64,000 nt of DNA, from positions 1 to 64,000 of the forward strand of contig JAPPFC010000004.1 in NCBI GenBank assembly GCA_028824015.1, written 5' to 3'. Of this stretch, positions 1-64,000 are shown in pieces (position 1 is the first letter of the stretch; each line of letters opens with the position of its first letter). The position numbers were made by a program, and so were the translations under genes. Below the pieces are notes generated by a model. It saw nothing but the letters and a program-made list of their open reading frames with translations. It had not been told where the DNA came from and did no database searches. This stretch comes from a bacterium. GTDB lineage: Bacteria > Actinomycetota > Acidimicrobiia > Spongiisociales > ZC4RG35.

Positions 1-6
1 CCCAGA

Positions 7-49
7 CTGGGCACTTTCGGTGATCGACTCTGGGCACTTTCGATGATCG
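7..49. repeat. Two near-identical 20-nt direct repeats, possible IS21-type end
   Basis: Copies at 7-26 and 30-49 differ at one base and are spaced 23 nt apart. Multiple short subterminal repeats of this kind occur at the ends of IS21-family elements, so this could be the edge of an insertion sequence lying to the left of the window. No transposase is visible here, so the assignment is an inference from repeat layout only. Confidence 0.3.
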
Positions 50-137
50 CCGTCAAAGCCCCCCTCACCAATAGACACTAGGAGTGGTACAGTTCCCAGC
101 CTCAACCCTCTGACCAGGGGAAACACACCCTATACTC

Positions 138-228
<91 letters not shown>

Positions 229-266
229 TTTCGGCCAGCGTCGGTTAAATGGGATTCTCCCGGCGC

Positions 267-360
267 TGGCGGAGGGAGTGGGATTTGAACCCACGAGGGG
301 GTGATCACCCCCAACGGCATTTCCAGTGCCGCGCACTAGACCAGACTATGCGATCCCTCC
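267..360 (-). tRNA. tRNA-Ser (anticodon GGA)
   Basis: On the minus strand the acceptor GGAGGGA pairs with TCCCTCC. The anticodon stem-loop CGGCA-CTGGAAA-TGCCG gives anticodon GGA. A long variable arm marks a class II tRNA and the discriminator is G. CCA is encoded (267-269), unlike the neighbouring tRNA-Ser(GCT). The two serine tRNAs are about 40 bp apart and may be cotranscribed. Confidence 0.95.
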
Positions 361-442
361 ATACCCGTAATGTGGATAGGTTAAGAAAGCGCTCAGCGCC
401 CTAGAACTTTAGCAAACGGCCCCAGCGAGGTAATCGGGGAAT

Positions 443-919
443 ATGGCCGAGTCAACGGATCACCATCGGTTCATGGAACTGGCCCTGGCCGAAGCTGCCA
501 AGGCGCCGGTCCATGGGGATGTGCCCGTGGGAGCGGTGGTGGTCGACTCCGCCGGGAAGGTGGTGGCCTCGGACCACAACCGTCGGGAGGAACGGGGGGA
601 TCCCACCGCCCATGCCGAGGTGTTGGTGCTGGCCGAGGCCGCTCGCCGGGCGGGCTCCTGGCGTCTCCTGGGACACACTCTCTATGTGACCCTGGAGCCT
701 TGCTCGATGTGCGCCGGCGCGGCGGTCTCCGGGCGTATCGAACGGATCGTGTACGGCGCCGCCGATCCCAAGGCGGGAGCGGCGCTGAGCCTCTACAATA
801 TCCCCGGGGACCGGCGTCTCAATCATCAGTGCGAGATCGTGGCGGGGGTGGGCGCCGCCCGGAGCGCCGAGATGCTCAGATCCTTCTTCAGTAGCAAGAG
901 GGGCGGGAACAACGGCTGA
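443..919 (+). CDS. tadA: tRNA-specific adenosine deaminase TadA
   Basis: A 158-residue cytidine-deaminase-fold zinc enzyme that should deaminate A34 to inosine in tRNA-Arg(ACG). The zinc and catalytic motif HAE is at residues 57-59 and PCSMC at 86-90 (zinc ligands Cys87 and Cys90); Glu59 is the proton shuttle. Length and motif spacing match bacterial TadA. It precedes the SRP RNA gene directly, and tadA next to ffs is a recurrent bacterial gene order. The C-terminal tail is short and basic. A free nucleobase or cytidine deaminase is the alternative, but the motif spacing and RNA context favour TadA. Confidence 0.93.
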   Translation: MAESTDHHRFMELALAEAAKAPVHGDVPVGAVVVDSAGKVVASDHNRREERGDPTAHAEVLVLAEAARRAGSWRLLGHTLYVTLEPCSMCAGAAVSGRIERIVYGAADPKAGAALSLYNIPGDRRLNHQCEIVAGVGAARSAEMLRSFFSSKRGGNNG

Positions 920-956
920 TCTCATCTCCGTTTCATCCGGGATTGTGCTAAGGTCG

Positions 957-1232
957 GCACGCGTGCTAAGCGGGGCACTAGGGGTTCCCTGAACCCGAAA
1001 ACCTCTACATGCGGGGCCGAACTCCCCGCCTGAGGGCGCCGAGCCCCGGGCAGGCGGCAAAAAGCGCAGTGATGACGGCCGGGTCCCGTGAGTCGGGGTG
1101 GTCGTGAACCGGGTCAGGTCCGGAAGGAAGCAGCCCTAAGCGGGTGTCCCGGCGCCGCGGGGGCGCCTGGTCCGAGCCAGCGGTTTGCCAGCCGACCGGA
1201 GGTGTCGAGTCCGACGGCGGGGTGCACGCTTA
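957..1232 (+). ncRNA. ffs: Signal recognition particle RNA, large bacterial type with Alu domain
   Basis: The universally conserved SRP S-domain core (GTCAGGTCCGGAAGGAAGCA) is at about 1113-1132, preceded by GTGAACCGG. The 5' part has GTGCTAAGCGGGG (963-975), as in the Bacillus scRNA Alu domain. The 3' end GGTGCACGC (1221-1229) closes the molecule by pairing GCGTGC (961-966) with GCACGC (1224-1229). Overall length near 275 nt fits the large class rather than the ~100-nt 4.5S class. It sits between tadA (+) and a convergent methyltransferase gene. The exact ends are inferred from the closing helix. Confidence 0.9.
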
Positions 1233-1251
1233 GTCCCTCGGGCGGCCGGCG

Positions 1252-1896
1252 CTACTCCGAGGGTTTGACCAGCCTCACGCCGTACACGCCTCCGAACCAT
1301 CCCATCCTCCACAGGCGGTCGACTCGAAGGGGTCCGGCGCGGAACATCTCTTCGGGATGGGGGAGCTTGTCCAGGGACCGGTGGAAGTACCGGTACTCGC
1401 GCACGGCACCGGCCATCAGACCCACCAGGGGGCTGACCACCGCCGTCCCCAACCTGTGGATTGTCCTGCTCGGCCGGCCGAGCGGCCTTCCGGCATCCAC
1501 CACCACCATCACCCCTCCCGGACGCAGGACGCGAGCGGCCTCGGCGAGGGTCTGCTCCACCGACTCGAGGTTGCGAAACACGAAGGCGGACCAGATGCCA
1601 TCCAGGGTGGCGTCGGCGAAGGGCAGACTCTCTCCCCTTCCCATCACCCTGTGGGGTGCGGGGTTGACAGAGAGCATCGGCCAGGCCGGATCGAGGGCCA
1701 CTACCTGCTGGCTTGGCCGGAAGAGCGACATGGCCACCCCGGTGCCCGCCCCCAGGTCGAGGATCGTCCCGTCGGGGAGTTGATCGATTCCTCGCCTCCT
1801 CCACGCCTGATCCCGGCCGAACGAGAGGAGCCGGTTGCACCGGTCGTACCTTCGGTGGATACGCGAGAATATCCGGTCGGGAGACGGTCCGTTCAC
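1252..1896 (-). CDS. menG: UbiE/MenG-type SAM-dependent methyltransferase
   Basis: A 214-residue class I SAM methyltransferase. SAM motif I is ILDLGAGTG near residue 45. The N-terminal YDRCNRLLSFGRDQAWRR stretch is the typical UbiE/COQ5 signature. The family methylates demethylmenaquinone in the last step of menaquinone synthesis, which fits an actinobacterium using menaquinone. It lies 12 bp downstream of serS on the same strand and is probably cotranscribed. No other men genes are in the window, so a related small-molecule methyltransferase is possible. Confidence 0.7.
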   Translation of the reverse strand: MNGPSPDRIFSRIHRRYDRCNRLLSFGRDQAWRRRGIDQLPDGTILDLGAGTGVAMSLFRPSQQVVALDPAWPMLSVNPAPHRVMGRGESLPFADATLDGIWSAFVFRNLESVEQTLAEAARVLRPGGVMVVVDAGRPLGRPSRTIHRLGTAVVSPLVGLMAGAVREYRYFHRSLDKLPHPEEMFRAGPLRVDRLWRMGWFGGVYGVRLVKPSE

Positions 1897-1908
1897 GTCC
1901 GCCGTCTC

Positions 1909-3168
1909 CTAGGGAGGGTCGATCCGGTCAAAGCCCAGGTAAGGGTGCAGAGCCTCGGGCATGAGCACCGAACCGTCGCTCTGCTGGTGGTTCTCCAACA
2001 GGGCGATGATCACCCTGCCCACCGCCACCGCCGTTCCGTTCAGGGTGTGGACCAACCGGTTTCCTCCCGGCGCCTTCATGCGGACCTTGAGGCGACGGGC
2101 CTGGTAGTCGGTGGTGTTCGAGCAGGAAGTGATCTCCCGGTAGGCGTTCCAGGAGGGAAACCAGGCCTCGATGTCGTACTTCTTGGCGGCCGAGGCGCCC
2201 AGGTCGCCGGCGGCCACGTTGACCACCCGGTAGGGGATCTCCAACTCTCCGACCAGCTTCTCCTCCAGCCCCAGGATCCGCTCGTGCTCCTCGTTCGAGT
2301 CTTCGGGACGGGTGAAGGAGAACATCTCCACCTTGTCGAACTGGTGGACCCTGAAGATGCCGCCGGTGTCCTTGCCGTGGGTGCCGGCCTCCCGACGGAA
2401 GCAACTGGAGAAACCGGCGTAGCGGATGGGGAGTTGCTCTGGTTCCAGGATCTCGTCCGCGTGGTAGGCGGCGAGGCTGATCTCCGAGGTGGCGGCAAGG
2501 AACAGGTCGTCGGCGGGTATCTCATAGACCTGCTGGCGGTCTCCGGGAAAGAACCCGGTGCCGAACAGGGCCATCTCCCGGACCAGCACGGGGGTGACCA
2601 TGGGAACCAGCCCGGCTTCGACCAGGTGGTCCATGGACCACTTGATCAGGGCGAATTCCAGCAGGGCGGCCTTGCCCTTCAGGTACCCGAAGCGAGATCC
2701 GGCCATCTTGGCCGCCCGTTTGGTGTCTATGATGTCCAGGCTCTCGCCGAGCGCTTCGTGATCGGCGGGCTCGAAGCCGAAGCTCGGGGTCTCTCCCACC
2801 CGTCGAAGTTCCTGGGAGTCATCCTCGGTGAGACCGTCGGCTGCGCTGGGATCGACCAGGTTGGGCAGGGTGTGCCACTCCCGGTAGAACTGCTCCGAGA
2901 GGTCCCCGGCCCGGGTGTTCAACTCCTTGATGCGGCCGGCCAGGGAAGTCGCCCGTTCGATGGCCTGGCGCTTCTCCTCCCCCTGGAGGCCGGCGATCTC
3001 CCTCCCCAGGGACCGTTGAGCCGCCCGCAGGTTGTCTGCTTCGTGGCGCAACTCCCGGATCTCGGCCTCGGTCGCTGCCAGGCGTCCCACGGGCACCTCC
3101 AAGCCTCGGCGGGCCATGGATAGGCGGATGGTGTCGGGGCTGGCGCGGAGTGTGGCGAGGTCAAGCAT
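1909..3168 (-). CDS. serS: Seryl-tRNA synthetase
   Basis: A 419-residue class II aminoacyl-tRNA synthetase. The N-terminal ~100 residues form the charged long helical arm that grips the tRNA-Ser variable arm. Class II motif 2 lies around FRREAGTHGKDTGGIFRVHQF, and motif 3 is the C-terminal GRVIIALLENHQ segment. Length is normal for SerS. No clear Shine-Dalgarno precedes the ATG, so translation may be leaderless. Two tRNA-Ser genes lie in the same 3 kb. It is followed by the menG-like gene. Confidence 0.96.
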   Translation of the reverse strand: MLDLATLRASPDTIRLSMARRGLEVPVGRLAATEAEIRELRHEADNLRAAQRSLGREIAGLQGEEKRQAIERATSLAGRIKELNTRAGDLSEQFYREWHTLPNLVDPSAADGLTEDDSQELRRVGETPSFGFEPADHEALGESLDIIDTKRAAKMAGSRFGYLKGKAALLEFALIKWSMDHLVEAGLVPMVTPVLVREMALFGTGFFPGDRQQVYEIPADDLFLAATSEISLAAYHADEILEPEQLPIRYAGFSSCFRREAGTHGKDTGGIFRVHQFDKVEMFSFTRPEDSNEEHERILGLEEKLVGELEIPYRVVNVAAGDLGASAAKKYDIEAWFPSWNAYREITSCSNTTDYQARRLKVRMKAPGGNRLVHTLNGTAVAVGRVIIALLENHQQSDGSVLMPEALHPYLGFDRIDPP

Positions 3169-3222
3169 TGGGGCTCATTTTAAAGGAGGACGCTGCATGT
3201 GGGAAGGCGGCCGGGGATACCG

Positions 3223-4209
3223 TTAGCCACCGACGCTCAGGGTGAACACGTAGCTGTTGTCTTCGACGTTTTGCTCCTCCTGGGCCAGTCCCAGGCGGAC
3301 CTCCACCTGGTAGGTGGTGTTGGGGGTCACGGCCAACTCGAAGAAGGTGACGGTTGTCTTCTCTCCCGGCGCCAGGGGAGGAACCGTCAGGTCCCGGGAT
3401 AGCACCGCCTGGCCCGGCGGCCAGATGGTCAACTGGAGGGAGGTCTCCTCGACCACCTCCACGTTGCCCCGGTTGGCCACCACCACCAGCAGGTCGAAGC
3501 TGTCGGTCGGGATGATTACCGGGTGGCCCTCCAGGTCGGATACCCACTCGGGATGGGAGGTGACCTGCTCTATTCCCAGGTCGGCGGTGAACTCCAGCGT
3601 GGGCCGGGACAACCGAGCGAAAGTGGCCAGGAACTGGGCCGTGTCCACCACGGGATAGACGACCGGAAGGAAAACCACCGTTCTGAACTCGGAGAAGGAC
3701 TGGATCCCTGGTTCCGCGCCGATCCTCTCCAGGAATGCCTCGTATATGCGGTCCCCGCTTCGGATGCTGACCAGGGCGGTGGTGAGTTGTTCCTCAACCA
3801 CGTAGTTGAACGGGTCGTCCACCGCGGAAAGGAAGGCGTTCTCGAAGCGCTCCAGGCCCTCGTCCCAGAAATCGAGGGAGATGCCCAGCAGGATGACCAG
3901 GCTGCTGTCCTGGTCCTCCGACTGCTCCAGGCCGACGGTGACCGCTCCGATGGACTCCCTTGACTGGGTGATGATGGAGGCCAACTCCGATCGGTCGGCG
4001 GTGTCGATCTGTTCGATCAGCCTCACGAAGGATCGGGCCGCCCGGTCCAGGGTGATGGTGTGGCTCCGGAGTTCCTCGCCGAGGGTGGTCTCGGTGCGGG
4101 TGGTGTTGATGAGGGCGTTGAGCACCAATCCGAGGCCCACGACCAACAGGAGGGCCAGCAGCCACCACTTTCCGCGGGATGGGCGGGATCGGTTGGGAAA
4201 TGCCATCAT
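3223..4209 (-). CDS. Membrane-anchored protein with C-terminal CARDB-like Ig fold, function unknown
   Basis: A 328-residue protein. A basic N terminus is followed by one strongly hydrophobic segment at about residues 15-32, consistent with a signal anchor. The next ~180 residues look largely helical and acidic. The last ~100 residues resemble CARDB/Ig-like adhesion modules: beta-rich, with the pattern 'VVVANRGNVEV...PPLAPGEKTTVTF'. I infer an extracytoplasmic protein tethered to the membrane. It lies 54 bp downstream of serS start on the same strand but transcribes toward 3223, so it is upstream in the serS direction and may share its promoter. Function not recognised. Confidence 0.65.
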   Translation of the reverse strand: MMAFPNRSRPSRGKWWLLALLLVVGLGLVLNALINTTRTETTLGEELRSHTITLDRAARSFVRLIEQIDTADRSELASIITQSRESIGAVTVGLEQSEDQDSSLVILLGISLDFWDEGLERFENAFLSAVDDPFNYVVEEQLTTALVSIRSGDRIYEAFLERIGAEPGIQSFSEFRTVVFLPVVYPVVDTAQFLATFARLSRPTLEFTADLGIEQVTSHPEWVSDLEGHPVIIPTDSFDLLVVVANRGNVEVVEETSLQLTIWPPGQAVLSRDLTVPPLAPGEKTTVTFFELAVTPNTTYQVEVRLGLAQEEQNVEDNSYVFTLSVGG

Positions 4210-4369
4210 GTCCTGGTTCGTAGGTTAAGGCTTCGTGGGGCATTTGCCACTCTCCCTTGTTCTCCTGCGGCTCACACCTCCTTCAAGGGGCGTCGCCGGC
4301 CCGATCTGCGGGGGTGGGGCCGGTGGCTGGTTCTCCGTTATCGGTGCCGCGTTAGCATCCGGTCGGCGA

Positions 4370-5056
4370 ATGGCCAGAGCACACTTCAGCCCGCACCTGT
4401 TTGACTTTCTTATGGATCTCCGGGTCAACAACAACCGGGAGTGGTTCCAAGGCAACAAGGATCGATACGAGCGGCACGTCAAGGAACCGTTGCTGGGATT
4501 CATAGAAGACTTCGGACCGCTGCTGCACGCCATCAGCCCGCATTTCGTCGCCGATGCGCGGGCCAACGGCGGGTCGATGTTCCGCATCTACCGGGACGTC
4601 CGGTTCAGCAAGGACAAGAGTCCCTACAAGACCCAGGCGGCGGCACAATTCCGCCACGAAGCCGGTAAGACGGCCCATGCTCCCGGGTTCTACCTGCACC
4701 TGGCCCCCGGGGAGGTCGGAGCGGGGGTGGGCATCTGGAGGCCTGCCACGCCGACATTGAACGAGATCCGGAATGCCATCGTCGCCGATCCGGATGGATG
4801 GGAACAGGCTTCGGGCGACCCGGGCTTCCTGAGCGAGTTCTCCATTGTCGGAGACTCCCTGAAGCGCGCCCCGAAAGGTTTTGACTCCGACCATCCGCTC
4901 ATCGAGGACCTCAGACGAAAGGATTACATTGCCTGGGTCGACTTCGACGAGGAGGAGGTGGTTTCGCCGGGCTTCCTGGAGGAATTCGCCGGGGTCTGCC
5001 GCCAGGCCGCTCCCTACATGAGGTTCCTGACCAGCGCCCTGGGTCTGCCCTTCTAA
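4370..5056 (+). CDS. DUF2461 family protein
   Basis: A 228-residue protein. Its N-terminal pattern 'FDFL..L..NNNREWF..NK..Y' and 'FRIYRDVRFSKDKSPYKT' are hallmarks of DUF2461 (TIGR02453). The internal ATG at 4370 was chosen because homology begins there; the upstream 45 in-frame codons are low-complexity and unlike the family. Biochemical function is unknown. No operon partner is evident: it is convergent with the amidotransferase gene, 21 bp apart. Confidence 0.85.
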   Translation: MARAHFSPHLFDFLMDLRVNNNREWFQGNKDRYERHVKEPLLGFIEDFGPLLHAISPHFVADARANGGSMFRIYRDVRFSKDKSPYKTQAAAQFRHEAGKTAHAPGFYLHLAPGEVGAGVGIWRPATPTLNEIRNAIVADPDGWEQASGDPGFLSEFSIVGDSLKRAPKGFDSDHPLIEDLRRKDYIAWVDFDEEEVVSPGFLEEFAGVCRQAAPYMRFLTSALGLPF

Positions 5057-5077
5057 CCAAAGAAGGGGGTGGGCTGG

Positions 5078-5809
5078 TTACCGGGAGGGGACGGGACCTG
5101 CGGCGATAGCCATGAAATTGCGGTAAAGGCGCTCGGCGTCAACCGCGAAGCCCGCCATGTGGCGCTCGGCGTCGGCGGCCAGGGACTCGATGGCGTCGGG
5201 ACCGAGGGCCGACTCCAGGGCGTCCCGGTAGGCGTCCACCGCACCCCAGTTGCGTACGGTGTCCTCCTCCACTTCGAGGTGGTACTGCATCGACCAGGCC
5301 CGCGGGCCCACTCGCATGGCCTGCACCCGGCACTGGGGGGAACCGGCCAGCACCACCGCGTCGTCGGGAGGCTGGGCCACGCGGACCGAGTGCCACTGCA
5401 ACACAACCTGGCGCTTGCCCATCCGGGTGAAGATCGGGTCGGCGCGGCCTTCAGGCGTCAGATCGACGCTGAACACACCGATCTCGGGCGGGCGCTGGGG
5501 GCCGCAGGTGCCCCCGAGGGCGTCAGCCAGCAGTTGGTGTCCCAGGCACAGGCCCAGGAAGGGCCGTTCCATCTCTCGCACCCAGCGGCGGATAGCTTGC
5601 TTCTCCTCCACCAACCATGGGTGTTCGTCCACGTCCCAGACATCCATCGGGCCGCCCATCACCCACAGGGCGTCGTAGTCCTCCAGTGGCGGGATCGGCT
5701 CGCCCTCGTCGAGTTCCACTGCGGTCCACTCGACGCCGTCTTCCCTGAGGAAGTCGCGCAGGCGGCCGGGATGTTCGCAATCGATGTGCTGGAAAACCAG
5801 GAGTCGCAC
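5078..5809 (-). CDS. Class I glutamine amidotransferase (GMP synthase-like domain)
   Basis: A 243-residue stand-alone GATase1 domain. The nucleophile Cys88 lies in FLGLCLGHQ, and the His-Glu pair is in QYHLE (His176, Glu178), so the triad is complete. It would release ammonia from glutamine or act as a gamma-glutamyl hydrolase. No synthetase domain is present, so the acceptor is unknown. It starts 19 bp downstream of the 11-residue-repeat gene on the same strand, suggesting a two-gene transcript. Confidence 0.85.
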   Translation of the reverse strand: MRLLVFQHIDCEHPGRLRDFLREDGVEWTAVELDEGEPIPPLEDYDALWVMGGPMDVWDVDEHPWLVEEKQAIRRWVREMERPFLGLCLGHQLLADALGGTCGPQRPPEIGVFSVDLTPEGRADPIFTRMGKRQVVLQWHSVRVAQPPDDAVVLAGSPQCRVQAMRVGPRAWSMQYHLEVEEDTVRNWGAVDAYRDALESALGPDAIESLAADAERHMAGFAVDAERLYRNFMAIAAGPVPSR

Positions 5810-5828
5810 CAGTCGGCCCCTTGCTTGT

Positions 5829-6149
5829 TCAGGAAGCGGGAAGAAGGCTTCTGACGTTCCCGCCCCCTATGGCTATGACGCCATGTGCGTTAACCCCGCC
5901 GATCGCCACTATGCCGATCGCGTTCACCCCGCTCAAGGCAACTATCCCGATCGCGTTGGCCCCGCCCACCGCAACCAACCCCACTGCGTTGATGACGCTG
6001 AACGAAACCAGCCCCAGCGCGTTGAGGACGCTGGCCACCGCCATGCCGACCGCGTTTACGCCGGCCAAGGCAACATGTCCGATGGCGTTCCAGCGGTTCA
6101 TCGCCACAGAGCCGATTGTCAGGTGGTGGCCGGAGGTGGTTGTCTCCAA
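5829..6149 (-). CDS. Small repeat protein made of 11-residue NA[IVL]G repeats
   Basis: A 106-residue protein dominated by seven consecutive 11-residue units (residues 21-97) of consensus N-A-[IVLH]-G-x-V-A-[ILVF]-x-x-x, with an eighth degenerate unit at residues 10-20. The units are Gly/Ala/Val/Ile-rich with no charged residues, so they could form a small solenoid or insert in a membrane. No Cys or catalytic motif is visible. It precedes the amidotransferase gene by 19 bp. I do not recognise a named family. The frame is supported by the unbroken repeat register; antisense frames show no such order. Confidence 0.65.
   Translation of the reverse strand: METTTSGHHLTIGSVAMNRWNAIGHVALAGVNAVGMAVASVLNALGLVSFSVINAVGLVAVGGANAIGIVALSGVNAIGIVAIGGVNAHGVIAIGGGNVRSLLPAS
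5859..6122 (-). repeat. Eight 33-bp coding repeats
   Basis: In-frame tandem units of 33 bp encode the 11-residue repeats of the small protein. The unit length is constant through all copies, while the bases have diverged more than the protein pattern. Confidence 0.75.
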
Positions 6150-6280
6150 GAGAATTCCTGTGCTCGTCGTTGACTGGCTCTCGTAGGCTAGCCGTCCTCA
6201 AGTTCCTGTGTGAGGGGAAAGCAGAGGGACGTCTCCGGGCCTGCTGAAGCACGTTGGGGTCATTCAGCTAGCCGGGATCT

Positions 6281-6336
6281 CAATATACAATTTTTATATT
6301 GTTATTCTATGGCCATAGTACAATGGTATTGTTGTA
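6281..6336. promoter_or_regulatory. AT-rich palindromic operator/promoter region
   Basis: Three dyads occur in a locally AT-rich stretch before the HTH gene: CAATATA-7nt-TATATTG (6281-6301), the perfect palindrome TATGGCCATA (6308-6317), and ACAAT-GGT-ATTGT (6320-6332). They sit 27-80 bp upstream of the GTG start, where an autoregulatory HTH antitoxin-like protein would be expected to bind. Confidence 0.5.
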
Positions 6337-6362
6337 ATACAGTCCCGGAAGGATGGAATCTC

Positions 6363-6824
6363 GTGAAGCACCCCAGGGCACTTGCTCGCCGCCGCATGGA
6401 TGAACGGTACCGCCGGTTGGGTCCCCTATCTCAGATGGTGCGCCCTCATCGAGGCTGGATTCGTGCCGTGCGGGACGCATTGGGTATGTCCGGTGCGGAA
6501 CTGGGGCAGCGGCTGGGGATCAGTCAGCAACGCGTGGCGGCGCTGGAGCAGGCTGAAATGCAGTTCTCTATCCAACTTGACACCTTGGATCGGGTCGCCG
6601 GCGCCCTCAATTGCCATCTTGTATACGCCTTGGTACCCAGAACGAGTCTCACCGAGGCGGTGGAGGCGCAAGCAAGGAGCAGGGCGACACAGATTCTGCG
6701 CCGAGCAACTCACCACAGTCGTCTTGAAAACCAAGCACGCAGTGACGGCATTGATGCCCGCATCGAGGACTTGGCCGAAGATCTAGCGGATCGAAGGGGA
6801 CTGTGGAGCCCCTCCGATGATTGA
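6363..6824 (+). CDS. Mobile mystery protein A, HTH regulator
   Basis: About 153 residues from a GTG start preceded by GGAAGGA. The upstream in-frame extension crosses the palindromic region and is unlikely to be translated. A helix-turn-helix (XRE-like) lies around residues 36-65, with the pattern 'MSGAELGQRLGISQQRVAALE'. Protein and gene order match the TIGR02612/TIGR02613 'mobile mystery' pair found on mobile elements. The stop overlaps the Fic gene start by 8 bp, indicating translational coupling. It probably represses its own promoter and may counteract the Fic protein. The function of the pair is not established. Confidence 0.8.
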   Translation: MKHPRALARRRMDERYRRLGPLSQMVRPHRGWIRAVRDALGMSGAELGQRLGISQQRVAALEQAEMQFSIQLDTLDRVAGALNCHLVYALVPRTSLTEAVEAQARSRATQILRRATHHSRLENQARSDGIDARIEDLAEDLADRRGLWSPSDD

Positions 6825-7404
6825 CCCTTGGCTACCTGACGGCGAAGGTCATACTCCCCTGACCGAGGAGGACAGGATGGGCTTGATCCCGTCCTACATT
6901 GGCACTCGCGGCGACCTGTTCGACGCCGAGGAACGCAACATCGCCCACGCCCTCCTGCGGCAGCCGCCAACAGTCGCTGATCTGTTGGATGACCTCTACC
7001 TGCGGAATCTTCACAGGGCAATGTTCGGCCAAGTGTGGCAATGGGCCGGTCAATACCGGCTGAGACAGACCAACATAGGCATAGAACCAGACCGTATCCC
7101 CTCGGCGGTGCGGCTGCTAGTAGGGGATGTCGCCGCTTGGGTGGAACATCAAACATACGAACCTGACGAAACCTGCGTCCGGTTCCATCACCGCCTAGTC
7201 TCCATACACCCTTTTCCCAATGGAAATGGCCGGCACAGTCGAATCTGTGCCGATTACCTCCGCATTGCCTTAGGGGAAACGCCGTTCAGTTGGGGCATGC
7301 ATCTCGCTGTGACCACCGACCAGTTGAGGCGGTGCTACCACGCGGCTTTGCAAGCCGCAGACGCAGGCGAGATACGGGAACTGATGATCTTCGCGCGAAG
7401 TTGA
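6817..7404 (+). CDS. Mobile mystery protein B, Fic/DOC family
   Basis: A 195-residue Fic-fold protein. The intact catalytic motif HPFPNGNGRH is at residues 131-140, so AMP- or other nucleotide-transferase activity is plausible, with His131 as catalytic base. No inhibitory (S/T)xxxE(G/N) helix is obvious within the protein. Regulation may therefore come from the overlapping HTH protein. The pair corresponds to the mobile mystery A/B module and behaves in layout like a toxin-antitoxin operon. Confidence 0.85.
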   Translation: MIDPWLPDGEGHTPLTEEDRMGLIPSYIGTRGDLFDAEERNIAHALLRQPPTVADLLDDLYLRNLHRAMFGQVWQWAGQYRLRQTNIGIEPDRIPSAVRLLVGDVAAWVEHQTYEPDETCVRFHHRLVSIHPFPNGNGRHSRICADYLRIALGETPFSWGMHLAVTTDQLRRCYHAALQAADAGEIRELMIFARS

Positions 7405-7416
7405 CATTTGGGCGCC

Positions 7417-7956
7417 ATGAAGGTGAAGTACATTGCCGATACCGAGGGGAAGTTCAGCCGGAAGCAGATCTTGGTGTGGTGCACGATGCTTTTCGTGGGG
7501 GCTGGGGCGCTTGCCTTGACAACTCTGAGCGGTGGTGGTTCGAAGACAAGTGACATTGGATCGGATGTCTGCAGCAGCGAGGGCGCTCGGGAACTGGTCG
7601 AAGAATTCCTGTCTGCTTATTCCACCGGTTCAAGCAGCGCAAGTCTCACCGACCGATTCTTTGCGCCTGATGATCGGTTCCAGTGGTTTTACGATGCCCT
7701 GACTCGCCACGGTGAGGAGGCCACGGATCGTTCGGACCTCGACTCATACTTCGCGCAACAACAGGCCAGTGGAGACAGCCTGGGACTTGTGGACTTCTCC
7801 TACGGACATCGTGATGAGGACAACACAGGCCACTTCGGGATGGTGCTCTCCCGCAATGAGATGGTTCTCAGCGGGAAGGGTGCCATCGACTGCGCCTCGG
7901 GAAAGATCATGGTCTGGGCCACCGGTCCCGCATCGTCGACTTCAACGACACAGTAG
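7417..7956 (+). CDS. Single-pass membrane/secreted protein, unknown function
   Basis: About 179 residues from ATG 7417; a TTG three codons upstream is the alternative. A hydrophobic segment at about residues 17-36 is followed by a Ser/Gly linker. The ~120-residue ectodomain resembles small SnoaL/NTF2-like accessory domains only weakly ('ARELVEEFLSAYSTG'), and two Cys could form a disulfide. It starts 12 bp after the Fic gene and may be part of the same transferred segment. Function not recognised. Confidence 0.55.
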   Translation: MKVKYIADTEGKFSRKQILVWCTMLFVGAGALALTTLSGGGSKTSDIGSDVCSSEGARELVEEFLSAYSTGSSSASLTDRFFAPDDRFQWFYDALTRHGEEATDRSDLDSYFAQQQASGDSLGLVDFSYGHRDEDNTGHFGMVLSRNEMVLSGKGAIDCASGKIMVWATGPASSTSTTQ

Positions 7957-7983
7957 GCCTTGGCAATTGGTGGGGTCCGGTTT

Positions 7984-8072
7984 TGGTGGGCGAGGGGGGA
8001 CTTGAACCCCCACGGGTTTTAAAGCCCACAGGATCCTGAATCCTGCGCGTCTGCCAATTTCGCCACTCGCCC
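7984..8072 (-). tRNA. tRNA-Leu (anticodon CAG)
   Basis: On the minus strand GGGCGAG pairs with CTCGCCC. The anticodon stem-loop GCAGGA-TTCAGGA-TCCTGT places CAG at positions 34-36. The long variable arm and discriminator A fit tRNA-Leu. CCA is encoded (7984-7986). Confidence 0.95.
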
Positions 8073-8202
8073 TCCGCCGAGGTGTGTATTCTACCCGGCT
8101 CCGGATCGGTGGAAGAAAGGGGTTGCAATTCCTGTCGGCGCGCGGGGCCGGGCGACATACACTAAGCCGCATGTTTGGTGACCCCCCGGGGAGGGACCTT
8201 CG

Positions 8203-8616
8203 GTGACCGACTTTGTATTCACCGCACTCCCGTTGATCTTCCTGGCTCTGATCTACCTGTTCGTCTGGTATGTAGCCAAGGGGATCGCCAGCTATCTGGG
8301 GTTGGGGGACTCCGTCCGCACCACCCGGCTCGGATCCCGGCTGGTGTTCGTCCGGTCCGAGTCCCAGTCGGGCATGCACTTCACCGTGGCGGATTCGGTG
8401 GTGTTGGGGAAGAGCCCCGATGCCGACGTCCCCATAGACGACCCGTACGCGTCCGAGTTCCATCTTCGCATCAGCCGACGTCAGGGGAAGCTGTCGGCCA
8501 GCGACCTGGGCAGCGACAACGGGACCTATCTCAACGGTCGAAGGCTGCGGACTCCGGTTGATCTGGCTCGGGGAGACGCCCTGCAGGTGGGTCGGACGGT
8601 CCTGGAGGTTCGATGA
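8203..8616 (+). CDS. fhaB: FHA-domain membrane protein FhaB-like
   Basis: 137 residues with a GTG start preceded by GGGGAGGG. One transmembrane helix at about residues 7-27 is followed by a forkhead-associated domain containing the phosphothreonine-binding features 'LGKSPDADV', 'EFHLRI' and 'GSDNGTYLNG'. In mycobacteria, FhaB (FipA) recruits phosphorylated partners to the division/elongation machinery and is a target of PknA/PknB. It heads a cluster with ATGA/GTGA overlaps that ends in pknB. No fhaA-like gene is seen upstream. Confidence 0.9.
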   Translation: MTDFVFTALPLIFLALIYLFVWYVAKGIASYLGLGDSVRTTRLGSRLVFVRSESQSGMHFTVADSVVLGKSPDADVPIDDPYASEFHLRISRRQGKLSASDLGSDNGTYLNGRRLRTPVDLARGDALQVGRTVLEVR

Positions 8617-9314
8617 TCTGCACATGGGGGGCCGCCACCCACCTGGGGTACGGCCCCGAGATAAACCAGGATCGCATGTATCCCCAGGGGTCGGGCCGGT
8701 CTGCCGAGCCGGTGGTGATGATGGTGGCCGACGGGCTGGGGGGAGAAAAGTTCGGGCACGTCTCCGCCGAGTTGGCCGTCACCACGGCTCAGGCGGCGTC
8801 CGGCTCTCCCGCCGACCGGGTGAGAGCAGCCAACGACGCCATCCTGCAGTTGGTGGAACGCGAGCCCCGCTGGAAGGGGACCTACACCACCCTCACGCTG
8901 GTGGAGTTCTCCGAAGGGGTGGCCCGCGTCGCCCACGTGGGGGACACCAGGGCCTATCTGTACCGGCAGGGCCGGATCATGGAGTTGACCAACGACCACA
9001 CCGTTGCGTGGCAGTGGGTACAGCGGGGGATGGACCCGGTTGCGGCCGACAACATGCCCAACTCGGGAAGCCTGGTCAGGGTGCTCGGTTTCAACGCGGA
9101 ACTGGAGGTGGAGGAGACGAAGATGTCGCTCAGGGACGGAGACCGGTGGATGATCTGTTCCGACGGGTTGTACAGGATGCTCTCGGACCGGGACATGAGG
9201 AGAGTGCTGGAGAGCGGAGACGCCGAGGAATGTGTGTGGGGTCTGCTGGAGAAGGCCCTGAGCAGAGGCGCATCGGACAACGTCACGGTAGTGCTGGCTG
9301 ACATCTCGTCATGA
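8613..9314 (+). CDS. pstP: PP2C-type Ser/Thr protein phosphatase
   Basis: 233 residues forming only the PPM/PP2C catalytic domain. Metal-ligand motifs are 'ADGLGG' near residue 40, 'HVGDTRAYL' near 110, 'CSDGLYRML' and 'ASDNVTVVL' at the C terminus. Unlike mycobacterial PstP there is no transmembrane helix or ectodomain, so it should be cytosolic. It overlaps fhaB and rodA by 4 bp each, so translation is coupled. It should dephosphorylate PknB and its substrates. Confidence 0.9.
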   Translation: MICTWGAATHLGYGPEINQDRMYPQGSGRSAEPVVMMVADGLGGEKFGHVSAELAVTTAQAASGSPADRVRAANDAILQLVEREPRWKGTYTTLTLVEFSEGVARVAHVGDTRAYLYRQGRIMELTNDHTVAWQWVQRGMDPVAADNMPNSGSLVRVLGFNAELEVEETKMSLRDGDRWMICSDGLYRMLSDRDMRRVLESGDAEECVWGLLEKALSRGASDNVTVVLADISS

Positions 9315-10582
9315 GATTGGTGACCGAGGCGGCCTGGGTGGCCGGTTCGGCGGCAGTCGCCGGCTTGGGCGTGGCCTTGGTCGACTTCGGGAAGACCGGG
9401 CAGGTGAGTGGGGCGGCCGGTGTGGTGTTCCTGGCTTTCGGTTGCTGTCTGGCAGGGTTGGTGGCGGCAGTGCGGCGATGGGCGCCGGGGACCAGTTCCT
9501 TCCTGCTGTGGCCGACCGCATTGCTGGTGGCCCTGGGGTTGGTGGAGATCTATCGAATCGATCCCATGGGAGCGCCGATCCAAATGTGGTGGGTGGTGGC
9601 CGGTGTCGTGGCCGCCATCTGGGTCCTGGCGGCCTTCCGGTTGGGAGTGGAGAGGCTCATGTCGGTGAGCTACTGGCTGGCCGCCGGCGGACTGTGCCTG
9701 ATCATTCTTCCCTTTCTTCCTCGCCTCGTGGACGGCAATTCGGGCGACGCCGCCGGGCTGTGGTTGACCATCGGGTGGGGGAACGTCTCGTTCATAGCCC
9801 AGCCCTTTGGATTGGGAGCGGTGTTGTTGACGGTCGGCCTGGCCGGCATTCACTCGCGATGGGCCCTGGACCCACCGCCGGCAGGGGCGGGGAGTCGGCT
9901 GGTCTCGCTGAGGAATCACCTGGTGGTAGCGGCCGTCTGGGTCACAACGCTGCCGCTCCTCTGGGCTACAGGTGACCTGACCGCCTGGGCGATGCTGGTG
10001 GTTCTGTCAGCCACCATTGCCTACGCCGCCGCCGGCGACACCCGGGTGGTCTGGACAGGTCTCGGGCTTGTGGGGATCGGTTCCGTTGCCGGGCTGACTT
10101 CCTCCCGGGTCTCACAGACCCTGGATGTCTGGCTGGATCCCTTCTCGGCCGGGGAGGCGGGCGCCGGTTTGAAGGAGAGTCTGCTGGCGCTGGGCAGCGG
10201 CCATCTGTCGGGTTCCGGCCTCGGGATGGGTGATCCCGAGTTGATCCCACGCGCCACCAGCGATTGGATCCTGGCCGCCTTGGGGGAGGAACTGGGGTTG
10301 GCGGGAACGGTGGCGGTGATAATGCTCTACGGGCTGGTTACGGCGGCGGGGGTGGGAATCGCCATCGCCTCCCGTGACCTCTTCTGCAAGGTGACCGCCG
10401 CTTCGCTCTCGTTCTTGTTGTGCCTGATGTTTCTGGCCGGCGCCGGGGGCCTGGAGCGTTTGCTGCCGCCCACCAACCTGGGATTGCCCCTCCTGGCCTA
10501 CGGGGGAGTCCCCCTGGTGGCGGGCTGGTTGGCCATCGCGCTCCTGGTGAGAATCAGCCATGAGGAGAAGGGACACCTGTGA
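9311..10582 (+). CDS. rodA: RodA/FtsW-type SEDS peptidoglycan glycosyltransferase
   Basis: A 423-residue polytopic protein with about ten transmembrane helices. The FtsW/RodA/SpoVE C-terminal block has 'DWILAALGEELGLAG' and, near the end, 'PPTNLGLPLLAYGG', which match the conserved periplasmic loops of SEDS polymerases. It overlaps pstP (ATGA) and pbpA (GTGA). As part of this operon it should polymerise glycan strands with the adjacent transpeptidase during cell elongation. Confidence 0.93.
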   Translation: MRLVTEAAWVAGSAAVAGLGVALVDFGKTGQVSGAAGVVFLAFGCCLAGLVAAVRRWAPGTSSFLLWPTALLVALGLVEIYRIDPMGAPIQMWWVVAGVVAAIWVLAAFRLGVERLMSVSYWLAAGGLCLIILPFLPRLVDGNSGDAAGLWLTIGWGNVSFIAQPFGLGAVLLTVGLAGIHSRWALDPPPAGAGSRLVSLRNHLVVAAVWVTTLPLLWATGDLTAWAMLVVLSATIAYAAAGDTRVVWTGLGLVGIGSVAGLTSSRVSQTLDVWLDPFSAGEAGAGLKESLLALGSGHLSGSGLGMGDPELIPRATSDWILAALGEELGLAGTVAVIMLYGLVTAAGVGIAIASRDLFCKVTAASLSFLLCLMFLAGAGGLERLLPPTNLGLPLLAYGGVPLVAGWLAIALLVRISHEEKGHL

Positions 10583-11949
10583 ATCGCTCCATCCGCCGGG
10601 TGGCCCTGCTCTTGATGGTCGGGATGGTTGTGTTGGTGGTGGGGGCCACCTGGCACCAATTCGTGGCCGCCGACAGTTATCGGAACCATCCCGACAACCG
10701 GCGTAGGGCCCTCCTTCAGGCGGGCAAGGAACGGGGGATGATCAGCACCGTCGGGGGAAGGGTCCTGGCCTATTCCGAGCAGGATCCCGACAGCTTCCGC
10801 TCCTACAACCGAAGGTACCCCGCCGGGGAGGCCTTTCGGTCCGTGTTGGGTACGGAGGACGCGCCCGGAGGCTTGGAGGAGGTCTATGCCGACGAGTTGC
10901 GTTCCCGTCGAGACCTCACTGTCTCGGATTTGATGGCGGCCATGTTCGGTGAAGACCTCCGTCCCCGCGGGCTGCAGATAACGCTGGACGCCGATCTCCA
11001 GCAACGAGCCTATGAGATCCTGGCGCGCCGGCGGGGGGCGGTGGCCGCTATCCGTCCCGATACCGGCGAGGTACTGGCGCTGGTCTCCTCCCCCCGGGTT
11101 CCCGTGACCGAAAGGGCGGCCGGGGTCCTCTATCCGGTCGGGTCGGTCTTCAAGATCGTCAGCGCGGCCGCCGCCCTGGACACGGAGACCGCCGACGTCG
11201 AGAGCCTCTTCGAGGACCGCGCGGTATGGCAGATTCCGGGAGCCACCCTGGTGGTCACCAACCCCGGGAACGTCCCATGCGGGGACGCGGCGCAGGTCAG
11301 CCTGCTCACCTCCTTCGTGTTCTCCTGCAACCTGGCCTTCGCCGAACTGGCTTTGGAAATGGGCTCGGAGATCATGGATGCCTATGCCGCCGCTTTCGGG
11401 TTCGAAACGGCGATGGAGTTTCCCCTCGAAACGCCGGTGCCGTCTTTCGGAGCAGAGCGGTCCTCCGATCCCGACCTGCTGGCTTCGGCGGGAACCGGCG
11501 GACTGGCCCTCTCCTCGCCTCTCCACATGGCCTCGGTTGCGGCGGTGGTGGCCAACGGAGGACTGAGGGCGCCACCCTACCTGGTTGCGAGTTGGACGGA
11601 TGCAGACGGTGAGGTGAACGAGCGGCCCGAAACGCCTGAGGCGAACCGGGTGACAACCCCCGAGACAGCCGCCTCGGTGGCCCGCATGATGGAGCGTGTG
11701 ATAACGGAGGGCACCGGTCAGGAGGCCACGGTGGCGGGCCACCGGGTGGCCGGAAAGACCGGCACGGGACAGGATGCGGACGGGCGCAATCACGCCTGGT
11801 TCGTGGGATTCGCTCCCGTGGATTCACCCACCATCGCCTTGGCGGTGATGATCGAGCCGGGAGGGGAATTCGGAGAATCGGTGACCGGGGCGACCGCCGC
11901 GGCGCGCGTCGCATCCGAGTTGCTCTCCTATTGGCTGCAGCGAAGCTAG
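10579..11949 (+). CDS. pbpA: Class B penicillin-binding protein PbpA
   Basis: 456 residues with an N-terminal membrane anchor (about 7-27) and a periplasmic transpeptidase domain. Active-site motifs are SxxK as S189-V-F-K192, SxN as S249-C-N251, and KTG at 393-395, all present and in order. The dimerisation module is short compared with larger class B enzymes. The GTG start overlaps the rodA stop by 4 bp, consistent with a SEDS-bPBP pair. A 69-bp gap separates it from pknB. Confidence 0.94.
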   Translation: MNRSIRRVALLLMVGMVVLVVGATWHQFVAADSYRNHPDNRRRALLQAGKERGMISTVGGRVLAYSEQDPDSFRSYNRRYPAGEAFRSVLGTEDAPGGLEEVYADELRSRRDLTVSDLMAAMFGEDLRPRGLQITLDADLQQRAYEILARRRGAVAAIRPDTGEVLALVSSPRVPVTERAAGVLYPVGSVFKIVSAAAALDTETADVESLFEDRAVWQIPGATLVVTNPGNVPCGDAAQVSLLTSFVFSCNLAFAELALEMGSEIMDAYAAAFGFETAMEFPLETPVPSFGAERSSDPDLLASAGTGGLALSSPLHMASVAAVVANGGLRAPPYLVASWTDADGEVNERPETPEANRVTTPETAASVARMMERVITEGTGQEATVAGHRVAGKTGTGQDADGRNHAWFVGFAPVDSPTIALAVMIEPGGEFGESVTGATAAARVASELLSYWLQRS

Positions 11950-12018
11950 CCCGGATGCTCCGAGCGGGCACGAAACGACACCTCATGAGGCCGGGCGGTT
12001 TCTATTATCGCCTAGGAG

Positions 12019-14202
12019 ATGGAACTCCCGTACACCCTGGCTGATCGTTACCGATTGGTGAGCCATCTGGCCAGGGGGGGCATGTCGGACGTGTATCTGG
12101 CGGTGGACGTCGCCCTCGGCAGGCGGGTGGCGGTCAAACTCCTTCCCAAGTCTCACAGCGAGGATGAGTCCTTCGTTCGGCGATTCCGCCGCGAAGCCCA
12201 ATCGGCGGCCAACCTGAACCACCCCAACATCGTGGGCATCTATGACTGGGGGGAAGCGGAAGGGTCCTACTTCATGGTGATGGAGTTGGTGGAGGGAGAC
12301 TGTCTGCGGGATCTCATCACCGACCGAAGGCCTCTCCATCCCCGGAGGGCGGTGGAGGTGACCCGCCAGGTGGTCCTGGCCCTGGCCACAGCCCACCGCC
12401 TGGGCGTTATCCACCGGGATGTCAAGCCGGGCAACATCATGCTCACCGGCGACGGGACGGTGAAGGTGGCCGACTTCGGAATCGCCCGGGCATGGAATCA
12501 CTCGACCGACCTGACGCGAACCGGCTCGATAATCGGCACAGCCACCTATTTCAGCCCGGAACAGGCTCAGGGCCGCTCTGCCGATCGACGATCCGACATC
12601 TATTCGCTGGGAGTGGTCCTTTACGAGATGCTGGTGGGTCGTCCCCCCTTTCGAGGCGAGACTCCCATGGCCGTGGCCTATCAGCATGTTTCCACCGACG
12701 TTCCTCCTCCCTCCTCCCGCAATCCCGAGGTCCCCCCGGAGTTGGACGCCATCGTGCTTCGCGCCCTTGCCAAGGACCCCGACAGCCGCTACCAGGACAC
12801 GGATCCGTTCCTTCACGATCTGGAGGCGTGGCTGAGAGGGGAAAGCATCGCCGGCGAGGCGCCCGCCCGGCCCGCTCCGGCCATCGTCCCCGAACAGGTG
12901 GTGGTGCGCCAACCGGTTGCGGTGTCGAGGGGTTCGGGGGGACCGGCTCGGAGCGCGGGACGAGTGCTGCCCCAGCCCTATTACCCGCCCATGGAGGAGC
13001 GACGGCCGGTGCCTCTGCCGTTCGTCGTCGGGGTCTTCGTGCTGGTGGCAGCCCTGGCGGGCCTGAGCTGGGTGGTCTGGTCGCTGCTGCAGGCCCCCGA
13101 GCCGGAGCCCGGGGTTGTGATGGTTGCCATCCCCGACGTGGTGGGCAGATGGGAGACGGACGCCTTCTCTTCGATCCAGGAGTCGGGGCTGCTGGTCCGG
13201 GTGGTCCGCCAGAACAGCCAGGAGATGCCGGAGGGAAGGGTGATCGCCACCAGTCCGCCGGCGGGGGAGCGGGTGGAGTCCCGCACCGAAGTGGAAGTGG
13301 TGGTCTCCAGCGGTCTCGAGAGGTTCGCAATCCCCCTGGTCATCGGCCAGACCCAGGGCACGGCCGAGAGCCTCATCCTGGCCCAGGGATTCACCGTGGG
13401 TGAGATCGAGTTTGTGGAGGACAGCGGTTGGCAGGTGGGGACGGTCTTCGATCAGGATCCGCTGCCCGGCCCCCTGTTGCCGTCGGGCACCCCGATCGAC
13501 CTGATGGTTGCGACCGGTCCCGGGTTGCTGGTCGTGCCCGATGTGACGGGACTGCCCGGCAGCGAGGCTCTCTCGGTGTTGGCCCAGTCGGGACTGAGGT
13601 GGGCCGAGGCCAGCGAGATCTCCGACGATGTGCCGGCCGGTCAGGTGATCCGGACCGAACCGGGCGCCGGGGGAGGCATAACCGCCACCGAGCAGGTGGT
13701 GGTGGTGATCTCCGAGGGCCCGGAGTTGTTGGTGGTACCGGATGTGGTGGGGTTGTCAGGCAGCGAGGCTCTTTCGGTGTTGGCCCAGTCGGGATTGAGG
13801 TGGGCCGAGGCGAGCGAGATCTCCGACGATGTGCCGGTCGGTCAGGTGATCCGGACCGTGCCGGGCGCCGGGGGAGGCGTTGCCGCCACCGAGCAGGTGG
13901 TGGTGGTGATCTCCGAGGGCCCGGGGGTGTTGGTGGTCCCCGATCTGGTGGGACTGCCCAGTATCGAGGCCTATGCGAACCTGACGGATCTGGGTTTGTC
14001 CTGGGTGGAGGTGGTTGAGGCTTCCGACACCGTTGTGGCGGGTGGGGTGATCCGCACCGAGCCCGGAGCCGGTGAGCAGGTGGACATCGGCGGCGAGGTG
14101 GTGGTGGTGATCTCAGGGGGATCCGAGGGTGTCACAACCACCGACACCACCGTCCCGGAGACGGAACCGCCCGCCGACGAAACCGAGACCACCACAGGCT
14201 GA
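12019..14202 (+). CDS. pknB: PknB-type Ser/Thr kinase with five PASTA repeats
   Basis: 727 residues. A Hanks-type kinase domain occupies about 1-275, with a Gly-rich loop 'LARGGMSDVYL', Lys40 in VAVKLL, HRD at 132-134, and DFG in 'VADFGIAR'. A Pro-rich juxtamembrane linker precedes the transmembrane helix at about 332-357. Five extracellular PASTA modules follow, then an acidic Thr-rich tail. PASTA modules bind peptidoglycan fragments and lipid II. PASTA 3 and 4 are nearly identical. ATG 12019 follows TAGGAG. It is the last gene of the cell-wall block and convergent with dnaB. No pknA paralogue is present. Confidence 0.95.
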   Translation: MELPYTLADRYRLVSHLARGGMSDVYLAVDVALGRRVAVKLLPKSHSEDESFVRRFRREAQSAANLNHPNIVGIYDWGEAEGSYFMVMELVEGDCLRDLITDRRPLHPRRAVEVTRQVVLALATAHRLGVIHRDVKPGNIMLTGDGTVKVADFGIARAWNHSTDLTRTGSIIGTATYFSPEQAQGRSADRRSDIYSLGVVLYEMLVGRPPFRGETPMAVAYQHVSTDVPPPSSRNPEVPPELDAIVLRALAKDPDSRYQDTDPFLHDLEAWLRGESIAGEAPARPAPAIVPEQVVVRQPVAVSRGSGGPARSAGRVLPQPYYPPMEERRPVPLPFVVGVFVLVAALAGLSWVVWSLLQAPEPEPGVVMVAIPDVVGRWETDAFSSIQESGLLVRVVRQNSQEMPEGRVIATSPPAGERVESRTEVEVVVSSGLERFAIPLVIGQTQGTAESLILAQGFTVGEIEFVEDSGWQVGTVFDQDPLPGPLLPSGTPIDLMVATGPGLLVVPDVTGLPGSEALSVLAQSGLRWAEASEISDDVPAGQVIRTEPGAGGGITATEQVVVVISEGPELLVVPDVVGLSGSEALSVLAQSGLRWAEASEISDDVPVGQVIRTVPGAGGGVAATEQVVVVISEGPGVLVVPDLVGLPSIEAYANLTDLGLSWVEVVEASDTVVAGGVIRTEPGAGEQVDIGGEVVVVISGGSEGVTTTDTTVPETEPPADETETTTG
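13525..13926 (+). repeat. Recent tandem duplication of a PASTA module
   Basis: Units 13525-13725 and 13726-13926, each 201 bp, encode PASTA repeats 3 and 4. They differ at only a few residues, while PASTA 1, 2 and 5 are clearly diverged. Confidence 0.85.
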
Positions 14203-14226
14203 GACCGGCTAGGGTCGCAGAGCGCC

Positions 14227-15651
14227 TCAATAGGTCGACTGGTAAACGTCCGCCGGGGCGGGACCTGCATGGTTGCGGAAGAGCGTGTACTCCTTGGCGA
14301 AGGTGGTGAACACCTTTCCCGTCGGCCCGGAGCGGTGCTTGGCGATGAGGACCTCGGCGAGGTTGCGGACCCGGTGGTCGTCCTGGTTGTAGTACTCGTC
14401 CCGGTAGAGAAAGAGCACGATGTCGGCGTCCTGCTCTATCGCCCCTGATTCCCGGAGGTCCGACAGCATGGGACGCTTGTCCTTGCGAAGCTCAACCGCC
14501 CTGTTGAGCTGGGATACGCCGATCACCGGGATGCCCAACTCCCTGGCCAGACCCTTCAGCGAGCGCGAGACTTCGGCGATCTCCTGCTGGCGGTTGTCCG
14601 CGTTGCGCGACCCCGAGTTCCCCGCCGACGGCATCAGCTGCAGGTAGTCGATGATGACCAGGTCGAGTCCCTCTTCGTGGCGAAGCCGGCGGCACTTTGC
14701 CCGGATTTCGGTGACCGTAGGCTCCGGTGTGTCGTCGAGGTAGAGCTTCCAGTCGTGGATTGTGCTTCCCGCCTCCAGCAGCCTGTCCCAAAGTTCCAGG
14801 TTGTTAGCCACCCCGGCGCGGATGCGCGAGGAGTTCACCTCGCTCACCATGGATAGCAGGCGGGTCAGCACCTCTTCCTTCGACATCTCCAGGGAGAACA
14901 GGGCAACCACCCCACCATCCCGAGCGGTGTTCGAGGCAAGGGTCTGGGCGAACGCCGATTTTCCCATGGACGGTCGTCCCGCCACCACCACGAACGTCCC
15001 CGGCTTGAGTCCCATCAGCTTGTCGTCGAGATCCGTGAGGCCGGTGGGGAGGCCGGGGATCCGGTCCTCTTGGCTTTCGATGCTGTCGAAGACGCCTTTC
15101 ATCAGGTCTTTGACGTGCTGAAGCCCTTCCTCCACCACGTCGTCGTTGACTTCCAGCATCATCCGCTCGGCTTGGTCGATCACCGTTTCCGTGGTTCTGT
15201 CGAGGTTCATGGCCAGGTCGGTCACCCGCTGGCTCACCTCGATCAGCCGCCGCCTCTGGGAATGCTCCTCGACTATCGCCGCGTAGCGGTCGGCGTGCGC
15301 GACATTGGGGACGCTCTGGCTCAGATCCGCCAGCCGTTCATGTCCGCCGATCCGCTCGAGTGCGTCGGTGCGTCTCAACTCCTCGGCCAGGGTTAGCACG
15401 TCGATGGCCCGGCTCTCGTTGTAGAGCCGGCGGGCCGCTTCGAACACGAGCCCGTTTATCGGCTCGTAGAAGTCGTCGGTGTCCAGCACCTCCATCACCT
15501 TGTTGGTGGCGTCCCGGCTCAGGAGAATGGCGCCCAGCACCGACTCCTCGGCCTCCCGGGAGTGAGGGGGCACCCGCCCCACCCGGCCGCGACGACGTTC
15601 CGGGGGCGGCTGATCCAGGTAGTCGTCTTCCGGGTAGGGTTCTTGAACCAT
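14227..15651 (-). CDS. dnaB: Replicative DNA helicase DnaB
   Basis: 474 residues from ATG 15651; a TTG 17 codons upstream (15702) would give 491, and neither has a clear Shine-Dalgarno. The N-terminal domain 'PPHSREAEESVLGAILL' is the typical DnaB primase-interacting collar. The RecA-fold domain has Walker A 'AGRPSMGKSAFA', Walker B 'LDLVIIDYLQLM', and the arginine-finger region 'SDLRESGAIEQDAD'. No intein interrupts it. It unwinds DNA at the replication fork as a hexamer. It is convergent with pknB, 24 bp apart. Confidence 0.95.
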   Translation of the reverse strand: MVQEPYPEDDYLDQPPPERRRGRVGRVPPHSREAEESVLGAILLSRDATNKVMEVLDTDDFYEPINGLVFEAARRLYNESRAIDVLTLAEELRRTDALERIGGHERLADLSQSVPNVAHADRYAAIVEEHSQRRRLIEVSQRVTDLAMNLDRTTETVIDQAERMMLEVNDDVVEEGLQHVKDLMKGVFDSIESQEDRIPGLPTGLTDLDDKLMGLKPGTFVVVAGRPSMGKSAFAQTLASNTARDGGVVALFSLEMSKEEVLTRLLSMVSEVNSSRIRAGVANNLELWDRLLEAGSTIHDWKLYLDDTPEPTVTEIRAKCRRLRHEEGLDLVIIDYLQLMPSAGNSGSRNADNRQQEIAEVSRSLKGLARELGIPVIGVSQLNRAVELRKDKRPMLSDLRESGAIEQDADIVLFLYRDEYYNQDDHRVRNLAEVLIAKHRSGPTGKVFTTFAKEYTLFRNHAGPAPADVYQSTY

Positions 15652-15717
15652 TCGGGTGGAGCCTTGTGCTGAGGGGCGGGGGGCAGAAGCTGTCCTATTC
15701 AAGGTAAAGGGAGGGTC

Positions 15718-15798
15718 TTCGCGACTTAGCTGAGGTTTTCACGGTCTGGGAGGAGGGTTGCCGGTCTAGCAGGTACTTTGGATGTTTCGCGACTTAGC
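15718..15798. promoter_or_regulatory. Repeated 13-nt motif upstream of dnaB
   Basis: TTCGCGACTTAGC occurs at 15718-15730 and again at 15786-15798. In both copies it is followed by a T-rich run and TCTGGG, so similarity extends over about 33 nt. The pair lies in the intergenic region immediately upstream of dnaB and downstream of the KARI-like gene. It may be a regulator-binding site for dnaB; no known motif is recognised. Confidence 0.35.
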
Positions 15799-15905
15799 GT
15801 GGTTTTTTGTTGATCTGGGCGAGTTTTTTTCACACATCTCAACCTAAGGCGGGGGTGTGACATCTCTGGTTCGAAAGGTCCTGCGAAGGCTGGACGGGGG
15901 TAGTC

Positions 15906-16901
15906 CTAGCCGTCGTCAGGAGTCCGTCCGAGCACTCTGTAGAGGTTCCGTTCCGCTTCCCGCATTTCATGGGCCATGTTCAGGGCCCTCACCCGGTTGA
16001 ACTCCGGGAACCCGGCCTGCTGTTCGGTTGTCCACTCCCGGGCGAAGGAGCCGTTCTGGATGTGGGAGATGATTCCTCTCAGCCTGTCCCGCTCGGCCTC
16101 CTCCTCCTCGGGAGAGAGGCGGCTGGTCACCTCCTGGCCGTACTGGCTGGTGCGGGAATGCAGGGTGATCTGGTCCCAGAGCCCGATGTCGCGATACGCC
16201 TTGGCGGTCTCGATGATCTCACCCGAGGCGTAGAACTCCAGCATGGCCGCTTCGGGGCTGCACCCGGCCTCCACCAGCACTTCGCAGTAACGACGCACCG
16301 CGTAGAGAAACCCCACCTGCTCGGCGAACAGGTCCACGGTCGTCTCCTCGAGAAAACTGGACTCGATCACGCCCATCCGCGCCGACCCTATTCCTTCGCA
16401 AAGGGCCAGCATCCGCTGGAAGGCGGTTTCCGTGGCGGCCTGGTGGACGGCGACCAGGCTGGGGAAGCCCTGGCCGCTCAGGTAGGTGTCCCTGACCCCC
16501 GCCCCGATCATTCGGGGAGCGATCAGGACCACGTCGATGTCGGAGGGGGGCTCGATCAGGCCGAAGGTGATGTTGTATCCGCTTGCGAACACCAACATGT
16601 CGCCCGGCGCCAGGTTCGGGGCGATGTCCCGGCGGAAGACCTGGGGCATCACCTCGTCGGGGACCAGGAGGAAGATGACCTGCGACCGCGCGGTCGCCTC
16701 GTCGACCGGGAACACCGAGAAGCCATCCTGGACGGCCGTCCGGTGGGACGCATCGCGACGGCTCCCCACGATCACCGAGAGACCGCTGTCCCGCAGGTTG
16801 AGGGCCTGGGAGCGTCCCTGGTTGCCGTAGCCGACTATGCAGATGGTCTGCCCGGCCAGGTGAGCCAGGTCCGAATCCGCTTCGAAGTACATGCGGGCCA
16901 T
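15906..16901 (-). CDS. Divergent ketol-acid reductoisomerase-like protein
   Basis: 331 residues with the IlvC architecture: an N-terminal Rossmann domain with GYGNQGRSQALNLRDSG (24-40) and a knotted C-terminal domain with EETTVDLFAEQ (185-195), where Asp190 and Glu194 fit the metal ligands. However, the canonical AHGFNI catalytic His is replaced (FASGYNI, Ser107), and the canonical PKGPGH loop is PRMIGAG (Arg130, no His). The C-terminal substrate-binding segment also differs. A strong AGGAGGAG site precedes the ATG. It is probably a paralogue with another substrate, not the Val/Ile pathway enzyme. No ilvB/N/D genes are adjacent. Confidence 0.75.
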   Translation of the reverse strand: MARMYFEADSDLAHLAGQTICIVGYGNQGRSQALNLRDSGLSVIVGSRRDASHRTAVQDGFSVFPVDEATARSQVIFLLVPDEVMPQVFRRDIAPNLAPGDMLVFASGYNITFGLIEPPSDIDVVLIAPRMIGAGVRDTYLSGQGFPSLVAVHQAATETAFQRMLALCEGIGSARMGVIESSFLEETTVDLFAEQVGFLYAVRRYCEVLVEAGCSPEAAMLEFYASGEIIETAKAYRDIGLWDQITLHSRTSQYGQEVTSRLSPEEEEAERDRLRGIISHIQNGSFAREWTTEQQAGFPEFNRVRALNMAHEMREAERNLYRVLGRTPDDG

Positions 16902-16935
16902 CAGATGCTCCTCCTGTTGGTTGCGGCCACTCCGG

Positions 16936-17046
16936 TCATGACCTTAACAGTGCCATCAGCTCACGTATCCAGCCGGTGATCGATTGCCTCGACGGCGCAT
17001 TCAGCTCCGGTACCACGTTGGTGTCGAGGATGATTCTCGTCCGGGA
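16936..17046 (-). pseudogene. Truncated FitB/VapC-type PIN toxin remnant
   Basis: In one minus frame the sequence reads RIILDTNVVPELNAPSR, the N-terminal strand and first catalytic Asp motif of PIN-domain toxins. It continues GWIRELMALL and reaches a stop at 16936-16938, after about 35 residues instead of ~130-140. No start codon is present in frame before a TGA at 17047-17049. It lies directly after the frameshifted antitoxin and is a decayed gene. Confidence 0.7.
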
Positions 17047-17049
17047 TCA

Positions 17050-17294
17050 GTCGCATGTGAGCGGTTCCCGCATGGGCCCTCCGGGGTGGCGACACGAGTT
17101 CCGCGCCGCCCAGGGGCTCGACAGCGGCGCGGACGGCCTTTACCAAATCCCGCGCCGGTCAGGTGATCCCGTTGCAACGCTGCTGTAGGGGTGTCCTTGG
17201 CTTCCTGTTCCATGGAATTTCGGTCCCGAGCGGCGCGAATCCGCAGCCGCCGTTCAATATCCCCATCAGGACTCCGCTCGGTGATGTCGGCCAT
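17050..17294 (-). pseudogene. Frameshifted FitA-type antitoxin remnant
   Basis: The ATG at 17294 has a strong GGGAGGG ribosome site. It encodes MADITERSPDGDIERRLRIR followed by 'SMEQEAK', matching the ribbon-helix-helix N terminus of FitA-like antitoxins. The expected C terminus, 'VKAVRAAVEPLGGAELVSPP', lies downstream in a different frame (about 17146-17087), so a frameshift separates the halves. With the truncated PIN remnant downstream it forms a dead toxin-antitoxin pair. Confidence 0.65.
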
Positions 17295-17474
17295 GAACTT
17301 CCCTCCCTGGCGGTCGCGTCTTTCCCCAGGCAGACCGGCTGATTCTGGTTGGTGAAAATCCAAGGCCGATCCTGAGGCCACTAACTGCGCGTACGCGGTA
17401 TCTTTCACCTTAGCTAAGTAGCCCTCGGACCAATTCGGACCAATTAGGAACCGAAAAAAGAAAGGAGACAGCCG

Positions 17475-19577
17475 ATGAGATTGAGGACAAAACTGATTTG
17501 TGTCTTGGCAGTGCTCGCCCTGGTTGCGGCAGCTTGCGGAGAGGACGAAGAGGCTCCCGAGCCCACCTCCGCCGCCGCGCCTGAAACCACCGCCGCGCCT
17601 GCCCCGGATACCACCTCGGCTCCCGACGAGCCCGAGGAGATGGACGAACCCGAGGAGATGGACGAGCCTGAGGAGATGGACGAACCTGAGGAGATGGACG
17701 AGCCTGAGGAGATGGACGAGCCTGAGGAGATGGACGAGCCCGAGGAGATGGACGAGCCCGAGGAGATGCCGATGGGCGCCACTTACCGGCTGGGTATCTT
17801 CTCCGCTCCCACCACCGACAACCCCTGGGCGGCTCTCGACACCGAGGCCGAAATCTGGAACCAGTACGTGATTCCGGGCCAGATCTCGCTCTACACCTAT
17901 CAGGGCCCTACCTACACGGTGGTGCCGGCGCTGGCCTCCGATCCGAGTCCCCCTCAGGTCGAGGCTGACGGCGACGCCTACTCCGTCACAGTGAACCTGC
18001 GTTCCGGCGTTACCTGGTCGGACGGTTCTCCCATCACGGCCAATGACGCGGTGTTCACTTTCAACACCATCAAGAAGTACAACGGCCTGGGAGGCAACTT
18101 CCCCAGCATCTGGCCCTTGGCCCGCGACGATGATCCGGACACCGAGGACGACGAGTCCTCCCAGGGTGTCTCGTCCGTGGAGGCTCTTGACGATTACACC
18201 GTCAAGATCACCTTCAACTTCGAGCCCGGTCTGGCCATCTGGCCGCTTTCCGTGGGTCTGGCCTCCATCTTCCAGGAGGCTTTCTGGGGCCCGATCGTCG
18301 ATGCTTCCGATGACTTCGAGACTCTCTACGCAGCCTCCGGTCTGGGCGCTCCCAACGCATCCGGCTTTGACTCCGCGGAGTGGGAACCGGGCGCCTTCTG
18401 GCGCAACGTCGCTCTCGATTCCTATTGGGACAGCGGCAGCCAGTACACCGTCTACAGTTCCGGCGCCGTGGAGTACACCACCGGCGGCACTACCGAAACC
18501 TGGGGTGGCGATCCCGGTGGAGATGTGGTGGCCGACTACACCGAAGGTCCGTTCGTGGCTGAGAGTCTCTATTCGATCTACACCGACCAGAACGCTGCAG
18601 TGCTGGCGCTCACCGAAGGTGAAGTGGACTTCCTGCTGAACCCGCTCGGTTTGCAGGCCGGACTCCGTAACGAGATCCTGGCTGCCCCCAGCCTCGAAGT
18701 GGCGGTGAACGATCAGAACGGGATGCGGTACATGGCCTACAACACCCGGAAGTTCCCAATGAACGATCTGGGATTCCGCAGGGCGCTGGCCTGCATGATC
18801 GACAAGGACTTCGTGGCGAACACGGTGCTGGGAGGCACGGCCTACTCGATCAACTCGCTGGTCCCACCCGGCAACGCCTACTGGTACAACCCCGACATCA
18901 CGGCGCCGTGCGCCGGCCAGAGCACCGCGGAGAGAGTGGCTTCGGCCGTGCAGATCTTCAAGGATGCAGGCTGGACCTGGGACGTGGAGCCGGCCTGGGA
19001 CGAGGGCAACCGCGACGTGATTCCCAAGGGCGAAGGCCTACGGGGTCCCGGCGGGGAGACCATCCCTCCGCTCACCCTGCTCGCCCCCGGACCGGGTTAC
19101 GACCCGATGAGGGCCACCTATTCACTGTTCATCGAAGAGTGGGCCACCGATCTGGGCATCCCGCTCTCCGCAGAGCCCACCGGGTTCTCGGTGATCGTGG
19201 ACAAGGTGTTCGTCGGTGATCCGCTGCTCTGGGACATCTACATCCTGGGGTGGGGACTCACTCCTTTCCCGGACCATGTGTTCGACTTCTTCCGGTCGTC
19301 GAACGACTCGGCTCTCGGCGGGTTCAACACCCCTGGGTATTCGAATCCCGCTTTCGACGCGTTGGCTGATGAGTTCGACCGGGCCAAGACCCTGGCTGAT
19401 GCGCGAGACCTGATCCATCAGGCCGACGCCATCATCGCTGAGGACCTGCCCTACGTGACGCTGTTCAACACCCCGTTGATCGAGGCGTACTCGAACCAGC
19501 TCACCTTCCCGTACACGACAATCCTCGACGGTTTGCAGAACGTCGGGGCGTTGACGGGAGTGGTGACGATCGGCTGA
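17475..19577 (+). CDS. Peptide/opine-type ABC transporter solute-binding lipoprotein
   Basis: 700 residues. A lipoprotein signal peptide ends in LVAAAC with Cys21 as lipid-attachment residue. A long Pro/Thr/Glu linker includes eight DEPEEM repeats. The remainder is an SBP_bac_5 (OppA/DppA-like) domain, including a 'NDAVFTFNTIKKY' segment and the C-terminal 'DARDLIHQADAIIAEDLPYVTLF'. AAAGGAGA precedes the ATG. It is the first gene of a five-gene importer operon with two permeases and two ATPases. Peptide is the family default; the actual substrate is not determinable here. Confidence 0.9.
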   Translation: MRLRTKLICVLAVLALVAAACGEDEEAPEPTSAAAPETTAAPAPDTTSAPDEPEEMDEPEEMDEPEEMDEPEEMDEPEEMDEPEEMDEPEEMDEPEEMPMGATYRLGIFSAPTTDNPWAALDTEAEIWNQYVIPGQISLYTYQGPTYTVVPALASDPSPPQVEADGDAYSVTVNLRSGVTWSDGSPITANDAVFTFNTIKKYNGLGGNFPSIWPLARDDDPDTEDDESSQGVSSVEALDDYTVKITFNFEPGLAIWPLSVGLASIFQEAFWGPIVDASDDFETLYAASGLGAPNASGFDSAEWEPGAFWRNVALDSYWDSGSQYTVYSSGAVEYTTGGTTETWGGDPGGDVVADYTEGPFVAESLYSIYTDQNAAVLALTEGEVDFLLNPLGLQAGLRNEILAAPSLEVAVNDQNGMRYMAYNTRKFPMNDLGFRRALACMIDKDFVANTVLGGTAYSINSLVPPGNAYWYNPDITAPCAGQSTAERVASAVQIFKDAGWTWDVEPAWDEGNRDVIPKGEGLRGPGGETIPPLTLLAPGPGYDPMRATYSLFIEEWATDLGIPLSAEPTGFSVIVDKVFVGDPLLWDIYILGWGLTPFPDHVFDFFRSSNDSALGGFNTPGYSNPAFDALADEFDRAKTLADARDLIHQADAIIAEDLPYVTLFNTPLIEAYSNQLTFPYTTILDGLQNVGALTGVVTIG
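17625..17768 (+). repeat. Eight tandem 18-bp repeats encoding DEPEEM
   Basis: Eight in-frame 18-bp copies with only synonymous changes (GAG/GAA lookalikes, CCC/CCT, GAG/GAA). They lie in the spacer between the lipid anchor and the binding domain of the ABC lipoprotein. Copy number is likely to vary by slippage. Confidence 0.95.
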
Positions 19578-19598
19578 TCGATAGCACAACCTGACTGC

Positions 19599-19629
19599 GG
19601 GGAGCCGTTCCTTATGGGGACGGCTCCCC
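19599..19629 (+). terminator. Intercistronic GC-rich stem-loop after the binding-protein gene
   Basis: GGGGAGCCGT (19599-19608) pairs perfectly with ACGGCTCCCC (19620-19629). No T-tract follows, so complete termination is unlikely. It may stabilise the upstream binding-protein mRNA or attenuate read-through into the permease genes. Confidence 0.6.
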
Positions 19630-19672
19630 CCGGTCCGAGTGAGAGGGAGCAGGAAGTTGAAGGCATAGGAAC

Positions 19673-20851
19673 TTGATCCGATATGTGACGCGCCGGTTGA
19701 TCCAGATGGTGTTCCTCTTTCTGGTCTTCCTTACGGTGACGTGGTTCTTGCTCTACATCCTTCCGGGAGACTCGGTTGCGCTGAAGTATGCGGGTAACCC
19801 CAACATCCCGCCTCAAGCCAGGGAGGTGGCGATGGAACGGCTGGGTCTCGACAAACCGGTGCTGATCCAGTTCCGCGACTACATGTTCAACTTCTTCCAG
19901 GGCGACCTGGGGGTCTCCTTCAACCAGTACCCGCGGCCGGTGGTCGACATCATCGGCGAGCGGCTGCCCCGTACCCTGGTGCTGTTCCTCACCGCCTTGG
20001 TCACCTACTACTGGGCCGGGTTTGTGGCCGGCAAGTACCTGGCCTGGCGACGCGGGAATCGAGGCGAGATGGCAGTCACCATCGGAGGGGTGGGGCTCTA
20101 TTCGATGTTCCTGCCGTTTTTCGCTTTCATGTTGATCTGGTTCTTCAGTGTCCAACTGGGTTGGCTGCCCATCTCCAAGTTTCTCGACCCGGAGCAGTGG
20201 AGGGATGCGCCGTTCGCGGCGAATCAGGTGTTCATGCGTCTCTTCTGGGTAGCTCTGATCGCCGCATTTGCGATGTTCGCAGCAAATTTCGCGGGGCATC
20301 GGTCCCATAGTCGGGCGCTGGAACGCATCCTTCGGGTGGGGGGCGGCGCCTTGGTGATAGCCGGGTTTCTCTACTACTGGTTCGGGACCGAGTCGGGCCA
20401 GAGCATGCGGCCCTACGCCGGGGACATCGCCTTTCACATGATCCTTCCGGTGTTGACCCTGACTCTCATCGCCTTCGCCGGGGTGATGCTTCTGACCCGC
20501 AGTTCCATGCTGGAGACGTTGCGGGAGGACTTCATCCTCACCGCACGGGCCAAGGGATTGCCGGAGGGAGTGATCCGGGATCGCCACGCGGCGCGGACCG
20601 CCCTCCTGCCGGTGGTCACCTCGTTGGTCCTGGCGGTGGCCACCGTGATCGACGGAGGGGTTATCACCGAAGCGGTGTTCTCCTGGCCGGGCATGGGCGA
20701 GATCCTGATCTCATCGGTGTTGAATGAGGACATTCCGGTGGCGGTTGGGGCCTTTGCCTTCATAGGCGTGTTGGCGCTGATCGGGCACTTCGTGGTGGAT
20801 GTGCTGTACGGGTTCCTCGATCCGCGTATCAGGGTGACCGAGCATGGTTGA
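19673..20851 (+). CDS. ABC transporter permease (DppB/OppB type)
   Basis: 392 residues starting with TTG at 19673; the N terminus MIRYVTRRLIQM is typical of OppB/DppB and supports this start, with AGGA just upstream. The EAA loop with 'ARAKGLPEGVIRDRHAARTALLP' contacts the ATPases. It is about 70 residues longer than typical family members because of an extra hydrophobic segment around residues 150-220. Overlaps the next permease by 8 bp. Confidence 0.92.
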   Translation: MIRYVTRRLIQMVFLFLVFLTVTWFLLYILPGDSVALKYAGNPNIPPQAREVAMERLGLDKPVLIQFRDYMFNFFQGDLGVSFNQYPRPVVDIIGERLPRTLVLFLTALVTYYWAGFVAGKYLAWRRGNRGEMAVTIGGVGLYSMFLPFFAFMLIWFFSVQLGWLPISKFLDPEQWRDAPFAANQVFMRLFWVALIAAFAMFAANFAGHRSHSRALERILRVGGGALVIAGFLYYWFGTESGQSMRPYAGDIAFHMILPVLTLTLIAFAGVMLLTRSSMLETLREDFILTARAKGLPEGVIRDRHAARTALLPVVTSLVLAVATVIDGGVITEAVFSWPGMGEILISSVLNEDIPVAVGAFAFIGVLALIGHFVVDVLYGFLDPRIRVTEHG

Positions 20852-21962
20852 GAGGAACCTCCCCGCGGAGACGCACATGGCCGATCCCTTCGTCTCGGAG
20901 CCGATCATTCAGGAGGTGGACTCCTGGTGGAGGATCCGCCTGGCTCTGATGCGGCGATCCTTCCGGGACAACTGGAAGATCTTTCGCCGCAACAAGATAG
21001 GTGTCTTCGGATTGGTGATCATTGCCTTCTGGGGGATCATGGCGGTGATGCCCACCGTCTTCTTCGCCACCGGGTTCTGGAGTCCGGCGGTGTATGACCC
21101 GGTCACCGGCCTGGAACTCGACCCTCCCACCCGCACGATGACCATGGTGGAGCGCATAACCGACCCCAACACCGAGATCGACCAGAGAGCCGTGCTTCTG
21201 GACGGACGGATTCCCGACACCTTGCGAATAGGCGACACCTTTGATTTGCCGTTGCAGCCGGCGCCTCCCGACGGTCGCCATTGGCTGGGGACCGATCCCC
21301 TGGGCCGGGACATTCTGTCCCAGTTGATGCACGGAGCGCGTGCCTCCTTCTTCTTGGGGATCATGGCGGCGGTGGTTACGGTGGTGATCGCCACCACGAT
21401 CGGGTCGATGGCGGCCTACTTCGGGGGGATAGTGGACTCTGCCCTGATGCGGTTTGCCGATCTCCTGATAATGATTCCCGGTGTGGCTCTGCTGATCGTG
21501 ATCGGGGCGGTCTTCACCTACCAGCTTTGGCACCTGGCGGTGGTGATCGGGATACTCTCCGGATTCGGGGGGACGGCTATCGTGCTCAAGTCGCAGGCCC
21601 TGGCAGTGAAGGTCAAGCCGTTCATCGACGCCGCCCGGGTGGCGGGAGGGTCCGCCCGGCACATCATCTTCTATCACCTGATTCCCAATGTGATGCCGCT
21701 CAGCGTCCTCTACATGATGTTCACCGTTACCGGCGCCATCCAATCCGAGGCGATCCTGTCCTTTCTGGGAATCCTCAACACCGACACTTCCTGGGGTCTG
21801 ATGATGAATCTGGCCAGAACCCAGGGATATTTGCTCCAGGTAGCCGACTTCTGGTGGCTGACAATTCCCGCAGGCATGGCGGTGACTCTTCTGTCCGGGG
21901 CGTTCTTTCTGGTGGGAAGGGGCATGGACGAGATAGTCAATCCCAGGTTGCGCAGACGATGA
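20844..21962 (+). CDS. ABC transporter permease (DppC/OppC type)
   Basis: 372 residues. An N-terminal cytoplasmic segment with 'FRRNKIGVFGLVIIAFWG' begins transmembrane helix 1. A long extracytoplasmic loop of about 70 residues precedes 'HWLGTDPLGRDILSQLMHGAR', the family signature. The EAA loop lies near 'KPFIDAARVAGGSARHIIFYHLIPN'. The enlarged loop may contact the large binding protein. It overlaps the following ATPase gene by 4 bp (ATGA). Confidence 0.93.
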   Translation: MVERNLPAETHMADPFVSEPIIQEVDSWWRIRLALMRRSFRDNWKIFRRNKIGVFGLVIIAFWGIMAVMPTVFFATGFWSPAVYDPVTGLELDPPTRTMTMVERITDPNTEIDQRAVLLDGRIPDTLRIGDTFDLPLQPAPPDGRHWLGTDPLGRDILSQLMHGARASFFLGIMAAVVTVVIATTIGSMAAYFGGIVDSALMRFADLLIMIPGVALLIVIGAVFTYQLWHLAVVIGILSGFGGTAIVLKSQALAVKVKPFIDAARVAGGSARHIIFYHLIPNVMPLSVLYMMFTVTGAIQSEAILSFLGILNTDTSWGLMMNLARTQGYLLQVADFWWLTIPAGMAVTLLSGAFFLVGRGMDEIVNPRLRRR

Positions 21963-22990
21963 CCGCCCGGAGGCTGCCCCTGGAGACATCCGCCGGTCGC
22001 GCTCCGTTGCTGGAAGTCAGTGGTCTGGTGATGCGTTACGAAACCGACGCCGGGGAGGTCTCCGCGGTGGAGAACGTCAGCTTCTCACTGGGACGAGGCG
22101 AGGCGATGGGCTTGGTGGGAGAGTCGGGGTGTGGGAAGACTTCGGTCGCCCTGTCCCTCCTCCGTCTGGCGCCCGACAACGCCCGGTACCAATCGGGATC
22201 GGTTCTCTGGGAGGGCGTGGACCTGCTGGGTCTCTCCCACCAGCAGATGCGGCAGCACCGGTGGGCGGAGATCTCGATGGTCTTCCAAGGCGCGATGAAC
22301 GCCTGGAATCCGGTCTACCGGGTGGGAGATCAGATCCGGGAAGCCATGTACCAGCACTTCGATCCCCCACTCAAGCCCAGGGAGATGGACCAGCGGGTTG
22401 AGCGCCTGTTCGAACTGGTGGGGCTCGATCCAACCTTGCAGACCCGCTACCCCCATGAGTTGTCGGGAGGGATGCGCCAGCGGGCGGTGATCGCCATGGC
22501 GTTGTCCTGCGAGCCCAAACTGATCATCGCCGATGAGCCCACTACCGCGCTGGATGTCATCGTTCAGGCCCAGATTCTCGAGGAGTTGAAGGAGATACAG
22601 GAGGACCTGGGGCTGTCGGTGCTGTACATCAGCCACGACATGGCCGTCATCGCCCAGGTGACCGACACGATCGGGGTCATGTATGCGGGTAAGTTGGTGG
22701 AATTCGGATCGACCCGGGATGTCTTCCACCGGCCGCGCCATCCCTATTCGTATCTGCTTCTTTCTTCCATTCCGTCGGTGACCGGACCTCGCCGGCGGCC
22801 GGTGTCCCTGGAGGGGACGCCTCCCAACCTTCTTGCTCCTCCTTCGGGTTGCCGGTTCCATCCCCGCTGTCCATGGGCGACCGAACAGTGTCGCAAGGAC
22901 GAGCCCCCGATGATGGAGATCGGTCCTTCCCAGTGGGCGGCATGCTGGAATTCGGATCAGGTCCCCGAGATGGGTGAGCAACTCCCATGA
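21959..22990 (+). CDS. ABC transporter ATPase (DppD/OppD type)
   Basis: 343 residues from ATG 21959, in the ATGA overlap; a longer upstream reading frame runs through the permease gene and is rejected. Walker A is GESGCGKTS, the ABC signature is LSGGMRQRA, Walker B is [12 protein letters not shown], and the switch His lies in 'ISHDMAVI'. The C-terminal Cys-rich '[15 protein letters not shown]' belongs to the oligo-HPY domain, which in related proteins can hold an iron-sulfur cluster. It overlaps the next ATPase gene by 4 bp. Confidence 0.95.
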
Positions 22991-23985
22991 GCCTCGTGAA
23001 GGTCGATGGGCTCCGCAAGTTGTTCCCGGTGTCAGCCGGTTTGTTCCGGCGCAATACGGGGTTCGTTCATGCGGTGGATGATCTCGATTTTGAAATCGGC
23101 GCCGGGGAGAGCCTGGGCCTGGTCGGGGAGTCTGGATGCGGAAAGACCACCACCGGCCGGATGCTGGTCGGTTTGGAGGAGCCGGACGAGGGACGCATTC
23201 TCCTCCAGCAACCGGACGGGACGGAGATGGATGTCGTGGATCTCGGGTCTGAACAGCGGCCGGCGTTTCGTCGGCAGGTACAGATGATCTTCCAGGATCC
23301 TTATGAGTCGATCAACCCGAGGCGGACCGTCTACGAGACGATTGCCGAGCCGCTCCTGATTCACGGGATCGGCAATCTCGGTTACCGGGAGGAACAGGTC
23401 AGGGAGATGCTCCGCAAGGTGGGACTGGCCCCGCCGGAGTCGTTCATGTTCCGCTATCCCCACGAGTTGTCGGGTGGGCAACGTCAGCGGGTGGCGATAG
23501 CACGCGCTCTGATCTTGCAACCCCGGCTGGTGGTGGCCGACGAACCGACCTCGATGCTCGATGTCAGCATTCGCATCTCGATCATGGAGTTGATGTCCCA
23601 GTTGGGAGAGGAGTTGGGTGTTTCGTATCTCTACATAACCCATGACCTGGCGGTGGCCCGTTACATGTGCGACCGGATCGCGGTTATGTATCTGGGGAAG
23701 GTGGTGGAGATTGGGGAGACCGAGCAGTTGCTGGCCAACCCGCTCCACCCCTACACGCAGGCGCTCCTCTCGGCGGTCCCGGTACCCGACCCGGCGCTTC
23801 CTCCTCCCGAGGTCCGCATCAAGGGAGGGATCGGCAAGGCGGTCAACCCGGCGCCCGAGTGCCGGTTCGTCGATCGCTGCCCCCAGGCGGCCGACGTCTG
23901 CCGGACGACGCCCCACCCACCGCTCGAGGACAAGGGCGGCCGCCGACTGGTCTCCTGTCACCTGGTGGAGGTCTCCCCGAACTGA
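22987..23985 (+). CDS. ABC transporter ATPase (DppF/OppF type)
   Basis: 332 residues. Walker [12 protein letters not shown], signature LSGGQRQRV, Walker B LVVADEPTSMLD, and C-terminal 'ECRFVDRCPQAADVC' oligo-HPY Cys motif. The N terminus has the insertion 'LFRRNTGFVHAVDD' seen in OppF-like subunits. With the preceding ATPase it forms the heterodimeric motor of the five-gene importer. It is the last gene of the operon; no clear terminator follows. Confidence 0.95.
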   Translation: MSLVKVDGLRKLFPVSAGLFRRNTGFVHAVDDLDFEIGAGESLGLVGESGCGKTTTGRMLVGLEEPDEGRILLQQPDGTEMDVVDLGSEQRPAFRRQVQMIFQDPYESINPRRTVYETIAEPLLIHGIGNLGYREEQVREMLRKVGLAPPESFMFRYPHELSGGQRQRVAIARALILQPRLVVADEPTSMLDVSIRISIMELMSQLGEELGVSYLYITHDLAVARYMCDRIAVMYLGKVVEIGETEQLLANPLHPYTQALLSAVPVPDPALPPPEVRIKGGIGKAVNPAPECRFVDRCPQAADVCRTTPHPPLEDKGGRRLVSCHLVEVSPN

Positions 23986-24127
23986 TTCTGCCCCTGTCGA
24001 GGGAGGCCGGAGGAGTCGGGAACCTGTGTGACTACTTTGCGGTCTGCCGAGTAGTCTGAGAGATTTGTGCCAACTTCATGATATGTGGGGGTGGTTTGTC
24101 ACACCTGGTGGGCAAACTGGTAGGGAC

Positions 24128-25348
24128 GTGAGCAAAGCAGATTTGAACGGGCAGGAACTGAACCAAGCCGTGGTCCTGGCGCCCACTTTGTCGGTGGGTG
24201 ACGCTACGGTGGCTGAGCTTCGGGATCGGGTGCTGTCCACTATTCGTGGGGAGAACCAACTGGCGGGGATCCGCGCCGAAGCCTTGGCCGAGTTGCAGCG
24301 TCGGGCGGGAACCGAGTTGACCGAGGTGGAACTGCGGGAGAGGGGCAAGAAACCCCGCCGGCGGGCACGGTCGGAAGTGGAAACTGCTCGGGAACTGGAG
24401 AAGCTTCCCGAGACGTCCAAGGGCCTCCGAGACGGGGACATCCCATACGACAACGCCCGTATCCTGGCCGACGCCAACCAACGGGCCCCGATAGACGAAA
24501 AAGAACTGCTGGACGACGCCCGCAACCAGTCTCCAGACAAGTTCGCGGCGACGGTCCGCAAACACGAACAACAACGCTCCACAGACGACGGGGTCTCGAA
24601 ACTGCAGCATCAACGTTCGCGTAGGTACGCCAGGATCCGAACGGCCATCGAAGACGGGATGACCGTTCTGTATGGGAGGTTCGACCCGATCACAGGAGCG
24701 CGGATCGAGACCGCCCTGTCCCGCAAGATGAACGAACTCTGGCAACAAGAAGACCCGAACAACCGGGCCACACCGGCCCAGAGAATGGCCGACGCCCTTG
24801 CTCTGTTGCTCACCCGCCCCGGAGGCGACAAGGACGGAGCGTCCCAGGACGTGAAACTGTTGGTGATCGCCGACTATGACGTGGTGAGCCAACAGTTGCG
24901 CAATGCCCGTTTGGAGAACGGGACTCCCATCCCGGCGGGGGAACTACGCCGGTTGGCATGCGACGCGCAGATCCTCCCCGCCATCTTCGGGGGACCGTCG
25001 GTACCGATGGACATGGGCATGGCCCGGCGGAAAGCCAGTCCCACCCAACGCGCGGCTCTCATCGCCCGCGACCGGGCATGCATAGGGTGCGGCGCCAAAG
25101 CAGCATGGTGCCAGTCGCACCATATTGTTCACTGGCAGGACGGAGGGCCCACCAACGTGGACAACATGTGCCTGCTCTGCTCCCGATGCCACCACAACGT
25201 CCACGACCGCAACTGGCAGGTCGAACGAACCCCCACCGGCGCCTACCGACTACACCCACCGCCACCCGAACGAACACACTCCCCACAACCCAAACACCAA
25301 CACCAGCCACGCCGCAGGGCCCTCCACCCAACCAAACAAAGAAAATAG
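24128..25348 (+). CDS. DUF222/HNH endonuclease family protein
   Basis: About 406 residues from GTG 24128 (preceded by GGTAGGG); a TTG at 24065 and an ATG at 24083 are alternative starts. The N-terminal ~280 residues are the DUF222 (13E12-like) domain. The C-terminal HNH nuclease has 'CIGCGAKAAWCQSHHIVHW' followed by 'NMCLLCSRCHHNVH', with paired Cys and His ligands. A very basic, Pro/His-rich tail follows. Such genes are abundant and multicopy in actinobacteria, often as mobile or phage-like passengers. The role is uncertain. Confidence 0.88.
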   Translation: MSKADLNGQELNQAVVLAPTLSVGDATVAELRDRVLSTIRGENQLAGIRAEALAELQRRAGTELTEVELRERGKKPRRRARSEVETARELEKLPETSKGLRDGDIPYDNARILADANQRAPIDEKELLDDARNQSPDKFAATVRKHEQQRSTDDGVSKLQHQRSRRYARIRTAIEDGMTVLYGRFDPITGARIETALSRKMNELWQQEDPNNRATPAQRMADALALLLTRPGGDKDGASQDVKLLVIADYDVVSQQLRNARLENGTPIPAGELRRLACDAQILPAIFGGPSVPMDMGMARRKASPTQRAALIARDRACIGCGAKAAWCQSHHIVHWQDGGPTNVDNMCLLCSRCHHNVHDRNWQVERTPTGAYRLHPPPPERTHSPQPKHQHQPRRRALHPTKQRK

Positions 25349-25736
25349 CCCGGGCTCCTTCCCGTCACCCGGTCCTGGCTCCTGCCCTCACCAGCCGGGT
25401 TTTCCCACTCTTGGACCGATGTGGCCCCTATTTGGGATTCCCCTCCCGACCCGCCACCTCCTGACCGTCGCGAATTTTTCGGATAGGCGCGCGCCTGTCC
25501 GGACTGAAACGTTGTCAGTTTTCGGCTAGTTGATCCCTTTCCGGAGCAGCGTCCGTACTGATGGTCGCATTCCCGAAGCGGGAGTGATCTGATGACGGTG
25601 GCCCGGGTCACCATTCATGTTTGTTGGTTTCAGTGTGTAACGGGCCTGGGACAAAAGACAAGCATTTGGCGGTGGGTCGTCGGAAAATCATTCGCGACCT
25701 TCCGGCAGGTGAGAAGGTTTGTAGGATGGAGGCGTC
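25349..25736. other. Intergenic region, no gene seen
   Basis: About 390 bp between the HNH gene and the FAD oxidoreductase. I see no convincing RNA gene, terminator hairpin with T-tract, or conserved reading frame. It presumably carries the promoter of the downstream gene. Confidence 0.5.
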
Positions 25737-27125
25737 ATGGCAACCGGCGGATCCGGGACGCCGTTGCGGCGCATAGCGATCATCGGCGGAGGAATTTCGG
25801 GGTTGGCAGCCGCGTGGGGGTTGCATCACCACCCGGACCGGTTTGACTTCCGGCTGTTCGAAGCTCAGGGTCGGATAGGCGGAAACGCGGTCACCGCCGA
25901 GATGCCTCAGGGGGACGGCAGTTCGATTCCCTTTGACATCTCGGTCACCGCCTGTATCCCGTCGGTGTACCAGCACATCGTCGCATTGATGGAGCAGTTC
26001 GGCATCGAGTTGGTCGACACCAGGTTCAGTTACAGCGTGAAGTACCGAGGCCATGTCTACGCCCACGATTTCGACTCCGTGATCAGGGACCAGCTTCAGC
26101 CCGAAATCGCAAAATTCCAGAGACTGCTCAGGCGTTTGCATTGGTTCGGCCACCTGACCCGATCCCGATCGAAGTTTCTGAACGCCCTGAACCCGTTCAA
26201 CTACATCAGCATGGGGACGGTTCTGAATCTGGGTGGTTTCTCCGGTGACTTCAGGTACAAAGTACTGAAGCCCATGTTCGTCAACTTCCTGATGGCGACC
26301 AATGTATTCGACATGCCTGCGGCCCTCTTTTCGAGGTATCTCGAGTTCTTCGACATCGAAACCGCCACGCCCATGCAGACCTGGGATCAGGGGACGAGAC
26401 GCATCTACGAGAACCTGTCGGCAAACTTCGCAGACAAGATATATCTCAACCGGCCGGTCCGGAAGGTGTATCGGCTGTCATCCGGTGTGGTGGTTGAGGA
26501 CGAGGACGGCTCGAGGGAGACGTTCGACGAGGTGGTTTTTGCCTGCAATGCGAATCAGACGCTGATGATGCTGGACCAGCCCACCATGCTGGAACGCTAC
26601 ATTCTCTCGTCGATCCGGTACGAGAGCGAACTCCACAACCACACGGTGGTGCACTCGGACTCCTCGGTGCTTCCGGATAACGAGGTGAGACCTCTGGAAA
26701 CCCGCAGCAACCACATCGAGCAGTACGGCGTCAGGCCGGACAACTATGAGATCACCTACATCATGCACAACCAGCAGCCATGGGCCAAGCGGTCCGACAA
26801 GCCCTGCCTGGTGACCTACAACCCGATCAGCCCGATCGATGGGAAGAAGGTCGTCGGTAAGTGGTGGTTCCAACACATCGTGCATGACGTGCGCCAGGTG
26901 GCATGGCTCGTCTATCTGTTTCGTTACATCCAAGGCAGGAGGCGGACCTGGCATTGTGGCGCCCACACCCTCATCAACAGCCAGGAGACCTGCTTCGTCA
27001 GTGGGCTGTCGGCGGCGACGCAGATCGGTGCGGAATATCCCTTCGATGATCCCGAAGCACGCCGGTCATTCAACCACTACGGGAGTCTCATGCACGGTTT
27101 GCGGTTCCGGAAAGCGAGGGGCTGA
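25737..27125 (+). CDS. FAD-dependent amine-oxidase/desaturase-like oxidoreductase
   Basis: 462 residues. The dinucleotide-binding motif IAIIGGGISGLAAAWGL is at about residues 13-29, followed by 'FEAQGRIGGNA', the second FAD-contact motif of the amine oxidase/phytoene desaturase superfamily. The C-terminal FAD segment is 'CGAHTLINSQETCFVSGLSAATQIG'. Similar proteins act on hydrophobic substrates such as carotenoid or fatty-acyl chains. It is followed after 176 bp by the GPP34-P450 gene on the same strand, suggesting a joint oxidative pathway. The exact substrate is unknown. Confidence 0.82.
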   Translation: MATGGSGTPLRRIAIIGGGISGLAAAWGLHHHPDRFDFRLFEAQGRIGGNAVTAEMPQGDGSSIPFDISVTACIPSVYQHIVALMEQFGIELVDTRFSYSVKYRGHVYAHDFDSVIRDQLQPEIAKFQRLLRRLHWFGHLTRSRSKFLNALNPFNYISMGTVLNLGGFSGDFRYKVLKPMFVNFLMATNVFDMPAALFSRYLEFFDIETATPMQTWDQGTRRIYENLSANFADKIYLNRPVRKVYRLSSGVVVEDEDGSRETFDEVVFACNANQTLMMLDQPTMLERYILSSIRYESELHNHTVVHSDSSVLPDNEVRPLETRSNHIEQYGVRPDNYEITYIMHNQQPWAKRSDKPCLVTYNPISPIDGKKVVGKWWFQHIVHDVRQVAWLVYLFRYIQGRRRTWHCGAHTLINSQETCFVSGLSAATQIGAEYPFDDPEARRSFNHYGSLMHGLRFRKARG

Positions 27126-27301
27126 GGGGTCTCTGGCGGGTGCAGCCCATGCGGATCAGGGTTCCGCATTCCAGTGATGGGAGTCGTCCGGCCCATCGTC
27201 CTCTGCCGGATACCGGGCCCCATTATCCCACCTGGTGCAGTTATACTGCCTTTCCTACAGCGACTTGAAGACGTCTGGTCGGTTGGAAAGAGACCGGAGC
27301 G

Positions 27302-29320
27302 ATGGTTCTTTCTACAGGTGATGTGACAACCAATCCGTTGAGTTTGGCGGATGAACTCGTCCTGATGCTCCTCAACGAGGAGAACGGCTACTTTCACCAG
27401 GTGCCCGGCTGGGACCTGAACTGCGCGGTCATCGGGGCGGTACTTGCAGAACTTTCGCTCATGGCCCGTATCGACACTGATATGGAGTCGCTGTTCCTTC
27501 TGGACCCGACGCCAACCGGCAATCCCGCCTTGGACCCGATCCTGGCGGAAATCGCTGCTGAACAGGTCCAACGAAGCGCCCAATACTGGATCGAACGGCT
27601 CGCTCCCCATGCGGAATCGATCATTGATCTGACTCTTGACCACCTGGTTGACCGGAAGATCCTGCAACACCACAACGGGGACTTCTGGACGCTGGCCCAC
27701 ACCAAGGGAGACGTGGAGCTGTTCAACGGCGCCGGCGGAATCCAGTTCGTCAAGACCCGCATCAGCCAGGCCATCTTCAATAAGGAGATTCCCCACCCGA
27801 GGGACATCATCATCATCTGTCTGGTCAACGCGTGTGACGTCTTCCGCTTCATGTTTCAACTGGATGAGGAAGCGGAGGAGCGCATCGAGTTCATCTGCAA
27901 CATGGATCTCTTGGGCCGTTCCATCGCCGCCGCGGTCTCCCACAACATGGCCGGCGCTTTTCTTCGACCTTCCGCCCTGAGCAAGAAGATACCGGTCGTT
28001 CCCTTGCGTAAGCTGCTGTTCAACTCGAACATGCGCCAGGGGAACATCCCCGCGCTCTTTGCGGATCTGGCCAAGGAGTACGGCCCGGCGTTCCAACTCC
28101 GCCCACCATTCGTCGGTCCGAAGATCTTCCTCGCCGGGCCGGAGATGAATCACTGGGTCAACCGCAGCGGACGCATGTACCTCAGGGCCAAGGACTATTT
28201 CAGCGACTTCGAGAAGGTCTATGGCGCCAATGGAGTCCTGCCTTCCCTGGATGGCGCCGACCATTTCCGGCTTCGCAAGTCCATGGCGCCTGCGTATTCC
28301 CGCAGGAGGCTGGCGGGTCAACTGGAAGACGTCTTTGGTCAAATACGAGAGCACATGACGACATGGGAGGTCGGGGATTCCTACCCTGCCACCAGCATGT
28401 GCCGGCGGCTGGTGAACGCACAAATCTCGCCTCTCATGGTCAGTGTTCACTCCCAGGACATCATCGACGACCTGATGACCTACAAGGAACGAGCGCTGAA
28501 CACCCACATCGTCAGGGTCCTGCCCAAGTTCATGCTGAGGACTCCCGGCATGAAACGCCGAGCAAAGGCCGTCGAGACGTTGCTGGAACGGGTCCGGAGC
28601 GGACACACCCCCGCTCAGCGGGCCGGAAGACCGCGGGACCTCGCGGATGACTTTCTGAGCCTGCACGCCAGCGATCCGCAGTTCGTACCCGAGTCAAACC
28701 TGACTTTCGCTTTTGCAGCAGCGCTGATTGCCAGCGTGTACCTCGGCGATGCGGTCAGCTTCGCCCTGTACGCCATGGCGGCGCATCCGGGCCTTCAAAC
28801 CAGAGTTCAGAGTGAAGCCGATGCCCTGTTCGCCGACGGCCTTCCCGACGGCCGGGACTTCCACCCCTCCAAGATCGACGTCACCCATCGCATGATGATG
28901 GAATCTCTGCGCATCTACCCGATCGTTCCGATGTCGTTGCGGAACGTCATGAATTCATGTCTGGTCCAGGGATACGAGTTGCCGTTGGGGTCACGGGTCC
29001 ACATCGCCCAGACCGCCACCCACTACATGGAAGATGTCTTTCCCGAGCCCTTCAAATTTGACATCGACCGCTACCTGCCCCCGCGTCTCGAACACCAGGG
29101 TCCTGGATACGCACCCTACGGCCTGGGCACCCACAAGTGTCTCGGGTCCCGGTGGATGGAACTGCAGTTGACCACCAACGTGCTACTGGTGGCGCACCAC
29201 TTCACGCTGGAAGTGTCCCCTTCCAACTACAAGCTCAAGTTCAGCCCCTTGCCCTCTCTCAAACCGAGCAAGAAACTGAAGTTCCGCATCGCCGAGCAGA
29301 GGAACGAGATCCGCCTCTAG
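27302..29320 (+). CDS. GPP34 (GOLPH3-like) domain fused to cytochrome P450
   Basis: 672 residues. Residues ~13-225 match bacterial GPP34: LADEL at 15-19, 'AVLAELSLMARI' at 46-57, DPTPTG at 68-73, 'LDHLVDRKIL', and 'RDIIIICLVNACDVFRF'. Residues ~235-672 are a cytochrome P450: K-helix ExxR as Glu534-Arg537, and heme loop YGLGTHKCLGSRW with Cys613 as thiolate ligand. The I-helix (about 474-484) reads ALIASVYLGDA, so the usual acid-Thr pair for O2 activation is absent. GPP34 may dock the enzyme on membrane lipids. The 3' end is 34 bp from the convergent MMPL gene. The domain fusion lies within one uninterrupted frame. Confidence 0.85.
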   Translation: MVLSTGDVTTNPLSLADELVLMLLNEENGYFHQVPGWDLNCAVIGAVLAELSLMARIDTDMESLFLLDPTPTGNPALDPILAEIAAEQVQRSAQYWIERLAPHAESIIDLTLDHLVDRKILQHHNGDFWTLAHTKGDVELFNGAGGIQFVKTRISQAIFNKEIPHPRDIIIICLVNACDVFRFMFQLDEEAEERIEFICNMDLLGRSIAAAVSHNMAGAFLRPSALSKKIPVVPLRKLLFNSNMRQGNIPALFADLAKEYGPAFQLRPPFVGPKIFLAGPEMNHWVNRSGRMYLRAKDYFSDFEKVYGANGVLPSLDGADHFRLRKSMAPAYSRRRLAGQLEDVFGQIREHMTTWEVGDSYPATSMCRRLVNAQISPLMVSVHSQDIIDDLMTYKERALNTHIVRVLPKFMLRTPGMKRRAKAVETLLERVRSGHTPAQRAGRPRDLADDFLSLHASDPQFVPESNLTFAFAAALIASVYLGDAVSFALYAMAAHPGLQTRVQSEADALFADGLPDGRDFHPSKIDVTHRMMMESLRIYPIVPMSLRNVMNSCLVQGYELPLGSRVHIAQTATHYMEDVFPEPFKFDIDRYLPPRLEHQGPGYAPYGLGTHKCLGSRWMELQLTTNVLLVAHHFTLEVSPSNYKLKFSPLPSLKPSKKLKFRIAEQRNEIRL

Positions 29321-29354
29321 CCCTCCGGTGACCGTGGTCGGCGGTTCCGGTTCC

Positions 29355-31823
29355 CTACTCGAAGCGTTCGTACACGGCTTCGATGGCGTCGTCGAGTTCG
29401 TCGAGTTCCGTCTCCCAGCGCAGCATCTTCGAGCGCAGTCGCACATTCTGGTAAGCCCCCCACATGGTCATGGCGGGCGGCACCAGCACGATGGACACTA
29501 TCAACGAATATGCGATCGTGATGGCGGCCGTGATGGCGAACTGCTGGGATGCGACCAGTGGCGAGAACACCAGCACGCCGAGTCCGAGCGCGGTCGTCAA
29601 CGCCGAGCCCAGCAGCGCCGAACCCGTGATGGAGAGGGTCCGGACGGCGGCCTGCTCGGGGTCCCGGGCCAGCGAGTACTCCTCGCGATAACGGTGAATC
29701 ATGTGGATGGTGTAATCGACCCCGATCCCGATCGAGAGCGCCGTGATGATGGACGTTATGAGGGTGTAGGGGATACCCAGCAATGCCATGGTGCCCAGCA
29801 CCGAGATCAGTACCAACACTATCGGAAACACTGCGATGAATCCCAGTGCCGGCTGGCGCACCGTCACCCAGAAGAAGAGGGCGAGGACCGTCAAAGCCAC
29901 GGCGATCGTGGTGCTGATGGCCTCGGTCTGCTGGTCGGTGATGGCGTCGGTGACGGTGAAAGAAATGATGCTGGAGGAAGTAGCTGTCAGGGCCTGATCG
30001 TCACCCAACCAGAGCGCCTCGAGTTCCTGCTGGGTGTTCCTGGCCTTCGCAGTGTCACCGGCAAAAGCGATGAATTGGACCAGCATGGCATCGGCGCCGT
30101 CCGGATCGTTGACCAGGATGCGTCCCAACCCGGGATCGACTGCCTGGATTCTGTCGAGCAACTCCTGCATCTTCTGTGCGTCCAGTTCGACTCCGGCAGA
30201 GGCTTCTCGGAGCAACGCGGCCAGTTCGGGGTCGTACTTGTCCCCGGGCTCCCCGCTGTCGGTGGTCCAGTCGCTCACCAGCAGGTTGTACGATGCGATG
30301 ATCGGCCCCGCCGCGGCCGCCGGGCGAAGCCTCTCGTCCTCGAAGGCGGTTGTGAGATCGCGCAGGTTGAGGAGCGTGCGGGTCTCCGTGGCCTCGGCTT
30401 TCACAAGTACGCTGTACATCTCGGTGGAGCCGCCGATGGTCGCATCCAGGGTGTTCAGGTCCTCCAGCAATCCCCCGCCTCTCGGAAGGATGTCGCGGAT
30501 GTTGAATTCCGATTCGAGGTCGGTGGCCGCGAAGCCGAGCGCCACCGTCACCGCCAGCACGCCCACGACGTAGGGTGTCGGCCTGCGGGTGACCCCTCTC
30601 CCCAGCAACTCCGCCAAGGGCCTGACACCCGGCAGGGCGTTCGAGATCGGCCTGGCCGCCTTGAGCTTGCCCCGCGCTTCTTTCCTTCTGTCGATGATCG
30701 TCCGACCGGCCGGGATCAGGGTCAGCATCACCATCAGGCTCATCCCCACGCCCAACCCCGCTATAACGCCGAAGTCGTTGACTATCCCGATCGGGGAGAA
30801 CAAGTTCACCAAGAGGCTGACAATGGTGGTTACCGCGGCAAGGGCGAGCGGCATGGTGACGTGTCGCAGTCCCACCTGCACGGCCCCGGTCACCTTCTCG
30901 CCGGCGACCCGCTGCTCGCGGTAGTGCGAGACGATCTGGATCGCGTAGTCCACCGTGAGACCGATCAAGATGATCGGCACCATGGTGGTGAGGGAGTTGG
31001 GAGGACCGACCAGACCCAGCGCGTTCGGACCCAGCCAACCTTCCGTCCCGACGATCCAGACGATGGACACGAACAGTCCTCCCAGCGTGAGGAGCAGGTC
31101 CGAGACTGAGCGCATGAACACCAGGATCAGAACGGCAATCAGGAGAAACGCCATTCCCACCAGCGGCGCCATCCCCTCTTCCGTGGCCCTCTTGTACTCG
31201 TCTTCAATCACCACGGGCGAGACGCTGCTCACCTGCAGTGGACCCTCATCGGCCAGCGCAAGCTCGTGGACCGTCCGCGAGGCGGCATAGATACGGTCGT
31301 CGTTGGTGTCCTGCAGGCTGATGATGGCGATGGCGATGGGCGTCCCGTCCGTGTCGATACCGGTCGTGGCGTCGAGCGCTTCCCCGATCCCCGGGACGTT
31401 GCGGACCGAGTCGATCTCGGCCTGAGTCACCGACTCGAGTCCGTCCACTCCGAGCACGGCTCTTACCAGCAAGGAGGGGGCGAAGACAGGATCGGGAGGC
31501 GCCAGTATGTCTCTCACGCCCGGGTCGGCCACGATCTCACCGATCAGGCGGTCCATCTGCGAGAGTCCCCCGGGGGTCAGCGCCTCTCCACGGAAGATGA
31601 GCGTCGCAACGTGGGCCTCTGCGTCCCCGAAGAGATCTTCGATCTCGGCCAAGGCTTTGGCGACGTCGCTCCCCTGGGGAAGGGTCTCGGAGGTCTCCGG
31701 CGGCTCCGCCCGGTAGGTCGACCCCGCGCCAAGGGCAACGGTGATGATCAGCAGGACGAGGATGGTGAACCATGGGTAGGTCGTCACCAGCCGACGCAGC
31801 CGATCGAGTACGTTGGTCATCAT
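29355..31823 (-). CDS. RND/MMPL superfamily lipid transporter
   Basis: 822 residues with two repeats of a single helix, a ~170-250-residue ectodomain and five helices. The proton-relay motifs are 'GLTVDYAIQ' (Asp292) and 'GIGVDYTIH' (Asp703), one per repeat. This organisation resembles HpnN-like hydrophobe exporters and MmpL. The start ATG(s) at 31823/31820 overlap the Rieske gene stop, so it is translated from the Rieske mRNA. I infer transport of the hydrophobic product handled by neighbouring oxygenases. Confidence 0.9.
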   Translation of the reverse strand: MMTNVLDRLRRLVTTYPWFTILVLLIITVALGAGSTYRAEPPETSETLPQGSDVAKALAEIEDLFGDAEAHVATLIFRGEALTPGGLSQMDRLIGEIVADPGVRDILAPPDPVFAPSLLVRAVLGVDGLESVTQAEIDSVRNVPGIGEALDATTGIDTDGTPIAIAIISLQDTNDDRIYAASRTVHELALADEGPLQVSSVSPVVIEDEYKRATEEGMAPLVGMAFLLIAVLILVFMRSVSDLLLTLGGLFVSIVWIVGTEGWLGPNALGLVGPPNSLTTMVPIILIGLTVDYAIQIVSHYREQRVAGEKVTGAVQVGLRHVTMPLALAAVTTIVSLLVNLFSPIGIVNDFGVIAGLGVGMSLMVMLTLIPAGRTIIDRRKEARGKLKAARPISNALPGVRPLAELLGRGVTRRPTPYVVGVLAVTVALGFAATDLESEFNIRDILPRGGGLLEDLNTLDATIGGSTEMYSVLVKAEATETRTLLNLRDLTTAFEDERLRPAAAAGPIIASYNLLVSDWTTDSGEPGDKYDPELAALLREASAGVELDAQKMQELLDRIQAVDPGLGRILVNDPDGADAMLVQFIAFAGDTAKARNTQQELEALWLGDDQALTATSSSIISFTVTDAITDQQTEAISTTIAVALTVLALFFWVTVRQPALGFIAVFPIVLVLISVLGTMALLGIPYTLITSIITALSIGIGVDYTIHMIHRYREEYSLARDPEQAAVRTLSITGSALLGSALTTALGLGVLVFSPLVASQQFAITAAITIAYSLIVSIVLVPPAMTMWGAYQNVRLRSKMLRWETELDELDDAIEAVYERFE

Positions 31824-32902
31824 TCCACCGAACCTCCGGTCTTGATACTGACGGGACTAGGCGCATCCCCCGTCTCGGGATAGAACTGGGTGCAATAGCG
31901 TCGATAACGCATGATCTCCCCGTCGGAACGGCAAAGGCGCGGGCGAGGTATGAACCTCTTCTTCTTCCAGATGATCAGATCCTGTAAAACATCGTGCCGT
32001 TGGAATGTGGACATGAACTTATTCATGATCGGCGCCCGGAGTCCCACCGGCAGAAAGCCCAATCCTGCAATCCACCGTTTCGGTCTGCGTATCTCCTTGA
32101 CCTGGGAGGCCAACGACAGGTCGATGAGCGTGCCGTCCACGGGCGTTGCCAGCACCCAAAGGCGCAGATCCATTCCGATGGAGTGCTCCCGGATCCTCAC
32201 GTAGGAGTATCCCAGGCCATAGATGCGGGTCCTGGCCGAGACATCTGTGGTGAACTTTGCCACACCGCCTATCTTCTGGGTCCTCTTGAAATCGAAGTCG
32301 CTTTCGAGGCGGGGGCCTTCGATTATCACTTTCTCGGCGCGTTTCACGCTCCCATAGCCGTGGACATACCGTAGGTGGCCCAAGTCCACGGAGTTCTCGG
32401 TCGTCTCCTGGGGATGGCCGGGGAAACGGAGGGTGGTGATTATGAGGTCGCTCCACCCGGCCTGGTCGGGCGACTCCGAGGGCAGATGCCACTCCGGTTC
32501 CCGCCCCCCGACCCCCCACCAGGCGAAGATCATGCCCGCGACCTGGCGCGTCTCGAAGACCCGCAGGCGCGTGAACCGGGGTGGGTTGGCGTAGGGGGTC
32601 GCAACGCACTCGCCGGTTGTGTCGAACTCGAACCCATGGAACGGACACACGAGCCGGCCATCGCAGACCCGGCCTCCCCCGGAGGGAGTCAGGTCGGAAC
32701 CAAGGTGTGGGCAAACCGCCTCGGCTACGCAGACCCGCCCGTTCTCGTCGCACCAGACCACGATTTTCTTCCCCATCCAGGTCTTCTCGACGAGCTTGGC
32801 CTTCAGTACCGCCTTCCGGCCGGCAACGAAGTACCACCCCTCAGGAAAAGGGGAAGGCAACGGGGCGGTCTCAAGCCCCGTATTTCCTGTTGACTCGATC
32901 AT
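31820..32902 (-). CDS. Rieske non-heme iron oxygenase, sterol/ketosteroid-type
   Basis: 360 residues from ATG 32902, preceded by GGAGAGGAG; upstream in-frame codons lack homology. The Rieske 2Fe-2S ligands are Cys64-x-His66 and Cys86-x2-His89 (CPHLG, CPFHG). The mononuclear iron site is the segment ENSVDLGHLRYVHG, with Asp173, His176 and His181. This layout is that of KshA and the Neverland/DAF-36 cholesterol desaturase group, so a sterol- or terpenoid-like substrate is plausible. A separate reductase is needed but none is adjacent. The stop overlaps the MMPL start. Confidence 0.88.
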   Translation of the reverse strand: MIESTGNTGLETAPLPSPFPEGWYFVAGRKAVLKAKLVEKTWMGKKIVVWCDENGRVCVAEAVCPHLGSDLTPSGGGRVCDGRLVCPFHGFEFDTTGECVATPYANPPRFTRLRVFETRQVAGMIFAWWGVGGREPEWHLPSESPDQAGWSDLIITTLRFPGHPQETTENSVDLGHLRYVHGYGSVKRAEKVIIEGPRLESDFDFKRTQKIGGVAKFTTDVSARTRIYGLGYSYVRIREHSIGMDLRLWVLATPVDGTLIDLSLASQVKEIRRPKRWIAGLGFLPVGLRAPIMNKFMSTFQRHDVLQDLIIWKKKRFIPRPRLCRSDGEIMRYRRYCTQFYPETGDAPSPVSIKTGGSVE

Positions 32903-33118
32903 GAACTCCTCTCCCGGGTGTCGGGTTGGCGACGTTGCAGCCATCCAAACCGCCCGCGCAGGGCGTACGGGCTGCTTGCCCAACCCACCTCGGGCCCAGC
33001 ACCTTTCCAAACTGTAGTTGTCAGATTAGCTACTTTTACCGTTGTTTACCGCCATCTGATTCGGCCGCGGATTCCTATGGATGGTTCTTCGGGTTGGATA
33101 GTGACGCGGACCCGAGCC

Positions 33119-33631
33119 TCAGGCGTTCAGCGCCTTCTCATAGGTGACGGACGTCCTCAGCCGGTCCTCGGGTATGTCGTAGTAGGTACGCAACACGGCC
33201 TCAGAGTCGACCGAGAGAACGTAACCGCCCTTCTCGAGTATCCCCCGCGCCTTGTAGTTGGCGGCATAGGTCCCCACGATGACCCGCCTGACGCCCGTCA
33301 ACCGCCCCTCGATGAACTCGAGAAGCGCCGACGCCACGCCTTGTCTCTGGTAGCGGGGGAGTATGTATGCGTGGCGGAGCAGCGCCACCTCCCCGATAGG
33401 CTCGCTTCCCATCACCCCGACGAGTGCGTGACCCAAAAACGCCCCCCACCAGGTCATGCGGCGCGCTTCGGCTTCCCAGGCGGCCTCGTCCATCTCGGGA
33501 TCATGCAGTTCCTCGGGCGGAAGGAACTCCCGGTACCACCGGGCCGCGGTATTGATCACCTCCACGGCCTCGACTCGGTCCTCGGAGGTGAGCTTCCGGA
33601 TGGCGAGACGGTCTAGGAAGTCACTGTTCAC
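33119..33631 (-). CDS. GNAT family N-acetyltransferase
   Basis: 170 residues. Acetyl-CoA motif A is 'HAYILPRYQRQGVASALLEFI', with the pyrophosphate loop QRQGVA, and motif B 'NYKARGILEKGGY' follows. Length and fold pattern fit small GNATs that acetylate amines. It lies upstream of the Rieske gene on the same strand, separated by 216 bp, so linkage is weak. Substrate unknown. Confidence 0.88.
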   Translation of the reverse strand: MNSDFLDRLAIRKLTSEDRVEAVEVINTAARWYREFLPPEELHDPEMDEAAWEAEARRMTWWGAFLGHALVGVMGSEPIGEVALLRHAYILPRYQRQGVASALLEFIEGRLTGVRRVIVGTYAANYKARGILEKGGYVLSVDSEAVLRTYYDIPEDRLRTSVTYEKALNA

Positions 33632-33704
33632 GACATTGTCCGGGAGGTGAGATGGTGGTTGGCCTCCTGGTGCTGCGGCGCATACAGGCTATCGAGCTTA
33701 CCTT

Positions 33705-34478
33705 TTAGAGGAGGAGCAGGAGCGTGGCGATAGAGGCCACCAGCACACCCATCGCCGCCGCCAGAGTCAGGCAGCCACTTCTCCTCCTGGCCGCAGGTGG
33801 TCTCCGTTGCCGGGTCGGCATCGCCTTGGTGAGTTCCTGGACTCTCCTTCCTGCCTCGATGGCCTCTATGAGACGGGATTCCGCGTCCCAAGGTTTGCGA
33901 CTCACGGTCCTGCCCTGCATCAACCCGTCCAGTTGCCTCCCGATCCGCGACAGTTCGCCGTCTGCCGCCAAGGCCATCATCTCCCAGTTGTCCTGTAGCC
34001 CCGCTCTGGTCAGGTTGGCCGAACCGATCAATGCGGCTGTGGCGGACCTTTCCCCCGGTGCCGCGATTATCCAGCCCTTGGCGTGAAGCATCGACTTCCC
34101 CTGGGCGCTTCTTCGGGTCCTGTACCAACTGAGGGTCCGGGCATCTCCGCGCCGGAGGAACTGGAGCGCCCTGGCGCGATCACGATTGGTTGCGCTATCG
34201 AAATGGTGCGGCCTGGTATCCCCGATGATCAGGGTTACGGGTCGCCCCGGTGTGTTCTCCTGCAGCCAAGCCAAGCCCCACACGCTTGCATATCCCACCA
34301 GCACATAGAGATGTCCGTGGGGATTGTCCCCGAGAAACCGCTGAATGTGTGCTTGAGCGTTGTAATCAGGCAAGTTGGGATGTCCTGGGTGGCCGCCATG
34401 GCGATGGGTCTGACTCAGGAGCTTATCTTGTTGGGAGTGAAGATCAATAGGGCGAGAACAAGAAGGGTCGTCAGGCAT
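33705..34478 (-). CDS. Tail-anchored phospholipase D-like domain protein
   Basis: 257 residues. A single PLD-type HKD half-site is present: 'MLHAKGWII' followed by 'ALIGSANLTRAG'. Only one such motif occurs, so activity would need a dimer, as in Nuc/BfiI-type single-HKD enzymes. A basic linker (about 220-233) leads to a C-terminal hydrophobic segment of about 23 residues, predicting a tail anchor with the catalytic domain in the cytoplasm. No N-terminal signal is seen. Its start codon overlaps that of the divergent gene. Confidence 0.75.
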   Translation of the reverse strand: MPDDPSCSRPIDLHSQQDKLLSQTHRHGGHPGHPNLPDYNAQAHIQRFLGDNPHGHLYVLVGYASVWGLAWLQENTPGRPVTLIIGDTRPHHFDSATNRDRARALQFLRRGDARTLSWYRTRRSAQGKSMLHAKGWIIAAPGERSATAALIGSANLTRAGLQDNWEMMALAADGELSRIGRQLDGLMQGRTVSRKPWDAESRLIEAIEAGRRVQELTKAMPTRQRRPPAARRRSGCLTLAAAMGVLVASIATLLLLL

Positions 34479-35527
34479 TGAAACCAGTCAGAGCCGCGAT
34501 GGTCACCCCTCTCACCGGTCCCCTGGCGATGTACGGCCGGGTGGCGGGAGAGGCGGTGAGGCTGTGGGCTGACGAGATTGCCGGACCGGAGTCGGTGGCG
34601 CTCAAGTTGTACGACACCCATCCCGATCCGGTTGCGGCGGTGCGCCGGGCAGAGGCGTCTCGCCCCGATGTGCTGTTCGGACCCTACGGGAGGGGTCCGG
34701 CCCTGGCGGTGGCCCGGGCCACCTCCCGCCTGGTGTGGAACGGTGGTGGGGCGACCGCACGCCTGGCCGCGCCGGAGTTTGAAAATGTGGTGAACATCCC
34801 CGCTCCCGCGGCCTCCTACTTCGAGGGCGGGTTGGCGGCCGTCCGCGCCGCAGACCCTCGGATCGCCTCGATGACGGTTGTCCACAGCGGGAAGGGGTTC
34901 TCCGGAGAGGTGGCGGGGGGATTGGTTTCCGCCGCCGAGGAGATCGGAGTGACGTGTTGGGAAGTGCTGTTCCAGCCCGGCCGGGCCGGAGAGTCCCTGG
35001 CCCGGGCGCCCAGCGCCGACGTGTTGGCCATGGTGGGGTCCTTCCGAGACGAGTTGGAGATGGTAAGGGCTGCGAACCGGAGCCGTTGGAGGGCCGTCAT
35101 GTCAGTGGCGGCCGGGGTCGATGAGGTGTTGGGGGCTCTGGGCGACCGGAGAGAGGGCCTGCTGGGTCCGGCGCAATGGACGCCCGGCGCCGCCGTCCGC
35201 CCCGACCTGGGCCCGGACGCCAAGTGGTTCACCAGCGCCTATCACCGGCGGTTCGGGACCGCCCCTCCCTATCCGGCCGTCCAGGCGCTGGCAGCCGCAG
35301 TCATCTGGTGGGAGTGTGTACGAGTGGCCGGAACCTTGGATGACGAAGCCCTTCTGGCCCGGGCACGGCGCCTGGACGGCCGGACCCTCTACGGAACCTT
35401 CCGGCTCGATCCCGTCACCGGTCTTCAGGTCGGCCATCGGGTGGTGACGGTCCAGTGGCAGGATGGGGCCCGCCGGGTGGTCTGGCCTCCCCATCGGGCG
35501 GAGGCCTCACTCCGGTTGATCCAATAG
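34478..35527 (+). CDS. Branched-chain-amino-acid-type solute-binding protein lacking a signal peptide
   Basis: 349 residues of Peripla_BP_6/HAAT fold ('VTPLTGPLAMYGRVAGEAVRL', 'LFGPYGRGPALAVA', 'VQALAAAVIWWECVRVAG'). The TTG start at 34478 keeps the first beta strand; ATG at 34499 would truncate it. No signal peptide or lipobox precedes the domain, so the protein should stay in the cytoplasm, perhaps as a sensor or regulatory domain as with AmiC. No permease adjoins it. It is divergent from the PLD-like gene. Confidence 0.78.
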   Translation: MKPVRAAMVTPLTGPLAMYGRVAGEAVRLWADEIAGPESVALKLYDTHPDPVAAVRRAEASRPDVLFGPYGRGPALAVARATSRLVWNGGGATARLAAPEFENVVNIPAPAASYFEGGLAAVRAADPRIASMTVVHSGKGFSGEVAGGLVSAAEEIGVTCWEVLFQPGRAGESLARAPSADVLAMVGSFRDELEMVRAANRSRWRAVMSVAAGVDEVLGALGDRREGLLGPAQWTPGAAVRPDLGPDAKWFTSAYHRRFGTAPPYPAVQALAAAVIWWECVRVAGTLDDEALLARARRLDGRTLYGTFRLDPVTGLQVGHRVVTVQWQDGARRVVWPPHRAEASLRLIQ

Positions 35528-35748
35528 GGGTGGCCGGAAGGCCCATGTGCTGAATCGGTAGTCGCTAACCGGTCACCGCAGTTCGGCAAAGCCGATCCCT
35601 GTTGTTCGGCAGACCCGGACACCCGGCCCTTCCGTCGCCCAACAGGAGGCCATCGCCCGAACAGGAGGCCATGATCTCTTTCACCTAGCCACGGTGGGTG
35701 GTAGGGTAGATCGGGAAACGGATCTGTCTTGGCGCGGAGGAACCGGTT

Positions 35749-37947
35749 GTGACGAGGAAATTGGCCCGCATGAGCGCACGCAGGCCGTGGGTTGTCATCG
35801 GGGTCTGGGCTTTGGTGGTGGCAGTGGCGATGGGACTCGTCCAGGCGCTGCTGCCCAGCGCCACCACCACCGAGTTGAGCTTGGGGAGCAACTACGAGTC
35901 GGAGCAGGCGGCCGCGCTCTTGGAGGAGAGGCTGCGAGGGCCCACACCCCTCAACGAACTGGTCATAGTCCAGTCCCAATCGTCGACAGTCGACGACGCC
36001 CGGTTCCAGGCAAAGGTCGAGTCCATCCACGACATGATCACGGCATTGGGACCGGAGACCGTTGTGTCGGGATCGCACTACTACCTGAGCGGCGAGGAGC
36101 TTCTCGTATCGGCCGACCGGATGACCACCATCATGAGCTTCGTTCTGGCGGGCGACTTCAAGGAGGCGACCGAGAACGTCGAGGACGTGGTGCACCTCGT
36201 CCAGGAGTTGGACGGCGCGGACGGCTTCCGTGTGCTGATCGGCGGCGACGCCAGCGTGGCTTTCGAGAACAACGAGTTGAGCGCCGAAGACCTGGAGAAG
36301 GGAGAGCGGATCGGCATTCCAGTTGCGTTGATCATCCTGCTGACGCTCTTCGGTTCGGTGGTCGCCACCCTGCTGCCGTTGGGGCTGGCCATCGTCGCCA
36401 TCGTCCTGGCTCTGGGGGCGGTCGGGATCATCGGCCAGTTCTTCGAGTTGGTCTTCTTCGTCACGATGATGATCACGATGATCGGCCTGGCGGTGGGAAT
36501 CGACTACTCGCTCCTGATCGTCTCCCGGTTCCGGGAAGAGTTGGATCGGGGTCTGGACGTCAAGGAGGCGGTCGCAAAGACCGGCGACACGGCCGGTCGC
36601 ACGGTGCTGTTCAGCGGCACCACCGTGGTGCTGGCCCTGATCGGCATGCTGATCGTCCCCGTCTCGTTCTTCCGGTCACTCGGCCTCGGGGCCATTCTGG
36701 TTGTCATCACCGCATTGGCCGCCACCCTGACGCTTTTGCCCGCGGTACTGGCGTTGCTGGGCCCGAAGGTGGGTCTTTTGAGGGTGCCCTTCCTGGAGAG
36801 GTTCTCGCTGAGAAGTCCCCAGAACACCGATCATGGGTTCTGGGAGAAGATAACCAAGGCCGTCACGCGCTATCCCTGGGTCAGCATCCTCCTCACCAGT
36901 GTTCCGCTCATTTTCCTGACGGTCTTCTACTTCGACATCCATACGGGTCTGAACGACGTCAACTCCTTCCCCGACAAGTCGAAGACCAAAGAGACGTTCA
37001 TCGTCTTCGAGGAGGAGTTCTCGGTCGGGGAGGTCACACCTGCCGGGGTGCTCAGTCCGGCGGAGATCGTGGTGGAGGCGAACATCGCCGACCCGCAGGT
37101 GCAGCAAGCAGGGTTCCGCCTGGTGCAGCTTCTCCAGGGGGACCCGGCCTTTCCGATCCCGCCGCAACTGGAAGTCAACGACGCGGGGGATCTCGCCCTG
37201 CTGTCGCTTCCGTTCCCGGGCGAGCCCAACAGCCGTCTGGCTACCGAGAGGCTCACCAAGATCCGGGAAGAGTACATTCCGGCGGCCTTCGAAGGCGTCG
37301 AAGCCGAGGCGTATGTCGGTGGCGTGACGGCCGAGGCCACCGATTTCTACGGCATTGTCGATGTCTACACACCCATAGTCTTTGCCTTCGTCCTGGGTCT
37401 CAGCTTCATCTTGCTGATGCTCGTCTTCCGCTCGATCGCCATCCCCATCAAGGCGATCATCATGAACCTGCTCTCGGTGGGCGCCACCTATGGTCTGTTG
37501 GTGCTGGTGTTCCAGAAGGGTGTGGGAGCGGACCTCCTGGGATTCCAGCGCGCCGAGGTGATCGACGCCTGGATACCGCTGTTCCTGTTCAGCATCCTGT
37601 TCGGCCTTTCCATGGACTATCACGTGTTCCTGCTGAGCCGCATCCGGGAACGCTACGACCAGACGGGGAACAACGCCCAGGCGGTGGCATACGGTCTGCG
37701 TTCGACGGGAGCGATGATCACCGGCGCCGCCCTGATCATGGTTGCCGTCTTCGGCGGGTTCGCGGCGGGAGAGACCGTCGTCAACCAGTTGGTCGGATTC
37801 GGGTTGGCCGTAGCCGTGTTCCTGGACGCGACCCTGGTCCGTTCGGTGTTGGTGCCCGCCAGCATGGAAGTGCTGGGAGCCCGCAACTGGTACCTGCCGT
37901 CGTGGCTCGGTTGGCTGCCGGACCTGCGAGTGGAAGCAGAAGAATAG
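35749..37947 (+). CDS. MMPL family RND transporter
   Basis: 732 residues with GTG start. The two-repeat MmpL architecture has 12 predicted helices. The conserved proton-relay Asp are in 'VGIDYSLLIVSRFREEL' (Asp252) and 'LSMDYHVFLLSRIRERY' (Asp623). In mycobacteria such proteins export lipids like trehalose monomycolate. It is followed 40 bp later by the MpaB/Lcp-like oxygenase gene on the same strand, a likely two-gene operon. It is not a close duplicate of the other MMPL gene in the window. Confidence 0.92.
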   Translation: MTRKLARMSARRPWVVIGVWALVVAVAMGLVQALLPSATTTELSLGSNYESEQAAALLEERLRGPTPLNELVIVQSQSSTVDDARFQAKVESIHDMITALGPETVVSGSHYYLSGEELLVSADRMTTIMSFVLAGDFKEATENVEDVVHLVQELDGADGFRVLIGGDASVAFENNELSAEDLEKGERIGIPVALIILLTLFGSVVATLLPLGLAIVAIVLALGAVGIIGQFFELVFFVTMMITMIGLAVGIDYSLLIVSRFREELDRGLDVKEAVAKTGDTAGRTVLFSGTTVVLALIGMLIVPVSFFRSLGLGAILVVITALAATLTLLPAVLALLGPKVGLLRVPFLERFSLRSPQNTDHGFWEKITKAVTRYPWVSILLTSVPLIFLTVFYFDIHTGLNDVNSFPDKSKTKETFIVFEEEFSVGEVTPAGVLSPAEIVVEANIADPQVQQAGFRLVQLLQGDPAFPIPPQLEVNDAGDLALLSLPFPGEPNSRLATERLTKIREEYIPAAFEGVEAEAYVGGVTAEATDFYGIVDVYTPIVFAFVLGLSFILLMLVFRSIAIPIKAIIMNLLSVGATYGLLVLVFQKGVGADLLGFQRAEVIDAWIPLFLFSILFGLSMDYHVFLLSRIRERYDQTGNNAQAVAYGLRSTGAMITGAALIMVAVFGGFAAGETVVNQLVGFGLAVAVFLDATLVRSVLVPASMEVLGARNWYLPSWLGWLPDLRVEAEE

Positions 37948-37987
37948 GCCGACCCATGGGCTCCACCGACAAAGGCTCAGGTCGCCG

Positions 37988-39157
37988 ATGATCATCCCTT
38001 CCGACTATGTGGATGGCTACGAGAAAGCGCGGCTCGTGGATCCGGAGATGGCCGAGGCCTACGTCCGGCACATGCACCTGGGCGACCCGGTGGCCGACTC
38101 GATGATGGGTGAACTGGCCGCCCTTCCCGCCAAGGACGCCCACCGATTCATCGAGGCCGGAATGGAGGAGGACCAGGACGTGCTCAAGGATGCGCCCCCT
38201 CTCCTTGTCAAGTTCTTTGACAGCCTGGGCAATCCGCCGGATTGGTTGGACACTGCCGCCTTCGTTCCCGGCATCAGGATGTTCCACAGGAATTCCAGAG
38301 TGGTCCTGGTGGGTTTCGTGGGCGGCGTTCTGGTTGAGGGATTCGCCACCAACATCAGCAAGTCCTTTTTCATCACCGGACGCCTGCGCGACCAGGGCGT
38401 GAGGCGTTTGAAGCAGAACAACCGCCATATGCTCGAGTCCTTCCTCCCCGGCGGTCTGGACAGGCAGGGCGACGGCCTGAAGCTGTCGGTTCGGGTGCGC
38501 ATCATTCATGCCCAACTCCGGCAACTGCTCAAAGAATCCGATGACTGGGACTCCGACGCCTGGGGGCTTCCCTTGAGTGCTGCCCACCTGGGGTATTCGA
38601 TAACCGCTTTCTCGGCGCGGCTCCTAAAGCACATGAAAGGACTGGGAGCGACCTTCGACGAGGAAGAACGCGCCAGCTTCATGGCGGTGTGGCGCTACAT
38701 CGGCTATCTGATGGGGATTCCTGAGACCATCTTGTTCAAGAGCGAGGAAGAGGCCCTGAGAGTGTTCAGGATTGGAGGCATGGTCGAACCTCCCATAAGC
38801 CTGGAATCCATAGCCATGGCCAATTCCCTGATCGCCTCCGCTCCCTATGTCGCCGGCATACCCGATCACGGCGCCCGGGTGAAGCTGACCGATTACGCCT
38901 ACAAACTCTCCAGGGCGCTCATTGGCGATCCTCTGGCCGATGAACTCAAGTATCCCGCCGCTCGATCACTCGGGGTGCTCCTCAACTTCCGCAACCTGGG
39001 GCGCCTGCGACGGGTCATGGGCAAGAGCTTTCCCAAACTGGTCAACAACCCTTACACCTATTTCACGGGGTTGCTCGAGGTGTCGGCCTACGACGAAGCG
39101 GGAATCAGCTACCGATTGCCGGATCACGTCTACGCCGAGGAATCCAGCTTCTACTAG
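37988..39157 (+). CDS. MpaB/latex-clearing-protein-like oxygenase (DUF2236)
   Basis: 389 residues of the DUF2236 family (ER-bound oxygenase MpaB, rubber oxygenase Lcp). Family landmarks are 'TGRLRDQGVRRLKQNNRHM', 'VRVRIIHAQLRQLL' with the His in the heme-binding helix region, and 'WRYIGYLMGIPE'. Lcp members cleave polyisoprene with heme b, and MpaB cleaves a prenyl side chain. Together with the upstream MMPL gene this suggests processing of an isoprenoid lipid. Confidence 0.85.
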   Translation: MIIPSDYVDGYEKARLVDPEMAEAYVRHMHLGDPVADSMMGELAALPAKDAHRFIEAGMEEDQDVLKDAPPLLVKFFDSLGNPPDWLDTAAFVPGIRMFHRNSRVVLVGFVGGVLVEGFATNISKSFFITGRLRDQGVRRLKQNNRHMLESFLPGGLDRQGDGLKLSVRVRIIHAQLRQLLKESDDWDSDAWGLPLSAAHLGYSITAFSARLLKHMKGLGATFDEEERASFMAVWRYIGYLMGIPETILFKSEEEALRVFRIGGMVEPPISLESIAMANSLIASAPYVAGIPDHGARVKLTDYAYKLSRALIGDPLADELKYPAARSLGVLLNFRNLGRLRRVMGKSFPKLVNNPYTYFTGLLEVSAYDEAGISYRLPDHVYAEESSFY

Positions 39158-39600
39158 AGCGGGCCGCCGGGGGACCCTACCCGCTCCGGGATGCCGGACC
39201 CGACCAGGCCGTTGTCTTCCCAACGCCCGGGGGTTTCAGTCGCATCTCCTGATGGCCGGGTGACCCGGGACCGGTAGGTTGTGACGATCCCTTTCACTCG
39301 CGTCGGCCTAACTTACAGATAAATCCGGACTTTGCTCCACCTGTTCTGCGAATCTACACTAAACTGTCACGAAACGCACACTGTTTCTTCATATTCAGGA
39401 CCGTGTGATGTTTGGGATTCCCGATTCCTGGAAGCAGGTGGAGGTGAAGCTTGTTCTCCTTGACCTTTCGCGACAGTCACTGTCTAGCTGTCACCACCCC
39501 CTCGCTTCCAGGCGTGGGTGAGGGGCGGCCAGACTAGATGAACCTCCCGCCCCTCCACCCACCTATGGCCCGGGACTTCGGCTAGCCGGATCGCCCGGAC
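39158..39600. other. Intergenic region between convergent genes
   Basis: About 440 bp between the oxygenase and livF 3' ends. A CCCCTC/GAGGGG dyad near 39497-39526 without a T-tract is the only hairpin noticed. The middle is less GC-rich than the surroundings. No gene is supported. Confidence 0.45.
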
Positions 39601-40338
39601 TCAGCCCGCTCCCAGGAATGACCGTCGTACATCCGGGTCGGCGAGTAGTTGGGCTGTCGGCCCCTGGTAGGTGTTGCGACCCATCTCCAGCACGTAGCCT
39701 CGATGGCTCGTCTCCAGTCCCTGGCGGGCGTTCTGCTCGATCATCAGCACTGTCAGCCCGATCTCGCGGTTTAGTCGGCGGATGGCCTCGAACACCACCC
39801 GGGTGACGACCGGAGCCAATCCAGCGGAGGGTTCGTCCATCAGGACCAAGCGGGGTTCCTGCATCAGGGACCGGCCGATCTCGAGCATGCGCTGCTCTCC
39901 ACCCGACATGGTGCCGGCGGCCTGCCGGGAGCGCTCCGCCAACCTCGGGAACAGCCCGTAGACGTAATCGATCCGCTCTCTTATCCGCGCCTTGTGGCGC
40001 TCGACGTACATGCCGAGTTCCAGGTTCTCGTGGACGGTCATCTGCGGGAAGACGCTCCGGAGTTGGGGCACCATGGCGATCCCGGCCGTGCGCAACGCGT
40101 CCTGGGGGGCGATGTTGGTAATGTCCCGTCCATCGCACAGGACCTGGCCGGAACTCACCAGGGCCAGGCCGTAGATGGCCTTGAACACCGTCGACTTGCC
40201 GGCGCCGTTGGGGCCTATCACGCACACTATCTCACCCTGGGCCACCTCCAGGTTGACATCCGAGATGATGTCGTGACCTGCGAAGTAGCCCGCGCACACG
40301 TCCCGTAGCTCCAGCAGGGGCCGTCTCTCTGCCGTCAC
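39601..40338 (-). CDS. livF: Branched-chain amino-acid-type ABC ATPase LivF
   Basis: 245 residues. Walker A GPNGAGKST, signature MSGGEQRML, Walker B LVLMDEPSAGL. Length and signature sequence fit LivF. The start overlaps the livG stop by 4 bp. It is the last gene of the livKH-livM-livG-livF operon. Confidence 0.94.
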   Translation of the reverse strand: MTAERRPLLELRDVCAGYFAGHDIISDVNLEVAQGEIVCVIGPNGAGKSTVFKAIYGLALVSSGQVLCDGRDITNIAPQDALRTAGIAMVPQLRSVFPQMTVHENLELGMYVERHKARIRERIDYVYGLFPRLAERSRQAAGTMSGGEQRMLEIGRSLMQEPRLVLMDEPSAGLAPVVTRVVFEAIRRLNREIGLTVLMIEQNARQGLETSHRGYVLEMGRNTYQGPTAQLLADPDVRRSFLGAG

Positions 40339-41093
40339 TTCCCACCCTCGCCCTCAGCGCCGAAATAGGCTTCGACGACCGCCGGGTCCTCCATGATCCG
40401 CCGGGGAGGGCCTTCGGCCAGCTTGGCCCCCTGGTCCAGCACCACCACCCTTTGACACAGGTCCGCCACGAACCGCACGTTGTGCTCGACCAGCAGGAAA
40501 GCCACCCCGGCGGTACGGTTCACCTCTCGGAGACGATCGGCGATCTCGACCACCAGGGTGGGATTCACCCCGGAGGTGGCCTCGTCCAGCAGCACCAGCC
40601 TCGGTTCGCTCATCAGGGCCATGCCGATTTCCAGGAGACGGCGCTGGCCCCCCGAGAGGACGCCGGCGCGTTCGTTTGCAAGCGGCGCGAGGAGCAGGAA
40701 CTCGAGTAGCGACTCCACCTTGCGGCGGGTTCCCGGGTCGGCCTTCGTGAACAGTCCCGGCACACCCAGCCCCTCCCACTGGATGCTCAACTCCATGTTC
40801 TCGGAGACAGTGAGATCCCGGTAGACGCGGATCACCTGGAAGGTCCGGGACATTCCCAGGCGGGCCACCTGGTGGGGGCGATGACGGGTGATGTCGATCC
40901 CGTCGAAGGTGATCGAGCCCGCGTCGACACTCGAGACCCTGCTCAGGCAATCGAAGAGGGTGGTCTTGCCGCTGCCGTTGGGTCCGATCAGACCCACCAT
41001 CTCACCTTCGCCCACGGTGATGTCCACGCGGTCCAGGGCGGTCAGTCCCCCGAAGCGCTTGACCACGCCTCGAGCCTCCAGGAGGGCGGTCAT
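40335..41093 (-). CDS. livG: Branched-chain amino-acid-type ABC ATPase LivG
   Basis: 252 residues. Walker A GPNGSGKTT, signature LSGGQRRLL, and Walker B LVLLDEATSGVNP, with an Ala-Thr-Ser variant of the usual DEPxAG. The fold and length fit LivG. It overlaps livM and livF by 4 bp at each end, so the importer is translated as one coupled unit. Confidence 0.94.
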   Translation of the reverse strand: MTALLEARGVVKRFGGLTALDRVDITVGEGEMVGLIGPNGSGKTTLFDCLSRVSSVDAGSITFDGIDITRHRPHQVARLGMSRTFQVIRVYRDLTVSENMELSIQWEGLGVPGLFTKADPGTRRKVESLLEFLLLAPLANERAGVLSGGQRRLLEIGMALMSEPRLVLLDEATSGVNPTLVVEIADRLREVNRTAGVAFLLVEHNVRFVADLCQRVVVLDQGAKLAEGPPRRIMEDPAVVEAYFGAEGEGGK

Positions 41094-42139
41094 GGCTCAT
41101 CCTCCTTCCGGCCGGGGTCGGCCCTGCGCACCAGCCAGCGTCCCCACAGGGCGTTGACCGACGTACCCCGCCGGTCGAAGATCCCCACCAGACCCCGCGG
41201 TATGAACAGCACTATCACGATCAGAAGGGCCCCCTGGGTCAGGAGGTGGTAGTCCAGGAGGTTCGCCCACAAGACCTCCCGCAGCCAATAGAGGACCACC
41301 GCTCCCACGACGGGTCCGGCGACCGTGCCCAGCCCCCCGAGCATGGTGCTCATCACCGCATCGACCGTCCTTACCTCCACGAAGGCGATGTCGGGATCCA
41401 CGAAGGTGTTCTGGTAGGCCCACAGTCCTCCGAACAGGCCGGTGGAGAAGCCCGCGAAGCTGAACACGCTGACCTTGAAACTGGTTGTGTCTATGCCCCG
41501 CATCTCGGCGCCGATCTCGTCCTCCCGGATCGCCACCAGCGCCGCTCCGAAACGGGTGCGGCGCAGCCACCAGGTGAACATCACCAGCGCCGCCACCAGC
41601 ACCAACTGTATGTAATAGAAGAGCGGCCGGTTCAGGTAGGGCGGCAGGGTGAGGCCCACCCCTCCACCGGTGAAGCCCGACACCCGCACGATCTCCCGCA
41701 TGGCGACGAACGTCCCCAGCATGGCAATCGAGAAGTAGGGTCCCTTCAGCCTCATGGTGGCTCTGCCGATAAGAGCAGCCAGGAGGCCGGCCACCAGGGC
41801 CCCCAACCCGATGGCGGGGATGGGAGACCACCCGATCTGGGGTCCATTGCTCTGCAATGAGACAAGGATGGCGGTGGTGTAGGCGCCGATCCCGAACCAC
41901 ACCGCGTGCCCGAAGTCCACGTAGCCGGTGAATCCCCCGGTGAGATTCCAGTTCACGGCCACCCCCACGGTGGTCAGCATGAGGGTCAGGGTGAACAGTG
42001 TGGAGTTGGTGACCGAGGGCAGGAGGGGCAGGAGGAACAGGAACACCAGAATCGCCACCGAGGCCGTCCAGCCAACCTGGCCCAGGCGGCCCCCGGCCAC
42101 AAATCCGCGTAGCGTTCGGCTGGAGAGGCCCCTACCCAT
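41090..42139 (-). CDS. livM: Branched-chain amino-acid-type ABC permease LivM
   Basis: 349 residues, about ten transmembrane helices. Conserved segments include 'GYVDFGHAVWFGIGAYTTAIL' and the ATPase-contact loop 'RFGAALVAIREDEIGAEMRGID'. It overlaps livG by 4 bp and follows the LivK-LivH fusion gene by 33 bp. Forms the permease pair with the C-terminal half of the fusion protein. Confidence 0.94.
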   Translation of the reverse strand: MGRGLSSRTLRGFVAGGRLGQVGWTASVAILVFLFLLPLLPSVTNSTLFTLTLMLTTVGVAVNWNLTGGFTGYVDFGHAVWFGIGAYTTAILVSLQSNGPQIGWSPIPAIGLGALVAGLLAALIGRATMRLKGPYFSIAMLGTFVAMREIVRVSGFTGGGVGLTLPPYLNRPLFYYIQLVLVAALVMFTWWLRRTRFGAALVAIREDEIGAEMRGIDTTSFKVSVFSFAGFSTGLFGGLWAYQNTFVDPDIAFVEVRTVDAVMSTMLGGLGTVAGPVVGAVVLYWLREVLWANLLDYHLLTQGALLIVIVLFIPRGLVGIFDRRGTSVNALWGRWLVRRADPGRKEDEP

Positions 42140-42172
42140 GACGGGTCCTCGTCAGCGGGTGGTGGTCTTGGA

Positions 42173-44344
42173 TCATGATGCCGTGGCGTCCACGGGTCTC
42201 AGTCCCCGGAAAATGCCCTGGGGACGCAAGATGAGGGCTGCCACCAGGAAGACGAAGGAGGCCACCACCGCCAGGTTGGTGCCGATCCGGGGGATGTAGA
42301 TGGCCAGACCGGCTTCCACGATGCCCAGCACCATCGCTCCGCCCAAGGCTCCCCGTACCGAGCCGAGGCCGGCCATGGCGGTGATGGCGAAGGCCTTCAG
42401 GGTCAGCGGTGGCCCCTGGAAGGGCTGGATGGCGAGCACCGGGCTGATCAGGGCGCCGGCCAGGCCGGTGAGGCCGATGCAGATGGCGAAGGTCACCGCG
42501 TAGACCCGGGACACGTTGATGCCGACGATCCCGGCCGCCTCACGGTTCTGGGCCGCCGCCCTGATGCTCTTGCCGAGGCGGGTGTGCACGAGGAACAGCG
42601 TCAAGGCGGCCGCCACGGCCAGAGCCACGATCAGGATCCAGAATCTGGTGACCGGCACGGTGACTCCCTGGGTCAGTTCCCATACGCCGCCAACCGCGGT
42701 GTCGGTGCGGCGGAAGTCGGCGGAGAAGATGAGCTTCATGGCGTTCTGCAGCATGATCGCCACCCCGAACATCACTAGGAGAGAGACCAGGTGGGAGCGG
42801 TCGAGTATCGGGTTCACCACCAGGCGTTGCGTCGCGTAGCCCAGCGCCAGCATCACCACGAAGACCAAGGGCGCCGAGGCGAAGGGATCCACACCCCAGA
42901 CCTCGCCGGCCAGCCAAGCCAGGTAGGCGCCGATCATCACGAACTCTCCGTGGGCGAAATTGATCACACCCATGACTCCCCAGATGATGGAGAAGCCCAG
43001 CACCAGGATCGTGTACATGCCTCCCAGTGCGATGCCGTTGATCAGGGCCTGCGCCAGTTGGTCGATGCCGAAGGAACTGGCGCCGCGGCCGAAAGTCGCC
43101 GTGCCCGGAAGGGAGTATTCGGCCACCGCCGCGGCAGCCGGGGCCACCACCAGGATCCGGCCATCCTGTACCTGCACGGTCCCCATCGGCTTGGCGGTGT
43201 TGACGCCCCGGTCGTCGAAGGAGATGGGACCGTAGAAGGTGTCGGCCTGCAGGGAATACAGGGCTTCTCGCACAGTGTCCGTGTCGGTCGTCCCGGCCGC
43301 CTCGATCGCCAGGTGCAGAGCGAGGGCCGCCGCGGTGGCGCTGGCGGCCTGGTAGACGGGCGGTTCGCCCCACAGGTTCTCGTAATAGGCAGCGTACTGG
43401 GATGCGGTTCCGAAATAGGGGCCCTCGTAGGCCATGACCGGTTCCCACTGGGTGGGTCCCAGCACCCCGTACACGTCTTCGCCCAGTTCATCGACCAGCT
43501 TGGGATTGGAAGGGCCCACGGTGATCAGCATGCCCTCGGGCGCGAACCCCAGTTCTTTGGCGGAGTTCACGAACAGCACCGCGTCGTTGTAGTGCCCTCC
43601 GCCCACGAAGATGTCCGGCGCCAGGTCGCGAAACTTGGTCATGATGGCCGAGATGTCCTGGATGTCTTTCGGGTAGGTCTCCACCGCCAGCACCTCTATG
43701 CCGTTGTCTTCGAGGTGCCGGATGGCGCCGTTCGCCACCGAGGTGGGAAAGGAGGTGTCCTCATAGGCGATCACAGCACTGGTGGCTCCCTCGGCGGCCA
43801 GCAACTCGATGCCGGACTTGGTGTAGTCGCTGGCAATGGTGGCCACCAGGAAGAGGTTTCTGAAACCGCGCTCGAACATGGTGTCCGAGGTGCCGTTCCC
43901 CTCCACCATTATCACGTTGTTCGCCTCCGCTATGGCGCTGGCGCCGGTGGTGAGACCGCTCGAATAGGGGCCGAGCAGGAAGTCGACCCGATCCTCGTCG
44001 ATGAGCCTCTGCACCAGGTTGGCGGCGGTGTCGGCGTCGGATTCGTCGTCGTAATAGATTATTTCCGCCGCGTAGCGCGCCCCGTCGATCTCGATGCCCC
44101 CGTACTCCTCGTTCACCCACCTCACCCAGGTGTCGTATCCCTGCCGGGAGTCGCGGCCCTCCACCGCGAATTTGCCGGTCTCGCTCAGAGCGGCGCCGAT
44201 GCGCACCGTCCCTGCGAACCCGTCTCCGGGGCCCGTGGTGGGAGAACCGTCAGAGGCGGGGGATCCGTCCTGGCTCGCTCCTCCGCAACCTGACAGGGCC
44301 ACCAGCGCGGCAGCGGCTCCGAAAAGGCTGGTGAGTCGGCGCAT
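42173..44344 (-). CDS. Fused solute-binding lipoprotein and LivH permease
   Basis: 723 residues from ATG 44344, which places a normal lipoprotein signal first (lipobox LSGC, Cys20); a TTG 18 codons upstream is an alternative. Residues ~45-420 are a HAAT-type binding domain ('GAALSETGKFAVEGRDSRQG'). Residues ~432-723 are a LivH permease ('ALINGIALGGMYTILVLGFSII', 'INFAHGEFVMIGAYL', 'NREAAGIVGINVSRVYAVTF'). The frame runs through without stop, so receptor and permease are one polypeptide. The tethered binding domain would face outward, held by both the lipid and the first permease helix. Confidence 0.9.
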   Translation of the reverse strand: MRRLTSLFGAAAALVALSGCGGASQDGSPASDGSPTTGPGDGFAGTVRIGAALSETGKFAVEGRDSRQGYDTWVRWVNEEYGGIEIDGARYAAEIIYYDDESDADTAANLVQRLIDEDRVDFLLGPYSSGLTTGASAIAEANNVIMVEGNGTSDTMFERGFRNLFLVATIASDYTKSGIELLAAEGATSAVIAYEDTSFPTSVANGAIRHLEDNGIEVLAVETYPKDIQDISAIMTKFRDLAPDIFVGGGHYNDAVLFVNSAKELGFAPEGMLITVGPSNPKLVDELGEDVYGVLGPTQWEPVMAYEGPYFGTASQYAAYYENLWGEPPVYQAASATAAALALHLAIEAAGTTDTDTVREALYSLQADTFYGPISFDDRGVNTAKPMGTVQVQDGRILVVAPAAAAVAEYSLPGTATFGRGASSFGIDQLAQALINGIALGGMYTILVLGFSIIWGVMGVINFAHGEFVMIGAYLAWLAGEVWGVDPFASAPLVFVVMLALGYATQRLVVNPILDRSHLVSLLVMFGVAIMLQNAMKLIFSADFRRTDTAVGGVWELTQGVTVPVTRFWILIVALAVAAALTLFLVHTRLGKSIRAAAQNREAAGIVGINVSRVYAVTFAICIGLTGLAGALISPVLAIQPFQGPPLTLKAFAITAMAGLGSVRGALGGAMVLGIVEAGLAIYIPRIGTNLAVVASFVFLVAALILRPQGIFRGLRPVDATAS

Positions 44345-44502
44345 TCTGGGTCTGTTCTGTGGTGCTGGCAGTGGAGGCCTTCGAAGTCTGAGCAGCAATT
44401 TTACGGTTTGCTGCCCTTTAACTGGTTTGTTCCCGCATGGCCACCCGGATCGAGAATGACGCCGGTTGGTATGATGTTGGCCATTGCCCGGCGAGTGAGA
44501 CG

Positions 44503-46881
44503 ATGATGCGTGGGTTAGTCGCCGTCTTGGTGGTGGTGTCTATCACGGTTCCGTCTCTTGGCGACCAGGGGACTTCGGACGTCCCTGGTTTGGAGGCGGG
44601 GGATCACGGACCGGGGACTTCTTCTTACGCCGCGGTGCGGGGTGGTGGCGCGGTCGGCCTTCCCGGGGACGGCTCTCCGCCGCAGGTCTCCGAATTGCAG
44701 GCCACCGGCGTGGGGGACCGCTCTACAGGGTTTTCCGTGGTGTCCGCCGGCGCGGCTCATTCCTGCGGGTTGCGGACTGACGGGTCGTTGGTTTGCTGGG
44801 GCGCCAACCATTTCGGGCAGGCGTCGGCGCCCGAGGGCTCGTTCTCGGCGGTGTCTGCCGGCGGCGTGCACTCGTGTGGGGTGAGGACCGATGGATCGAT
44901 GGTTTGCTGGGGATTCAACGATGACTGGCGGGCGACTGCCCCGAGGGGTTCGTTTTCGGCGGTGTCTGCCGGCGTGCGCCATTCGTGCGGGTTGCGGACT
45001 GACGGGTCGTTGGTTTGCTGGGGCGCCAACCACTTCGGGCAGGTGTCAGCTCCGGGGGGTTCGTTTTCGGCGGTGTCCGCCGGCGGGGAGCATTCCTGCG
45101 GGTTGCGGACCGGTGGTTCGGTGGTGTGCTGGGGCAATGACGCTGATGGCAGGGCGAGTCCCCCCGGGGGTTCGTTTACGGCGGTGTCTGCCGGCGGGGC
45201 GCACTCGTGCGGGGTGAGGACCGATGCATCGGTGGTCTGCTGGGGCTCGAACACCGAGGGTCGAGCGAACGCTCCGGTGGGTTCGTTTTCCTCCGTGTCT
45301 GCCCGGTGGTGGCATTCGTGTGGGGTGGGGACCGATGGGTCGTTGGTTTGCTGGGGCAGCGACGCCTTCGGACAGTCAACCGCGCCGGCGGGTATGTTTT
45401 CGGCGGTGTCTGCCGGCCGGGAGCATTCCTGCGGGTTGCGGGCCGACGGGTCGGCGGTTTGCTGGGGCAATAACGCCCTTGGGCAGTCGACCGCCATGGT
45501 CGGTCCGTTCACGGGGGTGTCCGCCGGTTGGCGTTACTCATGCGGGTTGGAGGCGGATGGTTCGGTGGTGTGCTGGGGCATTGACGCTGAGGGGAGGGCT
45601 AGCCCGCCGGCTGGAACCCACATTGCGGTGTCGGCCGGCGCTTTTCACTCCTGCGCGGTCCGGGTGGACGGGATCGCGGTGTGCTGGGGCTCCGACGCCG
45701 ATGGTCGGGCGAACGCGCCCGGGGGTGTGTTCTCGGCGGTGTCCGCCGGCGGTGTGCACTCCTGCGGGTTGCGGACCGGGGGGACCGTGGAGTGCTGGCG
45801 CCGCAGCGGTTTGGCGCCGGGAGGTTCGTTCTCGGCGGTGTCGGCCGGCGTGGCGCATTCTTGCGGGTTGCGGACGGACGGCTCGGTTGAGTGCTGGGGT
45901 CACAACGCCTACCGGCAGTCCATCCCGCCGGAGGGTCGGTTCAAGGCGGTCTCCGCGGGCGGGGCCCATTCTTGCGGGTTGCGCGCCGACGGTTCGGTTG
46001 AGTGCTGGGGCGCCGACCACCTGGGGCAATCTGCGGCGCCGGAGGGTTCGTTCTCGGCGGTGTCGGCCGGTGGGGAGCATTCTTGCGGGTTGCGCACCGA
46101 TGGTTCGGTTGAGTGCTGGGGCGCCGACTCCGACGGCCAGTCCATGCCGCCGGGAGGCTCTTTCACTGCAATCTCGGCCGGCTTGGCCCATTCTTGCGGG
46201 TTGCGTACCGATGGTTCGGTCGAGTGTTGGGGGGACAACGCCGTGTTCATCCCGGCGGCCCGCCCGGAGGCTCCCGCATCGGTCGGGGGCGTGGCGGAAG
46301 GGTTCGCCGACGTCGCCGGAGGCCCACACCGCGATGACATCGACCGCATGGCCGTCCTGGGCATCACCCTCGGCTGCGCCGCGGGCGCCGAGTCCAGGTA
46401 CTGTCCAGACGGCCGTGTGACCCGGGCCCAGATGGCCGCATTTCTGCTACGCGCCATCGGACAGCCCGATCCCAGGCCCACCGGGGAGAACCCGTTCTCA
46501 GATGTCCCCGGCGGTGTGTGGTACACCGATTACGTTCTCCGGCTGGCCGAGATGGGGGTGGACACCGGCGAGAGCGGGGAGTGGCGCCCCCAAGCTCCCT
46601 TGACCCGGTTGGAGATGGCCCGATGGTTGACTCGGTTCTTCGACCACATCACCCCGGCCGCCGGCCCCCGGGGACTGTTCCGCGACGTGGCCCGGGAGGA
46701 TTGGCCGGCGGTGGAGGGCCTCTACCAACACGGAGTGACGGAGGGATGCTCCACGCGGCCGCTCCGGTACTGTCCCGATCGGTCGGTCAGCAGGGCGGAG
46801 ATGGCCTCGTTCATCATCCGGTCCCTCCCCGTAGACCCGCAGGGAGACAGCTTTTACCGCCCTCTCCGAGGTGGTTCATAG
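44503..46881 (+). CDS. Secreted RCC1-repeat protein with three C-terminal SLH domains
   Basis: 792 residues from ATG 44503 (GAGTGAG upstream), chosen because it begins a signal peptide (MMRGLVAVLVVVSITVPSL). Fourteen ~37-residue RCC1-like units (residues ~77-590) have consensus 'FSAVSAGxxHSCGLRTDGSVVCWG' with two conserved Cys each, suited to extracellular disulfides; unit 10 is shortened. Three S-layer homology domains follow ('FADVAGG', 'FSDVPGG', 'FRDVARED'). Likely a beta-propeller adhesin attached to cell wall. An earlier in-frame start would hide the signal peptide. Confidence 0.88.
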   Translation: MMRGLVAVLVVVSITVPSLGDQGTSDVPGLEAGDHGPGTSSYAAVRGGGAVGLPGDGSPPQVSELQATGVGDRSTGFSVVSAGAAHSCGLRTDGSLVCWGANHFGQASAPEGSFSAVSAGGVHSCGVRTDGSMVCWGFNDDWRATAPRGSFSAVSAGVRHSCGLRTDGSLVCWGANHFGQVSAPGGSFSAVSAGGEHSCGLRTGGSVVCWGNDADGRASPPGGSFTAVSAGGAHSCGVRTDASVVCWGSNTEGRANAPVGSFSSVSARWWHSCGVGTDGSLVCWGSDAFGQSTAPAGMFSAVSAGREHSCGLRADGSAVCWGNNALGQSTAMVGPFTGVSAGWRYSCGLEADGSVVCWGIDAEGRASPPAGTHIAVSAGAFHSCAVRVDGIAVCWGSDADGRANAPGGVFSAVSAGGVHSCGLRTGGTVECWRRSGLAPGGSFSAVSAGVAHSCGLRTDGSVECWGHNAYRQSIPPEGRFKAVSAGGAHSCGLRADGSVECWGADHLGQSAAPEGSFSAVSAGGEHSCGLRTDGSVECWGADSDGQSMPPGGSFTAISAGLAHSCGLRTDGSVECWGDNAVFIPAARPEAPASVGGVAEGFADVAGGPHRDDIDRMAVLGITLGCAAGAESRYCPDGRVTRAQMAAFLLRAIGQPDPRPTGENPFSDVPGGVWYTDYVLRLAEMGVDTGESGEWRPQAPLTRLEMARWLTRFFDHITPAAGPRGLFRDVAREDWPAVEGLYQHGVTEGCSTRPLRYCPDRSVSRAEMASFIIRSLPVDPQGDSFYRPLRGGS
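44731..46272 (+). repeat. Fourteen ~111-bp coding repeats (RCC1-like)
   Basis: In-frame units of 37 codons. Neighbouring units share long identical stretches such as TTCTCGGCGGTGTCTGCCGG, implying recent recombination. Unit 10 is four codons shorter. Confidence 0.9.
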
Positions 46882-47322
46882 TCCCTGCCTTATCCACACC
46901 CCCGGGGTAGGGGTTGAATAGGCTCTCCAGTTCGGACCCCCAATCCCAAACGCCCTGCACATCTGCCCGAAAGGGCCGGGTTTCGCGACCCGTCCAAAAT
47001 TTGGCCCTTTCGGGCCCACCCCCACCGCCGCCGTGCCGGGTTTGAACCGGGTGGGGGCAGGCTGACGCCTGCCGTCGTCACCCGGGCTGGAGAAGCCGTT
47101 ACCGGCATTGTTGAAGACGGTGCGGGTCCGGTGGAACCCTGCCGGACATGTGGCGCCGCCTGTGGTGATCCCGTCTCTGGGTGGAACCTTGTCCAGGGAC
47201 GGTGCTTTTCAATGAATACACCATGGGATGTGCCTGTGACAAAGCACTCGATTACTGCTGGAAGACTTGTCCAACCCGGGGAGGAGGGGCCTGAATCGAA
47301 GGGGAGGCTCAGGCTGGGGTGT
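46882..47322. other. Intergenic region between convergent genes
   Basis: About 440 bp. Apart from the inverted repeat at 46965-47015 and two loosely similar GGTGGAACC(C/T)TG stretches near 47130-47195, no gene or RNA is recognised. Confidence 0.45.
46965..47015. terminator. Long perfect inverted repeat between convergent genes
   Basis: GCCCGAAAGGGCC (46965-46977) is the perfect reverse complement of GGCCCTTTCGGGC (47003-47015). The 25-nt loop itself contains GGGTTTCGCGACCC. It lies between the RCC1 gene and the convergent carboxylase gene and may end transcription from either side. A T-tract is lacking. Confidence 0.5.
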
Positions 47323-48921
47323 TCACATCCGGAACACGCCGAAGGAACTGGTCCCCTCCACGGGACCCGAATGCACCGCCGACAGGGCGATACCCAGAAC
47401 GGTGCGGGTGTCCCGGGGATCGACCAACCCGTCGTCCCAGATTCGGGAGGTGGCGAAGTAGGCCAGTTCCTCGGCTGAGATCTGGTCCTCTATCTTGGCT
47501 CTGACGGTGGCGTCGAGTTCATCGTCGTAGGGCTCCCCGCGGCTCTCGGCGGCGGCCCGACGGATGATGGACATCACCCCGGCCAGTTGCTTGGGTCCCA
47601 TCACCGCGATCTTGTGGTTGGGCCACCCGAACATGAAGCGAGGGTTGTAGGCCCGTCCGGACATGCCGTAGTTGCCGGCCCCGTAGGAGACGCCCGCCAG
47701 GAGCGAGATGTGGGGGACCGTCGAATTGGCCACCGCGTTGATCATCTTGGCCCCGTCCTTGATGATTCCCCGCTGCTCGTAGTCGCGTCCCACCATGTAC
47801 CCGGTGGTGTTGTGGATGAAGATGATGGGAGTGTCATACCGGTTGCACAGCATGATGAACTCAGTGGCTTTGTGGGCCTCCTCGGAGAATAGGATTCCCT
47901 GCTGGTTGGCCACCACTCCTACTCCGAAGCCATGTACGGATCCCCATCCGGTCACCAGCGACGGGCCGTACAGCGTCTTGTACTCGTCGAAGAGGGATCC
48001 GTCCAGCACCCTTCCCAGCAGTTCCCGCATATCGAAGGGGATCCTCAGATCCTGAGGGATCAGTCCCAGGAGGTCCTCAGGATCGTGCTCGGGTTCGACG
48101 GCGGCCCGCGTAGGGCCGTATCCCTGCTTGCGCCAGTTCAGATGGGCCACGATCTCCCGACCGATCCGCAGGGCGTCCATCTCGTCGACCGCGAAATAGT
48201 CGGACAGTCCCGAAACCCGGGAGTGCATCTCGGCGCCGCCCAACTCCTCGTCGGTGGATTCCTCGCCGGTGGCCATCTTCACCAGGGGCGGGCCGCCCAG
48301 AAAGACCTTGGCCCGCTCCTTCACCATCACCGCGTAGTCGGCCATTCCCGGCAGGTAGGCGCCGCCGGCCGTGGAGTTCCCGAACACCAGCGCCACCGTG
48401 GGGATGCCCAGTTGAGAAAGCTGGGTCAGGTTGCGGAAGGTAGCCCCGGCCATAACGAACACCTCGGCCTGCTCGGGAAGGACGGCGCCGCCGGACTCCA
48501 CCAGGTTGATCAGGGGCAGTCGGTTGGCCCTGGCGATGTCCTGGGCCCGCAGGGCCTTGAGCGCTCCGATCCTGTGGATGGAGCCTGCCTGGCTGGTGGG
48601 GTCGTTGGCGGAGATGACGCACTCCACCCCCTCCACCACCCCGATCCCGGTGATGAGATTCCCGCCCAGGGTCCTCTCCGTCCCCCAGCATGCCAGGGTG
48701 GACAGTTCCAGGAAGGGGGAGTCCCGGTCCACCAGCAGTTCTATCCGCTGGCGGGCCAGGAGCTTTCCCCTTGACAGGTGGCGCCGCACGTATTTGGGCC
48801 CACCCCCCTCCCGGGCTCTGGCCATCAACTCCTCGAACCCCTCGAGCGTGGCGACCATGGACTCCCGGTTGGCCTGGAACTCAGGAGAAGACCTGTCGAT
48901 CTTGGTGGGCAGGAGGGGCAT
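47323..48921 (-). CDS. Acyl-CoA carboxylase carboxyltransferase (beta) subunit
   Basis: 532 residues of the biotin-dependent carboxyltransferase family. The N-half contains 'GGGPKYVRRHLSRGKLLARQRIELL' and the acyl-CoA oxyanion segment 'NSTAGGAYLPGM'. The C-half has 'YDTPIIFIHNTTGYMVGRDYEQRGIIKDGAKM' and 'VSYGAGNYGMSGRAYNPRFMF'. These features are closest to methylcrotonyl/geranyl-CoA carboxylase beta. No alpha (biotin) subunit is in the window. It is divergent from the crotonase gene (47 bp), which could share a leucine/isoprenoid or acyl-CoA catabolic role. Confidence 0.9.
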   Translation of the reverse strand: MPLLPTKIDRSSPEFQANRESMVATLEGFEELMARAREGGGPKYVRRHLSRGKLLARQRIELLVDRDSPFLELSTLACWGTERTLGGNLITGIGVVEGVECVISANDPTSQAGSIHRIGALKALRAQDIARANRLPLINLVESGGAVLPEQAEVFVMAGATFRNLTQLSQLGIPTVALVFGNSTAGGAYLPGMADYAVMVKERAKVFLGGPPLVKMATGEESTDEELGGAEMHSRVSGLSDYFAVDEMDALRIGREIVAHLNWRKQGYGPTRAAVEPEHDPEDLLGLIPQDLRIPFDMRELLGRVLDGSLFDEYKTLYGPSLVTGWGSVHGFGVGVVANQQGILFSEEAHKATEFIMLCNRYDTPIIFIHNTTGYMVGRDYEQRGIIKDGAKMINAVANSTVPHISLLAGVSYGAGNYGMSGRAYNPRFMFGWPNHKIAVMGPKQLAGVMSIIRRAAAESRGEPYDDELDATVRAKIEDQISAEELAYFATSRIWDDGLVDPRDTRTVLGIALSAVHSGPVEGTSSFGVFRM

Positions 48922-48968
48922 AGACGCTTGGAAGGCTACCGTCCGTCAATGCCGTATTCTCTGCGGGT

Positions 48969-49778
48969 GTGAGCTACCGACACATCCAGATCGAGACGGA
49001 GGGACACGTCGGGTGGCTGTGGCTCAACCGTCCCGACAAGATGAACGCCTTCTCTCCCGACCTGTGGGAGGACCTGCCCCGGGCGGCCGACGAGTTGGGC
49101 GACTGTCCCGAGGTGAGGGTGATAGTGGTGGCGGGCCGGGGTCGGGCGTTCACGGTCGGAATCGACCTGAGCATGCTTGGTGAACTGGCGCCCCGCGGGG
49201 AGTCGCCGGTGGCGGTCAGGAGGGCGCTGTATCACCGCGTCAAGGAACTCCAGCAGACCTTCACCGCCCTGGAGCGTTCCCCCGTTCCCGTGATCGCCGC
49301 GGTCCACGGGTGGTGTATCGGGGCGGGACTGGACCTCATCACCGCTTGCGACATCCGGCTGGCCGCTTCCGACGCGGTGTTCTCGGTCCGGGAGACCCGC
49401 ATGGCGATGGTGGCCGACATGGGTACCCTGGAGCGGCTTCCCAGGGTGGTGTCGGCCGGCCACGTGGCGGAATTGGTCTACACCGGAAAGGACATAGACG
49501 CGGCCCGGGCGGAGCAGATGGGGCTGGTCAATCAGGTCTACGCGGACCGCGAGGCGTTGATGGAGGGCGCCCGATCCTGGGCGAGCCAGATCGCCTCGAA
49601 CTCTCCTCTGGCGACCCAGGGCGCCAAGGCGGTGCTCTCTGCCGAGGAGGGACGGCCGGTAACGGAAGCCTTGGACTATGTGGCCCTCTGGAACGCCGCC
49701 TTCCTGGAGTCCAATGACCTGGCCGAAGCCATGGCCGCCTTCATGGAGCGACGGCCTCCCCGGTTCACCGGAGACTGA
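48969..49778 (+). CDS. Enoyl-CoA hydratase/dienoyl-CoA isomerase-like crotonase
   Basis: 269 residues with GTG start. Crotonase-fold oxyanion-hole loops are 'GRAFTVGIDL' and 'VHGWCIGAGLDLITACDIRLA'. The motif 'MAMVADMGTLERLPRVV' resembles ECH1-type delta3,5-delta2,4-dienoyl-CoA isomerases, where an Asp in the ADxGTLQRLP segment is catalytic. So an isomerase of unsaturated acyl-CoA is at least as likely as a hydratase. Divergent from the carboxylase beta gene; convergent with the exonuclease gene. Confidence 0.87.
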   Translation: MSYRHIQIETEGHVGWLWLNRPDKMNAFSPDLWEDLPRAADELGDCPEVRVIVVAGRGRAFTVGIDLSMLGELAPRGESPVAVRRALYHRVKELQQTFTALERSPVPVIAAVHGWCIGAGLDLITACDIRLAASDAVFSVRETRMAMVADMGTLERLPRVVSAGHVAELVYTGKDIDAARAEQMGLVNQVYADREALMEGARSWASQIASNSPLATQGAKAVLSAEEGRPVTEALDYVALWNAAFLESNDLAEAMAAFMERRPPRFTGD

Positions 49779-50654
49779 TCAGGCCGGGTCGGGGGCCCAG
49801 CGGTGCACCGCGGGGGGATTGCGGAACCCGAGTTCCGAGCAGAGCGCCTGGTACTCCACCCGATTGACGCCGCGCCAGCGGATTTCCTCCAGGGTCGCCG
49901 AGATGGGGGCGTCGCGTCTGAGGGTGGTCAACTCCCGGAACAGCAGGACGTCGTCCTGTCGCTCGCCCAGGTTCTTGGCCAATCGCGCCGCCCCTCTCAC
50001 CGTCACCTCCCAGTCCCGGGGATCGGGAGGGATGTACTCCAGGTGCTGGTAGTGCCCCAGCACGGTCGCCGATGACTTGGCGCCCCAACCGGGGATGCCG
50101 GGAATGCCGTCGGCGGCGTCTCCCACCAGGGCCAGGTAGTCGGGGATCGACTCCGGCGCCACCCCGAACTTGGCCCTCACTCCGTCCGCGTCGAGCATCT
50201 GGTTCTTGCGACGGTCGAAGGTGACAACCCGCCGCCCGGAGACGCACTGGGTCAGGTCCTTGTCGGGGCTGACCAGTATCACTCTCTCTGCCTCCGGGGA
50301 GAAGCGGTGGGCGCCGCTGGCCATGGCGTCGTCGGCTTCGAAGTCGGTCATTCCCCACACGGTGACTCCCAGGGCCCGGAAAGCCCGCTCCGCCAGGCCG
50401 AACTGGCCCATGAGGTCCTCGGGTACGCCTTCGCCGGTCTTGTAGCCGTGGTACATATGGTTGCGAAAGCTCTCGATCACGGTGTCGGTGGCCGCGGCGA
50501 TATGGGTCAGATCGGGATCCCGGAGGAGCGAGAGAGTGGTGTTCAACAATCCGTAGACGGCCCCCACCTGGCGGCCATCCGGCGACGTCCGGGAAGGAAA
50601 CCCGAAGTAGGCCCGGAAAAGTTCGTATGTACCATCCAGCAGATGCACGAACAT
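49779..50654 (-). CDS. 5'-3' exonuclease (PolI N-terminal-type FEN domain)
   Basis: About 291 residues from ATG 50654 (MFVHLLDGTYELFRAYFG); a further 12 codons upstream are possible but overlap the divergent gene. Metal-binding acidic residues are in 'DFEADDAMAS' and 'SPDKDLTQ', and the H3TH region is 'LVGDAADGIPGIPGWGAKSS'. It lacks a polymerase domain. Acts on 5' flaps or RNA-DNA junctions in replication and repair, as small stand-alone homologues of PolA do. Confidence 0.88.
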   Translation of the reverse strand: MFVHLLDGTYELFRAYFGFPSRTSPDGRQVGAVYGLLNTTLSLLRDPDLTHIAAATDTVIESFRNHMYHGYKTGEGVPEDLMGQFGLAERAFRALGVTVWGMTDFEADDAMASGAHRFSPEAERVILVSPDKDLTQCVSGRRVVTFDRRKNQMLDADGVRAKFGVAPESIPDYLALVGDAADGIPGIPGWGAKSSATVLGHYQHLEYIPPDPRDWEVTVRGAARLAKNLGERQDDVLLFRELTTLRRDAPISATLEEIRWRGVNRVEYQALCSELGFRNPPAVHRWAPDPA

Positions 50655-50666
50655 TCTGATGATGCT

Positions 50667-51179
50667 ATGACCGATCCCCGATGTGGTCAAGCCGGCTACG
50701 GAGAGGGCGAGGCTGACACGGTCGAGGGATCGGGCGCGGCAGGGTCCGACCCGGGAGACGGCGCGTTCGAGGGTGAGAACGGACCCGGCTGGCGGGAGGC
50801 GGGCGAAGAGTTGAATGATCTCCGGGACACCTTTCGCTCCAGCTACCAGGAGGGCGCCGCGGAGGGTCCTTCCCGGGAGGAAGTTATCAACGCCTTCCGC
50901 ACCTTGGGTGACGCCATCACCAACATCGCTTCAGGCGCCGGTAATACCCTGAAGGACCCCCAGGTAAAGCAGCAGGTCAAGAAGACCACTTCCTCCGCTG
51001 TCTCGGCGATCAGCGGGATCCTCCTGGAATGGAGCGCCGATTTGCGGACCCGCCTGCGGGAAAAGCAGGAGCGAGAGGCCCGGGAGGCCGGGGACCCCGA
51101 CCATGCCGGACCCGTCTCGTCGGAGACTGCCGCCGAGAGTTCGGATGGAGAGGTCGGCGGCGCCGACACCAGCGCCTGA
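50667..51179 (+). CDS. Helical acidic protein, unknown function
   Basis: 170 residues from ATG 50667, only 12 bp from the divergent exonuclease start. Predicted mostly alpha-helical: 'GEELNDLRDTFRSSYQEGAAEG', 'EEVINAFRTLGDAITNIAS', 'DPQVKQQVKKTTSSAVSAISGIL'. No signal peptide or transmembrane helix, and no catalytic motif. Similar small helical proteins occur in actinobacteria, but I do not assign a family. It precedes the rhodanese gene by 18 bp. Confidence 0.6.
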   Translation: MTDPRCGQAGYGEGEADTVEGSGAAGSDPGDGAFEGENGPGWREAGEELNDLRDTFRSSYQEGAAEGPSREEVINAFRTLGDAITNIASGAGNTLKDPQVKQQVKKTTSSAVSAISGILLEWSADLRTRLREKQEREAREAGDPDHAGPVSSETAAESSDGEVGGADTSA

Positions 51180-51197
51180 ACCCAAAGGGAGATCACT

Positions 51198-52043
51198 GTG
51201 GCCCTGATCGCTGCCGAGGCACTGGCCGGGCGTCTCGCGGACCCGCAGACGGTGATCGGCGACGTGCGGTGGTACCTCGCTGATCCGCACCAGGGACGGG
51301 TGGAGTATGAGCGCGGGCACCTGCCCGGGGCGCGGTTCGTCGATCTGGACACCGACCTGAGCGTGGCGGAGGGTCCCGGTCGTCACCCCCTGCCTCCGGT
51401 GGCCGTGTTCTGTCGCACTCTGGGGCGAATGGGCATCGGCCCCGACCACACGGTGGTGGCCTACGACTCATCCGGAGGGGCCATAGCCGCCCGTCTGTGG
51501 TGGATGCTGGACTCGATCGGGCACAGGTCGGCGTTCGTCCTGGATGGGGGATACCAGGCCTGGGTGGAGGAGGGCCTGCCGATCACCGCCTCGGTCCCTC
51601 AACCGTCTCCGGTCGACTACCCGACATCGCAGGAATGGAGGGGAGTGGTCAACGGCGACCAGGTCCGTTCGTTCCTGGGTCGCCGTACCATCCTGGACGC
51701 CCGCTCCGAGGACCGCTACCGGGGTGAGAACGAGACGGTCGATCCCCGGGCCGGCCACATCCCAACCGCCCGCAGCGCCTTCTTCGGGAAGAACCTGACG
51801 CCCGGGGGCAGGTTCCTCCCTCCCGAGTCGCTGCGACTCCGTTACCGGGAGTTGGGGGTAGGGGAGTCCGACACCCCCGTCGCATATTGTGGAAGCGGGG
51901 TCACGGCATGTCACAATCTCCTGGCGCTGCGTCTCGCCGGGATTCCCGGGGACCTCTATGAGGGGTCCTGGAGCGACTGGTCCAGCAGTTCCGATCCGTT
52001 GGTGGCCACCGGACCCCGGCCGGGAGACGCCCCTCCCGACTGA
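51198..52043 (+). CDS. Thiosulfate/3-mercaptopyruvate sulfurtransferase (tandem rhodanese)
   Basis: 281 residues, GTG start. Two rhodanese domains: the inactive N-terminal one ('VAYDSSGGAIAARLWWMLDSIGH') and the C-terminal domain with active-site loop YCGSGVTAC (Cys persulfide). The 'GHIPTARSAFFGKNLTPGG' segment between domains is typical of the SseA/CysA group. It transfers sulfane sulfur to cyanide or thiols. Same strand as the preceding unknown gene. Confidence 0.9.
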   Translation: MALIAAEALAGRLADPQTVIGDVRWYLADPHQGRVEYERGHLPGARFVDLDTDLSVAEGPGRHPLPPVAVFCRTLGRMGIGPDHTVVAYDSSGGAIAARLWWMLDSIGHRSAFVLDGGYQAWVEEGLPITASVPQPSPVDYPTSQEWRGVVNGDQVRSFLGRRTILDARSEDRYRGENETVDPRAGHIPTARSAFFGKNLTPGGRFLPPESLRLRYRELGVGESDTPVAYCGSGVTACHNLLALRLAGIPGDLYEGSWSDWSSSSDPLVATGPRPGDAPPD

Positions 52044-52127
52044 GGCCGATCGGCCGTCCCGGGAGGCGAGTCCCGCTCTCCAATCACACCGAAGATAGCC
52101 CGCCGCATGAAGTAATCTTGGGTGATC

Positions 52128-53879
52128 ATGCGTTCTCTCCTCTCTCGTTCTCACCTTAGGATCGCCGGTGCGGTTGCGGCGGCGATGGCACTGGCGGTCG
52201 GTGAGTTGATCGCCGGGGTCTCTCCGGCTTCCGTCTCCCTCACCGAGGCGGTGGGCGGCCTGGCGATCGACTATGTCCCCCCACCGGTCAAGGACTTCGC
52301 GATTGCGGTGTTCGGGATCTACGACAAGCTGGCCCTGATCATCGGAATGGTGGTAGTGACTGTGTTGCTCGGGGCTCTGGTTGGAAAGTGGGCGGCTCGC
52401 CGCTGGTCGGTGGCCGTGTGGGTGTTCGGTCTGTTCGGCCTGTTGGGCGCCTTCTCCCTGCAACGGGAGCCCGACATCGGATGGCCTCCGTCCATCATCT
52501 ACGCGGCGGCGGCCGCGGCGGTGGCGCTCATCGCCCTCAGAATCCTCTACCGGCTGCTCCCGGCGGTGGTGTCCGTGAGCGCCGATGCTTCCCCGGTCGG
52601 AGCGGACACTGCGGCCATGGAAGCAGACGAGCATGCAGCCGCCGAAGCCGACCCCGCCGATGCGGCGCCGGAGTCGGAGCCCGAGATCTCTAGGAGGAAG
52701 TTCCTGGTGGGAGCGGGCGCGGTGTTCGGGCTGGCGATAGCAGCGGCCGCCGGCGGTCGTTTGCTCCTCGAGCGCACCAAGCAGGCCCTGGCCGGCCGGG
52801 AAGACGTGGTGCTTCCCCAGGCCACCGAGACGACTGCCACCACGAGCCCGCCCACCACCGTCGCGAGCCCCACCACCACCGAAGGGGGCGCCGGCGCGGT
52901 CGAGGCGACCACCACCACGACCGAGGCGACCACCACCACCGCGCCGGCGGTGGAGGGAGCGGGCCCGCTTCCGGCCGGTCACGCCCTGGATGTGGATGGG
53001 ATCAGTCCGATCATCACGCCCAACGACCAGTTCTATTTGATCGACACCGCCCTCAGCAAGCCTCAGGTGAATCTGGAGGAGTGGACCCTGAAGGTGACGG
53101 GGTTGGTGGAGAATCCCTACGAGATCAACTTCGATCAGTTGTTGACCCGACCGTTGGTGGAGCGGTACGTGACCCTGTCATGTGTGTCCAACCAGGTGGG
53201 AGGCACATTGGTCGGTCACGCCAAGTGGCTGGGGGTGCCGCTCAGCCTGATCCTGGACGAGGCGGGACTCCTTCCCGAAGCGGAGCAGATCGTGGGACGC
53301 TCGGTGGACAATTTCACGGTGGGCTTTCCAACCAGCATTCCCTACGACGGCCGGGACGCCCTGGTGGCGGTGGGGATGAATGACGAGCCCCTCCCCATCG
53401 AGCACGGGTTTCCGGTCCGGTTGGTGGTGGCCGGGCTGTACGGCTACGTGTCCGCCACCAAGTGGCTCTCCGAGTTGGAGTTGACCACCTGGGACGGGTT
53501 TGACGCCTACTGGGTGCCGAGAGGATGGGCCAAGGAGGCGCCGGTCAAGACGCAGTCGCGCATCGACACTCCCCAGGAAGGGCGGATCCCCACCCGAGCC
53601 AGGGCCATCGCCGGCGTTGCCTGGGCGCCTCACCGCGGCGTTGACCGCGTGGAGGTGCGGATCGACGAGGGCGAGTGGATCGAGGCTGAGCTGTCCACCG
53701 AGATCTCTGACAATTCGTGGCGGCAGTGGAAGGTCGATTGGGACCCCGAGCCGGGCCGTTACCGGCTGCAGGTGCGGGCCACCGACGGTGACGGGATCAC
53801 CCAGACCGACATTCGCCGTCCTCCCGCCCCCGATGGGGCGACCGGCTGGCACACCATCCATGTGACGGTGGTCGCCTGA
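52128..53879 (+). CDS. Polytopic membrane molybdopterin oxidoreductase (sulfite-oxidase family) with internal Tat motif
   Basis: About 583 residues from ATG 52128 (a GTG is at 52122). Four transmembrane helices lie within residues 1-150. A cytoplasmic linker leads to SRRKFL (188-193, twin Arg 189-190) before a fifth hydrophobic segment. A Thr/Pro-rich spacer leads to the sulfite-oxidase-like Mo domain with the Mo-ligand Cys352 in 'LSCVSNQVGG' and a C-terminal dimerisation domain. The arrangement fits Sec-inserted helices followed by Tat export of the cofactor domain. Electron partners are not adjacent. Confidence 0.87.
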   Translation: MRSLLSRSHLRIAGAVAAAMALAVGELIAGVSPASVSLTEAVGGLAIDYVPPPVKDFAIAVFGIYDKLALIIGMVVVTVLLGALVGKWAARRWSVAVWVFGLFGLLGAFSLQREPDIGWPPSIIYAAAAAAVALIALRILYRLLPAVVSVSADASPVGADTAAMEADEHAAAEADPADAAPESEPEISRRKFLVGAGAVFGLAIAAAAGGRLLLERTKQALAGREDVVLPQATETTATTSPPTTVASPTTTEGGAGAVEATTTTTEATTTTAPAVEGAGPLPAGHALDVDGISPIITPNDQFYLIDTALSKPQVNLEEWTLKVTGLVENPYEINFDQLLTRPLVERYVTLSCVSNQVGGTLVGHAKWLGVPLSLILDEAGLLPEAEQIVGRSVDNFTVGFPTSIPYDGRDALVAVGMNDEPLPIEHGFPVRLVVAGLYGYVSATKWLSELELTTWDGFDAYWVPRGWAKEAPVKTQSRIDTPQEGRIPTRARAIAGVAWAPHRGVDRVEVRIDEGEWIEAELSTEISDNSWRQWKVDWDPEPGRYRLQVRATDGDGITQTDIRRPPAPDGATGWHTIHVTVVA

Positions 53880-53902
53880 CGGCAACCCGATCCAACCAGG
53901 CC

Positions 53903-54592
53903 GTGGACACTCCCTCCGGGATGGATCCGGCCTTGCTGGCTCTGGGTCCCGATGGGGCGTGGCGCTGCTGGTGGGGGTCTGAGCCTCCCGAGTACCGCCG
54001 CTATCACGACACCGAATGGGGCTTTGGAGTCACAGACGATCACCGGCTGTTCGAAAAGATCTGTCTGGAGGGCTTTCAGGCGGGCCTTTCCTGGCTGACC
54101 GTGCTCCGGAAGCGAGAGAACTTCCGGGAGGCCTTCTCGGGTTTCGATCCCGAGCGGGTGGTCGAGTACCGGGAGAGGGACGTGGAACGGCTGATGGGGA
54201 ATGCCGGGATCATCCGCCACCAGGGGAAGATCCGCTCGGTGATCAACAATGCGGCCCGGGCCCTGGAGATGGCGGCGGGTCATGGGTCACTCTCGGGCTT
54301 CTTCTGGGAGTGGGCGGAGTTCGGGTCCGCGCCGCTTCGCGCCGCACCCCCCGGTTTCACCGAAGCGTCCGTCGCCCTGGCCAAGGAACTTCGCCGCCGC
54401 GGGTGGACCTTCGTCGGTCCCACCACCTGCTACGCATTCATGCAGGCCATGGGACTGGTCAACGATCACCTGGAGGGCTGTCGGGTGCGGGAAGAGGCGG
54501 AGGGATCCCGCCGCCGGGCCGCCGGGCAGTTCTCGAGTCAGCAGGGGCAGGCGAAGAGACCCATGCCCGGCATGGATCCCCGGGGGGCTTGA
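53903..54592 (+). CDS. tag: DNA-3-methyladenine glycosylase I
   Basis: 229 residues with GTG start. Tag hallmarks: 'RCWWGSEPPEYRRYHDTEWG' with the zinc-site Cys and His, 'LFEKICLEGFQAGLSW', and the C-terminal 'GPTTCYAFMQAMGLVNDH' supplying the further zinc ligands. Removes 3-methyladenine from alkylated DNA. Extra basic C-terminal tail beyond the usual ~190 residues. Convergent with the cyclodeaminase-like gene, 1 bp apart. Confidence 0.93.
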   Translation: MDTPSGMDPALLALGPDGAWRCWWGSEPPEYRRYHDTEWGFGVTDDHRLFEKICLEGFQAGLSWLTVLRKRENFREAFSGFDPERVVEYRERDVERLMGNAGIIRHQGKIRSVINNAARALEMAAGHGSLSGFFWEWAEFGSAPLRAAPPGFTEASVALAKELRRRGWTFVGPTTCYAFMQAMGLVNDHLEGCRVREEAEGSRRRAAGQFSSQQGQAKRPMPGMDPRGA

Positions 54593-54593
54593 C

Positions 54594-55529
54594 TCAGGAG
54601 CCGGCTCTCTGTGAGCGGATGAAGGTGGCGGTCATGAGATCGAGGTGGCCCCCACCTCCGTTCTCGTACATGGTTATCTGGGTGCGGTCCCGGCGTCCGG
54701 GATGCTGTTCCCGGCAGAGTTCGAAGAGGTCGGCCTGGATGTCTCCTTCGGTGATCAGCCCTGAACCCAGCGGGATCACCAGGTCACCGCATTCTTCGAC
54801 TGCGGCGTCGCGGGAGTCCACGAAGATGGTTGCCCGGCGGATCACCTCGTCATCCACCTCCCGGCAGTGGGGCAGGAAGGCGCCCACCAGGTCCAGGTGC
54901 GTTCCCGGTTGGAGTCGTTCTCCCATGATCAGCGGTTCGATGGTCATGGTGGCGGTGGAGATGATGTCGGCTTCGGAGACCGCTCCGTCCAGGTCGTCGG
55001 CCACCTCCCCACCGGTGGCTTCCGCCAGCTTCTCCGCCTTGGAGCGGGTTCGGTTCCATATCAACAGCCGGCGCAGGGAAGGTCGGACCTCCCGATGGGC
55101 GGCGATCAGATGGGGCGCCAGTCCGCCGGCGCCCACCATCAACAGCGTCCGGCTGTCGGGTCGGGACAGGAGCCGGGAACCGAGGGCGGAATCCGCCGAG
55201 GTCTTCCGGTAGGTGAGTTCGGTGCCGTCCATGATCGCCAGCGGCTTTCCGTCCGTCCCGTCGAACAGGACGTACACCGCCTGAACCGACGGGATGCCGG
55301 AGACGGCCGGGTTGTCGGGGAAGACGGTCACGAGCTTCACCCCCAGGGAGTCTCCCGGCTGCCACGCCGGAAGTCCCAGGAAGACCTCCTGGGACCCGGG
55401 TGGCGAGTAAACAACCCGCCGCACATGGGCGGGCGGGTCGAGATGGCTCCGATAGAGGTGGTCGACCAGCTTCCCGTAGGGCGCCAGCCTCGCCACGGCG
55501 GCCCTGTCAAGGAAGGGAATGGAACTCAT
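54594..55529 (-). CDS. Ornithine cyclodeaminase/mu-crystallin family protein
   Basis: 311 residues. NAD(P)-binding motif 'LMVGAGGLAPHLIAAH' near residue 128 and 'LIWNRTRSKAEKLAEATGG'. The N-terminal substrate domain has 'LGVKLVTVFPDN' and 'ALGSRLLSRPDS'. The family includes ornithine cyclodeaminase, ketimine reductase and alanine dehydrogenase; which reaction applies cannot be decided from sequence. Upstream is ybdK, divergent. Confidence 0.88.
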   Translation of the reverse strand: MSSIPFLDRAAVARLAPYGKLVDHLYRSHLDPPAHVRRVVYSPPGSQEVFLGLPAWQPGDSLGVKLVTVFPDNPAVSGIPSVQAVYVLFDGTDGKPLAIMDGTELTYRKTSADSALGSRLLSRPDSRTLLMVGAGGLAPHLIAAHREVRPSLRRLLIWNRTRSKAEKLAEATGGEVADDLDGAVSEADIISTATMTIEPLIMGERLQPGTHLDLVGAFLPHCREVDDEVIRRATIFVDSRDAAVEECGDLVIPLGSGLITEGDIQADLFELCREQHPGRRDRTQITMYENGGGGHLDLMTATFIRSQRAGS

Positions 55530-55720
55530 CGACCGGCCGGGGGCCCTCGGGTGTCGGCACGACCGGAAGTCTAAGCGCGGCCCTGGGATGTCCGGGACCG
55601 TGCGCCGGCGGTATCGACATCAATCCCAGGGGCTTCCCCGTCCGTATGCAGCCCGTTGGCGCAAGAGATGTACGGAGCGGATATCCTCGGTGGGCAGATA
55701 CTGACCCAGGAGGGAGCCGC

Positions 55721-56860
55721 ATGGCTTTGCAGAGACCATCCTTCACAGTGGGAATCGAAGAGGAGTACATGTTGATCGATCCCCAGACGAGGGACCTGAT
55801 CTCGGATCCCGATCCCGCCATGTTCGCCAAGTGCCAGGAACTCTTGGGCGAGCGGGTTACCCACGAACTGCTGCGATCCCAGATCGAGGTGAGCACCAGG
55901 CCCTACTCTTCGATCACCGCCTTGGGCGATGATCTGCGGCGCCTCCGCGGGACCGTGGTGAGCACCGCCCGCGAGTACGGGATGGAGGTCATCGCCTCTT
56001 CCACCCACCCCTTTGCCCAGTGGTGGAAACAGCAGGTGGTGGCCGACGAACGTTACCTGATGCTGGCCGGGGACATGCAGACGCTCGCGCATCGGCTGGT
56101 TACCGGGGGGATGCATGTCCATGTCGGCATCGAGGATCCGGACATGAGGATCGACCTGATGGGACAGGTCACCTACTTTCTCGCCCACCTGCTGGCGCTC
56201 AGCACTTCCTCTCCCTTCTGGGGGGGACAGGACACCGGGCTCAAGAGTTATCGGCTCAATGTCTTCCGCAGCCTGCCGCGCACCGGCCTTCCGGAGGTGT
56301 TCGACAGTTGGAGCGCCTACCAGAGGCATGTCGACGTCCTGGTGGGGGCCGGCATCATCGAGGATGCCAGCAAGGTGTGGTGGGACGTCCGGCCGAGCGC
56401 TCGCTATCCCACTCTCGAGATGCGCATCACGGATGTATGCACCAGGATCGAGGATGCCCTGACGGTGGCCACGGTGTATGTGTGCCTGCTCAGCATGCTC
56501 TTTCGACTCAGAACCAACAATCAGAAGTGGCGCTCCTACGCGACGTTCCTCCTGGATGAGAACGTCTGGCGCGCTCAGCGATACGGCTCAACCGACTCCC
56601 TGATGGATTTCGGACTGCGCCGCCTGGTGCCCTTCTCGGAGTTGGCGGAGGAGATGGTGGAGATCCTCACGCCCGAGGCGGAACTGCTGGGGTGCCTGCC
56701 CCAACTCAACCGCGTACGGCAGATAGTGATGGACGGCACCTCCGCCGAACATCAGCTGTGGGCGTTCCGCCGGGCGCTCAACAACGGGGCCACCCAGCGC
56801 GAAGCCCTGGTTGACGTGGTGGATATGCTGGTGACCAATACCGCGGCGAACCTGGGCTAA
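55721..56860 (+). CDS. ybdK: Carboxylate-amine ligase (GCS2/YbdK family)
   Basis: 379 residues from ATG 55721, preceded by AGGAGGGA; upstream in-frame codons are not homologous. 'FTVGIEEEYMLID' opens the glutamate-cysteine ligase type 2 fold, followed by 'GGMHVHVGIEDPD' and 'RPSARYPTLEMRITDVCT'. YbdK has weak gamma-glutamylcysteine ligase activity, and in actinobacteria related enzymes include EgtA-like ligases. Could contribute to thiol or amide synthesis. The LLM gene follows 41 bp later on the same strand. Confidence 0.9.
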   Translation: MALQRPSFTVGIEEEYMLIDPQTRDLISDPDPAMFAKCQELLGERVTHELLRSQIEVSTRPYSSITALGDDLRRLRGTVVSTAREYGMEVIASSTHPFAQWWKQQVVADERYLMLAGDMQTLAHRLVTGGMHVHVGIEDPDMRIDLMGQVTYFLAHLLALSTSSPFWGGQDTGLKSYRLNVFRSLPRTGLPEVFDSWSAYQRHVDVLVGAGIIEDASKVWWDVRPSARYPTLEMRITDVCTRIEDALTVATVYVCLLSMLFRLRTNNQKWRSYATFLLDENVWRAQRYGSTDSLMDFGLRRLVPFSELAEEMVEILTPEAELLGCLPQLNRVRQIVMDGTSAEHQLWAFRRALNNGATQREALVDVVDMLVTNTAANLG

Positions 56861-56901
56861 GGCGCAGAGGGCCGGCAGGCACAACGACCCGAGAGGAAGA
56901 A

Positions 56902-57681
56902 ATGAGCAATTACCCGATAAGGATCGGCGTCCACCTCCAACCTCAGCACGCCGACTATGCCACCATCCGCGCGGCCGCGTCGCGGGCCGAGGAGATCGGC
57001 GCCGACGTTGTGTTCAACTGGGACCATTTCTACCCGCTGTTCGGCGATCTGGGGGGAAAGCACTTCGAGTGCTTGACGATGCTGGCGGGTTGGGCGGAAT
57101 CCACCAGTCGGGCGGAGATCGGCGCCCTCGTGCTCTGCAACTCCTATCGCAACCCGGACCTGTTGGCCGACATGTCGCGCACCATCGACCATATTTCCGG
57201 CGGACGTTTCATCCTGGGGATCGGGTCGGGCTGGTTCCGCTGGGACTACGACTCCTATGGATACGAGTTCGGGACCGCGGGCAGCCGGCTGGATGACCTT
57301 GCGGAGGCGCTGCCCCGCATAGAGAGCCGCTTCACCAAGCTCAACCCGCCGCCCACCCGCAAGATCCCCATCCTCATCGGTGGAGGGGGGGAGAAGAAGA
57401 CCCTTCGACTGGTGGCTCGCCATGCCGACATCTGGCACGGGTTCGGTGACGTCGCAACCATTGCTCACAAGAATTCGGTGATCGACCGGTGGTGTGAGGT
57501 GGAGGAGCGGGATCCCTCCGCCATCGAGCGGTCCTGTTCGGTTCGAGACGTCGAGGTCTCGATGGGAGACGAATTCGCCGAAGTCGGGGCAACCTTCTTC
57601 GTGGTGAGCGCCGGCGGTCCCGACTACGACCTCTCCACCCTGGAGAAGTGGGTGGCCTACCGCGACTCGAGGAACCGATAG
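56902..57681 (+). CDS. LLM class F420-dependent oxidoreductase
   Basis: 259 residues of the bacterial luciferase-like (TIM-barrel) family. 'GADVVFNWDHFYPLFGD' is the cofactor-proximal motif and 'SGGRFILGIGSGWFRWDYDSYG' the typical F420/FMN-binding core. The actinobacterial setting and sequence favour F420 over FMN. Substrate unknown. A strong bidirectional terminator lies 48 bp after the stop. Confidence 0.9.
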   Translation: MSNYPIRIGVHLQPQHADYATIRAAASRAEEIGADVVFNWDHFYPLFGDLGGKHFECLTMLAGWAESTSRAEIGALVLCNSYRNPDLLADMSRTIDHISGGRFILGIGSGWFRWDYDSYGYEFGTAGSRLDDLAEALPRIESRFTKLNPPPTRKIPILIGGGGEKKTLRLVARHADIWHGFGDVATIAHKNSVIDRWCEVEERDPSAIERSCSVRDVEVSMGDEFAEVGATFFVVSAGGPDYDLSTLEKWVAYRDSRNR

Positions 57682-57729
57682 CGGCCCGAACCGACTCGCA
57701 ACCCCTCGGATACAGCGACTCCCAAAAGA

Positions 57730-57755
57730 GAAGGGGCCCCGAGCGGGGCCCCTTC
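57730..57755. terminator. Bidirectional rho-independent terminator
   Basis: An 11-bp perfect stem (GAAGGGGCCCC with GGGGCCCCTTC) with loop GAGC. It is flanked by AAAAG on the left and TTT on the right, giving short U-tracts in both directions. It ends both the LLM gene and the convergent transporter/hydrolase operon. Confidence 0.9.
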
Positions 57756-57780
57756 TTTCGCGTAGTTTCTTCGTTCCCGG

Positions 57781-60033
57781 CTACGGCAGTCCGATGCTGG
57801 GATCGATGAACTCGTTGGTGACGATGTCGGTGGCTGTCACGTTCGGGTCGTAGGTCGCCACATCCTGGGGCACGTAGATCTCGGCCAGCAGGTCGATCAC
57901 CTCGTTGACCCGACCGATGTCGAAGTCACCGAGGGTGTCGTTGGGACCGTTCCCGATCAGGCCCAACTCGAGCTGGGCGTCGTGGGAGAACTGCGCCACT
58001 CCCGGGCTGTAGGTCCAGAAGCTCTCCAGCGCAGCCACGATCTCGACGATCTGGGCATTGGTGGCCGCCGGGTCCGCCGCGTAGTCCACCTGGGCCTGCT
58101 GCACCAGGGGCACGAACAACTCCCAACAGTCGCGGAGTTCCTCGACAATGTCGGGCTTGGTGGCCAGCAACTGCGCGTACATCTCCAAGCCGGAGTCGTG
58201 GATCAGCATGATCTCGACCGGCTTGCCCCAGTCTTCGAACTCGTTCTGGTACATGTACGGCTCGGCGGAGGCGAATCCCTGCTGGACCAGGTTCCCCTCG
58301 GCGATGAACCGGGCAGGGGAGCCGTCATAGGAGGCGTCGACCTGGTCTTCAGAGACCCAACCCCTACCCAACAGGAAGTCGATGTAGGTAGCGCCCTCGA
58401 AGTAGAGGAGCGTTGCCCCCGATGCGCCGATGTCGGCGAAGCTGTCGAAGGAATACACCGCCGGATCCCACATCACCATCTGGGGATTCAAGTCGCGGGG
58501 AGCGACGATACCCAGGGTGGGCTGGGACCCATAGAGTCTCACCTGCTCGTCGGTGTTGGTGTACGCCAGGTGGATCGACGAGTCCTGGTAGAGCAGCGAG
58601 ATGTCGTTCTGGAAGCCGATGTAGGGGCCGCCGGCCCGGACTTCCAGCATCACGCCGGTGTCGCCGATCTCGTTGGTGTAGGTCCCGTTGGTGGAGTCGA
58701 TCACACCGCCCGGACCGGCCAACTGGTAGAGCTCCGAATGCTCGGCCTCGGGGAACCAGTCGGTCTGGACCACAATGGTGCTCGGGCACACATCAGCCAG
58801 GGAAGCCATGGCCATGTCGTCCATCTCCATCGAGGGCAGGCCGATGCTGGGGTCGATGAACTCGTTGGTGACGATGTCGGTGGCTGTCACGTTCGGATCG
58901 TAAGTCTCCAGATCCTGGGGCACGTAGATCTCGGCCAGCAGGTCGATCACCTCGTTGACCCGATCCAGGTCGAAGTCACCGAGGGTGTCGTTGGGACCGT
59001 TCCCGATCAGGCCCAACTCGAGCTGGGCGTCGTGGGAGAACTGCGCCACTCCCGGGCTGTAGGTCCAGAAGCTCTCCAGCGCAGCCACGATCTCGACGAT
59101 CTGGGCATTGGTGGCCGCCGGGTCCGCCGCGTAGTCCACCTGGGCCTGCTGCACCAGGGGCACGAACAACTCCCAACAGTCGCGGAGTTCCTCGACAATG
59201 TCGGGCTTGGTGGCCAGCAACTGCGCGTACATCTCCAAGCCGGAGTCGTGGATCAGCATGATCTCGACCGGCTTGCCCCAGTCTTCGAACTCGTTCTGGT
59301 ACATGTACGGCTCGGCGGAGGCGAATCCCTGCTGGACCAGGTTCCCCTCGGCGATGAACCGGGCAGGGGAGCCGTCATAGGAGGCGTCGACCTGGTCTTC
59401 AGAGACCCAACCCCTACCCAACAGGAAGTCGATGTAGGTAGCGCCCTCGAAGTAGAGGAGCGTTGCCCCCGATGCGCCGATGTCGGCGAAGCTGTCGAAG
59501 GAATACACCGCCGGATCCCACATCACCATCTGGGGATTCAAGTCGCGGGGAGCGACGATACCCAGGGTGGGCTGGGACCCATAGAGTCTCACCTGCTCGT
59601 CGGTGTTGGTGTACGCCAGGTGGATCGACGAGTCCTGGTAGAGCAGCGAGATGTCGTTCTGGAAGCCGATGTAGGGGCCGCCGGCCCGGACTTCCAGCAT
59701 CACGCCGGTGTCGCCGATCTCGTTGGTGTAGGTCCCGTTGGTGGAGTCGATCACACCGCCCGGACCGGCCAACTGGTAGAGCTCCGAATGCTCGGCCTCG
59801 GGGAACCAGTCGGTCTGGACCACGATCGTGGCAGGGCACACATCGGCCAGGGCCACGTCTGGCATGGCTGCGGTGGTCTCCGTCGGCGCCGCCGTGGTGG
59901 CCGGCGCGGCGGTGGTGGCCGGCGCGGCGGTCGTCTCGGCAACGTCGTCGTCACCCTCCCCGCAGGCCGCTACGACCAGGGCCAGCACAGCCAAGGCGGC
60001 CAGCCACCTCGGGACTTTGCGATGGTTCTTCAT
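57781..60033 (-). CDS. NMT1/THI5-like solute-binding lipoprotein with two tandem domains
   Basis: 750 residues from ATG 60033 with AGGAG spaced 9 nt upstream. Lipobox LVVAAC, Cys24, then a Thr/Ala/Pro linker. Two almost identical ~350-residue binding domains follow in one frame, each beginning 'IVVQTDWFPEAEHSELYQLAG' and each resembling ThiY/SsuA-type receptors. Family ligands include pyrimidine precursors, sulfonates and riboflavin. A single receptor domain is the norm. It is the last gene of an operon with permease, ATPase and two amidohydrolases, suggesting an N-heterocycle ligand. Confidence 0.88.
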   Translation of the reverse strand: MKNHRKVPRWLAALAVLALVVAACGEGDDDVAETTAAPATTAAPATTAAPTETTAAMPDVALADVCPATIVVQTDWFPEAEHSELYQLAGPGGVIDSTNGTYTNEIGDTGVMLEVRAGGPYIGFQNDISLLYQDSSIHLAYTNTDEQVRLYGSQPTLGIVAPRDLNPQMVMWDPAVYSFDSFADIGASGATLLYFEGATYIDFLLGRGWVSEDQVDASYDGSPARFIAEGNLVQQGFASAEPYMYQNEFEDWGKPVEIMLIHDSGLEMYAQLLATKPDIVEELRDCWELFVPLVQQAQVDYAADPAATNAQIVEIVAALESFWTYSPGVAQFSHDAQLELGLIGNGPNDTLGDFDLDRVNEVIDLLAEIYVPQDLETYDPNVTATDIVTNEFIDPSIGLPSMEMDDMAMASLADVCPSTIVVQTDWFPEAEHSELYQLAGPGGVIDSTNGTYTNEIGDTGVMLEVRAGGPYIGFQNDISLLYQDSSIHLAYTNTDEQVRLYGSQPTLGIVAPRDLNPQMVMWDPAVYSFDSFADIGASGATLLYFEGATYIDFLLGRGWVSEDQVDASYDGSPARFIAEGNLVQQGFASAEPYMYQNEFEDWGKPVEIMLIHDSGLEMYAQLLATKPDIVEELRDCWELFVPLVQQAQVDYAADPAATNAQIVEIVAALESFWTYSPGVAQFSHDAQLELGLIGNGPNDTLGDFDIGRVNEVIDLLAEIYVPQDVATYDPNVTATDIVTNEFIDPSIGLP
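57919..58773 (-). repeat. Internal direct repeat, copy A (identical to 58969-59823)
   Basis: By eye, 855 bp match copy B without a difference, at an offset of 1050 bp. Sequence on both outer sides and at the junction differs between copies. Confidence 0.85.
58969..59823 (-). repeat. Internal direct repeat, copy B
   Basis: Counterpart of 57919-58773. The flanks carry several point differences (for example ACCCGATCCAGG versus ACCCGACCGATG next to the repeat), which argues against simple assembly duplication of one locus. Confidence 0.85.
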
Positions 60034-60110
60034 GTTGATTCTCCTTTCGTTCTTACCATGGAGGTCTTGTCGTCTGATTGGCATCATTTGAGATTGGTCG
60101 ACCAGGGCTA

Positions 60111-60917
60111 TCAGGTGGTTTCGTGCCATTTTCCTACCACCAGCCTTCCCAGGAAGCCGAACCCCCAGAAAACCAGGATGCCCAGCAGGGAGGAGAAGAC
60201 CAGTGCGGTGAATAGCTGTTCGGTGAGCAGTCGGGCCCGGTAGAGGTCAAGCAGCCTTCCCAAGCCGGGGATTCCCTTGCGGAAGAAGAACTCGCCGACG
60301 ATGGCGCCGATGACGGAGAGACCCGCGGAAATTCGGAACCCGGCGAAAATGGCGGGGAGGGCATTGGGAAACTGGAGCTTCAGCAGTCGGGTCACCCGGC
60401 CCGCACTGTGCAGGGTGAAGAGATCGTGGAAGGAGGCGGGCACCGACTGGAGACCGAAGAGGGTGTTGGTGATGATCGGGAATATGGAGATGATCACGCA
60501 CACCACCACCCGGCTGGTGAATCCGAATCCCAGCCATAGACCCACCAGGGGAACGATGGCCAGGATGGGCACCGTCTGGATGATCACCGCGTAGGGATAG
60601 AAGGATGTCTCCACCCACTTGGCCTGGCTCATCATGATGGCCGAAGTCATCCCCAGCACGATTGCGATCACCAGGCCGGTCATGGAGACGGCCACCGTCC
60701 AGAGCAGTCCTTCCAGCACTTGGAACAGGTTGTCCTGGTTGACGAAACCGACGTCGATCACTTCGTTGGGGGTGGGCAGCAGGAACTGCCGGTCGGGATC
60801 GAGGCTCAGGCTGATGGCGTACCAGATGCCCAACACCGCCAGGAATACCACGATCGGGGGTCCCAGCCGGTAGGTGGAGGACCGGAGACGGGAGGTGGTG
60901 TGTCGGGCGGCGCTCAT
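60111..60917 (-). CDS. ABC transporter permease (SsuC/TauC/ThiX type)
   Basis: 268 residues with about six transmembrane helices. The BPD_transp_1 EAA loop contains 'LLKLQFPNALPAIFAGFRISAGLSVIGAIVGEF'. Its start codon region abuts the ATPase stop (overlap of one base). Works with the doubled binding protein encoded 77 bp downstream. Confidence 0.93.
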   Translation of the reverse strand: MSAARHTTSRLRSSTYRLGPPIVVFLAVLGIWYAISLSLDPDRQFLLPTPNEVIDVGFVNQDNLFQVLEGLLWTVAVSMTGLVIAIVLGMTSAIMMSQAKWVETSFYPYAVIIQTVPILAIVPLVGLWLGFGFTSRVVVCVIISIFPIITNTLFGLQSVPASFHDLFTLHSAGRVTRLLKLQFPNALPAIFAGFRISAGLSVIGAIVGEFFFRKGIPGLGRLLDLYRARLLTEQLFTALVFSSLLGILVFWGFGFLGRLVVGKWHETT

Positions 60918-61720
60918 TACTCGTCCCTCAATACTTCGGAGACTTCCCCCGTCATCTCGGCAAACGCCGGATCGAATCGAAGGTCCAGTTCCCGGGGATA
61001 GGGAAACGGGATCCTGAAAGACTTGAGTATGCGCCCGGGCCGGGAGGACATCACCAGGACGTCGGTTGACAGGAACACCGCCTCGTACAGGTTGTGGGTG
61101 ATGAACACCGCCCCGAAGCCGGCGTGGGCGAAGATTCGGAGCAACTCCAGGTTCAGGTATTCGCGGGTGATCTCGTCCAGGGCCCCGAACGGCTCGTCGA
61201 AGAAGAACAGGGGAGGATCCAGGGTGAGGGACCTCGCCAGAGAAACCCTCATCTTCATCCCGCCGGACAGGGCGGCGGGAAAATGGCGGTTGAACCCGCT
61301 CAGTCCCACCAGGTCGATGGCGTCTTTGGCTCTCTTGCGCCTCTCGCTTCGATCGAAACCGCGCAGTTCGCAGAAGAGTTCCACGTTCTTTTGCACGGTC
61401 CTCCAGGGCAGGAGGGTTGCGTCCTGGAAGACGTATCCCAGGTTCCCCTCGGACCGGCGCACCTCACCGGAACTGACCGGGAGGAGGCCCGATCCCATTC
61501 TGAGCAATGTGGACTTTCCGCAACCGGAGGGGCCGACCACGGTCACGAACTGGCCCGGTTCCACGGTAAGGGAGACATTGTCCACCGCATGGGTGCCGTC
61601 GGGGAATGTCTTGCTGACATTCTCGAAGGAGATCAGGGTGGAGGAAGTACCGCCGCTCCGGGTGTCTCCACGGTTCGAGGGCTGGATGTTTGAGATTTGT
61701 CGGTCTCCCATCCGTGTCAA
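60917..61720 (-). CDS. ABC transporter ATPase (SsuB/TauB/ThiZ type)
   Basis: 267 residues from a TTG overlapping the upstream stop (TTGA); ATG 61711 is the other possible start. Walker A GPSGCGKSTLL, signature LSGGMKMRVSLARSL, Walker B LFFFDEPFGALD. Drives the adjacent permease. Belongs to the nitrate/sulfonate/taurine/thiamine-precursor ATPase group. Confidence 0.93.
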   Translation of the reverse strand: MTRMGDRQISNIQPSNRGDTRSGGTSSTLISFENVSKTFPDGTHAVDNVSLTVEPGQFVTVVGPSGCGKSTLLRMGSGLLPVSSGEVRRSEGNLGYVFQDATLLPWRTVQKNVELFCELRGFDRSERRKRAKDAIDLVGLSGFNRHFPAALSGGMKMRVSLARSLTLDPPLFFFDEPFGALDEITREYLNLELLRIFAHAGFGAVFITHNLYEAVFLSTDVLVMSSRPGRILKSFRIPFPYPRELDLRFDPAFAEMTGEVSEVLRDE

Positions 61721-62919
61721 TTGCTTCCAAGGGCGACCACTACGCCCTCCCTCATGGTAATCCGCCCGGGACGGAGAGATAGCGCTTCGTTGAGGGTCTT
61801 GGCCTCCACGAGCGTCAGATCGGCCTTCTCTCCTGACCGAAGGGTGGGACGGCCGTCAGTGAGAGCGGAGATGAGACGGGCGTCGTCGTACAGGTGCCCG
61901 GCCAGCCTGGCCAGATAGCCCATTTCGAGGGGGTCCGCGGTGGGGAATGGGCAGAAGGTGTCGTCCACGTTGTCGACGCCCAGCCTTACATGGACTCCTT
62001 CATCGATCAGCAGGTTTATGGGCGCCAGCGCCCTGCGGGGTGAGTGGACCCGGTATTCGTGCAGGATCAGATTGGTCCGCGGCTGGCAGTTGACGGTTAT
62101 CCCCAGCCCGGCCATGCGGCGAGCGATGGCGCGGGTCTGCTGTTCCGGGAGTGCGCTCAGCAGGCAGCAGTGACTGAACGAGACCCGTCCCTCCAGACGC
62201 CGGCGTTCCACCTCGTCGAGGGCGAAGTCCATGAGGAGCCGGGCGGGATCCAACGTCTCGTCTATATGCACATCCACTTCCACGCCGGTTCTCACCGCCA
62301 GTTCCATCATCGAGATGATCGACTCGGACGGCCGGGAGTCGTGATTGGGCGATCCCCCGATCAGTTGGTACCTGCCCATGCTCAGGTCCCTGTGCAGCCT
62401 TGAGGTCTCCTCCCGGTCTGTAAGGGTGTCGGCTACGGCAAAGGCGACCAACTCGATGTCCATTACCTCCTTCAACTGGTCCCGCACCTCCCCCATCACC
62501 TGCCATCGAGGGGCGGCGATATGTTCGGGGTGGCACCCGACGTGGCCCCTGGCCCGGGTGGCGCCGCTGGCCGACAGGGTGGAGAAGAGCCTCCGGGCTC
62601 GTTCGGCCGCGGTGCCCGGTATGTAGCCCTCCGGCCTGGCCCCCACCTCGATGGCGTCCTCCAGGGAGCGGGGTGGGCGGGGAGAGCCGACGTATGCGCG
62701 GTCGGGGTGGAGGTGCGGCTCGGCGAATGAGGGCATGGCCAGATGCGATGGTTCCGGGACGGGTCTTCCCAGCCGGTCGGCGATGGGTTTGATCTCGGCG
62801 ATGAGGCCGCGGTCAATCGAGATCGCCTGAGGCCCCGAATACCCGGGCACTCCAACCGGCCCGACACCCGCGGGCCGGTCTCCTTCAGCGAGCCGCCGGG
62901 GGTGAATGGGGAGTTCCAC
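61717..62919 (-). CDS. Cytosine-deaminase-like amidohydrolase
   Basis: 400 residues, GTG start overlapping the upstream stop (TAGTG). Metal motif HxH is in 'FAEPHLHPDRAY', a further His in 'VDVHIDET' and 'SHCCLLS', and the late catalytic Asp in 'LGVDNVDDTFCPF'. This follows CodA-type cytosine/isoguanine deaminases and related triazine hydrolases. Located between another amidohydrolase and the ABC importer, it should process the imported N-heterocycle. Confidence 0.87.
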   Translation of the reverse strand: MELPIHPRRLAEGDRPAGVGPVGVPGYSGPQAISIDRGLIAEIKPIADRLGRPVPEPSHLAMPSFAEPHLHPDRAYVGSPRPPRSLEDAIEVGARPEGYIPGTAAERARRLFSTLSASGATRARGHVGCHPEHIAAPRWQVMGEVRDQLKEVMDIELVAFAVADTLTDREETSRLHRDLSMGRYQLIGGSPNHDSRPSESIISMMELAVRTGVEVDVHIDETLDPARLLMDFALDEVERRRLEGRVSFSHCCLLSALPEQQTRAIARRMAGLGITVNCQPRTNLILHEYRVHSPRRALAPINLLIDEGVHVRLGVDNVDDTFCPFPTADPLEMGYLARLAGHLYDDARLISALTDGRPTLRSGEKADLTLVEAKTLNEALSLRPGRITMREGVVVALGSN

Positions 62920-64000
62920 TACTGGTAGAGATCGGTAGTCAAAGGGATGTTTCTGCGGCCCAACCCGGCCCGGGCGCGGATGTCTGCGGCCCTGCCCCGA
63001 GCCTCGACATGGAGCGCCGCCTCGTCAAGGCCCACCACCCGGCCATCGCGATAGCAGGGCCGCCCGTCCACCCAGGTCTCGTGGACCGATGCCGTCGAGG
63101 CCGACCAGACCAGCGCCGAGAGGGGGTCTCCGTAGGGTATCCACTCGGGGTGATCGAGGTCCCACAATACGAAGTCGGCCTTCTTCCCCACCTCGAGCGA
63201 ACCGATCTGTTCATCCATTCCCAGGGCTTTCGCGCCATCGATGGTGGCCATGCGCAGCGCCCGCCGGGCGCCGACCAGCGAGGCATCCATCCGGGCATCC
63301 TTGAACAGACCGGCGGCGAGGTGCACCTGGCGGTGCAGGTTGAGATTGCCCGCCGCGGACACGCCATCGGTTCCCAATCCCACAGTCACGGCCGCTTCCA
63401 TCATCTCGGGGTATTTCCCGATGGAGGTCGCCCCCTTGGCGAGTTTCAGGGAAGTGGAAGGGCAGAAAGCCACTTTGGTCTGATGGGCGGAGAGGAGATC
63501 CACCTCCTCCGGCGTCACCGCAACCGCATGGGCGATCACCAGGTTTTCACCCAGCCCGCCTTGGCGAGCGATCCGGGTGATCGGCCAGCTTCCATGGCGG
63601 CGTTGGGAGATCTCCGCTTCAGCGAGGGAAGTGGCGAGGTGGTAGGTAGTGCCCACCCCCATTCTCGCAGCCAGTTCCCGGGCGCCGACGTGAAGGTCCA
63701 GGCTGCAGGGCTCCTTCCCCTCGATGTTCACCCAGACGCCGAGCCGCCCCCCCGCCGACCCGTCCCAGGCGGCGACCGTCTCGGCCAGGGCCTCGAGTGC
63801 GGTCTCGGCGTCTGGAAAGAAGTGGTGATCGACCATTTCCGTGGACCAACCTCGCGGGATCTCAGCTGGTTTGACATCGGCGGCGTGACGGCCGGTTATG
63901 CCCCGGATTCCCGTCTGTTCCACCGCAGAGGCCACCGGCGCCGGGTCGTTCTGGGCGCCCATGTCCAGAAAGCAAGTGGTACCTCCCCGCAGCATCTCGG
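62919..64000 (-). CDS. ATZ/TRZ-family amidohydrolase, partial at right edge
   Basis: At least 360 residues; the frame is open to the window edge and the visible start 'EMLRGGTTCFLDMG' is internal to the usual family N terminus, so ~100 residues including the HxH motif are missing. Visible parts: 'GENLVIAHAVAVTPEEVDLL', 'VAFCPSTSLKLAKG', 'VGLGTDGVSAAGNLNL' (catalytic Asp), and C-terminal 'IGSLEVGKKADFVLWDLD'. Relatives hydrolyse or deaminate aminated heterocycles such as adenosine derivatives, guanine or triazines. Overlaps the next gene by 3 bp. Confidence 0.88.
   Translation of the reverse strand, partial: EMLRGGTTCFLDMGAQNDPAPVASAVEQTGIRGITGRHAADVKPAEIPRGWSTEMVDHHFFPDAETALEALAETVAAWDGSAGGRLGVWVNIEGKEPCSLDLHVGARELAARMGVGTTYHLATSLAEAEISQRRHGSWPITRIARQGGLGENLVIAHAVAVTPEEVDLLSAHQTKVAFCPSTSLKLAKGATSIGKYPEMMEAAVTVGLGTDGVSAAGNLNLHRQVHLAAGLFKDARMDASLVGARRALRMATIDGAKALGMDEQIGSLEVGKKADFVLWDLDHPEWIPYGDPLSALVWSASTASVHETWVDGRPCYRDGRVVGLDEAALHVEARGRAADIRARAGLGRRNIPLTTDLYQ

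Follow-up and report, generated by a model that had tools for sequence, protein, structure and literature searches.

Sponge sterols whose side chains are alkylated serve as fossil traces of the earliest animals, and it is debated whether bacteria help to make them (PMC10070321). Bacterial sterol 24-C-methyltransferases (SMTs) found in sponge metagenomes have been shown to alkylate sterols in vitro (PMC10070321), and for symbionts of Ircinia horizontal transfer of steroid gene clusters has been reported (PMC9531527). In the eukaryotic protein GOLPH3 a hydrophobic hairpin enters the bilayer when the protein is bound to COPI, and R90, R171, N172 and R174 make up the binding site for phosphatidylinositol-4-phosphate (PI4P) (PMC12494035; PMC4414131); W81, R90, R171 and R174 have been listed as the residues of the PI4P pocket (PMC4414131).

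Here we describe a gene of an acidimicrobial bacterium that joins a GPP34 (GOLPH3-like) domain to a cytochrome P450. It lies in the window, the 64,000-nucleotide stretch of DNA that was analysed. P450s, GPP34 domains and sterol clusters of bacteria are each known already; their combination and its spread are, as far as we could find, new in the literature searched. An earlier note on this DNA knew of no described example, and in the literature searched this held: a GPP34-P450 protein is nowhere mentioned in the papers on sponge-symbiont steroid clusters and SMTs that were searched, and the texts of Kelly 2022 (PMC9531527), Brown 2023 (PMC10070321) and a third sponge paper contain neither GPP34 nor the fusion P450. 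The protein is not a one-off, however, but belongs to a widespread family of sponge symbionts.

Results

Architecture of the fusion protein

A single 672-codon frame with an N-terminal GPP34 domain and a C-terminal P450, as read by the earlier note, was borne out by Pfam and by fold matches (Table 1). Both Pfam matches are far over the curated cut-offs, with an E-value of 3.5e-28 and 99.5 bits (cut-off 29.1) for GPP34 and of 2e-34 and 119.6 bits (cut-off 22.8) for the P450, and the motifs LADEL (15-19), DPTPTG (68-73), ExxR (534-537) and Cys613 were all found where that note had placed them. AlphaFold gave concordant models for the whole protein (pLDDT 81.5) and for its GPP34 part alone (81.2). 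The closest folds to the latter were those of human GOLPH3 (9qpq; 196 residues, Z 19.5) and of Vps74 from yeast (Z 18.3), the best unrelated fold reaching only Z 5.3; by domain and by fold the N-terminal part is a member of the GPP34/GOLPH3 family. The P450 part matched solved P450 folds with Z ~34 over 400-430 residues. Its haem-thiolate cysteine, in a GxxxCxG-type loop (YAPYGLGTHKCLG), is invariant in 52 fusion sequences, and E534 and R537 of the K-helix ExxR motif occur without exception in the 52 aligned fusions. Cys loop, ExxR and fold make the protein a member of the P450 superfamily. An RNA-family scan of the window showed nothing remarkable near the gene.

Table 1. Positions of the features described in the text (coordinates without prefix are those of the window)
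Feature	Position	Strand	Basis or remark
GPP34-cytochrome P450 fusion gene	27302..29320	+	672 aa, one uninterrupted frame
GPP34 (GOLPH3/Vps74-like) domain, residues 15-212	27344..27937	+	Pfam PF05719; fold match to GOLPH3
Predicted beta-hairpin, residues 121-131, equivalent to membrane-inserting hairpin of GOLPH3	27662..27694	+	AlphaFold, profile alignment, conservation
Cytochrome P450 domain, residues 238-660	28013..29281	+	Pfam PF00067; P450 folds Z ~34
Atypical I-helix centre, residues 477-484 (ASVYLGDA)	28730..28753	+	52-sequence alignment, P450 comparison
ExxR motif, residues 534-537	28901..28912	+	E534 and R537 invariant
Haem-ligand Cys613	29138..29140	+	invariant
FAD-dependent amine-oxidase-family oxidoreductase, 462 aa	25737..27125	+	Pfam PF01593, synteny
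MMPL/HAE3-family transporter with sterol-sensing-type matches, 822 aa	29355..31823	-	Pfam MMPL and Sterol-sensing, synteny
Rieske oxygenase with KshA C-terminal domain, 396 aa	31820..33010	-	Pfam Rieske and KshA_C, synteny
DUF222-HNH endonuclease gene	24065-25348	+	
HpnC/HpnD pair and HpnE-like gene, window genome	G000:C8, L104:4767-8043	+	HpnE assigned by eye
Stand-alone GPP34 protein, window genome	G000:C46:141018-141617 (L071:8974-9621)	-	38% identical to fused domain
34% GPP34-P450 paralogue and squalene-hopene cyclase, Holophagales	L101:7152-9161 and 9158-11140	-	
Squalene epoxidase-oxidosqualene cyclase fusion, Nitrospira MAG	L022:13081-16740	-	
Second, partial fusion copy, Latescibacteria genome	L052:3-1556		
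Triterpenoid-type cluster, Planktothrix agardhii plasmid (L078)	NZ_LR882940.1, 44835-58007		

An atypical P450 active site

In the centre of the I-helix the A-G-H-D-T-T of the compared P450s is changed to A-S-V-Y-L-G, with one residue fewer, in all 52 members, and Tyr480 and Gly482 are invariant among them. Thus the acid-alcohol pair (A/G-G-x-D/E-T) of O2-activating monooxygenases is absent in every member, and ordinary O2 activation and monooxygenation are therefore uncertain. The P450 domain may not be an oxygenase and may instead catalyse a peroxide-driven reaction or the isomerisation, dehydration or desaturation of a triterpenoid. The replaced pair, the shortened helix and the invariant Tyr480, found in all 52 members beside a retained Cys613 and ExxR, argue for such a reaction, but some P450s without the conserved threonine, such as P450eryF and P450cin, still hydroxylate, and we regard a non-oxygenase as possible but on the unlikely side.

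Among the matches compared, those in the plasmid collection and the PDB, the best identities over the full P450 domain were 29% and ~20%, respectively; a named CYP family needs at least 40%, and on these matches none was assigned. The fold matches to CYP184A1, CYP46A1, CYP170A1 and CYP51 were tied within 1 Z. As sterol and non-sterol P450s are tied, the ranking shows the fold only and was rejected as a guide to the substrate.

Linkage to sterol and triterpenoid genes

Of 57 genomes with the fusion 48 had an SMT, whereas the 14 controls had none; in the other nine fusion genomes no SMT was found, in some of them possibly through incompleteness of the MAG. Of 60 genomes related to that of the window, all eight with the fusion but only one of the 52 without it had an SMT (Fisher 3.5e-9), and for 79 genomes related to one of Holophagales the corresponding numbers were 18/18 and 1/61 (Fisher 7e-17), values which treat related, and hence not independent, genomes as separate.

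At the level of the family, linkage to sterol gene clusters (SMT, CYP51, ERG24, oxidosqualene cyclase) is present. In the Nitrospira MAG L022 a stretch of 10 kb holds the fusion gene together with two SMT genes, a gene in which squalene epoxidase is joined to oxidosqualene cyclase, and a bona fide CYP51 (E 1e-100 against the Methylococcus enzyme), and an ERG24-type reductase is found farther along the same contig. This locus is a de novo sterol synthesis cluster with its own CYP51, and the coexistence of the two P450s led us to reject the fusion as a CYP51 equivalent. The squalene epoxidase and oxidosqualene cyclase of these Nitrospira MAGs share one frame of ~1140-1220 aa, which was also seen in L035 and, by similarity, in L051; a literature search for squalene monooxygenase-oxidosqualene cyclase fusions turned up no obvious description.

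In the Holophagales locus L101 a GPP34-P450 paralogue of 34% identity shares 4 bp with the end of a squalene-hopene cyclase (SHC) gene, to which it is also adjacent in L102 and L103, an arrangement that suggests a membrane-docked hopanoid P450 in Holophagales. The top stand-alone P450 match in the plasmid collection, 29% identical, is from Planktothrix and belongs to a triterpenoid-type cluster. On the plasmid of P. agardhii a squalene-cyclase-family gene, a squalene/phytoene synthase and four P450 genes were noted. Taken together, the three independent contexts in Nitrospira, Holophagales and Planktothrix point to polycyclic triterpenoids as substrates, and to sterols for the subfamily of the window.

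The eight Acidimicrobiia fusion genomes (G000-G005, G051, G058), all at least 94% complete, were searched for a squalene/oxidosqualene cyclase (PF13243), and none was found in any of them, which speaks against de novo sterol production there. The window genome contains an HpnC/HpnD pair and an HpnE-like gene; judging from these it can probably make squalene, and, given such precursor genes, a divergent cyclase could have been missed. The substrate might be another triterpenoid, a hopanoid, squalene or a linear precursor, as the coupling of the 34% paralogue to SHC and the presence of squalene genes without a cyclase would allow. The subfamily of the window co-occurs with SMT and not with SHC, however, and none of the eight Acidimicrobiia carriers has a cyclase, which makes this alternative improbable for the window's protein.

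Gene neighbourhood and genome content

Within the window only the Rieske oxygenase, the FAD-dependent oxidoreductase and the MMPL transporter are adjacent to the fusion gene. No SMT adjoins it there, the two SMTs of the genome being located on other contigs, and no electron-transfer partner was found in the gene cassette. The genome also has two ERG4/ERG24-type reductases. Taking into account that SMTs and sterol reductases are present but a cyclase is not, we infer that the lineage of the window takes up and remodels sterols of its host.

Over the 54 loci described below, many of them truncated in their flanks where a contig stops, a Rieske/KshA-like oxygenase was near the fusion in 37, an RND transporter in 28, an SMT with a Sterol_MT_C domain in 25, the FAD oxidoreductase in 20 (79-94% identical across loci) and the MMPL transporter in 12, the last being retained at the loci of Acidimicrobiia and Chloroflexota. 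Among solved proteins the Rieske oxygenase comes closest to 3-ketosteroid 9alpha-hydroxylase (KshA; E 2e-25) and the FAD oxidoreductase to LkcE (E 1e-27). The MMPL protein is similar to HpnN, a transporter of hopanoids (E 1.5e-35), and less so to BstA, which transports sterols (E 6e-8). In L016, L028, L029, L048 and L056, for the most part loci of gammaproteobacteria and gemmatimonads, a gene for an MpaB/Lcp-type oxygenase was repeatedly encountered close to the fusion. In the window the cassette is directly preceded by a DUF222-HNH endonuclease gene, which was seen at the same place in the congener loci L014 and L015 and was not detected in L013, L016 and L017.

These neighbours could also be read as a catabolic set, in which the P450 starts the oxidation of host sterol for carbon and the KshA-like Rieske enzyme attacks the ring. 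The Rieske neighbour does have a degradation enzyme as its closest solved relative, and host sterol in a sponge would be a carbon source, but the partners of the fusion include SMTs, which build up side chains, and ERG4/ERG24 reductases, and the Nitrospira copy sits in a cluster for de novo synthesis. Judged by these partners, sterol degradation is a poor candidate.

The GPP34 domain and the membrane

In the profile alignment the PI4P-pocket residues W81, R90, R171 and R174 of GOLPH3 fall on P35, I44, E105 and I108 (confidence is moderate around P35), and Glu105, at the position of R171, is nearly invariant in the fusion family. The strands E121-124 and E128-131 of the AlphaFold model form a predicted hairpin at the place equivalent to that of GOLPH3; F128 and W129 in it are conserved, and the hydrophobic hairpin position is kept. 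The model suggests that the protein may dock peripherally on the membrane through this hairpin, without PI4P. The earlier note had proposed membrane-lipid docking of the P450 or a lipid-sensing oxidation enzyme. The membrane-lipid connection holds, with a sterol or another polycyclic triterpenoid as the most likely lipid, whereas PI4P docking is not supported, all four pocket positions being replaced. Recognition of PI4P or a related phosphoinositide, which would target the P450 as it does GOLPH3 at the Golgi, agrees with the shared fold but not with the lost pocket residues, of which R171 is changed to a nearly invariant Glu; it is very improbable and was rejected on the residue alignment. 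PI4P synthesis is not known from bacteria. The genome of the window also encodes a GPP34 protein that stands alone and has 38% identity to the domain in the fusion.

Conservation of the family

The architecture is intact in all five congeners at 85-91% identity and, at 64%, in two genomes from another family of the same order. A scan of ~85,000 genomes gave 54 fusion loci, nearly all full length, with 57-91% identity; the search for further GPP34-P450 proteins, which the earlier note had proposed, thus yielded about 50 more full-length or near-full-length loci. The fusion is nevertheless rare; among 396 genomes sampled from the phylum of the window, only the window's own genome had it. Two distant subfamilies have the same architecture at ~42-44% (second copies in L041 and L048) and ~34% identity, so that the GPP34-P450s are a widespread sponge-symbiont family with at least three subfamilies. 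Relative to close relatives dN/dS was 0.05-0.11 for the GPP34 part and 0.09-0.14 for the P450 part, i.e. both halves are under purifying selection. Full-length conservation, low dN/dS and the existence of distant subfamilies show that the join of the two domains is old and maintained. An assembly error, frameshift or pseudogene, conceivable since the assemblies carrying the fusion are metagenomic, can be dismissed on the intact copies in ~55 genomes from independent projects, several of them closed or near-closed, and on the dN/dS of ~0.1 in both halves; nor can the fusion be put down to chance. The Latescibacteria genome L052 has, upstream, a second, partial copy ~71% identical to that of the window, which points to duplication.

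Hosts and horizontal transfer

The fusion genomes are labelled Acidimicrobiia, Chloroflexota/SAR202, Nitrospira (Nitrospirota), Gemmatimonadetes (Gemmatimonadota), Holophagales/Acidobacteria (Acidobacteriota), Latescibacterota, Gammaproteobacteria and, in one case, an Alphaproteobacterium (Proteobacteria). Among those with a traceable source most are MAGs of sponge symbionts. Isolates with the prefix jk18x are Ircinia symbionts (PMC9531527); going by the names, the prefixes RHO, COS, SB and MPM would point to Rhopaloeides, Coscinoderma, Ircinia ramosa and Aplysina, which are among the sponges studied in PMC8163846 and PMC9531527, and 'Plut' is probably the coral Porites lutea. Several copies from independent assemblies sit on single multi-megabase contigs (2.5-6.3 Mb in L024, L027, L052, L059 and L066), therefore the spread is not due to misbinning, although the copy in L028, nearly identical to gammaproteobacterial ones, could be misbinned.

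Between the window genome and the other phyla RpoB is 49-57% identical, whereas identity is 64-74% for the fusion, 80-86% for the FAD neighbour and 68-72% for the MMPL neighbour. Inside the order, by contrast, RpoB is the more similar of the two, with 70% as against 63-64% for the fusion. That the fusion exceeds RpoB in identity across phyla shows that the gene moves horizontally. In the gene tree the genus of the window falls among Chloroflexota, far from the other Acidimicrobiia, in broad agreement with transfer, but a single clade of Acidimicrobiia was not rejected in the AU test (p 0.27), and the claim of transfer is therefore based on the identities relative to RpoB and not on topology. 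No record of the plasmid collection spans 80% of the fusion query and none of the viral contigs encodes a relative; on these searches carriage by plasmid or phage was rejected.

Discussion

We consider it fairly likely that the fusion protein is associated with the membrane and that its P450 oxidises a polycyclic triterpenoid, with a sterol as the best candidate, as part of a sterol-modification set exchanged horizontally among symbionts of marine sponges. Most likely the fused GPP34 domain would serve as a peripheral membrane anchor that acts through its hydrophobic hairpin and does not recognise PI4P, and this anchoring would let the P450 reach a substrate dissolved in the bilayer. Sterol P450s of eukaryotes have an N-terminal transmembrane anchor, a place which in the fusion would be occupied by the GPP34 domain.

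In the lineage of the window the substrate would probably be a host-derived sterol, remodelled together with the Rieske oxygenase, the FAD oxidoreductase and the MMPL transporter. A coherent candidate scheme would run from side-chain oxidation or desaturation through methylation by SMT to ERG4-type reduction. Oxidation or desaturation of the side chain, feeding the SMT, is our first choice for the reaction of the P450, but it is a guess to be held only tentatively. Combined into one proposal, the GPP34-P450s would form a new P450 family, docked to the membrane and acting on triterpenoids by non-canonical O2 chemistry, whose members in cyclase-less symbionts edit the side chains of cholesterol-type host sterols for the SMTs; as a whole this must be called doubtful. 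If it were true, members of many bacterial phyla would together produce sponge-type sterols out of precursors supplied by the host, by means of a shared mobile gene set.

The fusion gene is a strong, earlier unnoticed candidate for a missing sterol-processing step in symbionts. Since it is present even where the lineage apparently cannot cyclise squalene, remodelling of host sterols by symbionts becomes directly testable. The bacterial GPP34 domains gain a plausible job as the membrane-docking module of a lipid enzyme, and the GPP34-P450s offer a P450 family with an unusual active site.

Comparison with known systems

The steroid clusters of Ircinia symbionts (Kelly 2022, PMC9531527) and the sponge SMTs (Brown 2023, PMC10070321) share with the present family the hosts and phyla, the genes for SMT, CYP51, ERG24 and cyclase, and horizontal transfer, but in the lineage of the window SMT and fusion occur without a cyclase. 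The likeness to KshA and SdmA belongs to the Rieske neighbour and not to the fusion, and that to SdmA, an enzyme of C-4 demethylation, is weak (E 2e-8, 33.5 bits as opposed to the 600-bit cut-off of the model). With GOLPH3 and Vps74 the fusion has in common the Pfam GPP34 domain, the fold of the whole domain and the hydrophobic position of the hairpin, whereas it differs from them in being bacterial, in being joined to an enzyme and in its replaced PI4P-pocket residues.

CYP46A1 (cholesterol 24-hydroxylase) is among the top folds (Z 34.4), and sterol side-chain oxidation would suit an SMT pathway, but the identity is 15%, the match is tied with the non-sterol CYP184A1, and CYP46A1 is a eukaryotic enzyme with a transmembrane anchor. 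The CYP51 group, including the CYP51-ferredoxin of Methylococcus capsulatus (6mcw, 7jj1), resembles the fusion in its P450 fold (Z ~33.5-34), in being bacterial, in belonging to a sterol cluster and in having a second fused domain. Identity over the P450 part is ~20%, however, and the fusion does not have the I-helix of CYP51; moreover, the partner of the M. capsulatus CYP51 is a ferredoxin, whereas here it is a GPP34 domain.
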